A stretch of DNA of 36,984 nucleotides from an uncultured Gammaproteobacteria bacterium (lineage in GTDB: Bacteria; Pseudomonadota; Gammaproteobacteria; GCA-002705445; GCA-002716945). How positions within the stretch are numbered: the stretch's first letter is position 1; each line of letters begins with the position of its first letter. The notes below the pieces were generated by a model that did not search any database, was not told the origin of the DNA, and saw nothing but the letters and a program-made list of their open reading frames with translations. A program made the position numbers and the translations under genes. Positions 1 to 36,984 of the stretch are shown here, one piece after another. The stretch spans positions 1 to 36,984 of the forward strand of contig CAJWVG010000009.1 of the NCBI GenBank assembly GCA_913048065.1, given 5' to 3'.

Positions 1-8
1 CGATTCAT
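1..8 (-). CDS. Start of a gene leaving the window (first codons only)
   Basis: On the minus strand an ATG (complement of positions 6-8) is preceded by a strong Shine-Dalgarno sequence, AAGGAG, with a 6-nt spacer. Only Met-Asn and part of a third codon are inside the window, so no product can be named. It reads in the same direction as wzi and the E1/E2-like genes, but about 200 bases separate it from wzi, so it may have its own promoter. The call rests only on the SD plus ATG. Confidence 0.5.
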
Positions 9-14
9 GTTTAA

Positions 15-20
15 CTCCTT
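15..20 (-). promoter_or_regulatory. Shine-Dalgarno site of the left-edge gene
   Basis: The minus strand reads AAAAAGGAGTTAAACATG. AAGGAG lies 6 nt before ATG. Most start codons in this window lack such a clear SD, so the match makes a real start here plausible. Confidence 0.5.
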
Positions 21-59
21 TTTCTCGGTTATCTTCATATATTAATATATTAACTAAAT

Positions 60-76
60 AGTACAAGCTATGTACT
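60..76. repeat. Short inverted repeat upstream of the left-edge gene
   Basis: AGTACA, 5-nt spacer, TGTACT. It lies about 50 bases upstream of the minus-strand ATG at position 8 and could be an operator half-site pair. Six-base arms in AT-rich DNA can arise by chance. The rest of 9-210 holds no ORF; I see only AT-rich sequence. Confidence 0.2.
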
Positions 77-210
77 TACCGCAAATTTGGCCCATTTATT
101 GATGAACCGCAACCATTATATTATACTATCAATAAAACCCTTAAAACTCCAACCTGATTTAAACATTAATCAAATCTTGAAAAAGTGCTAATGAATTTAT
201 TGAAAAATAT

Positions 211-1503
211 CTATTGATTTTTATTAAATGAATAAGAGAGAGAAATACCTAATCCATAGTTACTATCTTCTCCAACAATAAAACCAGTGATAGTAGTTTG
301 TCTAGATATCAACTTACTAAGTTCCAACTTAAACTTAATACTATCATGGGCATTTATATCTCTTGCTGCTTTAACTTGATATTGATTAGAGAAAATTGTT
401 CCATTTATACCAATATTAATTAATTTAATGAACTGTTCTTCAGTAAAATAATTCGTATTCACAAATGGGTTTCCAATAATTCTATCTTTATATGCCCAAC
501 CTGGGCGATATTGGTAATTCCAATAGTAATAATCATTACCATAGTCAGAAACTGTACTAGAGTTTGTAGTATCTAAATACTCAATTAATAAAGTGCTATT
601 AGGGATATAATTATTCAACTCTAATCCCCATAGACCATCTATTTTATTCTTAAATCTTAAACTACTGGTATCTTCAAAAAAATGCTGATAGTACAGTTTT
701 ATTTTTTTTTCATTATCATTTTTTTCATAGTAAAAGTCCCATATACCTATATGGCTTCCAAGTGCATTAGCATGAGGGGGAGTATATGGACCATCTGCAG
801 ATATGAATACTTTTAGAAAATCTTCAAAGGTATCTGGAAGTTGTCCAGATTCAGGATTAGCACCTCCCCACATTGCTTCATGAACAAATCCTATACTAAT
901 TTTATCTGTTTCGTGACGATTAATATTAAGATATAAGAATTTTTCATGTAAATAAGGTGCTTTGGTATAGTACCCCTCATCTGTAAGTACCCCATGAGCC
1001 ATTCCAAAATTAAAATTAATATTTTTACCAATATTTTTGTTAGTTACTAAGCCTATCTTAGGCATAGCTTGAGCATTCTTACTTATGATCATAGATCCAG
1101 AACTCAGGTCGTCATTCAGATATTGACTGAAATCTCTGTAGTATTGACCTACCCTTAGGAATGTTTGATCAGAAAAATTATATTTAATGTATGATTCGCC
1201 CAAAAGTAACCAATGATCAATTGTGTAGTCAATATAGCCATCATATGACATATCATGTTGAGATCTATAGCTCTTATATGCATTTGAAATTGTAATTTGA
1301 TAAGTAGTTTTTTTATTTTTTAGGTTCCATTTATATTCAATTTCTGTATCGATTACAGATTTACCATAATTATTTTTTTCTAACCACCAAAAAGTACTGT
1401 TTTTAGGATTTGAATGTATTTGTAATATTGAATGATGATCCTGTGCTGATACAAGCGAAATGAAAAATAAAGAAATTATTATTTTATGATTGGAATTAAT
1501 CAT
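211..1503 (-). CDS. wzi: Wzi-family capsule assembly outer-membrane protein
   Basis: The 430-residue protein has an N-terminal signal peptide (about residues 1-20, cleavage likely at VSA/QD) and alternating aromatic beta-strand patterns of an outer-membrane barrel. Family-type blocks are seen: EAMWGG near the middle, YYQHFFEDTSS, GLWGLEL, and a late YYYWNYQYRPGWAYKDRIIGNP-type stretch. These match my recollection of the Caps_assemb_Wzi family, whose members help anchor capsule or exopolysaccharide at the cell surface. It is the last gene of a three-gene minus-strand operon, starting 12 bases after the lipoyl/acyltransferase gene. Its length fits the family. It probably handles the polymer built by the rest of the locus. 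The family call is fairly sure; the anchoring role is inferred from family knowledge. Confidence 0.8.
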   Translation of the reverse strand: MINSNHKIIISLFFISLVSAQDHHSILQIHSNPKNSTFWWLEKNNYGKSVIDTEIEYKWNLKNKKTTYQITISNAYKSYRSQHDMSYDGYIDYTIDHWLLLGESYIKYNFSDQTFLRVGQYYRDFSQYLNDDLSSGSMIISKNAQAMPKIGLVTNKNIGKNINFNFGMAHGVLTDEGYYTKAPYLHEKFLYLNINRHETDKISIGFVHEAMWGGANPESGQLPDTFEDFLKVFISADGPYTPPHANALGSHIGIWDFYYEKNDNEKKIKLYYQHFFEDTSSLRFKNKIDGLWGLELNNYIPNSTLLIEYLDTTNSSTVSDYGNDYYYWNYQYRPGWAYKDRIIGNPFVNTNYFTEEQFIKLINIGINGTIFSNQYQVKAARDINAHDSIKFKLELSKLISRQTTITGFIVGEDSNYGLGISLSYSFNKNQ

Positions 1504-1515
1504 AAATGTACATAA

Positions 1516-2601
1516 CTAAGTATTCTTTATAACATTATTATCTAGAATATCGCTTATAATGTTAAGGCCATTAGATATAACAACATTTTCTCCAATTTTA
1601 ACACCAATAAATATGGAAGCATTCATGCCAATAATTGTATTCTCACCGATATAAACAGAACCAGCTAAAGTACCCCCAGGAGTTATATGCACATTATTTT
1701 TTAGTACAGAATCATGACTAATTATACTTCCAGAGTTTATGATGCAATTATCGCATATATTAACTCCACTTCCTATGATAGCACCACCCATGATTTGGTT
1801 GCCCTCACCAATAGATACAGAATTTTCAATAATTGCAGAAGGATGTATTAAGTTTGGTATATTGTAACCTATTTTCTTTAGTTCAAGATATTTTTCTGAT
1901 CTAGATTTGGGATTATTAAGAGCACCAAAACCTATAACTGCATTTTTTACACCTTCTTTAAATAACTTTTCTATATCTTTGTCTGTACCTATAATTGGAA
2001 TATCTAAAATAGATTGACCAATATTAGATTGATCATCAATAATACCAACAATATTAAAATCTTTAATCTGCATAAGAATATCGATACACATCTTAGCATG
2101 CCCACCGCCTCCAATAATAATTATATTATTTTCAGATTTTTTAATTGTATAAGAAACGTCGACTTTTTCATTGATATTTAATTCATCAACTTGATTTTTT
2201 AGTATATTTTTGTATTCTTTTTCTACATCTTGTTCTTTAACTGTTTTATAGTTTGAGAAAATAGATTCTTTGATTTTTAGCTGTTTCATTCGCATTAGAG
2301 CTTTTTTCGAAAAAATTACATCACTCTTTGTTTCTTTACTTAAAATTTCTTCTTTATATGGCTCTTCAAAAATAGAGGCAATTTTATCGCCAACTTTTAC
2401 TATAGCACCTTCCTTAAAATAGAAGTTTATATAGCCTGAAAAAGTTGAATGAATTTCAAATAGAGCTTTCGAGGTTTCAAATTCAGCTAATAATACACCT
2501 TTATCAACTTTAGCTCCATTCTCAAAATATATATCGGTAATCTCTACTTCGCTATCATTGACAGTTTCTTGGGGGATAAATATATTTTCTAGAGGCTTCA
2601 T
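1516..2601 (-). CDS. Lipoyl domain - PSBD-like - PglD/NeuD-type sugar acyltransferase fusion (E2-like)
   Basis: This 361-residue protein has three parts. Residues 1-80 form a biotinyl/lipoyl domain, with the attachment lysine K45 in FETSKALFEI, a Gly ten residues before it and EGAIVKVGDKIASI after it. Residues about 95-130 (FSKKALMRMKQLKI...VKEQDVEKEY) resemble a degenerate peripheral subunit-binding domain. Residues 158-361 form a PglD/NeuD-type sugar N/O-acyltransferase: a Rossmann-like IIIIGGGGHAK start, then hexapeptide repeats with H296 (ISHDS) at the place of the PglD catalytic base and H305 nearby. The usual C-terminal GxPAK motif is absent; the protein ends LDNNVIKNT. Its start overlaps the E1 gene by 4 bp (ATGA), implying translational coupling. 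Seen: the fusion and motifs. Inferred: an acyl group made by E1 is passed from lipoyl-K45 to an amino sugar, filling the LegH step of the adjacent legionaminic-type pathway. O-acylation of a finished nonulosonate is the alternative. Confidence 0.85.
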   Translation of the reverse strand: MKPLENIFIPQETVNDSEVEITDIYFENGAKVDKGVLLAEFETSKALFEIHSTFSGYINFYFKEGAIVKVGDKIASIFEEPYKEEILSKETKSDVIFSKKALMRMKQLKIKESIFSNYKTVKEQDVEKEYKNILKNQVDELNINEKVDVSYTIKKSENNIIIIGGGGHAKMCIDILMQIKDFNIVGIIDDQSNIGQSILDIPIIGTDKDIEKLFKEGVKNAVIGFGALNNPKSRSEKYLELKKIGYNIPNLIHPSAIIENSVSIGEGNQIMGGAIIGSGVNICDNCIINSGSIISHDSVLKNNVHITPGGTLAGSVYIGENTIIGMNASIFIGVKIGENVVISNGLNIISDILDNNVIKNT

Positions 2602-4529
2602 ATTTTAGAGCCTACAACATCAACTATTTTTTTACTATTCACTAAAAAATTCTCTTCTAGATTTTTTACAGAAGGTATAGAATAATTCTTTGATCCGATT
2701 CTCATATACTTTTTCGATGAGTGACCAAAAATTTCTACAAGATTAGCAATAATTTCAGATCCATATCCTCCTTCAATATTACTTTCTTCAATAGTAGCAA
2801 TATATTCGCTTTCTGATACAACGTCTGATATTGTTTTCATATTAAGTGGGTATATTTGTGTAAGGCATATAACTTGTGCAACAAGCTCATGCTCATAGTA
2901 TAATTTATCTACAGATTCAAGTGCAACATGAAGGCCTCCTCCATAGGTAATTAAAGATATGTCAGGCGATATATCTTTAGGTTTTAATAAAATTGCAGGA
3001 TAGTCGCTGTTTTCAGATAATTGCTCCATAATTATATCTTTTGGCATATCAATATTTAATTTACTATAATCAACCTTGTTTTCTATAAGAAGAACAGTAT
3101 CAAGTTCTTTCGATATATTTTTATAAACAGAATCGATATGTGACAAGTAATTCAAAGCAATAATTTTAATATTATTCATGCCGTTAAAAAACTTTTCTAA
3201 TGATTGCGAATGTGTAGGCCCATAGCCACGTCCACCACCCATTGGAGTACGAATCACTAGCGGAACTCTAGCTTTATTATTGTACATTTCATAAAACTTA
3301 GATGCATTAGATAAAATTTGATCAAATGCATATGATATAAAATCACCAAACATAATTTCTACATATGGCTTAAATCCTGCTAATCCCATACCAATTCCAA
3401 GCCCTGTAATACCGGCTTCGCTAATGGGTGTAGATATTACATTGTTTGGGTAAAGTTTCGATAAATCTTTAGTTATTTTAAAAGCTCCACCGTATGGATG
3501 CGCTATATCTTCTCCAATAAGACATATATCATCTTTATCCTTCATAGCCTTCTTAAAATACTGATATATATTGTCTGATTGCCTTCCACCCTGATTTGAC
3601 TCTAAGGGTGTCCATTTTAGTTTTTCAGGACTCGGTTTATTTTTTCCCTCAAAGTTCAATAGAGATAATTCATTATCTCCAATTAAATCTTCAACAACAA
3701 GATCTACCTCTTCTTTGATTTTATTATAAATAGCTTGCACTTCTTTTCTATTTAACATCTTATTGATTGGATCCTTTTCTTGATATAGGTCTACTTCCTT
3801 TTTAGAACGATCATCATCACCCTTTGAATGAGCATTTAACCTATATGTATCAACCATGAAAAAGGATGGTTTATTTTCTCTTGCAGCATTTATTGCGTTA
3901 TTGGCAGAATCTATTAACTCTTCATAATCCCATGTGTTTCCTGAAAAAGTATTAAGTCCAAAAGACTCTGCTCTTTTAATAATTGAGCCAGATAAATTGT
4001 TTGAAATATGTGTTGATTGAGCATACTGATTATTTTCACAAACATATATTACAGGTATTTTATAAAGTGCACTTAAATTCATGCTCTCATAAATTATTCC
4101 TTCACCCATTGTGCCATCACCTATAAAACAAATAGCAATATTACCTTTACCTTTCTTTTTCATTCCAAGAGCCATTCCTGCGGCTACTGGTGTTAAAGAT
4201 CCCTGAGGCCCATTTGAAAAAAAATTTGATTCACAAAGATGTTGACTACCACCAATTCCACTACATACTCCAGATTTTTTACCCATTAATTCAGCCATTA
4301 ATGACTTAGTATCTTTTGTTACAGCCAGATAATGCCCGTGACATCTATGATTACTGAAAACAGCATCGCCATCTAGAAGATTATTACAAAATGCGACAGC
4401 AGAAAATTCTTGCCCAACACTTGTATGTACTGTGCCATTTAACATACCCGCAGAAAACATTTGTAGAAATTTATTTTCAACAATTCTAATCCGTAATGCC
4501 AGCTCTATGTTATCCATTTTTACTTTCAT
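2598..4529 (-). CDS. Fused alpha-beta E1 of a 2-oxoacid dehydrogenase-type complex (ThDP-dependent)
   Basis: The 643-residue protein joins both E1 subunits. Residues 1-300 are E1-alpha: SNHRCHGHYLA, GSQHL, the thiamine-diphosphate motif GDGT at 137-140 ending in ENN at 165-167, and an AHSKGDDDR loop. Residues about 318-643 are E1-beta: IGEDIAHPYGGAF, PISEAGITGLGIG, EIMFGDFISYAFDQI, RTPMGGGRG and HSQS. The family decarboxylates a 2-oxo acid (pyruvate, acetoin or branched-chain oxo acids) and reductively acylates a lipoyl domain. No separate E2 with a CAT-like catalytic domain and no E3 is in the window; the only lipoyl domain is in the overlapping downstream gene. A GGGGGA sequence precedes the ATG. 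The start diverges from neuB across 134 bases. The E1 call is sure; the substrate is unknown. Confidence 0.9.
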   Translation of the reverse strand: MKVKMDNIELALRIRIVENKFLQMFSAGMLNGTVHTSVGQEFSAVAFCNNLLDGDAVFSNHRCHGHYLAVTKDTKSLMAELMGKKSGVCSGIGGSQHLCESNFFSNGPQGSLTPVAAGMALGMKKKGKGNIAICFIGDGTMGEGIIYESMNLSALYKIPVIYVCENNQYAQSTHISNNLSGSIIKRAESFGLNTFSGNTWDYEELIDSANNAINAARENKPSFFMVDTYRLNAHSKGDDDRSKKEVDLYQEKDPINKMLNRKEVQAIYNKIKEEVDLVVEDLIGDNELSLLNFEGKNKPSPEKLKWTPLESNQGGRQSDNIYQYFKKAMKDKDDICLIGEDIAHPYGGAFKITKDLSKLYPNNVISTPISEAGITGLGIGMGLAGFKPYVEIMFGDFISYAFDQILSNASKFYEMYNNKARVPLVIRTPMGGGRGYGPTHSQSLEKFFNGMNNIKIIALNYLSHIDSVYKNISKELDTVLLIENKVDYSKLNIDMPKDIIMEQLSENSDYPAILLKPKDISPDISLITYGGGLHVALESVDKLYYEHELVAQVICLTQIYPLNMKTISDVVSESEYIATIEESNIEGGYGSEIIANLVEIFGHSSKKYMRIGSKNYSIPSVKNLEENFLVNSKKIVDVVGSKI

Positions 4530-4663
4530 AATTCCCCCAAAAAACTTAAATATATAAAACGAATTAAAAAAGATGTAAAATAATTTCTATGATATGATTT
4601 AAGCAAATTCTTTTTATTTTTCATTTATTATTTTAGTTGCTATTTGTTAGCTTTTGTTGTTAA
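4530..4663. promoter_or_regulatory. Divergent promoter region between the E1/E2-like operon and neuB
   Basis: This is a 134-base, very AT-rich spacer between divergent start codons, so it must hold signals for both operons. On the minus strand TTGCTT - 17 nt - TTATTT is a possible weak -35/-10 pair upstream of E1. No convincing plus-strand pair or operator palindrome is seen. Sharing one spacer would let the acylation genes and the nonulosonate genes be controlled together. Confidence 0.45.
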
Positions 4664-5698
4664 ATGATTATTAAGGATACAACATTGAAAATAGATAAAA
4701 AAACATTTATTATTGCTGAGGCGGGAGTTAACCATAATGGATCAATAGATATAGCAAAGCAAATGATTCATATCGCAAAAGAAGCAGGAGCAGATGCTGT
4801 TAAATTTCAAACATCAATTCCAGAAGACTTAGTTACTGATTACGCTAAAAAAGCAGACTATCAATACAAGCATACCATAAGAAATGAATCTCAACTTGAA
4901 ATGCTAAAAAGGATTCACTTACCATTAGATGATTACAAAATATTAAAGCGGGAGTGTGAAGATCAGGGTATAGAATTTATGTCAACGCCATTTGATTTAA
5001 AAAGTTTAGAATGTCTACATGAAATAGGAATGTATTATTATAAAATACCTTCTGGAGAGTTAACTAATTTACCATTAATAAGAGAAATTGCAAAGGTAGC
5101 TAAGAAAGTTATTCTCTCAACAGGAATGTCTAATCTAGATGAAATATCTGAGACAATTGATATATTAGTCAGCGGAGGTGTTTCAAAAAAAAGTATCTCG
5201 GTTTTGCATTGTAATACAGAATATCCTACTCCAATGAAAAATGTGAACCTAAACTCGATGCTAACCTTAGGCGAACAATTCAAAGTTAATATTGGCCTAT
5301 CTGATCATACACTTGGTATTGAGGTTCCAATTGCAGCAGTAGCAATGGGAGCTACTATTATCGAAAAACACTTTACAACAGATCAAACACTAGATGGCCC
5401 AGATCACAAAGCCAGTCTCAATCCAGAAGAATTAAAGAGCATGATTAAAGCGATTAGGAATATTGAAGCTGCTTTTGGTAATCATACTAAAGTACCTACA
5501 GAAGGGGAATTGAAAAATATTAATATTGCAAGAAAATCTATTGTTGCATCTTCAAATATTAGCAAGGGAGAGATTTTTACAATTGATAACCTTACCACTA
5601 AAAGGCCCGGTAACGGCATTTCTCCAATGATGTGGGATAAAATAATAGGTGAAAAATCAAATAAAGATTATTGTAAAAATGAGCTGATTGAGTTGTGA
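4664..5698 (+). CDS. neuB: Nonulosonic acid synthase (N-acetylneuraminate / legionaminate synthase type)
   Basis: This 344-residue NeuB/LegI-family enzyme condenses a 2-acylamino hexose with phosphoenolpyruvate to make a nine-carbon nonulosonic acid. Motifs: IIAEAGVNHNG near residue 16, AVKFQTS, FMSTPFD, LHCNTEYPTP, GLSDHT and EKHFT...GPDH. A C-terminal SAF (antifreeze-like) domain covers about residues 285-344 (ARKSIVASSNISKGE). Length is normal. It is the first gene of the plus-strand run, and its stop overlaps the GTG start of neuC (GTGA). No clear SD is seen before the ATG. With LegB, LegC and PtmE homologues in the window, a legionaminic-type product is more likely than Neu5Ac. That choice is inferred from context, because NeuB and LegI share all these motifs. 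Confidence 0.92.
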   Translation: MIIKDTTLKIDKKTFIIAEAGVNHNGSIDIAKQMIHIAKEAGADAVKFQTSIPEDLVTDYAKKADYQYKHTIRNESQLEMLKRIHLPLDDYKILKRECEDQGIEFMSTPFDLKSLECLHEIGMYYYKIPSGELTNLPLIREIAKVAKKVILSTGMSNLDEISETIDILVSGGVSKKSISVLHCNTEYPTPMKNVNLNSMLTLGEQFKVNIGLSDHTLGIEVPIAAVAMGATIIEKHFTTDQTLDGPDHKASLNPEELKSMIKAIRNIEAAFGNHTKVPTEGELKNINIARKSIVASSNISKGEIFTIDNLTTKRPGNGISPMMWDKIIGEKSNKDYCKNELIEL

Positions 5699-6861
5699 AA
5701 AATAGAAAAATCTGTATAATTACTGGTTCGAGAGCAGAATATGGCTTATTAAAGCCATTAATCCATATTCTGAATATAGATTCAGAAATAGACTTGAAGA
5801 TTGTTGCTACGGGAATGCATTTAGACAAGAAATTTGGTCTTACTTTTAAGGATATAGAAAACGATGGATTTCATATTTATCGAAAGTGTGATATTTTACC
5901 CAAAACTAATTCACAGTCGTTTGTCCATGAGTCTATTGGAAAGGGAATTATAAAATTTTCAGATATTTTTTTAGAAATGAAACCTGATATAGTAGTTGTC
6001 CTGGGAGATAGATTTGAAATTTTTGCTGCAAGTATTGCTGCTTATTTTCTAAAAATTCCTATTGCACATATTCATGGAGGAGAAACAACAGAGGGGGCTT
6101 TTGATGAAGGTATTAGACATTCAATCACAAAGATGTCACACTTTCATTTTGTAGCTGCTGAAGAATATAAAAATCGCGTTATCCAATTAGGAGAAGATCC
6201 TGCAAGAGTCTTTATGAGTGGAGCCTTATTCGTTGATACTATTAAAAATACAAAGCTTTTATCCAGAAATGAGATTGAAAAAACAATGAATATCAATTTT
6301 AAAGAAAAAAATATTTTATTAACATATCATCCGGTCACTTTAGCAAATAACTCTTCTCAAAATTCGTTTAAAGCATTATTGAGTGTTTTAAATGAAAGAG
6401 CAGATATAAATATTATTTTTACTGGGCCAAATGCAGATCCAGGTAGTGATATTATACTTAAAATGATTAAGGATTTTATAAAGAAAAATAAAAATAGATC
6501 TGTATTCTTTACATCTATGGGGCACTTGAAGTATCTTTCATGTTTACAGTTTGTTGATGCGATGGTTGGAAATTCTTCAAGCGGTATTACTGAAGCACCA
6601 GCGCTTAGTATCCCTACAATTAATATAGGAGATCGACAAAAAGGTAGGATTCAAACACCAAGTATTATTAACTGTGAACCAACTTTATCATCAATTAATT
6701 CAGCTTTTGAATTACTATATAGTACCAAGTTTCAATCAAATCTTGTAGATATTTTTAATCCTTATGGTGGGGGAGAAGCTGGAAAAAAGATAGCTAATAA
6801 ATTGAAAGATATTAAATTACCAAAGAATATTAAAAAAACTTTTTTTGACTTAAAGATATAA
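5695..6861 (+). CDS. neuC: Hydrolysing NDP-HexNAc 2-epimerase (NeuC/LegG type)
   Basis: The 388-residue protein is of the UDP-GlcNAc 2-epimerase GT-B fold. It releases NDP and inverts C2 to yield the ManNAc-type precursor of NeuB. Motifs seen: ITGSRAEYGLL at the N-terminus, VVLGDRFEIFAA, AHIHGGETTEGAFDEGIRH, GNSSSGITEAP and INIGDRQKGR. It starts with GTG within the neuB stop (GTGA overlap), a sign of coupled translation. In a legionaminic pathway the equivalent enzyme, LegG, acts on a 2,4-diacylamino-2,4,6-trideoxy sugar on UDP or GDP. A PtmE homologue later in the locus favours GDP here, by inference. Confidence 0.9.
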   Translation: MKNRKICIITGSRAEYGLLKPLIHILNIDSEIDLKIVATGMHLDKKFGLTFKDIENDGFHIYRKCDILPKTNSQSFVHESIGKGIIKFSDIFLEMKPDIVVVLGDRFEIFAASIAAYFLKIPIAHIHGGETTEGAFDEGIRHSITKMSHFHFVAAEEYKNRVIQLGEDPARVFMSGALFVDTIKNTKLLSRNEIEKTMNINFKEKNILLTYHPVTLANNSSQNSFKALLSVLNERADINIIFTGPNADPGSDIILKMIKDFIKKNKNRSVFFTSMGHLKYLSCLQFVDAMVGNSSSGITEAPALSIPTINIGDRQKGRIQTPSIINCEPTLSSINSAFELLYSTKFQSNLVDIFNPYGGGEAGKKIANKLKDIKLPKNIKKTFFDLKI

Positions 6862-6872
6862 AATTATTTAAA

Positions 6873-7979
6873 ATGAAATTTCTCGATCTTAAAACTCAAC
6901 AAAAACGTATTCGCAAATCATTGCAAGTAAGGTTTGATAATATTTTAGATCATGGCGCTTATATAATGGGCCCTGAGGTTCACGAATTAGAGGAAAAATT
7001 AGCAGATTATTGTGGTGTAAAACATGCAATTTCATGTTCTTCGGGAACAGATGCATTATTAATTCCTTTAATGGCGTGGGGGATAGGTCCTGGAGATGCC
7101 GTATTTACTACTCCATTTACTTATGTTGCTACCGCAGAAGTGATCTCTTTGTTGAGAGCGACTCCTGTTTTTGTCGATGTATATGATTCTACTTTTAATA
7201 TTGACTGTGATAAGTTAGAAACTGCTATTCAAGATACTATTAAAGATGGGAAGCTAACGCCAAAAGCAATTATTCCTGTTGATCTATTTGGAGTACCTGC
7301 CCGCTATCGATTAATCGATAATATAGCTAAAAAATACAATTTAAAAGTAATCGAAGATGGTGCACAGAGCTTTGGTGGAGCTATTGGGCAAAAAAAAGTA
7401 GGGACTTTTGGTGATGTTGCTGCAACTTCATTTTATCCAGCAAAACCATTAGGCTGTTATGGAGATGGTGGGGCTATTTTCACCGATAGTGATGATTTGG
7501 CAGATAGATGTAAATCAATTCGAATTCATGGAACAAGCTCAGACAAGTATAATAGTGAAATTATTGGGTTAAATGGTCGACTAGATAGTATGCAAGCGGC
7601 AGTTTTATTAGAAAAACTTAAAATTTTCGATGAAGAATTAGATATGAGAGAGCATGTGAACAGTTATTATAGAAGATATCTAAACAATGCTCAGTATATA
7701 CCAAAAAATTATCAGTCCGCGAATGCATTATTTTCTATTATTTTAGGTTCTAATCAAAAAAGAGAAGATTTGGTACTTAAGTTGAAAAAAAATAGTATAC
7801 CAAATGTTATTTATTATAAATATCCTATTCATTTAATGAAAGGATTTGATTACTTAAAATATAAAAATGGAGATTTTCCCGTTTCAGAAAACTTGTCACA
7901 AACAATTGTTAGTTTACCAATGCATCCTTATCTTACCGAAACAGAAATTGATTTAATTATAGAGGTATTGAAAAAATAA
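6873..7979 (+). CDS. DegT/DnrJ/EryC1 PLP sugar aminotransferase (WbpE/WlbC-like)
   Basis: This 368-residue type-I-fold aminotransferase acts on keto sugars. SCSSGTDALL binds the phosphate, VIEDGAQS carries the Asp (D162) facing the pyridine nitrogen, and K191 in YPAKPLGCYGDGGA is the PLP lysine. The sequence style (GAYIMGPEV, GPGDAVFTTPFTYVATAEVI) recalls WbpE/WlbC, which aminate a 3-keto uronic sugar, but many related enzymes aminate 3- or 4-keto deoxy sugars. Its stop shares a base with the next gene (TAATG), a 4,6-dehydratase-like protein, so a pair making an amino-deoxy sugar is likely. It is one of three DegT-family aminotransferases in the window, each with a different neighbour. The substrate is not fixed by sequence. 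Confidence 0.85.
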   Translation: MKFLDLKTQQKRIRKSLQVRFDNILDHGAYIMGPEVHELEEKLADYCGVKHAISCSSGTDALLIPLMAWGIGPGDAVFTTPFTYVATAEVISLLRATPVFVDVYDSTFNIDCDKLETAIQDTIKDGKLTPKAIIPVDLFGVPARYRLIDNIAKKYNLKVIEDGAQSFGGAIGQKKVGTFGDVAATSFYPAKPLGCYGDGGAIFTDSDDLADRCKSIRIHGTSSDKYNSEIIGLNGRLDSMQAAVLLEKLKIFDEELDMREHVNSYYRRYLNNAQYIPKNYQSANALFSIILGSNQKREDLVLKLKKNSIPNVIYYKYPIHLMKGFDYLKYKNGDFPVSENLSQTIVSLPMHPYLTETEIDLIIEVLKK

Positions 7980-9004
7980 TGAGTAAAAAAATTTTAATAA
8001 CAGGAGGTGCTGGATTTATCGCTCATCATGTAATTGATAAGATTTTATCTTCTACAGATTGGAAGATTATTACATTAGATAGACTGGATTTTAGCGGAAA
8101 TCTCAATAGACTAAATGAGGTTGTTATGGCATATCCTGAGATTGAGAGGAAAAGAGTTAAAGTTATTCATCACGATTTGAAAGCAGAGATTAACCCTGAA
8201 ATTGCTGCTTCAATTGGTAGAGTAGATTACATTAGTCATCTTGCGGCGGGTTCCCATGTTGATAGATCGATTACTTATCCGTTAGAATTTGTAATGGATA
8301 ACGTTGTAGGAACAGCACATATATTAGATTATTCAAGAAAATTAGATAGTCTCGAAAGATTTGCATATTTCAGTACGGATGAAGTATTTGGACCGGCACC
8401 TTATGGAGTAAATTATAAAGAAAATGATAGATATAATTCCACCAATCCTTATTCAGCAACTAAAGCTGGGGCTGAAGAATTAGTAGTAGCATTTGAAAAT
8501 ACATATGGTTTGCCATCTTTAATCACTCATACTATGAATGTTTTTGGAGAAAGACAAAATCCTGAAAAATACATTCCAATGGTTATCAAAAAAGTGAGAG
8601 ATGGTGACTTGGTGACTGTTCATGCAAACTCGAAAAAAACTGTTGCAGGGTCAAGACACTATATTCATGCAGAAGATGTAGCAGATGCACTATTATTTTT
8701 ATACAATTATGATATATCTTCAATGAGTGCAGATATAACTGGAGCAAAATGTCAAAAATTTAATATTGTTGGAAAGGATGAGATCGATAATCTTGAACTA
8801 GCAGAGTTCATTGCTAAGACTCAAAAAAAAGGACTAAATTATGAAATGGTTGATTTTCACTCTCAAAGGCCGGGACATGATTTACGATATGCATTAGATG
8901 GATCAAAGATGGCTAATATGGGATGGACTCCCCAATCAGCATATGAAAGACTTGAAAAAACAATTAATTGGTCATTAAAGAATGATAGGTGGCTATCTAT
9001 ATAA
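7979..9004 (+). CDS. NAD-dependent nucleotide-sugar 4,6-dehydratase (RmlB-like SDR)
   Basis: The 341-residue extended SDR has the Rossmann motif GGAGFIAHH at residues 9-17. The usual G of GFIGSH is replaced by A. The catalytic trio T133-D134-E135 (FSTDEVFG) and Y158...K162 (NPYSATK) follow. The Asp-Glu pair after Thr is the mark of 4,6-dehydratases of the RmlB group, which convert an NDP-hexose to the 4-keto-6-deoxy sugar. Late motifs NVFGERQ and GSRHYIHAEDVADA agree. It is translationally coupled to the aminotransferase before it. No RmlA, RmlC or RmlD partner is present, so this is probably not for dTDP-rhamnose. Whether it uses dTDP-, UDP- or GDP-sugars cannot be read from the sequence. 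Confidence 0.85.
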   Translation: MSKKILITGGAGFIAHHVIDKILSSTDWKIITLDRLDFSGNLNRLNEVVMAYPEIERKRVKVIHHDLKAEINPEIAASIGRVDYISHLAAGSHVDRSITYPLEFVMDNVVGTAHILDYSRKLDSLERFAYFSTDEVFGPAPYGVNYKENDRYNSTNPYSATKAGAEELVVAFENTYGLPSLITHTMNVFGERQNPEKYIPMVIKKVRDGDLVTVHANSKKTVAGSRHYIHAEDVADALLFLYNYDISSMSADITGAKCQKFNIVGKDEIDNLELAEFIAKTQKKGLNYEMVDFHSQRPGHDLRYALDGSKMANMGWTPQSAYERLEKTINWSLKNDRWLSI

Positions 9005-9043
9005 TCTATTTGTAAACAACCTATTTAAAACTAAATTCAAAAT

Positions 9044-10957
9044 ATGAAAAACTTACATATTACTTTAATACTTTTTTTAACTACTGTTTTTGCTCAAATA
9101 TCAATGAGCGATATTAATAAAGTTTCGAATCAGCAGTTAGATAAAATCAAAGAAGAGTTACAAACCAATAGCTCCGAAACATCATTGGATGAAAGCAATT
9201 TAGATATTATTAATATAGATGAAATTGAGATTGAACCTGATATTACCTCTCAGGTTATTGATAGTAAATATTATGGATATAACTATTTTCAAACATCAGT
9301 TAATTTTTTTGATAATATGCCCGCTCCATCTGATTTTAAACTAGGTCCAGGCGACGAAATTACTTTGTCTTTATGGGGCGAAACAAATTCGCGACAAACA
9401 TTTATTATTAGTAGAGAAGGGTTAATCTATTATAAAAATATAGGATTTATTAATCTGTCAAATAAAACAGTTAAAGAAGCAGAAATCCTACTAATCAATG
9501 AATTATCTAAGATTTACTCAACCTTAAAAGATGATAAAAATTCTACAAAACTGATGATTGAGCTTGGTAAATTAAAATCTATAAATATATATTTTTCCGG
9601 CGAAATATTTCAACCTGGTATCCATTTAGTTCACCCATTCTCAGATATTTTTGTCGCATTAGTTCAAGCAGGAGGCGTCAATCAGGATGGTTCTTTAAGA
9701 AATATACAATTAGTTAGAGAAGGCAACATTATAGATAAAGTAGACTTCTATACTTTTTTCAATAAAGGTACCAGCTCACCCTTCAATGTAAGGTTAATTG
9801 ACGGAGATACCATACATGTTCCTGCAGTTAAAGATCGTATAGAAATTGAAGGTGGAGTTATTAGGCCTGGTTTTTATGAGATCTTAGCTAACGAAAAAGT
9901 GACTGATGTAATAAGTTACGCCGCAGGACTAAAAGCAAGAGCTTTGTCGACAATTACGATCGATACAGTGATACCTGTTATCAGTCGTTCCTCTGATGAC
10001 AATGCCTTATCGAGTATTAATATAAATTTAAAAGATACTGATAATATTTCTTTAAATAATGGTGACTTAATAACTATTAGAGAGATGGGGACTGTAGATT
10101 CAAAAGTTGAAATTCTTGGTAGAGTAAAAAATCCAGGATCTTATTCAGCTATAAACATGACCCTTAAAGATATTTTAGATATTGCTGGAGGATTTGATGA
10201 TCCAACATTTAGAAAAACTATTCTCGAAGATAAAATTAAAGTTCTTCGACCCAATTCTGATCAATTTTATAGTATAGAGCTTGATGTTTCCTATAAAGAT
10301 GCAGATCAATTCAAATTAGAGATAAATGATAAAATTCTAGTTTACGAAGATATAAATTATAGCAATAGTTTTACTTACCGAATTGAAGGAGAGGTTGCGA
10401 ACCCAGGGACATATCCTTTGAATAGCTCTAAAATCACTGTAGGTAAAGCAGTAGCATTGGCTGGAGGTTTAACGGCCTTAAGTTCAGAAAAGAATCTTAT
10501 TGTAAAACAAGAGTTTACATCAATAGATGAAGAAGGAAATAAAACTACTTTTTCAGAGCCTGTTAATAATGTCAACATAGATTTTGAAGTCGGAGTTAAT
10601 TCAGTAATTATAGCATCTCCATTTGAAAATGTAGTAAGAGTTGAGGGTAATGTTTTCAATCCAGGGTTAGTGTCTTATCAAAGTGGCCTTACTATGTCCC
10701 GAGCTATTATTCTAGCTGGAGGCTACAAGCCCAATAGTATGAAAAAAAGAGCATATGTTAAAAAAGCTAACGGGGCAGTAGATAAAGCAAATTTGTTCAG
10801 AGGTAGAACCAAGAGATTGTCTCCAGGAGATACTGTAGTCGTTCCTGTTAATCCAGACCCGTATGATTTTGATGTAACAACTTTTATAGCGGACTTTTCG
10901 ACAACATTAGCTAACATAGCAGCTATCCTTCTCATAGTTGATAATCAATCCGATTAG
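9044..10957 (+). CDS. Polysaccharide export protein with multiple SLBB domains (Wza-like)
   Basis: The 637-residue protein has a hydrophobic signal peptide (about 1-18). A Poly_export domain begins around residue 97 (DFKLGPGDEITLSLWGE) and is followed by five SLBB-type repeats. Their cores read QPGIHL, RPGFYEI, NPGSYSA, NPGTYPL and NPGLVSY, each followed by an AGG or AAG turn. Near the C-terminus a hydrophobic stretch (TLANIAAILLIV) may be a membrane helix, as in Wza. No lipobox cysteine is visible. The protein would form the outer-membrane or periplasmic export channel for the polymer. It is longer than E. coli Wza (about 380) because of the extra SLBB repeats. It sits between sugar-biosynthesis genes, 7 bases before gpmA. 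Confidence 0.85.
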   Translation: MKNLHITLILFLTTVFAQISMSDINKVSNQQLDKIKEELQTNSSETSLDESNLDIINIDEIEIEPDITSQVIDSKYYGYNYFQTSVNFFDNMPAPSDFKLGPGDEITLSLWGETNSRQTFIISREGLIYYKNIGFINLSNKTVKEAEILLINELSKIYSTLKDDKNSTKLMIELGKLKSINIYFSGEIFQPGIHLVHPFSDIFVALVQAGGVNQDGSLRNIQLVREGNIIDKVDFYTFFNKGTSSPFNVRLIDGDTIHVPAVKDRIEIEGGVIRPGFYEILANEKVTDVISYAAGLKARALSTITIDTVIPVISRSSDDNALSSININLKDTDNISLNNGDLITIREMGTVDSKVEILGRVKNPGSYSAINMTLKDILDIAGGFDDPTFRKTILEDKIKVLRPNSDQFYSIELDVSYKDADQFKLEINDKILVYEDINYSNSFTYRIEGEVANPGTYPLNSSKITVGKAVALAGGLTALSSEKNLIVKQEFTSIDEEGNKTTFSEPVNNVNIDFEVGVNSVIIASPFENVVRVEGNVFNPGLVSYQSGLTMSRAIILAGGYKPNSMKKRAYVKKANGAVDKANLFRGRTKRLSPGDTVVVPVNPDPYDFDVTTFIADFSTTLANIAAILLIVDNQSD

Positions 10958-10964
10958 CAGTGCA

Positions 10965-11714
10965 ATGAAGCTAGTCCTTCTCCGTCATGGTGAAAGTCAA
11001 TGGAACCTTGAAAATAAATTTACAGGTTGGAAAGATGTCTCATTAACACAAACCGGAATTGAAGAAGCAAAATTCTCAGGGAAGCAATTAGTTAAAGCTA
11101 ATATTAATATACAAAGTGTTTACACTTCTCTTTTGAACAGAGCAACTGAAACTACCGATATTGTCACCGATATTATAAATTTTTCTAAAAAAAATATTCA
11201 CTATGATTGGCGTTTAAATGAGAGACATTATGGGGCACTTCAAGGGCTAAATAAATCCGAGACAGCTGAAAAATATGGAGAAGAGCAAGTACAAATATGG
11301 AGAAGGAGTTATGATATTCCACCACCACCACTAAATGAAGATGATAAGCGACACCCAAGATTTGATAAAAAATTTGGTTCTATTGAATGTAAATTGCCAG
11401 CTGGTGAAAGTTTAAAAAATGTCATTAATCGCTTAAATCCGTTTTGGAATGAATATTTTACATATATAAGAAAAAACATGGGAAATCATTTAATTGTGGC
11501 TCATAGTAACTCTTTGAGAGCAATTGTAAAATTACTAGAAAACTTAACTGACAAAGACATTATAAAAGTAAATATACCTACAGGAATACCACTAGTATAC
11601 GAATTTGATCAAAATTTTAATATCTTAGATAAAAAATTTTTAATTGATCAAAATACTTTAAATTCAAAATTAGATGCTGTAGCTAAGCAGGGTAAAATAA
11701 AGGAAAAAAAATGA
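10965..11714 (+). CDS. gpmA: 2,3-bisphosphoglycerate-dependent phosphoglycerate mutase
   Basis: The enzyme interconverts 3- and 2-phosphoglycerate. I place the start at 10965 (MKLVLLRHGESQWN), not at the track's 10938, because the longer form overlaps the export gene and adds nine residues without family similarity. The resulting 249 residues match the usual GpmA length. The phospho-acceptor H8 is in LRHGES; RATETTDI, LNERHYGALQGLNK and NIPTGIPLVYEFD are all clear. The second active-site His lies in AHSNSLRA, where Ser replaces the usual Gly (AHGNSLRA). It lies 7 bases after the SLBB gene and overlaps legB by ATGA, so it is embedded in the polysaccharide operon. A glycolytic enzyme here could supply PEP for NeuB or pyruvate for E1. 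This is inference; it could also be a passenger. Confidence 0.93.
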   Translation: MKLVLLRHGESQWNLENKFTGWKDVSLTQTGIEEAKFSGKQLVKANINIQSVYTSLLNRATETTDIVTDIINFSKKNIHYDWRLNERHYGALQGLNKSETAEKYGEEQVQIWRRSYDIPPPPLNEDDKRHPRFDKKFGSIECKLPAGESLKNVINRLNPFWNEYFTYIRKNMGNHLIVAHSNSLRAIVKLLENLTDKDIIKVNIPTGIPLVYEFDQNFNILDKKFLIDQNTLNSKLDAVAKQGKIKEKK

Positions 11715-12715
11715 ATAATTTTTGGAATAAACATGATGTGTTAATAACTGGAGCTGATGGTTTTATAGGAAGTCATTTAACTGAAAAGCTCGTTTCTTTG
11801 AATGCTAATGTAACTGCGCTTAGTTATTATAATTCAAGAGGTAGTAATGGATGGCTTGACAATGTATATGATAAAATACCCGATAATCTAATAGTTAAGC
11901 AAGGAGATATTCGAGACGCTCATTTCATTGACGGAATAATAGGCAATGCTACTACAGTTTTTCATTTAAGTAGCTTAATTGCAATTCCTTATAGTTATAC
12001 AGCTTATCAAAGCTATATAGACACTAATATTACGGGATTATCGAATTTACTGACATCTTGCAGAAGATACGATGTACAAAAAATAGTTCATACATCCACT
12101 AGTGAGGTATATGGATCTGCACTATATACGCCAATTGATGAAAAGCATCCCTTACAAGGACAATCTCCATATTCTGGATCAAAGATTGCAGCAGATGTGA
12201 TTGCAGACAGTTTTTTTAGATCATTTGATTTACCTATTACTACCGCAAGACCATTTAATACATATGGACCAAGACAATCATTAAGGGCTGTTATTCCAGC
12301 TGTAATACAGCAGTTAATAAATAAAGAAGATGGAAGCTTTTTAGATATTGGAGATATTACCCCAAAAAGAGATTTCAATTTTGTTTCTGATACAGTGGAT
12401 GGATTTTTATCTCTTGGAGAGGAAAAAAATGTTTTAGGTAAGGTTTATAATATAGGTTCTGGAGTGGATGTATCAATTAAAGAACTATGCGATATTTTGT
12501 TTGAAATTTCTGGTAAAAAGCTTGAATATAGAACTGATACTCAACGATTAAGACCAGATAAAAGTGAAGTAAATAGATTGTTATGTGATTCTTCACTTAT
12601 TAAGAAATCTACTGGATGGGAAAGTAAAATAGATTTATATGATGGCTTAAAAATAACTTATGATTGGTTTAAATCAAACTCTGACCAATATGGGAAAGAA
12701 ACTTTTTTACTTTGA
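11711..12715 (+). CDS. legB: NDP-GlcNAc 4,6-dehydratase, LegB type
   Basis: The 334-residue extended SDR begins with LITGADGFIGSHL (Rossmann, residues 11-23). Catalytic residues are T130-S131-E132 (HTSTSEVYG), Y154 and K158 (SPYSGSKIAAD). The blocks LSSLIAIPYSYTA, TARPFNTYGPRQS, RAVIPAVI and DITPKRDFNFVSDT are typical of LegB, which starts legionaminic acid synthesis by forming the 4-keto-6-deoxy-HexNAc nucleotide. It overlaps gpmA by 4 bp (ATGA), and its stop shares a base with the likely ATG of legC (TGATG). The legB-legC pairing strongly supports the assignment. Whether it uses UDP- or GDP-GlcNAc depends on the PtmE homologue; GDP is favoured by context. Confidence 0.88.
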   Translation: MNNFWNKHDVLITGADGFIGSHLTEKLVSLNANVTALSYYNSRGSNGWLDNVYDKIPDNLIVKQGDIRDAHFIDGIIGNATTVFHLSSLIAIPYSYTAYQSYIDTNITGLSNLLTSCRRYDVQKIVHTSTSEVYGSALYTPIDEKHPLQGQSPYSGSKIAADVIADSFFRSFDLPITTARPFNTYGPRQSLRAVIPAVIQQLINKEDGSFLDIGDITPKRDFNFVSDTVDGFLSLGEEKNVLGKVYNIGSGVDVSIKELCDILFEISGKKLEYRTDTQRLRPDKSEVNRLLCDSSLIKKSTGWESKIDLYDGLKITYDWFKSNSDQYGKETFLL

Positions 12716-13848
12716 TGTCAATTCCTTTATCAATACCAAACTTAAGCGGAAATGAATTAAAATATGTTTCTGATTGTTTAAATTCCGAATGGGTTTCTAC
12801 AGAAGGTTCCTATGTTGAAAAATTTGCAGAAGCTACTCAAGAATACACAAAGGCAAAATATGCTATTCCATGTGTTAACGGTACTAGCGCACTTCAGACT
12901 TGTTTAAGATTAATAGATTTAAAGCCTGGAGAGGAAGTTATTATGCCCACCTTAACATTCATAGCGCCAGTAAATGCAGTAAGATATTTTTATGCAGACC
13001 CTATCTTTTTTGATTGTGATAATTTTTTTAACATAGATATAAATCAACTATATGATTTTTTAAAAAAAAATACATCATATAAAAATGGTAAGCTAATTAA
13101 CAATGTTACCGATAAGATTATAAGAGCCATTATTCCCGTTAATATTTTTGGCAATTCACTAGATATTGATGCCCTACTAGAAATCTCAGATCAATTCGAT
13201 ATACCGATTATAGAAGATGCATCTGAAGCTATTGGAACATTTTATAAAAAAAATAGGCATGCTGGGACTGCAGGTTTGATGGGTTGTCTATCTTTCAATG
13301 GTAATAAAATGATTACTACTGGGGGAGGAGGTATGATACTGACTAATGATAAAAAACTAGGTGAAAAAGCATCCTATCTTACAAGGCAGGCAAAAAATAA
13401 TAAGGTATTTTATGTTCATGATGAAGTCGGATATAACTTTAGACTTACCAATGTTGCAGCAGCAATAGGTTTAGCACAATTAGAACAGATTAATCAATTT
13501 CTTGAAATTAAAGAAAAAAATTTTGAGTTATACAAAAAAATAATGAATAATAAAAACTTTATTGATATTGTTTCTCCCCCAAGTTACGGTAAAAGTAATC
13601 ATTGGTTTTATGCAATAAAAATAAATAGAAACTACCACAGAAATATACCCCAGATTATAGATTTTCTTGAAAAAAATGGTGTTCAAGCAAGACCAATCTG
13701 GAAACTAAACCATACACAGAAACCTTATAAAGATTGTTTTCATGTTGATTTATCCAATGCAAATAATTTGTACGATAAAATATTTAATGTTCCTTGTAGT
13801 ACTAATTTGTCAGAAGAATCCATTATGACAGTTTGTGATTTACTATAA
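12715..13848 (+). CDS. legC: LegC-family PLP aminotransferase (4-amino sugar formation)
   Basis: This DegT-family enzyme of 377 residues, counted from the ATG at 12715, aminates the 4-keto product of LegB. The track start at 12712 is a TTG three bases earlier; the ATG is preferred because it forms TGATG with the legB stop. Motifs: IPNLSGNELKYVSDCLNSEW at the N-terminus, CVNGTSALQ, IPIIEDASEAIG with the PLP-binding Asp, and LSFNGNKMITTGGGGM with the PLP lysine at about residue 198. QARPIWKLNHTQKPY near the end is also family-like. The adjacency to legB and neuA fixes the role better than sequence alone. The product would be the 4-amino sugar that needs N-acylation next. Confidence 0.88.
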   Translation: MSIPLSIPNLSGNELKYVSDCLNSEWVSTEGSYVEKFAEATQEYTKAKYAIPCVNGTSALQTCLRLIDLKPGEEVIMPTLTFIAPVNAVRYFYADPIFFDCDNFFNIDINQLYDFLKKNTSYKNGKLINNVTDKIIRAIIPVNIFGNSLDIDALLEISDQFDIPIIEDASEAIGTFYKKNRHAGTAGLMGCLSFNGNKMITTGGGGMILTNDKKLGEKASYLTRQAKNNKVFYVHDEVGYNFRLTNVAAAIGLAQLEQINQFLEIKEKNFELYKKIMNNKNFIDIVSPPSYGKSNHWFYAIKINRNYHRNIPQIIDFLEKNGVQARPIWKLNHTQKPYKDCFHVDLSNANNLYDKIFNVPCSTNLSEESIMTVCDLL

Positions 13849-13855
13849 CCTTTTT

Positions 13856-14533
13856 ATGATTCAAAATAAAAAAATTTTAGCTATAATACCCGCCAGAGAA
13901 AATTCAAAGCGAATAAAGAATAAGAATATTAAAATGTTTTGTGGAAAACCATTAATTCACTGGACAATAGATCAAGCTCTAAATTCTTTTATTATTGACA
14001 GAGTGATTGTTTCTACTGACTCAGATGTCATTAAAAAAATATCAATTGCAAGTGGGGCAGAAGTACCTTTTTTGAGACCAAAAAATCTTGCTCAAGATCA
14101 TTCGAGTACTAATGATTGTATTCTTCATTTGCTTAATAATCTTGAAGAGATTTATGATATAATTATATTGTTACAGCCAACATCTCCTCTAAGAAAAGAT
14201 TTTCATATTACTGATTCAATTGAGCATTTTACTAATTATGATAATATTGAATCATTAGTTAGCGTAAAAAAAAATACAAACCATATTTACGAAAAAAAAG
14301 ATTTGATATATAACCTGTTTGATAAAACTACACTTAATCTAAATGAAAAAACTGCGCCAAAATCCTTTTCTCCAAATGGATCAATTTATATATCTACCAG
14401 GCATCACTTTTTAACAAATAAAACCTTTTATACAAAAAAAACATACTTATATATTATGGATAGTAAGCATTCGGTAGATATAGATTATGATAAAGATTTT
14501 TTGTATGCTAAAAAGTTGTTTGAAAAGGTATAA
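13856..14533 (+). CDS. neuA: CMP-nonulosonate (acylneuraminate) cytidylyltransferase
   Basis: The enzyme activates the free nonulosonic acid with CTP to give CMP-sugar. From the ATG at 13856 the protein has 225 residues; the track's GTG at 13835 would overlap legC and adds seven unrelated residues. Motifs: ILAIIPARENSKRIKNKNI at the N-terminus (nucleotide-binding), GKPLIHWTIDQAL, RVIVSTDSD, LRPKNLAQD and LLQPTSPLR, all standard for NeuA/LegF/PseF. The C-terminus has SVDIDYDKDF, matching the usual DID-type metal-binding motif. It is 7 bases downstream of legC. By context it corresponds to LegF; sequence alone does not separate it from NeuA. Confidence 0.9.
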   Translation: MIQNKKILAIIPARENSKRIKNKNIKMFCGKPLIHWTIDQALNSFIIDRVIVSTDSDVIKKISIASGAEVPFLRPKNLAQDHSSTNDCILHLLNNLEEIYDIIILLQPTSPLRKDFHITDSIEHFTNYDNIESLVSVKKNTNHIYEKKDLIYNLFDKTTLNLNEKTAPKSFSPNGSIYISTRHHFLTNKTFYTKKTYLYIMDSKHSVDIDYDKDFLYAKKLFEKV

Positions 14534-14540
14534 AACTATA

Positions 14541-15446
14541 ATGAATTTAGACTGTTCAAATATTAAAGTATTATTAATTGGAGATTTTATGATAGATCAT
14601 TATATCATAGGTACATCTAGTAGAATGTCTCCAGAAGCTCCAGTTCCAGTAGTAGTTCCACAAAGAGAATATTCAATTCCTGGAGGCGCAGGTAATGTTG
14701 CTATGAATTTGAGTAAAATGGGTGCCGATGTAACATGTGTTGGATTTGTTGGAGATGATAGTTGGGGAAATAAGATGCTTTCAATGTTGAAGAATTTAGA
14801 AATTAATATTGATAACATAGAAATTATTAAAAATCATCCTACAACACTTAAAAAAAGAATTTATTGTGATGGTAAACAGATAGCAAGAATTGACACTGAA
14901 AAAGTAATAGATTGGAACTCTAAGTTATTATCTGAAAATCTTAATAATTACAATATTTGTATATTCTCAGATTATAATAAGGGGGCAGTAAAAAATATAA
15001 ATATCAAACATGACACCCTTATAATAGATCCTAAAAAAGATGATTTTTCATTCTATAAAAATTGTACTATTATTACGCCAAATTTAAATGAACTCCAGAG
15101 AGCAACTGATATTCAAATTAAAGATGATCAATCGCTTGTTGTTGCTTGTAATGAATTAATTAAAGAGAACAACTTTAGTTATATAATCGCAAAAAAGGGT
15201 GAAAAAGGAATGACGATAGTCGGGCAAAATGATTATGTTAAGCATATCCCTGCTCACTTTGTTGAAAATCCAGATGTTACAGGGGCCGGAGATACAGTTA
15301 TTTCGACTCTCTCATTAGTATATACAAAAACAAAAGATATTGAATTGTCTGCCAAGATTGCTAATGCCGCCGCCGCAGTTGTTGTAGGAAAATCTGGCAC
15401 AGAAACCGTTACTATGACTGAGATACTCAAATCTCCATTTATATAA
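14541..15446 (+). CDS. hldA: D-glycero-D-manno-heptose-7-phosphate 1-kinase, HldE N-domain type
   Basis: This ribokinase-family (PfkB) protein has 301 residues from the ATG at 14541; the track start at 14487 runs back into neuA and is rejected. Typical RfaE-domain-I blocks are VLLIGDFMIDHY, SRMSPEAPVPVV, GGAGNVAMNL (residues 48-57), TPNLNEL and the kinase motif DVTGAGDT at 245-252, with the catalytic Asp. The family phosphorylates heptose-7-phosphate to the beta-1,7-bisphosphate on the ADP-heptose route. The second HldE domain (adenylyltransferase) is absent, so this is HldA-like. It ends 3 bases before a convergent gene. Its presence beside a separate HddA (35484) puts both anomeric heptose kinases in one locus. 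Confidence 0.85.
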   Translation: MNLDCSNIKVLLIGDFMIDHYIIGTSSRMSPEAPVPVVVPQREYSIPGGAGNVAMNLSKMGADVTCVGFVGDDSWGNKMLSMLKNLEINIDNIEIIKNHPTTLKKRIYCDGKQIARIDTEKVIDWNSKLLSENLNNYNICIFSDYNKGAVKNINIKHDTLIIDPKKDDFSFYKNCTIITPNLNELQRATDIQIKDDQSLVVACNELIKENNFSYIIAKKGEKGMTIVGQNDYVKHIPAHFVENPDVTGAGDTVISTLSLVYTKTKDIELSAKIANAAAAVVVGKSGTETVTMTEILKSPFI

Positions 15447-15449
15447 ATA

Positions 15450-17138
15450 TTAGTTAATTTTTTCTAGAGAATTACTATTTTTGATCGAAACATAGAACTT
15501 CCAATCCATTACCTCAATAGTAGCATGATTTGAAATATCAAATGATTGGAATTCTTCTAGAGGAAAAACTCTTTTTTCAATACCGTTTACTAATAAGCTT
15601 ATTGGCATAATAAAATTTGCGTTAACATTGTTCCATTTATAGAAAAACTTTGAATCTGTTTGATAGTACTCTAACTCTGGTTGATTTGGAGTGTATAAAT
15701 ATTGTTCAGAAAAATATGAATAATCACTACCAGTTTTCTCTTGAACTTTTTCAAAAAAGTCTTCTGTGCTAACATGACTTTTTGCATTTTCAACCATGAA
15801 TTCTTTTAATATTGCAAACCAAATAGGGTCGTCATTTATAACGCTCCTTAGCGTGTGCATTACCCAAGCACCTTTCATATAAGTATCACCATTTAAAGCC
15901 CAATAATTTTCATCTTCTGGTCCTACAATAGGAATTTTATTTTGAATCCTAGATTTAATGCTTTTTAAGTAATCAACACTTACTGGGTAGCTATTAAATT
16001 TATCTTCAAAATATAATGCCTCAGAGTAGACTTGCAACCCCTCATGAATCCAAATATGTGTTGGATCGATCGCAGTAACACTATTTCCAAACCATTCATG
16101 ACCCGTTTCATGAATAATAAGCGGATCAATAACACCATACATAGCCCAACTACTACTTCTAACACCATTATAGATGCTAAAACCATTTCCGTAAGTTACA
16201 GCGGATTGATGTTCCATTCCTAAATAAGGGACTTCAATAAGTTTATATCCGTCATTCCACCACTGATATTCCCCAAAATATTTTTCATAGAAACGAATAA
16301 CCTCTTTTGCCTGTAAGAAGTAATTTCTTCCAATTTCTTCGTTATAGTCTAAAACATAATGATTCAAATAATGAATCATATCATCTTTTATAAATGTATC
16401 TTGAACTGCAACATAGTTTCCGATCTGAACTGAAATATTATAGTTATTAATTGGATTATTCACAAACCACTCATAGGTAGTTTTATCATTATCTTGTTCT
16501 ACAATACTTCTAAGTTGGCCATTACCAACACTAACTAAATGAGATGGTACAGTAAAAGCCATTCTAACGCTATCAGGTTCTTCAGTAATATGATCTTTAT
16601 TAGGCCACCAAATTCTTGCACCTTCCCCTTCACAAGAAACTGCAACCCAATCTCTGTTATCTTTATCTTTAGACCATGTGAATCCTCCTGACCAGGGTGG
16701 ATTATCAGCACCTTGAGGCACTCCATTATAATGAACGGTAAAATCAAATAGTAAATCTTTATCTATAGTTTTATTGAATATTACCATAACAGCATCTTCT
16801 TCTCTACTGTATTCAATAGAATTATTTTGATGAGTAATTTTTGTAATATTTAAATTTTTAGCTAGATCTACTTGAAGAGTATCAATATTATCAAGACTTT
16901 TTGCTTTAATAGTTACAAAGCCATCTATTGATTTTTGTTCTATATCAAAATCTATATTAATATCATAATAAGATACATCATATGATGTACGATATTCGTT
17001 TAAAAATCCCATCAAATAATTATTACGAGTTAATTTTGGCATATCAGTTTGTGATCCATGAGGCCTCAAATTATCAACATTTGCATTGCAAGCAATTAGC
17101 AAAAGATAGAATGTAAGTAAGCTATATATTTTTTTCAT
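15450..17138 (-). CDS. M1-family zinc metallopeptidase, lipoprotein
   Basis: I start the protein at 17138 (MKKIYSL), giving 562 residues with a lipoprotein signal peptide whose lipobox LLIAC places the modified Cys at residue 17. The track's longer start would put 28 residues in front of this signal. The M1 zinc site is complete: HETGHEWFGN at 343-352 with the third ligand Glu in WIHEG at 366. The usual GAMEN substrate loop is replaced by GMEHQ (307-311). The family removes N-terminal residues from peptides; as a lipoprotein it would act at the envelope. Its start overlaps the small membrane-protein gene by 17 bases, and it ends the minus-strand operon. It has no obvious link to polysaccharide synthesis. 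Confidence 0.9.
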   Translation of the reverse strand: MKKIYSLLTFYLLLIACNANVDNLRPHGSQTDMPKLTRNNYLMGFLNEYRTSYDVSYYDINIDFDIEQKSIDGFVTIKAKSLDNIDTLQVDLAKNLNITKITHQNNSIEYSREEDAVMVIFNKTIDKDLLFDFTVHYNGVPQGADNPPWSGGFTWSKDKDNRDWVAVSCEGEGARIWWPNKDHITEEPDSVRMAFTVPSHLVSVGNGQLRSIVEQDNDKTTYEWFVNNPINNYNISVQIGNYVAVQDTFIKDDMIHYLNHYVLDYNEEIGRNYFLQAKEVIRFYEKYFGEYQWWNDGYKLIEVPYLGMEHQSAVTYGNGFSIYNGVRSSSWAMYGVIDPLIIHETGHEWFGNSVTAIDPTHIWIHEGLQVYSEALYFEDKFNSYPVSVDYLKSIKSRIQNKIPIVGPEDENYWALNGDTYMKGAWVMHTLRSVINDDPIWFAILKEFMVENAKSHVSTEDFFEKVQEKTGSDYSYFSEQYLYTPNQPELEYYQTDSKFFYKWNNVNANFIMPISLLVNGIEKRVFPLEEFQSFDISNHATIEVMDWKFYVSIKNSNSLEKIN

Positions 17139-17319
17139 AAAAGGTTTTTGATTGAAACACACTCTTAGCAAAGATGATATAGTACAATAAAATACAAAAC
17201 AAAAACCAAAGGACAATTGCAAAGGCTTCTTTTATTGCAAATAGTACGTAAGCAATAGCAAAGTAAATTATCCACTTCACCCAATTAGGTTGATGCCAGA
17301 GTTTTAATAATAAATTCAT
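17122..17319 (-). CDS. Small hydrophobic membrane protein, unknown function
   Basis: The 65-residue protein has two predicted membrane helices, about residues 15-33 (WVKWIIYFAIAYVLFAI) and 35-50 (AFAIVLWFLFCILLYYII), with charged ends. The ATG overlaps the end of the sulfotransferase gene (ATGA), and its stop lies 17 bases inside the start of the peptidase gene. Both junctions are typical of coupled genes in an operon, which is why I treat it as real and not as a shadow ORF. I do not recognise a family. It might be a membrane partner of a neighbour, but nothing in the sequence shows this. Confidence 0.55.
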   Translation of the reverse strand: MNLLLKLWHQPNWVKWIIYFAIAYVLFAIKEAFAIVLWFLFCILLYYIIFAKSVFQSKTFYEKNI

Positions 17320-18032
17320 TCTTCTGCAAAATAGTATAATTTATTATAATAATCTAATGCTTCATCATAAATCGATTGATATTTTTTATCTAAATTACTT
17401 TGAATAGATGAAAATTTCTGAAAATGAGTAGTTGTAATCACATTATCATACCAATGTTTCCACCAAATGCCATCTTGTGAATGATTTCCCTTATTCCAGC
17501 TTAGCATAGAATTATCAAAATCTAAATCAATGCTAGCACACCACCGGGATAATGTTTTTTTAGGATTTTTAAGTAAAATCTCTGAATCAATTACAATAAA
17601 CTTTTTTTTCATATTACCTAAATGCTTTATGATTTTATATTGTTGGGGGTATCCAAGCTCAATTACATGATTAAGAGTATTTTTTTTAATGTAGGAGTTG
17701 ATTACATCTTTAGGGTGTCGTATTAAAATACAATTTTTAAAATTTTCAATCCAATCTATATTTGTAGTATCAACTAAATGATGTGCCATATGTTTCTGAT
17801 ACCAATACTTTTTATCGTTGGGGATTTTAGATTCAAGACTTAAAACAACATCATCATAGGTATTGGGATAATAATCAATAATCTCTTTATACATTGGGTG
17901 TTTTAACTTTGTCTCTTTAAGATAGTAAGCATAAAAGGGTTCATCGGAAACAAATGTATCGTTTCTAGATGACCAAGATCTCATAAGTGCAGTAGATATA
18001 TTTCTTGGACCTGACCAACAAGCAATCCTCAT
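17316..18032 (-). CDS. Sulfotransferase-family protein
   Basis: The 238-residue protein begins with CWSGPRNISTALMRSW (residues 5-20), a sulfotransferase-type 5'-phosphosulfate-binding loop. CILIRHPKDVINSY follows at 101-114, matching the 3'-phosphate-binding RxxxxxxxS pattern (R105, S113). PAPS is the donor in the family; the acceptor is unknown. The gene follows the class IV aminotransferase by 1 base and overlaps the small membrane-protein gene by 4 bp, so the three are co-translated. I recall this aminotransferase-sulfotransferase pairing elsewhere, which suggests a shared small-molecule pathway over polysaccharide sulfation. The PAPS-like fold is fairly clear; true sulfotransferase activity is an inference. 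Confidence 0.7.
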   Translation of the reverse strand: MRIACWSGPRNISTALMRSWSSRNDTFVSDEPFYAYYLKETKLKHPMYKEIIDYYPNTYDDVVLSLESKIPNDKKYWYQKHMAHHLVDTTNIDWIENFKNCILIRHPKDVINSYIKKNTLNHVIELGYPQQYKIIKHLGNMKKKFIVIDSEILLKNPKKTLSRWCASIDLDFDNSMLSWNKGNHSQDGIWWKHWYDNVITTTHFQKFSSIQSNLDKKYQSIYDEALDYYNKLYYFAEE

Positions 18033-18033
18033 A

Positions 18034-18939
18034 CTAGCCTATATATTCTTCAATTTGTTTATTATAGAACGCTCTAATTTGATTTACTAAAGAATCAGAA
18101 TTAGTAGATTCTAATTTTCTTCCCTCTAATTCTGAAACTGGAATAATTCCTGCAAATGTTCCTGTTACAAAAGCTTCATTACAGTTTTTAATATCATCGA
18201 ATGTAAAATCAGTTTCAGAGCACATTATATCATTTTGATTACATACTAAAATAGCTTTTCCTCTTGTAATACCATTTAAACAATATTGACCTGTAGAAGT
18301 AAGTACCCTATCATTTTTAATGAAAAAAAGATTTGTGGAGTTGCATGTACTGACATTACCATTTATATCATTCATAATACCTTCGTCATATCCGAGTTTA
18401 TTAGCCTCAATACTAGCTAAAATACAATTTAGCTTGCTTAGAGTATTGTAATGAGGGCTTAATATACTTTCATTTGGTCTAATATTGGGGACTCTGCCAA
18501 TACTTACCCCATTGGTATAAGTGTTTGGATTGGTTTTTTTATATTCAGGAATAATCACCATATTAATAGGTCCAACATTCGCATTAGGATTCTGGTATGG
18601 AGTTATCTTATCTCCTCTAGAAATGACTAATCGAATATGTATATTGTTATCCATTTTATTTTTATCTAATACTTTATTTATTTCATTTATTATTTCTTGT
18701 TTCGAAAAAGGAATATCCAACGAAATACCTTGTGCGCTTGCGAACAATCTATCAAGATGATCTTCAATAAAAACAAGAAAAGATTTATGAAGTCTTATTC
18801 CTTCCCAAACACCATCTCCTAGCAAGAATCCACTATCAAAAACAGAAATTTTTGCTTCATTTCTATGAAACAATTCTCCATTGATATTAATAAAAATATC
18901 CTTGTTTTTTGGATTCGATATGTATGAATGACTGCTCAT
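18034..18939 (-). CDS. Class IV PLP aminotransferase (D-amino acid / branched-chain aminotransferase-like)
   Basis: From the ATG at 18939 the protein has 301 residues. The track start at 18951 (GTG) lies inside the tRNA and is rejected. Fold-type IV motifs are ININGELFHRNEAKISVFDSGF, LLGDGVWEGIRLHK, HLDRLF, the PLP lysine K169 in LSKLN, and NGITRGKAI for phosphate binding. The Glu that normally contacts the PLP nitrogen (VxEGxxSN) is replaced: the site reads NVSTCNSTNLF, with Thr at 198. The enzyme would transfer amino groups to or from a 2-oxo acid; the altered site may change chemistry or substrate. It begins 3 bases after the mature 3' end of the tRNA, with no room for an SD outside the tRNA. 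Confidence 0.85.
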   Translation of the reverse strand: MSSHSYISNPKNKDIFININGELFHRNEAKISVFDSGFLLGDGVWEGIRLHKSFLVFIEDHLDRLFASAQGISLDIPFSKQEIINEINKVLDKNKMDNNIHIRLVISRGDKITPYQNPNANVGPINMVIIPEYKKTNPNTYTNGVSIGRVPNIRPNESILSPHYNTLSKLNCILASIEANKLGYDEGIMNDINGNVSTCNSTNLFFIKNDRVLTSTGQYCLNGITRGKAILVCNQNDIMCSETDFTFDDIKNCNEAFVTGTFAGIIPVSELEGRKLESTNSDSLVNQIRAFYNKQIEEYIG

Positions 18940-18942
18940 GTG

Positions 18943-19016
18943 TGGGCCCACAGGGACTTGAACCCCGAACCTGCGGATTATGAGTCCGTTGCTCTAACCA
19001 ATTGAGCTATGGGCCC
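18943..19016 (-). tRNA. tRNA with CAU anticodon (elongator Met or Ile2)
   Basis: The minus strand folds as a complete tRNA of 74 nt. The acceptor stem is GGGCCCA/TGGGCCC with discriminator A. The D-arm region is TAGCTCAATTGGTTAGAGC and the anticodon loop CTCATAA has anticodon CAT. The T-arm is GGGGTTCAAGTCCCT. CCA is not encoded; the genome continues CAC then ATG. CAT tRNAs may be elongator Met or the lysidine-modified Ile2; I cannot separate them by eye, but the lack of initiator features argues against fMet. It is the first element of the minus-strand unit. Confidence 0.93.
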
Positions 19017-19074
19017 CCTTTTTTATAAAAAGTAAAATAATATAGTAAATCTAGTTTTTCTATAAATATCTTTA

Positions 19075-19080
19075 TATAAT
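19075..19080 (+). promoter_or_regulatory. Candidate -10 box (TATAAT) for the 19088 operon
   Basis: A perfect TATAAT ends 7 bases before the ATG at 19088, so a normal transcription start would fall on or next to the A of the start codon and give a leaderless mRNA. No good -35 is visible at 17 bases. The 71-base spacer must also hold the promoter of the divergent tRNA. In AT-rich DNA a chance match is possible. Confidence 0.35.
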
Positions 19081-19087
19081 TTAGCTC

Positions 19088-19933
19088 ATGAATAGCATTA
19101 ATATAGGAATTATTGGTTTAGGCTATGTTGGTAAGGCATGTGAATCTATATTTAGTAACTTTTTCAATACATATACATTTGATATTAATGGCAGTGGTTC
19201 TGAAAATTCACTAAAAACATTAGTAGGTAAGGTGGACATCTTATTCATATGTGTACCTACTCCAATGAATGCTGACGGTTCATGTAATTTAGAGATTGTT
19301 GAAACAGTTTTAACTGATATTAATGATTGTAAGAATAGTATTTGTATCATTAAATCAACCATTACTCCAGGTTCTTCTACATATTTTGAAAAGAAATTTA
19401 AAAATCTCAAAATCTATTTTAATCCTGAATTTCTCACAGAAGCTAATTTCATCGAAGATTTTAAGAATCAAACTCAAATTATAATTGGATCATCAGATAA
19501 GAACTTTAATTTGATTGAAAAGATATATCAACTGTCCCTGCCTAATGCTAAAATTATTAAATGTAATTTTGAAGAGGCTGAGATGGTTAAATATTTCATC
19601 AATACTTTTCTTGCTGTCAAAGTAAGTTATGCAAATGAATTATTTAATCTTTGTAATAAGATGAATATTGACTATAAAAAAGTATCCGAAATAGCACAAC
19701 ATGATGACAGGTTAGGGAGTTCACATTTTAAAGTTCCTGGGCCAGATGGCAAATTTGGTTTTGGAGGATCTTGTTTCCCAAAAGATATAAATTCTCTTAT
19801 TGATATTTTTAATAAAAAAGGAGTAAAGTCTTATGTCTTAAAAGCTGCTTGGGATAGGAATACTAATGAAGATAGAATAAATAGAGATTGGGAGCAGTTA
19901 ATAGGAAGAGCCGTGGTTAAAAATGATGAATAA
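19088..19933 (+). CDS. Short UDP-glucose/GDP-mannose dehydrogenase-family protein
   Basis: The 281-residue protein has the NAD-binding GIIGLGYVGKA at residues 7-17, E114 in NPEFLTEAN, the central-helix K168 in EMVKYFINTFLA, and the catalytic Cys C229 in FGFGGSCFPKD. These support oxidation of a nucleotide sugar to its uronic acid. Family enzymes are usually 390-450 residues; here the protein stops soon after the central domain, so the C-terminal UDP-binding domain is missing. The reading frame ends cleanly and overlaps the next gene by 11 bases, so it looks like a natural short form, not a frameshift. It opens the long plus-strand run and groups with a CysC-like kinase and an HxGH nucleotidylyltransferase. 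Confidence 0.8.
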   Translation: MNSINIGIIGLGYVGKACESIFSNFFNTYTFDINGSGSENSLKTLVGKVDILFICVPTPMNADGSCNLEIVETVLTDINDCKNSICIIKSTITPGSSTYFEKKFKNLKIYFNPEFLTEANFIEDFKNQTQIIIGSSDKNFNLIEKIYQLSLPNAKIIKCNFEEAEMVKYFINTFLAVKVSYANELFNLCNKMNIDYKKVSEIAQHDDRLGSSHFKVPGPDGKFGFGGSCFPKDINSLIDIFNKKGVKSYVLKAAWDRNTNEDRINRDWEQLIGRAVVKNDE

Positions 19934-20390
19934 AAAATATAGAATTTTATGGCTAACAGGCCAACCTGGATCAGGTAAAACAACGCTATCTAATGCGATT
20001 ATAAAAATAATATCTAATAATGAAAAGTTTGCTAACATCAAAACCATGCAAATTGATGGAGATGATCTTAGAGATTTAACAGATAATAAAGACTATTCTG
20101 AAAAAGGAAGAAGAGAAAATATTAGTTTGAGCCAAAAGATTGCTTTCTTTTGTCAAAATAAAGGATACTTTGTCATTGTTTCACTTGTTGCCCCATATCT
20201 TGATTTGAGAGAAAGTTTTAAAAAGAAAACTGAAGTTTGTGAAGTATATTTACATACAACAGAAAATAGAGGAAAGGAAAAATATTTTTCATCTGATTAT
20301 GAAAAACCTTTAGACAATTTCCTGAACTTGGATACAACCAACAAAACAATCGAGGATACGGCGAATGAGATACTCTCTTTTTATTGGTAG
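19923..20390 (+). CDS. CysC (adenylylsulfate kinase)-like P-loop kinase
   Basis: The 155-residue kinase has the Walker A loop GQPGSGKT at residues 13-20 and the CysC-type block IDGDDLRD...EKGRRENI at about 43-62. A second ATG at 19926 is an equally possible start. Past this point it departs from true APS kinases: the ISPYR segment reads VAPYLD, and the KKARAG segment that binds APS is not recognisable. It therefore probably phosphorylates another small or nucleotide-linked substrate, though APS cannot be excluded. It overlaps its upstream neighbour by 11 bases and the nucleotidylyltransferase downstream by 26. The kinase call is sure; the substrate is not. Confidence 0.75.
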   Translation: MMNKKYRILWLTGQPGSGKTTLSNAIIKIISNNEKFANIKTMQIDGDDLRDLTDNKDYSEKGRRENISLSQKIAFFCQNKGYFVIVSLVAPYLDLRESFKKKTEVCEVYLHTTENRGKEKYFSSDYEKPLDNFLNLDTTNKTIEDTANEILSFYW

Positions 20391-20703
20391 ATGGCAACCA
20401 TGGCATGATGGCCATCGATGGCTTATCGATCAACAATTAAATAAAGGCAAAAAGGTATGCATTGCGATAAGAGACATGCCAAAAGATAAAAATAACCCTT
20501 TCTCCCCAAATGAAATTAAAGAAAATCTCGAAAATGAATTGAGTAGTTTAATTCAAAATGGTTCCGTGAAAGTAATTGTCATACCTGATATAGAATCTGT
20601 AAATTATGGAAGAGGTGTAGGTTATGATATTATTGAACACGTACCTCCAGAAAAAATAAAAAGAATATCTGCAACTAAGATTAGGGAAAAGATGAATGCT
20701 TGA
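20365..20703 (+). CDS. Small HxGH-type nucleotidylyltransferase
   Basis: The 112-residue protein starts with SLFIGRWQPWHDGHRWLI, the N-terminal phosphate-binding motif of the cytidylyl/adenylyltransferase superfamily (HDGH at about residues 14-17). It ends with RISATKIREKM, the matching iSxTxxR motif. NadM/NadR-type enzymes have the same GRWQP/GRFQP start, but this protein is shorter than typical NMN adenylyltransferases (about 170). It overlaps the CysC-like kinase by 26 bases and wzz by 8, and probably works on that kinase's product or substrate. It is less like HldC (which usually reads NGCFDLLHxGH), so I do not assign it to the heptose pathway. Confidence 0.75.
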   Translation: MRYSLFIGRWQPWHDGHRWLIDQQLNKGKKVCIAIRDMPKDKNNPFSPNEIKENLENELSSLIQNGSVKVIVIPDIESVNYGRGVGYDIIEHVPPEKIKRISATKIREKMNA

Positions 20704-21661
20704 AACACGATTATATGATCTTCTATTTATAAATTTACGACTAAAATTCAAAGTCCTAGTCAAGATATTTTGTGGAGCATTTTTTATCATTGCCATACTT
20801 ACTTTTTTTCTAGATCAACGATACACAAGTACTTTATCTGTTATGCCAAATCAATCGGAGAGCAGTATGTCATCATTAGGAATGTTAGTACAAGATTTTG
20901 CGATTGATGGAGGTGGTGGTAACTTTCCTATATCCGAAATTGCTAGCTCTAACTCTATATTAGATAAAATTTATAATACATCTTTTGATTCAAATGTTAA
21001 TCAAGGTAAAATAAATTTAGCAGATTTATTAGGTACAAATAAAACTACATTTATAAGTAAGATCATGGGAATTATTACCAATAAAGATATTAACAACCCA
21101 GATATGTTAAAATATTCAACAATTAAAAAATTTAAAGAAAGACTCAATATTAAATATGATAGAAAAACTAATATAACCTCAATATCGGTAACCGTGGAAG
21201 ATCCTTTAGCCTCCAAACAGATTGCTGATCTATTTTATTATGAAATATCTTCTTTTATAAATAAAACAATTAATGATTCAGGAAAGATGAAACAAAATTT
21301 TCTCAATGAGAGAATTCAATCTATCGAAACTGAATTAGTCAAAAATGAAAAAATTCTTGAAGATTTTTTAAGTGAAAATAAGTCAATAAATCAGTCACCT
21401 AAATTATTACAAGAACTGACAAGACTTCAAAGAGAAGTAACTTTAAAAGAAACTGCTTACCTATTATTAAAGAAGGAGTTAGAAATTGCAAGGATAGATG
21501 AAGTGAAAAGAACTTTAAAACTCATAGTCATTGAAAAACCTGATATTCCTGTAGTCAAAAGTTATCCCTCAAGACTTAGTCTTAGTCTATCAATAGCATT
21601 TTTCCTTACAATATCTTTTTTCTTTTATATAATAATTAGGGATACTAAAAAAGCTTTATAA
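20696..21661 (+). CDS. wzz: Wzz-family polysaccharide chain-length regulator
   Basis: The 321-residue inner-membrane protein has the two-helix Wzz plan. TM1 is at about residues 19-38 (VLVKIFCGAFFIIAILTFF) and TM2 at about 294-315, preceded by the proline-rich segment EKPDIPVVKSYPSR. Between them lies a periplasmic domain with a long coiled-coil region at about 200-265. No cytoplasmic tyrosine-kinase domain follows, so this is a Wzz type, not a Wzc type. It would set the length of polymer made by the Wzy protein encoded about 2 kb downstream. It overlaps the nucleotidylyltransferase gene by 8 bases. Confidence 0.85.
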   Translation: MLETRLYDLLFINLRLKFKVLVKIFCGAFFIIAILTFFLDQRYTSTLSVMPNQSESSMSSLGMLVQDFAIDGGGGNFPISEIASSNSILDKIYNTSFDSNVNQGKINLADLLGTNKTTFISKIMGIITNKDINNPDMLKYSTIKKFKERLNIKYDRKTNITSISVTVEDPLASKQIADLFYYEISSFINKTINDSGKMKQNFLNERIQSIETELVKNEKILEDFLSENKSINQSPKLLQELTRLQREVTLKETAYLLLKKELEIARIDEVKRTLKLIVIEKPDIPVVKSYPSRLSLSLSIAFFLTISFFFYIIIRDTKKAL

Positions 21662-21674
21662 TTTTAGACCTTCA

Positions 21675-22718
21675 ATGAATAATAAAACCAAATATAAAAA
21701 AAATATTATTAAATCTGATGAAAGAGTAATTGATGTTCTTAATAAGCTAGATCTTCTAGATATTAAAACTTTATTAGTAAATCATAATAGCCGGTATTTA
21801 GGTAGTATAACAGACGGTGATATTAGAAGAGGACTTTTGAAAAATTTTGCCTTAGAAGATCCTATTAAAAATTTCACAAATAAAAATTCCAGAATCGTTA
21901 ATTATAGTGATTATATAAGTAAAAATTATAACAATATAGCTGGGCTAGATCTAATACCGGTAATAAAATCGGGTAAAATTTTTGATTTGATTATAAATGA
22001 AAAATTTGATCATTCTTCAGATTATCAAGCAAGTATTGAAGAGTTATGTGAGGTAGTTATTATGGCAGGTGGAAAAGGCACTAGAATGCAACCCTTAACT
22101 AACCTAATCCCTAAACCTCTTATACCCTATAAAGACAAAACCTTAATTGAGCATGTTATGCATAATTTTACGAAGTTTCAGAAAAGTGATTTCATTGTAT
22201 CTGTAAATTATAAAGCTGATCTAATAATAGATCATTTGTCTAAAAATGAAGCTATATCTGTTAAAAAATATTTATATGAAGATTTTCCGATGGGTACTAT
22301 TGGTGCAGTGCATCAATTAGAAAATGAGGTTGACAAACCTATTTTCATTTGTAATTGCGATTCGTTAATTAATATAAATTTTCATAATATGTATGAGTTT
22401 CACAATAAAAATAATTTTGATTTTACTATAGCTGCATGTAAAGATATTATTGATATACCATATGGAGTTTGTGCTATAAATGAAGATTTTAGCCTTGCAA
22501 GCATGACCGAAAAACCTCAGATAAATCATTTGGTTAATTCTGGTCTTTATCTTATGAATACTAATGTATTAAAATTAATTCCTAAAGATAAAAAATATAA
22601 TGCAACAGATTTGATTAGTGATTGTTCCAATCATGGTCTGTCAGTAGGTGTTTATCCGTTTAGTAAGGAATCATGGCTTGATATTGGTTTATTGAGCGAC
22701 TACTTAGCAATATTATAA
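21675..22718 (+). CDS. ptmE: CBS-domain sugar-1-phosphate nucleotidyltransferase (PtmE-like)
   Basis: Residues 1-115 form a CBS-type region (LLVNHNSRYLGSITDGDIRRG is clear; the second repeat is weaker). Residues about 125-347 form a nucleotidyltransferase with VVIMAGGKGTRMQPLT, PKPLIPYKDK, ICNCDSL and MTEKPQINHLVNSGLY. The CBS-plus-nucleotidyltransferase plan is that of Campylobacter PtmE, which makes GDP-glucosamine for the GDP-linked CMP-legionaminic acid pathway. With legB, legC, neuC, neuB and neuA homologues in the window, that role fits here. The alternative is an HddC-like guanylyltransferase for the heptose module, but HddC lacks CBS domains. The symbol is a proposal by homology and context. 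Confidence 0.78.
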   Translation: MNNKTKYKKNIIKSDERVIDVLNKLDLLDIKTLLVNHNSRYLGSITDGDIRRGLLKNFALEDPIKNFTNKNSRIVNYSDYISKNYNNIAGLDLIPVIKSGKIFDLIINEKFDHSSDYQASIEELCEVVIMAGGKGTRMQPLTNLIPKPLIPYKDKTLIEHVMHNFTKFQKSDFIVSVNYKADLIIDHLSKNEAISVKKYLYEDFPMGTIGAVHQLENEVDKPIFICNCDSLININFHNMYEFHNKNNFDFTIAACKDIIDIPYGVCAINEDFSLASMTEKPQINHLVNSGLYLMNTNVLKLIPKDKKYNATDLISDCSNHGLSVGVYPFSKESWLDIGLLSDYLAIL

Positions 22719-22727
22719 GTATCAATA

Positions 22728-23882
22728 ATGAGTTTTTTATCTCAATTAATTCTTCTATTAATTATCGTTTCTCTTGGATTTAACTATAGCATTATACCAG
22801 GTTATATCTATTTATCTAATATTATATCTGCTATTATTTCATTGATTCTTTTTTCTCAGTTAAAAGTTTCCCAGATTATTGACGAAAGAAGAAATATCAC
22901 AGTATTAGCATTTCTTATATTTTATATTTTATTGAACCTTAGTTCATTTGAAGGAATAAAATGGATTTATTTATTTATAATGTATTATTCATTTTCAATT
23001 TACTTTAGGTATTTAAATCCTTCCATCAATCATATTCTATCGGCGTATTTAATAGGAATTTTTTTGGGAACTATTTTTTCATTTCAATTTGTTGATATTT
23101 CGTTATTAGGTTATAATGTTCTGTCTAATGAATCTAGAGGTTCAATTGATGCTCTTGGTGGATTTAATACTTTTGGTCTTTTAGCAGCAATTGCAATAAT
23201 AATTGCAATTCATTTTCAAAATATATATAAAAACATCACTATAAGAATACTGCTATGTATTCCAATTATTTTTTTATTGTATGCGGAGATTTCCACTTTA
23301 TCGAGAGGTGGATTCTTAACAATGATAGCGGCTTTATTTTTTTATAATTTGTTTAATAATTCAATTAAAGTTTTTTTTGGATTCATGCTAGTAGCACTTG
23401 TAGCAATATCTTTAATTTCACAGACTATTGATATTAGAAATTTATTAGATAGATATCTTTTTTATGATGATTTGACAGGAAGTGGAAGGACAGAATTATG
23501 GGCATATGTTTTAAGCATAATGAATAATCCTATAAATATACTTTTTGGGTACGGAGCAGGACCATTAAATATTGATACTAACGTTATGACTGGATCATCT
23601 ATAGCAATATATGCTGAGAGCGCTCATAATACATACTTAGAAATCTTTTATCAGTTTGGTATTCTTGGACTTTCTTTTTTTCTGATATTCCTTTTCAATA
23701 TATCAACCTCTTTGGAAAAAATCAAAGACAGTAAAGATAAAATGATATTAAAAACTATCTTTTTTGCACTTTTATGTAGTATGTTTTTTGACTCATACTT
23801 TTTTTCATTGCAGGTAGCTGCAGTTTTTTCTCTTTTTTATGCAACATTTAATTATGGCGGGTTAGATGAAAAATTTATCTAA
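22728..23882 (+). CDS. wzy: O-antigen polymerase/ligase family membrane protein (Wzy-like)
   Basis: The 384-residue protein consists almost wholly of hydrophobic helices (roughly ten), with one longer polar stretch around residues 245-305. Motifs common to the Wzy/WaaL family are STLSRGGFLTM near the middle and AHNTYLEIFYQFGILGLSFF late in the sequence. It overlaps the flippase gene by 17 bases and lies close to wzz, so polymerase (Wzy) is more likely than ligase (WaaL). Sequence alone does not settle this. It would join repeat units on the periplasmic side of the inner membrane. Confidence 0.8.
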   Translation: MSFLSQLILLLIIVSLGFNYSIIPGYIYLSNIISAIISLILFSQLKVSQIIDERRNITVLAFLIFYILLNLSSFEGIKWIYLFIMYYSFSIYFRYLNPSINHILSAYLIGIFLGTIFSFQFVDISLLGYNVLSNESRGSIDALGGFNTFGLLAAIAIIIAIHFQNIYKNITIRILLCIPIIFLLYAEISTLSRGGFLTMIAALFFYNLFNNSIKVFFGFMLVALVAISLISQTIDIRNLLDRYLFYDDLTGSGRTELWAYVLSIMNNPINILFGYGAGPLNIDTNVMTGSSIAIYAESAHNTYLEIFYQFGILGLSFFLIFLFNISTSLEKIKDSKDKMILKTIFFALLCSMFFDSYFFSLQVAAVFSLFYATFNYGGLDEKFI

Positions 23883-25086
23883 ATTAACATTTTACACAAT
23901 TTTAATTAGAGTTATTAACCTATCCCTAAGACTATCCTTAATAGTGATTCTAGGAAAGTTTTATTCATTAGAATTTGTTGGAATCTATGGCTTAATTTTA
24001 GCTTTAGTGGGTATTTGTGTACAAATGATACCATTTGAATTTTATAGTTATACTACTTTAGAAATATTAGAAAAAAATGAAATGAGCACTAATAAAGTGT
24101 TAGCAAATCATTTCTTTTTTATTTTTTTAATGGGCTGTATTTGTTCCCCAATTTTTTATGCTACCTATGGATACTTCAGTTTAGATTACAGCTTATTTTT
24201 TTATATATCTTTTGTGCTCGTTTTTGAAATTTTAGCCAGAGAGCTGTCTAGAGTATTAGTTGCATTAGAGCATCCAATAGCTACATATATTATAGCTTCA
24301 ATTCATTCATCTCTGTGGATTTTTGTTATAATCATTGGTTTATTTCAAGACAAACTTTTTTCAATAGAAGAAGTATTAGTGCTATGGGGATCTTCTGGAA
24401 TTATTGCCGCTATTACGGGTTTATATTTTGTTAAACAGAAGGTATCTGATAAAATTTTTCACTTTAACTTTCTTTCAATAGATTGGATTAAAAATGGAAT
24501 ATTTTTCACTTTCCCTCTTTTGATTGGTAGCTTAAGTCATGCAATGAACCAATACGTAGGAAGATTTTTTTTAGGTAACAATATATCTTTAAGCGATATT
24601 AGTGTATTCACAATTTATTTTCAAATATCTGCACTGGTATTAATTACAGTTGAAGTTTTACAAAATATTTATATCCCGACTTATGTTAGAAATAATTCAA
24701 TGAAAAAAAGTAATAATAATTATGAATATGCGATGCTTATTATTATAGCTTTTATAGCACTAATTATTACGTTTCTCCAGGAGCGGATTTTTATATTTAT
24801 AAACCCTGAACTACTAAATGATTTAGATACTATGCATATGCTATTGTTAGCAATGTCAGCGCTATCTTTCGCTGCGGTTTTAAGAAACAGACTTTATGTT
24901 AAGCGATTAAAGTACAAGATCATGTACTCTTATTTTATTGCTATGATTGTGTCATTGATAGGTAATTCTGTGTTTGTGCCTAGGTATGGAGCTTATGGAT
25001 CTGCCAGTACAATGTTTATTTCAGGCCTATTTTTGTGCCTATCTATATACTTATTTGATAAATTTAATAGACCTAAAATAGTATGA
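23866..25086 (+). CDS. wzx: Wzx-type oligosaccharide flippase
   Basis: The 406-residue integral membrane protein has about twelve hydrophobic segments and the polysaccharide-transporter N-terminal pattern (LIRVINLSLRLSLIVILGKFYSLEFVGIYGLI, split over TM1-TM2). The family moves undecaprenyl-linked repeat units across the inner membrane. It overlaps wzy by 17 bases and the following transferase by 4 (ATGA). The position in a wzz-wzy-wzx group supports the call. No soluble domain is present. Confidence 0.83.
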   Translation: MKNLSKLTFYTILIRVINLSLRLSLIVILGKFYSLEFVGIYGLILALVGICVQMIPFEFYSYTTLEILEKNEMSTNKVLANHFFFIFLMGCICSPIFYATYGYFSLDYSLFFYISFVLVFEILARELSRVLVALEHPIATYIIASIHSSLWIFVIIIGLFQDKLFSIEEVLVLWGSSGIIAAITGLYFVKQKVSDKIFHFNFLSIDWIKNGIFFTFPLLIGSLSHAMNQYVGRFFLGNNISLSDISVFTIYFQISALVLITVEVLQNIYIPTYVRNNSMKKSNNNYEYAMLIIIAFIALIITFLQERIFIFINPELLNDLDTMHMLLLAMSALSFAAVLRNRLYVKRLKYKIMYSYFIAMIVSLIGNSVFVPRYGAYGSASTMFISGLFLCLSIYLFDKFNRPKIV

Positions 25087-26195
25087 ATAATAAGTATCTA
25101 CATTTATTTATTTATTTAGAAAATAAAAGTGATGACAAGTATTTTGGTATCAAAAAACAATTATCTGATCAATCACATCTTTTAGAAAATATTGTATTAA
25201 CTGATAAATCTCAGACTATTTTTAATAAGGTTGAATATAGTAGCAGGAAGCTCTTACGTGAATTTTTTTATAAAGATGTTTTTAAGGAACTTGAAACAAA
25301 AATAATATCTAGAATAGAAAGCAATAAAAACAGTCGTCATATATTCATTTATACTCTTGATGAAGGTGTATGGTCTGAGTTTATCAGATTTCTGATAAAA
25401 AAATATAACATTAATGATGTAAAGTTTATAAATGTTCAACATGGCTTTCTGCTCAATTACAAAAAGAATTCTTTAAGAACAAAAATTATTAAGCTAATAA
25501 ATAATTTTTATATCACTTTTTTTGGATTTCCAAAGTTTGGAATTGGACCATTTCATGGGCCTTTTGACCATTATTTATTATTTCATGATGAACAAAGAAA
25601 ACTTGTAATTCCTAGTGCAAAAAGTATATCATGTCCAAATCTAATTTATAGATCTTTTATTGATAAATTTCTAGAGATTAACAAAAGCAATTACGATAAA
25701 AAATCAGTATTGATTGCTTTACAATATTTTGTAAAATTTGGTTCTACTTCAGTTGAAATGCTTGATTTCGAAAAGACACTATTAAGCATAAAACCATTAA
25801 TAAAAACATTAAACATTAATTTTAAATATAAAGTTTTTTTAAGAAGACATCCGAATATGGATAAAAATGAATTTTCTAAAATATTGTCAAAAGTAAATCT
25901 AAAAAAATATATTATTGTAGATACACTCCCTATTAATGAAAGTATTTATAGGTCTCCAGTAATTTTTTCATTGTTTTCTACCACACTTTTTGAAGCTAAG
26001 TTAGTAGGTAGGACACCAGTTGTAATTGATAATAAATCTTTTAATATGAATCTTTTTCCAATAAAATTTCAAAGTATAAATTTAGATAAAGATATTAATC
26101 AACAATTAGAGAAAATCTTAAATACTCACCAAGTCATTAGAAATTATAATGATGAAATTAATTGGAAAGAAATCGTAGAGCATTATTTTGACTAA
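25083..26195 (+). CDS. Putative nonulosonate (sialyl-type) glycosyltransferase
   Basis: I do not recognise this 370-residue protein by overall similarity, but it looks like a GT-B transferase. Three short motifs match bacterial sialyltransferases: DEG at 93-95 (YTLDEGVW; the D/E-D/E-G motif with the catalytic acid), HP at 256-257 (LRRHPN; CMP binding) and a Ser/Thr cluster SLFSTT at 296-301. A QHG at 119-121 also occurs in CDP-glycerol transferases and capsule-export-type proteins, so those families remain possible. No membrane segment is seen. It overlaps wzx by ATGA and is the only gene in the window that looks able to use the CMP-nonulosonate made by neuA. Assignment is by motif and context. 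Confidence 0.55.
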   Translation: MNNKYLHLFIYLENKSDDKYFGIKKQLSDQSHLLENIVLTDKSQTIFNKVEYSSRKLLREFFYKDVFKELETKIISRIESNKNSRHIFIYTLDEGVWSEFIRFLIKKYNINDVKFINVQHGFLLNYKKNSLRTKIIKLINNFYITFFGFPKFGIGPFHGPFDHYLLFHDEQRKLVIPSAKSISCPNLIYRSFIDKFLEINKSNYDKKSVLIALQYFVKFGSTSVEMLDFEKTLLSIKPLIKTLNINFKYKVFLRRHPNMDKNEFSKILSKVNLKKYIIVDTLPINESIYRSPVIFSLFSTTLFEAKLVGRTPVVIDNKSFNMNLFPIKFQSINLDKDINQQLEKILNTHQVIRNYNDEINWKEIVEHYFD

Positions 26196-27357
26196 TTATA
26201 GTAAAAATAGCATTTGTTTTTTTTATGACGCTGATTATCCAAGTAATCAGGCTGGCGGCGAGAAAAGATTATTTATGATCGCAAAAGAGGCAATGAAAAG
26301 AGGATCAGATGTCAAATGGGTTTGTTTCAATTTCTGGGGAAAAAGTTCATTTTCTCATAATGAACTGGGAATTGAGCATATAGGAGTCATTTCAAAGCCT
26401 AATTTTTATAACAAAGATGGTAATCGTAACAAAAAAGAACCTATTCTATATTTAATGAATTGTTTTCTATCTATACCTTATTTTCTTAATTCAAAAGTTT
26501 GGGTCATTGGTCAATGGCCAATGATTCATATTATCCCATTAATTTTGCTAGGATCATTATTGAGAAAACAAATCTATGTCGAATGGTGGGAGACTCTTGA
26601 GAAACAATGGCTTAAAAGAGGAATTATTGGCCAGTTGGGAAGTATAATTGAATATCTCACACTCAAAATGTCTTCATTGATACCTTTTGTAGTTGATTGT
26701 GAGAGTGAAAGAGAGTTATTGTTAAGCAAAAATTCTTTTGCCAAAGTAATGGTTGTGCCAAATGGAGTCAATATTGACTTATTTCCAAAAAGTGATAGTC
26801 AATATAAGTTTGATTTTGTTTCAATGGCTAGATTAAAAAATCATAAAAGAGTCGACTTGCTTATAAGTGCAACCAGAAAATTTATTGATGAAACAGGCGA
26901 TGATGATATCCAAGTGGCAATAATTGGTGAGGGCCCAGAAAAGAAAAAGCTTTTAAACTTAGTAGACAGTCTAAATCTCCAGAGCAATATTACGTTTTTT
27001 GGTTTTATTGAAGATTATAAAGCCGCAGTATCAATTTTACAATCTTCAAAAGTTGGGATTTTAACAACAGTTGCTGGAGGTAAAGGAAGTGTTTTAATTT
27101 CTGAGCTTTTCGCTTCAGGATTGCCCGTTTTAGCGATAGGATGCGATGAAGGTATTGATCCTAGGTATATTCAAAAAGGAGTAAATGGATATATGACTCA
27201 AAGTATTTCAAGTAATGAGCTAGCGGAATTAATGATTAAAATTGTTTCAGATAATAAGAAACTAATACTTATGAAAAATAAACTATCAGAACAAAAACAA
27301 GACTTAGATTGGAGTGTATCACTTGAAAACCATCCAATACTTAATATTGGTAATTAA
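26188..27357 (+). CDS. GT4-family glycosyltransferase
   Basis: The 389-residue GT-B protein has an N-terminal loop SNQAGGEKRLF, then VVPNGVNIDLF in the middle, SMARLKNHKRVDLLI, AIIGEGPEKKKL, NITFFGFIEDY, and the late SVLISELFASGLPVLA block with the Glu that contacts the donor sugar. It is a retaining transferase using an NDP sugar. The only start that keeps the first beta strand is a TTG at 26188, inside the preceding gene (8-base overlap); there is no ATG before residue 30. The donor and acceptor are unknown. It is the only clear GT4 in the window, so other transferases may lie outside it. Confidence 0.85.
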   Translation: MTNYSKNSICFFYDADYPSNQAGGEKRLFMIAKEAMKRGSDVKWVCFNFWGKSSFSHNELGIEHIGVISKPNFYNKDGNRNKKEPILYLMNCFLSIPYFLNSKVWVIGQWPMIHIIPLILLGSLLRKQIYVEWWETLEKQWLKRGIIGQLGSIIEYLTLKMSSLIPFVVDCESERELLLSKNSFAKVMVVPNGVNIDLFPKSDSQYKFDFVSMARLKNHKRVDLLISATRKFIDETGDDDIQVAIIGEGPEKKKLLNLVDSLNLQSNITFFGFIEDYKAAVSILQSSKVGILTTVAGGKGSVLISELFASGLPVLAIGCDEGIDPRYIQKGVNGYMTQSISSNELAELMIKIVSDNKKLILMKNKLSEQKQDLDWSVSLENHPILNIGN

Positions 27358-27419
27358 TAATTTATTAGCTAGTTTTCAAAATGATAGTCCTGCTATAAAA
27401 ATTAAATAATATAAAAATC

Positions 27420-28655
27420 ATGAAAAAAATTAAAAAAAATTTATCACCCACTCTTGTAGTAGAACACAATTGTTGTCGATTGTGTGGATCATCCAATTTA
27501 GAGCCAGTAATTTCATTGGGTAGTCAATATATCAACGATTTTCCAGAAAAAATTAATATAGGAAAAGGGGTTAAGGCTCCATTGGAGATAGTACATTGTT
27601 CCAATTGTGATTTAGCTCAATTAAAACATACTGCTCCTCAGGAACTGTTATATTCAAGACAATATTGGTATAGATCTGGGGTAACAGAAACAATGCAAAG
27701 AGAATTAAAAGATATTGTAACTGAATTACAGGATTTTGTAGCTTTAAAAGAAGATGATATTGTTTTAGACATAGGCGCAAATGATGGAACTATGTTGAAA
27801 TACTTTTCTGATGATTTAATTAAAATTGGCTGTGAACCTGCAAATAATCTTATCGATGAATTATCTAAAAATTGTGATAGAGTAATACATGATTTTTGGT
27901 CAGAAGAGATATACTTAGATAGCGTAAAAGATTTGAATGGTAAAAAAGCAAAAGTTGTTACAGCCATAGGAATGTTTTATGATCTCGATGATCCGGTAGC
28001 TTTTGTTTCTGATATCGAAAAAGTCTTAGATGACGATGGTATTTTTATTGCTCAGCTTATGACGTTAGCACCAATGCTAGAAAAAAATGATTTAGGTAAT
28101 ATTTGCCATGAACATATAGAGTTTTATTCTTATAAGTCTTTAGTGTATATGTATGAAAAATGTGGTCTTGAAATTACAAGAGTTACCGAGAATAGTGTTA
28201 ATGGTGGCAGTTATAGAATCTATGCAAGAAAGCTTAAAGAAGGATCAATTGATTATTCAGAAAATGCTTCTAAGCAAGATTTAATAAATTTTCAAAACAG
28301 GATAGATAGTATTAAAACTGAATGTATTAATTTCATGAAAGAAGTAAAGAAGCAAGGTAAAACAATACATGTATATGGTGCATCAACAAAAGGTAATGTC
28401 ATTTTACAGTACTTTGGCTTGAATACAGATCTAATTGATTATGCGTCCGAAAGAAGCCCAGAAAAAGTTGGTCGCTTTACAGTTGGTTCCTGGATTCCTA
28501 TTATTTCTGAACAAGAAAGTAGAAATATGAAGCCAGACTACTATTTTGTATTACCCTGGGCTTTTTTTGATGAAATGTATGCCAGGGAAGTAGATTGGAG
28601 AGATTCAGGTGGAAAGTTTATAGTCCCATTTCCAGAATTTAGAGTAGTAGATTGA
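27420..28655 (+). CDS. Sugar C-methyltransferase (SAM-dependent, zinc-binding N-domain)
   Basis: The 411-residue protein has three parts typical of NovU/TylC3/TcaB9-type enzymes, which methylate C3 of a 4-keto deoxy nucleotide sugar. An N-terminal zinc knuckle (CCRLCG at 18-23 and CSNC at 60-63) comes first. The SAM-binding core has VLDIGANDGTML near 115-125, followed by HEHIEFYS with likely catalytic residues. The C-terminal domain has HVYGASTKGNVIL. It follows a 62-base gap, the largest in this part of the run, and its stop overlaps a TTG start of the Nudix gene. The substrate is probably the 4-keto product of one of the GMD-type enzymes encoded just downstream, so a branched sugar is predicted. 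Confidence 0.85.
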   Translation: MKKIKKNLSPTLVVEHNCCRLCGSSNLEPVISLGSQYINDFPEKINIGKGVKAPLEIVHCSNCDLAQLKHTAPQELLYSRQYWYRSGVTETMQRELKDIVTELQDFVALKEDDIVLDIGANDGTMLKYFSDDLIKIGCEPANNLIDELSKNCDRVIHDFWSEEIYLDSVKDLNGKKAKVVTAIGMFYDLDDPVAFVSDIEKVLDDDGIFIAQLMTLAPMLEKNDLGNICHEHIEFYSYKSLVYMYEKCGLEITRVTENSVNGGSYRIYARKLKEGSIDYSENASKQDLINFQNRIDSIKTECINFMKEVKKQGKTIHVYGASTKGNVILQYFGLNTDLIDYASERSPEKVGRFTVGSWIPIISEQESRNMKPDYYFVLPWAFFDEMYAREVDWRDSGGKFIVPFPEFRVVD

Positions 28656-29083
28656 GTTTTATAAATAAATCTCTTTATCAACAAATCATTAAGTCTGTTC
28701 CAATTCTTTGCATTGACTTAATAGTCATACATAAAAAAAAATATTTACTTATTAAAAGAAATGAAAATCCCTTAAAAAATGAATGGTGGGTTCCCGGTGG
28801 CAGAGTTTTATCAGGCGAAACAATAGAAGAAACTGCAAAAAGAAAATTAGAGCAAGAGGTAGGAATTAAAATCGATACTGGTATGCAAATACATGCAATA
28901 TATGAAGACTTTTTTGATGAGTCATCTATGGGTTCACATCTTTATCACACACTATCAATAGTATTTAAAATCACAATTGATAATATTGATAATATAAAGC
29001 TAGATTCTACTAGCAAAAGATGGGCATTAAAAAATAATTTACCCACTAGATTTGAATCAAAGTTGGAGGTTTTAAATGGTTAA
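28652..29083 (+). CDS. Nudix hydrolase, GDP-mannose mannosyl hydrolase-like
   Basis: The 143-residue protein has the Nudix box in EWWVPGGRVLSGETIEET at 44-61 continuing to RKLEQEVGI at 64-72. Two of the usual acidic residues are changed: REUxEE reads RKLEQE, with K65 and Q68 in place of Glu. GDP-mannose mannosyl hydrolases (NudD/GMM) show changes at the same two places and share the GGRV and PLxxLDxIV-like starts, so hydrolysis of a GDP sugar is likely. The start is a TTG overlapping the stop of the methyltransferase (TTGA). It sits among GDP-sugar enzymes and may adjust precursor supply or remove misused intermediates. Confidence 0.75.
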   Translation: MSFINKSLYQQIIKSVPILCIDLIVIHKKKYLLIKRNENPLKNEWWVPGGRVLSGETIEETAKRKLEQEVGIKIDTGMQIHAIYEDFFDESSMGSHLYHTLSIVFKITIDNIDNIKLDSTSKRWALKNNLPTRFESKLEVLNG

Positions 29084-30053
29084 GGTATTAATATTTGGTT
29101 GTACTGGACAGGATGGAAGTTATCTGACCGAAATATTATTAAAAGAAGGCTATGAAGTCCATGGATTAATAAGAAAATCTGCAACTAGTAATACAATAAA
29201 TATAGATCATATTATCAATTCAGAATTCTATAATTCAGGACAGTTTAAAATTGTAAGAGGAGATTTATTAGACCATGCTAGTATTTTTAAAGCGATTTCG
29301 CAAATTGAGCCTGATTTCATTTATAATGAAGCAGATCAAGATCATGTTTCTTGGAGTTATGACATACCAAGTTATTCTTTATCTACTACTACTACAGCTG
29401 CAGTAAATATATTAGAATCTATTAAAACTATAAATCCAAAAATTAACTTTTTTCAGCCCGTTTCATCGAATATGTTTGGTATTCCTATTGACAAAACTCA
29501 AAATGAAAAAACCTCCCATCATCCAGTAAGTCCTTATGGTATTGCAAAATCAGCAACATTTCATTTATGTAGATTCTACAGAGAATCCTATGACATGAAT
29601 GTTTCGACTGGTATACTATACAATCATGAATCACCTAGAAGGCCTGAAGAATATCTATCAAGAAAGGTTACTATGGCTGTAGCTAAAATCAAAAAAGGTA
29701 TCCAGCAAAAACTAGTACTTGGAGATTTAAACGGATACGTTGATTGGGGATATGCCAAAGAATTCATGGAAATAGCAAAAAAAATTAATGAATCTAATTT
29801 TGCAGATGATTTCGTTGTTGGAACTGGAGTATTAACTAAAGTAGAAGATTTTGTAAAAATTGCTTTTGATAAAGTTGATTTAAATTGGAAAGACTACGTC
29901 TCAACATCAGAGCAATTTAAAAGACCCGTACCAACAGGAGTATTATGTGCAGATACATCTAAGTTAGAACAGAAATTATCTATTAAACCTAAGATATTAA
30001 TTGACCAGCTCATCTCAATCATGCTAGAGAATGATTTAAAAAATGTCAGATAA
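29076..30053 (+). CDS. GMD-family SDR with altered active site
   Basis: The 325-residue protein belongs to the GDP-mannose 4,6-dehydratase family: IFGCTGQDGSYLTEILL at the N-terminus, Y154 and K158 in SPYGIAKS, NHESPRRPEEYLSRKVT and GDLNGYVDWGYAKEFM. But the catalytic TSE of true GMDs is replaced by SSN (S130-S131-N132) in PVSSNMFG, losing the Glu needed for dehydration. The usual NLAAQSHV segment reads NEADQDHV. It could be a 4-oxidoreductase, an epimerase, or a dehydratase acting on a heptose with different acid-base chemistry. A strong SD (GGAGG) is 6 bases before its ATG. An intact GMD paralogue is encoded two genes downstream. Confidence 0.82.
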   Translation: MVKVLIFGCTGQDGSYLTEILLKEGYEVHGLIRKSATSNTINIDHIINSEFYNSGQFKIVRGDLLDHASIFKAISQIEPDFIYNEADQDHVSWSYDIPSYSLSTTTTAAVNILESIKTINPKINFFQPVSSNMFGIPIDKTQNEKTSHHPVSPYGIAKSATFHLCRFYRESYDMNVSTGILYNHESPRRPEEYLSRKVTMAVAKIKKGIQQKLVLGDLNGYVDWGYAKEFMEIAKKINESNFADDFVVGTGVLTKVEDFVKIAFDKVDLNWKDYVSTSEQFKRPVPTGVLCADTSKLEQKLSIKPKILIDQLISIMLENDLKNVR

Positions 30054-30471
30054 TTTACAGATCAAAAAAGATATTATTGTAAAGGGTGAAAAAGTGGCAT
30101 TATTCATTCCTAATATTGGAACAGAAAAAAGGATTGAATTTTTCACAGATGCAGAAGATCAATTACAGATAGCTGCTTTTAATATGAATGAAGGTCAAAG
30201 GATTCAACCTCATGTTCACTTAAAAAATGAAAGAATGCTAGAAAAAACAGTAGAAATAATTTTTGTACAAAAAGGGCAAATGTCTGTTACATTTCACGAA
30301 AGCGAAGAAGATAAAACTGTCCTTAAAAGTATAGTAATGAATCCAGGAGATGTCATTTTTTTAAAGTCAGGAATTCATGGATTTATTATTGATAAAGATT
30401 GCAAGTTTTTAGAGTTCAAACAAGGACCTTTTACAGAATCTTTGGACAAGAAAAAACTATATAATCAATAA
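30043..30471 (+). CDS. Single-domain cupin protein
   Basis: The 142-residue protein is one cupin barrel. Motif 1 is QPHVHLKN...VEIIFVQKGQM, giving metal-ligand candidates H57, H59 and E71. Motif 2 is NPGDVIFLKSGIHGF. Cupins in sugar loci are often keto-sugar isomerases or epimerases (FdtA or RmlC-like), but this protein is too general to place. It lies between the two GMD-family genes, overlapping the first by 11 bases. It may therefore act on a 4-keto-6-deoxy GDP sugar; this is context only. Confidence 0.7.
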   Translation: MSDNLQIKKDIIVKGEKVALFIPNIGTEKRIEFFTDAEDQLQIAAFNMNEGQRIQPHVHLKNERMLEKTVEIIFVQKGQMSVTFHESEEDKTVLKSIVMNPGDVIFLKSGIHGFIIDKDCKFLEFKQGPFTESLDKKKLYNQ

Positions 30472-30493
30472 AAAGAGAGATATATTAATAAAG

Positions 30494-31543
30494 ATGGTTA
30501 AATCTAAAAAAAGAGCATTAATTACAGGGATCACAGGTCAAGATGGAGCATATCTTGCAAAATTATTATTAGATAAAGATTATGAGGTTTTTGGGACATA
30601 TCGAAGGATTTCTACTCCAAATTTCTGGAGATTACAATATTTAGGTATTAAAGAGAAAATTACAATTTTACCATTAGAGTTATCAGATTCTTCATCCATT
30701 ATAACTGCTATTGAAACTTCACAGCCTGATGAACTATATAACTTAGCAGCACAAAGCTTTGTTGGAGCATCATTTGAAAATCCTATTTACACTACAGATG
30801 TATCTGGATTAGGAGTAGTTAGATTATTAGAAGTAGTAAGGCATCATTGCCCACAAGTAAGATTGTATCAAGCCTCAACCAGTGAAATGTATGGAGATAA
30901 TCGATCAGGATTACTTTCAGAGGAAACATCTTTTATTCCATCAAGTCCTTATGCTGGCGCAAAGCTTTTAGCTCATAATTCCGTAAAAATATATAGAGAG
31001 TCATATAATCTATTTTTATCAAATGGAATTCTCTTTAATCATGAATCACCTCTTAGAGGACTTGAATTTGTTACAAGAAAAATTACTAACGAAGTAGCAA
31101 AAATAAAATTAGGTCTATCTAAATCTATTTCTCTTGGAAATATAAATAGTAGTAGAGATTGGGGGTACGCTCCAGATTATGTAGAGGCAATGTGGAGAAT
31201 ACTACAACACAGTGAGCCTCTTGATATTGTTGTTGCTACAAATACTAACTATACAGTTGAAAATTTTCTAGATGCAGCTTGTAAGCATGCAGGCTTAGAC
31301 TATAAAGACTTTCTTAAAGTAAATAAAAAGTTTCTTAGACCTTTAGATGTTAATTATTTACGCGGAGATAATTCTAAAGCAAAAGATGTCTTGGGGTGGG
31401 AACCGCAAGTTACTTTCGATAATCTAGTAAAAATTATGGTTGATTCTGACATAGCAAGGTGGAAAGCATATAAAGAGGGAAAACATATGCCTTGGGATGC
31501 TTTACATTATCCATCTGAAAATAATATGATATCTTTTAAATGA
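30494..31543 (+). CDS. gmd: GDP-mannose (or GDP-heptose) 4,6-dehydratase
   Basis: This 349-residue GMD-family enzyme has an intact active site: ITGITGQDGAYL at 10-21, NLAAQSFVGASFE, T129-S130-E131 in QASTSEMYG, Y153 and K157 in SPYAGAKLLAH, and NHESPLRGLEFVTRKI. It converts a GDP-sugar to its 4-keto-6-deoxy form. In loci with gmhA and hddA, the related enzymes WcbK and DdahA use GDP-D-glycero-manno-heptose, so the substrate may be a heptose and not mannose. No mannose pathway gene (manA, manB, manC) is in the window. It overlaps the PerA-like aminotransferase gene by ATGA, the classical gmd-per arrangement for a 4-amino sugar. Confidence 0.88.
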   Translation: MVKSKKRALITGITGQDGAYLAKLLLDKDYEVFGTYRRISTPNFWRLQYLGIKEKITILPLELSDSSSIITAIETSQPDELYNLAAQSFVGASFENPIYTTDVSGLGVVRLLEVVRHHCPQVRLYQASTSEMYGDNRSGLLSEETSFIPSSPYAGAKLLAHNSVKIYRESYNLFLSNGILFNHESPLRGLEFVTRKITNEVAKIKLGLSKSISLGNINSSRDWGYAPDYVEAMWRILQHSEPLDIVVATNTNYTVENFLDAACKHAGLDYKDFLKVNKKFLRPLDVNYLRGDNSKAKDVLGWEPQVTFDNLVKIMVDSDIARWKAYKEGKHMPWDALHYPSENNMISFK

Positions 31544-32694
31544 GCTATAAAAAATATCCAGTTAGTATTCCTGAGTTATCAGGCAATGAAAAAAAATATC
31601 TTAATGACGCTCTTGATACTAATTGGATTTCATCTACAGGTAAATATGTTGATTCATTTGAAAATAATTTTTCAGAATATTTAAATATCAATCATACTAT
31701 AACAGTATCTAATGGTACAGTTGCACTTCATCTAGCTCTTGTAGCTTTAGGGGTTCAGAAAGATGATGAAGTTATTGTTTCAAATCATAACGGGGTATAT
31801 GGTCCATTTGCCATTGAATATGTGGGAGCTAAGCCTATTTTTATTGAATCAAAAAAGGACACTTGGAATATTGATCCTTCTTTAATTGAAGAAAAAATTA
31901 CAAAAAAAACAAAAGCAATTATGATAGTTCATATATATGGATATGCGTGTGATATGAAGGCAATAATGAAAATTGCAAAAAAACATAATTTAAAAGTAAT
32001 TGAAGATGCTGCTGAGTCTCATGGTGCATCAATTGATGGTATGAAATGCGGGACCTTTGGAGATATTTCGATATTTAGTTTTTATGCTAATAAAATAATT
32101 ACTTCCGGTGAAGGCGGTGCAGTTGTAACCAACGATGATGAGCTAGCACTTAAATGTCGTTATTATAAAAATCTTTGTTTTAAAATAAATGGACCTCGCG
32201 ATTTCCAACATTCAGATATTGGTTATAATTATAGAATGTCAAACTTACATGCAGCATTATTATGTGCACAGCTAGAAAAAATTGATTATTATATTGATAA
32301 AAGGAACGATTGTTTTAATAATTTTAAAAATTATTTTTTATCTTCTGATCTCGATAATTTTTTTAGTTTTCCTAAACCTGAAATAGATTCTTTTAATGTA
32401 GCATGGGTAAATGTAATAAAACTAGAAAATACAAATATTAATATTAATGACTTAAGATTTGAGCTATCAAAAGTTGGCATAGATTCTAGAAATTTATTTT
32501 ACCCATCACATAAACAATTATTTTTAAAGAATGGATCTCCCAATGAATCTTTTTCTATTTCAGAGGATTTATATTTAAAAGGAATGTATGTACCTTCAGG
32601 AAGTAATTTAGAAAAAAAAGATATTCTATATATTTCTAAAACAATTGAAAAAACATTTTCCGAATTAAAAGCAAATAATGATAAAAATTCTTAA
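31540..32694 (+). CDS. PerA-like DegT-family aminotransferase (4-amino-4,6-dideoxy sugar formation)
   Basis: The 384-residue PLP aminotransferase resembles GDP-perosamine synthases: VSIPELSGNEKKYLNDAL, SNGTVALHLAL, KAIMIVHIYGYACDM, VIEDAAESHGA, and the PLP lysine K185 in SFYANKIITSGEGG. The active-site loop that usually reads like TFIASANAI is SNHNGVYGPFAI here (residues 81-92), suggesting a changed substrate pocket. It starts inside the gmd stop codon (ATGA), so it very likely aminates that enzyme's 4-keto product. If that product is a 6-deoxy-heptulose the result would be a 4-amino heptose and not perosamine; the sequence cannot decide. Confidence 0.83.
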   Translation: MSYKKYPVSIPELSGNEKKYLNDALDTNWISSTGKYVDSFENNFSEYLNINHTITVSNGTVALHLALVALGVQKDDEVIVSNHNGVYGPFAIEYVGAKPIFIESKKDTWNIDPSLIEEKITKKTKAIMIVHIYGYACDMKAIMKIAKKHNLKVIEDAAESHGASIDGMKCGTFGDISIFSFYANKIITSGEGGAVVTNDDELALKCRYYKNLCFKINGPRDFQHSDIGYNYRMSNLHAALLCAQLEKIDYYIDKRNDCFNNFKNYFLSSDLDNFFSFPKPEIDSFNVAWVNVIKLENTNININDLRFELSKVGIDSRNLFYPSHKQLFLKNGSPNESFSISEDLYLKGMYVPSGSNLEKKDILYISKTIEKTFSELKANNDKNS

Positions 32695-33355
32695 ACAAGA
32701 TTATGATTTTGACGTTCACCCAGAGCCATATTTAATTCAAGTTCTTGATAAATGTTTCAAAAATGCTAATAACTTTTATGATTTTGGCTGTGGAAGAGGT
32801 CATTGGGCTAAATTTTTAGTTAAAAGATATCAAATTCCATTTAATTGTTTCGATGTTGACAAAGATGCGGAGATGCACACAAGAAGAGAGCTTAGTAGTC
32901 ATTTATTAAATTCAAAAATTAAAGATTTTTCATATGACGTTATTTTTGTTTCTTGTGTTACAGAAATGATTAACGAAAATGAAGTGAGTTCGTCCATTGA
33001 TTCAATTATAAGTAAGCTAGATATTAACAAAAGAAAAGGTAAAATATTTCTTTCCAGTGCATTTTATAATCCTTTTTCAATAAAATGGATTATTTATAGA
33101 CTTTTAGGAAAAGGAGATGTAAAAAATTACTTTATTAAAAATAAACACTATAGGAATTTTTATAAGAAAAGTGAAATCATATCTTTTTTTAAAGAAAAGG
33201 GATTCAAATTAGTCTATAGTGTTAGAGGGGAAATAATACCAAAGGGACCAAAATGGATAAAATCTTTTTTAAGATTTATTTTTCCATTAGATTTTTTATA
33301 TGATAGATTTTATCTTGTTCTAGAATTTGATATTATTAATTCAAATAAAAAATAA
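32678..33355 (+). CDS. Class I SAM-dependent methyltransferase
   Basis: The 225-residue protein has the SAM-binding motif I FYDFGCGRGHWAKFL near residues 38-52, an acidic CFDVD at the end of strand 2, and YDVIFVSCVTEMI as motif II-like. The late part is basic and hydrophobic (FFKEKGFKLVYSVRG) and may touch membrane or lipid-linked substrate. It overlaps the aminotransferase gene by 17 bases. A role in N- or O-methylation of the amino sugar or repeat unit is plausible by position; no substrate motif is seen. Confidence 0.72.
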   Translation: MIKILKQDYDFDVHPEPYLIQVLDKCFKNANNFYDFGCGRGHWAKFLVKRYQIPFNCFDVDKDAEMHTRRELSSHLLNSKIKDFSYDVIFVSCVTEMINENEVSSSIDSIISKLDINKRKGKIFLSSAFYNPFSIKWIIYRLLGKGDVKNYFIKNKHYRNFYKKSEIISFFKEKGFKLVYSVRGEIIPKGPKWIKSFLRFIFPLDFLYDRFYLVLEFDIINSNKK

Positions 33356-33365
33356 TAAACTTTTT

Positions 33366-33371
33366 AAGGAG
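33366..33371 (+). promoter_or_regulatory. Strong Shine-Dalgarno site before gmhA
   Basis: AAGGAG lies 5 bases before the ATG at 33377. Most genes in this run rely on overlaps or weak SDs, so gmhA may be translated at a higher, independent rate. Confidence 0.6.
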
Positions 33372-33376
33372 ATTTT

Positions 33377-33925
33377 ATGCTTGATTTAAAAAAATATTTA
33401 GACTCATATAAAGATTTAATTTTGAGTGATTCTTGTGAAAGTAAATTATTTGATATTCAAGAATTAATTTTAAAGTCACGCGGTTCAAGGATTTTTGTTT
33501 TTGGCAATGGTGGAAGTGCATCAATAGCAGACCATTTTGCTGTAGATATGACCAAAAATGCTGGAGTTCCTACTCTATCGATGAATAGCAGTTCAATGAT
33601 AACTTGTTTAGCTAATGATTATGGATATGAAAATTGGATGCAAAAATGCCTAGAGTATCACGCCTCATCTAATGATTTTGTCTTTTTAATTAGCTCAAGT
33701 GGACAATCTAAAAATGTATTAAACGCATGTAATTATGCAAATAATGAAGATATTACCTCAATAACTTTTACTGGTTTTAAAACAGATAATCCTTTACGTA
33801 GAGCCGGAAAAATTAACTTTTGGGCTGATTCCAAATCCTATAATATTGTCGAGAATATTCATCAAATATGGATTTTAAGTCTTGTTGATTTAATTATTGG
33901 GAAGTCAGAGTATTCCGCTTCATGA
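33377..33925 (+). CDS. gmhA: Sedoheptulose-7-phosphate isomerase (phosphoheptose isomerase)
   Basis: The 182-residue SIS-domain enzyme makes D-glycero-D-manno-heptose-7-phosphate from sedoheptulose-7-phosphate. Motifs: FVFGNGGSASIADHFAVDM (about residues 39-57) and LISSSGQSKNVL for phosphate binding, plus the C-terminal VENIHQIWILSLVDLI with the conserved Glu and His. Length fits the family (about 190). With HddA it gives the first two steps to a GDP-heptose; GmhB and HddC are not in the window. Its stop overlaps the start of the sugar transferase gene (ATGA). Confidence 0.88.
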   Translation: MLDLKKYLDSYKDLILSDSCESKLFDIQELILKSRGSRIFVFGNGGSASIADHFAVDMTKNAGVPTLSMNSSSMITCLANDYGYENWMQKCLEYHASSNDFVFLISSSGQSKNVLNACNYANNEDITSITFTGFKTDNPLRRAGKINFWADSKSYNIVENIHQIWILSLVDLIIGKSEYSAS

Positions 33926-34530
33926 TTTTAAAGGTAATTTTTGATTTTATTATATCAATTATAGGATTGATTTTATTGCTACCTTTTTTAGCATTAATGT
34001 CAATAGCAATATTATTTGAATCAGGCTTTCCAATTCTGCATAGAAGGGAAGTTCATTCTTCTTCTTCTAAAACTTTTAACTTCTATAAATTTAGAACAAT
34101 GTACAAAGACGCAGACAAAAGATTAGAAATACTCTTAAAAAATAATCCCGAAATAAAATTAGAATATGAAACATATTATAAATTAAAAAATGATCCTAGA
34201 ATCACAAAGTTAGGTAATATATTAAGACAGTTAAGTTTAGATGAACTACCACAACTATTAAATGTGGTATTTTTACAGATGTCTTTAGTAGGACCAAGGC
34301 CAAAAACTACATTCGAGTTAAATAAATATTTTGATAAAAAAGATCATCAATTACTCTTCAGCGTTAAACCTGGAATAACATGTATTTGGCAAATTTCTGG
34401 TAGATCTAATATTGATTATGCTCAAAGAGTAGAAATGGATTTAGACTATGCAAAAAATAGAAGCTTTATTATGGATATGAAAATTTTATTTGAAACCCCA
34501 ATTGCTTTATTGAAAAAGGATGCTGTTTAA
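33922..34530 (+). CDS. Initiating phosphoglycosyltransferase (bacterial sugar transferase family)
   Basis: This 202-residue monotopic PGT is of the PglC/WcaJ-core type. It has a reentrant or membrane helix at residues 4-28, then FYKFRTMYKDAD, LRQLSLDELPQLLNV, MSLVGPRP and KPGITCIWQISGRS. It transfers a sugar-1-phosphate from a nucleotide sugar to undecaprenyl phosphate, starting repeat-unit assembly at the inner membrane. The large N-terminal four-helix region of WcaJ/WbaP is absent, so this is the short catalytic form. The galE-like epimerase gene follows 3 bases downstream and may supply its substrate. Confidence 0.9.
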   Translation: MILKVIFDFIISIIGLILLLPFLALMSIAILFESGFPILHRREVHSSSSKTFNFYKFRTMYKDADKRLEILLKNNPEIKLEYETYYKLKNDPRITKLGNILRQLSLDELPQLLNVVFLQMSLVGPRPKTTFELNKYFDKKDHQLLFSVKPGITCIWQISGRSNIDYAQRVEMDLDYAKNRSFIMDMKILFETPIALLKKDAV

Positions 34531-34533
34531 AAA

Positions 34534-35487
34534 ATGAATATTTTGGTTACAGGAGGCGCTGGTTACATAGGAAAGGCTTTCATTAATAAATATTTTGAAA
34601 ATTTTGATAAAATATTTGTCATTGATAATCTTTATGATAGTTTTAATAAAGATTTTCCTGAAAATGTTATTTTTTTTGAATCAAACTTCGGAAATAAATC
34701 AGTTTTAGAAAAAGTATTTAATAATAATATTGATTGCGTATTTCATTTTGCAGCCTATGCAAGAATCGGTGAATCAAATTCTAATCCAAGTCCTTTCTTT
34801 GATAACAATGTAAAACAAATGATTATGCTATTAGATGTAATGAATGATTATAATTGTAAAAAAATTATTTTTTCATCTTCAGCATCTGTTTTTGGTAATC
34901 CAACAACTATTCCTGTTGATGAGAATCATCCAAAACTGCCAATTAGCTCATATGGTGAAACTAAATTAATGGGAGAAAAGATTTTAGAATGGTACCATAA
35001 AGCATATAAAATAAATAGTATCTCTCTTCGTTATTTTAACGCTGCCGGTGCTTTTGGAGATTTTGGTGAACAAAGAAAGCATGAAACGCATATCCTGCCA
35101 TTAATCTTTAAATCAATTAGAGAAAAAAAAGTTTTTAATATTTTTGGTAATGATTATAAAACTAAGGACGGTACATGTGTGCGCGACTATATTCACGTTG
35201 AAGATTTAGTTGATGCTCATATGCTGGCATTTTCTAATTTAGATAAAATTAAATTTGATGCTTTTAATTTAGGTTCTGAGTACGGAGTATCAAACTTGGA
35301 GCTTATTAAGCTAATCTCAGATTTATTGAACGTAGAACCAAATTATGAATTTCAAAGTAGAAGGTATGGTGATCCTGATGAGCTAATAGCTTCCTCTGTT
35401 CGTGCAAAAAAGTACTTGAATTGGAATCATAAACATTCAATTACTGATATTGTTCAATCGCTAATAAAATACTATAATGCCAAATGA
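34534..35487 (+). CDS. UDP-hexose 4-epimerase-like SDR (GalE family)
   Basis: The 317-residue extended SDR has ILVTGGAGYIGKAF at residues 3-16, FHFAAYARIGES, the catalytic Ser in FSSSASVFG, and Tyr-Lys in SSYGETKLMGEK. Later, LRYFNAAGAFGDFGEQ and TKDGTCVRDYIHVEDL are strongly GalE-like. It inverts C4 of a UDP-hexose or UDP-HexNAc, likely providing the first sugar for the adjacent phosphoglycosyltransferase. Substrate choice (Glc, GlcNAc or other) is not readable by eye. It overlaps hddA by 4 bp (ATGA). Confidence 0.85.
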   Translation: MNILVTGGAGYIGKAFINKYFENFDKIFVIDNLYDSFNKDFPENVIFFESNFGNKSVLEKVFNNNIDCVFHFAAYARIGESNSNPSPFFDNNVKQMIMLLDVMNDYNCKKIIFSSSASVFGNPTTIPVDENHPKLPISSYGETKLMGEKILEWYHKAYKINSISLRYFNAAGAFGDFGEQRKHETHILPLIFKSIREKKVFNIFGNDYKTKDGTCVRDYIHVEDLVDAHMLAFSNLDKIKFDAFNLGSEYGVSNLELIKLISDLLNVEPNYEFQSRRYGDPDELIASSVRAKKYLNWNHKHSITDIVQSLIKYYNAK

Positions 35488-36437
35488 TAATTTCTAGAAC
35501 CCCTTTAAGAGTTTCATTTGTAGGTGGGGGCACTGACATGAAATATTTCTATAAACAAACACCTGGCAGTGTTATATCTATGGCCATTGATAAATATATA
35601 TATATTATAGTAAAAAAAAGATATGATAAGAATATTGTTTTAAACTATAGCGAAAGAGAAATTGTTTCTTCTGTAAAAGAAATTAAGCACACCTTAATTA
35701 AGGCATGTCTAGACATGGTTGATATTAAAGATTCTATTGAAATCACCTCAATAGCTGATATTCCATCTCAAGGCTCTGGACTAGGCTCTTCTAGTACATT
35801 TACAGTAGGACTTTTGAATGCTCTATTTACACTAAAAGGGGAGAATCTAGATCAAGAAGAGTTGGCTAGATTAGCATGTAAAATTGAAATTGATATTTGT
35901 AATGCACCTATTGGAAAACAAGATCAATATGGCGCTAGCATTGGAGGATTAAAAAAGATTACTTTTCAATCAAATGAAGATGTTAAAATAGAAATTATTG
36001 CGGATAATAATAACCTTTATAGGAATCTAGAGAATCAACTTATTATAGTGAATTCTAATATTGTGCGATCTGCTTCAGAGATATTAGAAAAGCAGAAGAA
36101 AAATATTTCAACAAATATTGATAGATTAAAGTTTTTTCCTGCTTTAGTTGATCAATTTGAAGAATACCTTAATAATCAATCTTTTGAAGCAATATATGCA
36201 CAACTAGATCATTACTGGAAAGAGAAGAAAACGTTAGTACAGTCTTCTGTTAAGAAAGATTTAGAGAAGATATACGACTTTCACGTACCTGAATATTGCC
36301 ATTCTGGAAAAATATGTGGGGCAGGAGGTGGAGGATATTTTATGTTCTTCAAAAAAGAAGATAATGGTTTAAATTTAAAAGAATATTTTGATGTGAAGAT
36401 TGATAGATCTGGATCAGTTATTATATATAATAACTGA
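35484..36437 (+). CDS. hddA: D-glycero-alpha-D-manno-heptose-7-phosphate 1-kinase (GHMP family)
   Basis: The 317-residue GHMP kinase begins ISRTPLRVSFVGGGTDMKYF, with SIADIPSQGSGLGSSSTFT at 89-106 as the phosphate-binding loop, IGKQDQYGASIGG after it, and a C-terminal KICGAGGGGYFMFF. These blocks are those of HddA, which makes heptose-1,7-bisphosphate with the alpha anomer for GDP-heptose. L-fucose or galactokinase-like relatives share the fold, but the nearby gmhA supports HddA. The last codons and the TGA stop lie inside a perfect 34-bp palindrome. It is the final gene of the plus-strand run. Confidence 0.87.
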   Translation: MIISRTPLRVSFVGGGTDMKYFYKQTPGSVISMAIDKYIYIIVKKRYDKNIVLNYSEREIVSSVKEIKHTLIKACLDMVDIKDSIEITSIADIPSQGSGLGSSSTFTVGLLNALFTLKGENLDQEELARLACKIEIDICNAPIGKQDQYGASIGGLKKITFQSNEDVKIEIIADNNNLYRNLENQLIIVNSNIVRSASEILEKQKKNISTNIDRLKFFPALVDQFEEYLNNQSFEAIYAQLDHYWKEKKTLVQSSVKKDLEKIYDFHVPEYCHSGKICGAGGGGYFMFFKKEDNGLNLKEYFDVKIDRSGSVIIYNN

Positions 36438-36442
36438 TCCAG
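36409..36442. terminator. Perfect 34-bp palindrome between convergent genes (likely bidirectional terminator)
   Basis: The arm CTGGATCAGTTATTATA is followed at once by its exact complement, with 17 pairs and no mismatch. It covers the hddA stop codon and lies 12 bases from the ahcY stop. RNA from either strand would form a long hairpin with a short AT loop. There is no good T-run on either side, so it may stop transcription with Rho or act as a 3'-end stabiliser. Confidence 0.7.
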
Positions 36443-36454
36443 CATATTTAATTA

Positions 36455-36984
36455 CTAGTATCTGTATTCATCTTTCTTAAATGGACCCTCAACCTTAACT
36501 CCAATGTAATCTGCTTGATTTTTTGTCAGAATAGTCAAGTCAGCATCAAGATGTTCTAGGTGTAATCTTGCAACCTCTTCATCAAGCTCTTTAGGTAAAT
36601 TATATAGTCCAACTTCAGGCTTTTCTTTTGCTAAAAATAGCTGCGCTAGTACTTGATTTGCAAATGATGTTGACATAACAAAGCTTGCATGTCCTGTTGC
36701 ACATCCTAAATTTACTAGTCTACCTTCGGCTAATAGAAATATTTCTTTACCATCAGGAAAGGTGTACCTATCATATTGAGCTTTGATTTGTTCTCTCTTA
36801 GCATCTGAGTCATTTAAAGCATCTACTTGGATTTCATTGTCAAAGTGACCAATATTGCAAACAATAGCTTGATCTCTCATTTGTCTCATATGTTCGAGAG
36901 TGATGATATCTTTATTTCCAGTAGTTGTTACAAAAAGATGACCTTTATCTAGCACACTTTCTAGTGTTCGAACTTCAAAACCTT
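36455..36984 (-). CDS. ahcY: S-adenosylhomocysteine hydrolase, C-terminal part (5' end outside window)
   Basis: The frame is open to the window edge and reads [15 protein letters not shown] before the track's GTG start, so the gene is cut by the window and not short. The blocks [47 protein letters not shown] and [16 protein letters not shown], and the C-terminal DEYRY (family PxxYRY; last Lys replaced by Glu-Tyr), are diagnostic. The enzyme hydrolyses S-adenosylhomocysteine to adenosine and homocysteine with bound NAD, a housekeeping job that also supports the methyltransferases nearby. It converges on hddA, with the 34-bp palindrome between them. Confidence 0.95.

Follow-up and report, generated by a model that had tools for sequence, protein, structure and literature searches.

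A conserved class IV aminotransferase-like family without the Schiff-base lysine and the N1-contacting glutamate is paired with a PF19798 sulfotransferase

The window, that is the whole stretch of 36,984 nucleotides analysed here (contig CAJWVG010000009.1, assigned to an uncultured Gammaproteobacteria bacterium), carries a gene for a class IV aminotransferase-like protein, flanked on the same strand by a tRNA-Met gene and a sulfotransferase gene (Table 1). A preliminary description of the locus had named the first gene a class IV aminotransferase, and its open reading frame does match Pfam Aminotran_4 (PF01063) at E 6e-40, with 137.8 bits against a cut-off of 28.5. Membership in the class IV domain family is further backed by structure, the modelled protein having the type IV fold with TM scores of 0.85–0.92 to 7z79, 5cm0 and 5mqz. 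None of the named NCBIfam equivalogs (ilvE, D-amino-acid transaminase, pabC) was reached: the best scored 216 bits against a cut-off of 363, and the others also fell below theirs. The tight spacing of the pair was described correctly as well, the sulfotransferase frame starting a single base after the aminotransferase-like stop codon. Because the tRNA gene lies equally close upstream both here and in a Marinimicrobia single cell (AG-426-A04, locus L017), the pair may be co-transcribed with it.

Table 1. Positions of the genes and of the codons discussed in the text, counted from the first letter of the window.
Feature	Position	Strand	Remarks
Class IV aminotransferase-like protein, 301 aa	18034..18939	-	N at PLP-lysine column, T at Glu column
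PF19798 (Sulfotransfer_5) sulfotransferase, 238 aa	17316..18032	-	1 base downstream of the aminotransferase-like gene
tRNA-Met (CAT)	18942..19016	-	Ends 2 bases before the aminotransferase-like start codon; same spacing in Marinimicrobia L017
N165 codon (AAT), column of the catalytic Schiff-base lysine	18445..18447	-	Alignments to 5mqz and 7z79; 9j32 is the N174K mutant
K169 codon, four residues past N165	18433..18435	-	K in 105/119 and R in 14/119 homologues; Tyr in 5mqz
T198 codon, column of the Glu contacting PLP N1	18346..18348	-	Alignment
R49 codon, phosphate-cup arginine, family-invariant	18793..18795	-	Alignment; role from class IV structures
T225 codon, GIT phosphate-binding loop, family-invariant	18265..18267	-	Alignment; role from class IV structures

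This single cell is the nearest relative of the locus, with 3.5 kb of synteny at 78% nucleotide identity spanning the tRNA-Met, aminotransferase-like, sulfotransferase and M1 peptidase genes. The M1 peptidase gene (window 15450–17222), syntenic there, is absent from the sampled same-genus and same-family relatives of the window's assembly. A SahH fragment (window 36458–36955) is 60–65% identical to same-genus and same-family relatives, and the assembly's own-lineage SahH is found on C3, so that two different SahH lineages are present in one assembly. Given the missing peptidase and the two SahH lineages, the contig probably stems from Marinimicrobia and was binned with another organism, which leaves the family-level conclusions unaffected. 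PAPS genes are present in the window's assembly and, because the contig looks mis-binned, are not counted as evidence for the host organism.

We located the catalytic residues by alignment. More specifically, when the archaeal branched-chain aminotransferase (BCAT) 5mqz (PNIKSLNYLNNILAKIEAN) is aligned with the window protein (PHYNTLSKLNCILASIEAN), the lysine column falls on N165, which occupies it in every alignment (context HYNTLSKLN), and K169 stands opposite a tyrosine. The preliminary description had the PLP lysine as retained; this is incorrect, and K169, which belongs to another column, is the probable source of that reading. Its statement that the Glu near PLP N1 is missing holds, as T198 occupies this column within the motif GNVSTCNSTN where 5mqz has SEGSGDN. 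The phosphate motifs are likewise kept as described (R49, G223-I-T225 and T259-G-T), the roles of R49 and T225 being those we take from established class IV structures. The window protein therefore retains the phosphate cup of class IV transaminases and has lost both the Schiff-base lysine and the N1-contacting Glu. Altered PLP electronics had been proposed as the consequence of the missing Glu; with the lysine itself gone, the question is whether PLP is used at all rather than how its electronics are tuned. The window protein is very probably not a canonical lysine-PLP transaminase.

To place these replacements in a family context, 84,980 species genomes were searched with the window protein and the best 80 loci were kept. 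All 80 carry N at the lysine column together with T at the Glu column. Adding loci from plasmids and from a phylum sample to the genome-contig loci gave 119 sequences with N at the lysine column (hereafter N-type), in which the Glu column holds T in 105 and S in 14. Across the same set, about 60 positions are at least 97% conserved, a uniformity inflated by collecting homologues through similarity to the window protein, though they were not chosen on their residues at positions 165 and 198. These positions include R49, T225 and G260 of the phosphate cup and the new constants S168, N200, H101 and Q116; all seven, as well as W45 and E46, are close to 100% conserved. No lysine column is invariant, with K111 and K169 replaced by R and K134 by S in some members. 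It is therefore unlikely that another lysine forms the Schiff base throughout the family, and K169, K111 and K134 were each rejected as a family-wide displaced lysine. The closest relative among the matches listed (81% identity) has the same residues at 165 and 198, which argues that the losses are not a sequencing error. As judged from these alignments, the double loss of lysine and Glu is a conserved trait of the family, beyond chance.

The closest structure in the PDB, 7z79, is a Variovorax paradoxus 'aminotransferase-like protein' with 36% identity and a TM score of about 0.9 to the window model. Like the window protein, it has N at the lysine column and an NST motif, with S in place of the N1 Glu. 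It falls inside the clade of 119, so that both proteins share a single clade defined by N at the lysine column and T or S at the Glu column. In a second entry, 9j32, this Variovorax protein carries the mutation N174K, and N174 falls in the N165 column of the window protein. A literature search found no paper describing 7z79 or 9j32. Class IV BCAT and D-amino-acid aminotransferases (5mqz, 5cm0, 1daa) have the fold, domain and phosphate cup in common with the window family; these enzymes possess the Schiff-base Lys and the N1 Glu, whereas the window family has neither. In Arabidopsis, the BCAT-like proteins 1 and 2 (At3g05190, At5g27410) combine a sulfotransferase-like domain with a class IV aminotransferase-like domain in one chain; neither locus name occurs in the papers searched.

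The partner matches PF19798 at E 3e-49 (168 bits against a cut-off of 23.2), and its model (pLDDT 94) resembles the CurM, TPST and olefin-synthase sulfotransferases, with the fold of PAP-bound sulfotransferases. W6, P9, R10, S13, T14, R105 and S113 are invariant in 35 partner sequences, which share the motif WSGPRNxST, and a PAPS site is predicted from a 5'-PSB-like loop and a 3'-phosphate-binding R...S motif. The only solved relatives found by sequence with the partner profile are CurM 4gbm and the olefin synthase 4gox (E 2e-8 and 2e-7, respectively). Both are polyketide synthase domains, whereas the PF19798 partner is a stand-alone protein with about 15% identity to them. CurM-type sulfotransferases sulfate a beta-hydroxyl and thereby create a leaving group. 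An APS kinase is present in 20 of the 21 genomes with both genes, which makes PAPS supply in carrier genomes plausible, the enzyme being common anyway (11 of 14 control genomes). Within the window itself, a short gene resembling APS kinase, with a nucleotidyltransferase-like ORF after it (19923–20703), lies beside polysaccharide-type genes and is probably unrelated to PAPS supply.

The preliminary description had suggested looking for the sulfotransferase beside other homologues with the TCNSTN motif. A PF19798 gene lies directly downstream on the same strand at 78 of the 80 best loci, in genome contigs of Marinimicrobia, Proteobacteria, Bacteroidota and marine archaea. Conservation is limited to these two genes: no other neighbour in the flanks of the loci is conserved beyond genus-level synteny, and a larger operon was rejected. 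Even sampling across phyla gave a similar picture, in counts that ignore relatedness: PF19798 occurred in ten of 200 sampled genomes besides the window's own, all ten of which also carry the aminotransferase-like gene, and this gene occurred in 24 of 299 sampled genomes, 21 of them with PF19798 (15 adjacent, 6 unlinked). Co-occurrence without linkage points to a functional tie rather than to hitch-hiking, and we regard such a tie between the two proteins as very probable. No relative of the aminotransferase-like protein was confirmed on viral contigs, and no match to the partner was found in phages. A literature search found no functional study of the pair. In a comparison of six strains (PMC10040529), the 113 clusters that follow salt tolerance include an 'Aminotransferase class IV' and a 'Sulfotransferase' cluster with consecutive numbers, which lends the pair weak support. 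Another paper, PMC3879358, concerns a different aminotransferase and was set aside.

In a FastTree phylogeny, the N-type clade (119 sequences, including 7z79) has a modest support of 0.69, which rises to 1.0 when the homologue at locus L007 is included. This sister of the N-type clade (L007:1495-3119) is linked to a sulfotransferase gene located upstream; its lysine column is occupied by His (IHHNNLINN), and it retains the Glu (SETNATN). Loss of the lysine would thus precede that of the Glu on this tree. Linkage to a sulfotransferase is seen in both branches from the N-type root as well as in L007, and is therefore probably ancestral.

About 25 sequences in some subclades have no adjacent sulfotransferase and lie instead beside amino-acid transporters, which suggests that the aminotransferase-like protein can work without a sulfotransferase nearby and weighs against the two-gene reading given below. 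Two derived groups that lack the adjacent gene, paralogues in Rhodobacterales (TTNACN) and the 7z79-type group, are often transporter-linked; neighbouring genes encode GntR regulators, ABC transporters for polar amino acids, CLC channels and P5C-reductase or OCD-like enzymes. 7z79 itself sits in the NRSC subclade, and the rest of its branch is linked to transporters, has no sulfotransferase next to it and carries R at position 169. The recurrent 7z79-type cassette (L010:2921-9506, L016, L163) consists of an amino-acid ABC transporter, the aminotransferase-like gene, a CLC chloride channel and a P5C-reductase-like gene, sometimes with a GntR/FCD regulator. On the Mameliella alba plasmid pKUB257 (L144:5989-8453), the aminotransferase-like gene follows an amino-acid ABC transporter and overlaps with a gene annotated as choline-sulfatase, and in Yoonia an annotated choline-sulfatase gene lies about 4 kb from the aminotransferase-like gene. 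None was present at nine further loci without a sulfotransferase, and we take the sulfatase link as a hint and not as a rule. Among loci with the pair, the gene immediately upstream encodes an FAD-dependent DAO-family oxidoreductase in two archaea of marine group III (L055:5055-7619, L069:3684-6251). A flavin amino-acid oxidase gene is also directly upstream in one Marinimicrobia and divergent in two Alphaproteobacteria; these cases are too few to make a rule.

The best explanation, to which we give a probability of roughly 55%, is that a class IV fold has been neofunctionalised and, together with a PAPS-type sulfotransferase (PF19798), makes up a two-gene module of ancient origin. It builds on what the sequences show, namely the replaced residues, the phosphate cup that is kept, the operon arrangement and the joint occurrence of the two genes. 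A reaction other than transamination, in a pathway of a sulfated small molecule, as the preliminary description had ventured, is supported as the best reading by the sulfotransferase linkage at nearly all of the best loci. The sulfotransferase would sulfate a hydroxyl on a small molecule, probably one resembling an amino or hydroxy acid. The aminotransferase-like protein would act on the precursor or on the sulfate ester in its former PLP pocket, now remodelled, and the anion cup of this pocket could accommodate a phosphate or a sulfate. The chemistry may be a lysine-independent acid-base step, for example elimination, isomerisation or hydrolysis. The chances are about even that the aminotransferase-like protein works on a small-molecule substrate with no covalently bound PLP. 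Elimination is a natural guess because CurM-type sulfotransferases make sulfate leaving groups, the sequence similarity to them being remote; a step specified as elimination or isomerisation of a sulfate ester is, however, rather unlikely to be the right one. More tentatively, the protein could be a cofactor-independent enzyme on a sulfate ester or precursor made by its partner, with the PLP cup holding the sulfate or another anion, in a widespread and unrecognised sulfation pathway of bacteria and marine archaea.

Alternatively, vitamin B6 may still be used, with PLP or PMP held non-covalently in the intact cup. Ser or Thr at the N1 contact, as used by fold type II PLP enzymes, would favour beta-elimination or replacement over transamination, for example of an O-sulfo amino acid that the partner supplies. 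The invariance of R49, GIT225 and T259-G-T and the presence of T or S at the N1 column in every N-type member are consistent with this, as is the His of L007, which with its Glu kept recalls ColD-type enzymes, fold type I proteins that still use B6 with His standing in for Lys. Without an invariant Lys column, however, there would be no internal aldimine and no obvious catalytic base, and we consider non-covalent use of B6 doubtful. Loss of the catalytic residues and near-obligate pairing could also describe a pseudoenzyme that binds substrate for the sulfotransferase or regulates it; this is improbable, as the roughly 60 highly conserved pocket and loop positions are more than a scaffold would be expected to require and relatives lacking the sulfotransferase are maintained in operons with transporters. 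It is very improbable that the protein is an ordinary transaminase with K169 as its displaced Schiff-base lysine. Position 169 is near the lost lysine in sequence and is K in most homologues, but four of the 14 homologues with R there are sulfotransferase-linked, the N1 Glu is lost as well, and the depositors of 9j32 mutated the N174 position and not the downstream one.

For the family, neofunctionalisation of the class IV fold would bear first on annotation. Homologues are annotated as 'aminotransferase class IV' or 'D-amino acid aminotransferase', which leads pathway models to assign transamination where the key residues are not present. Furthermore, the nearly obligate pairing with a PF19798 sulfotransferase, which extends over several phyla and preserves the gene order, points to a conserved, as yet unnamed sulfated metabolite.
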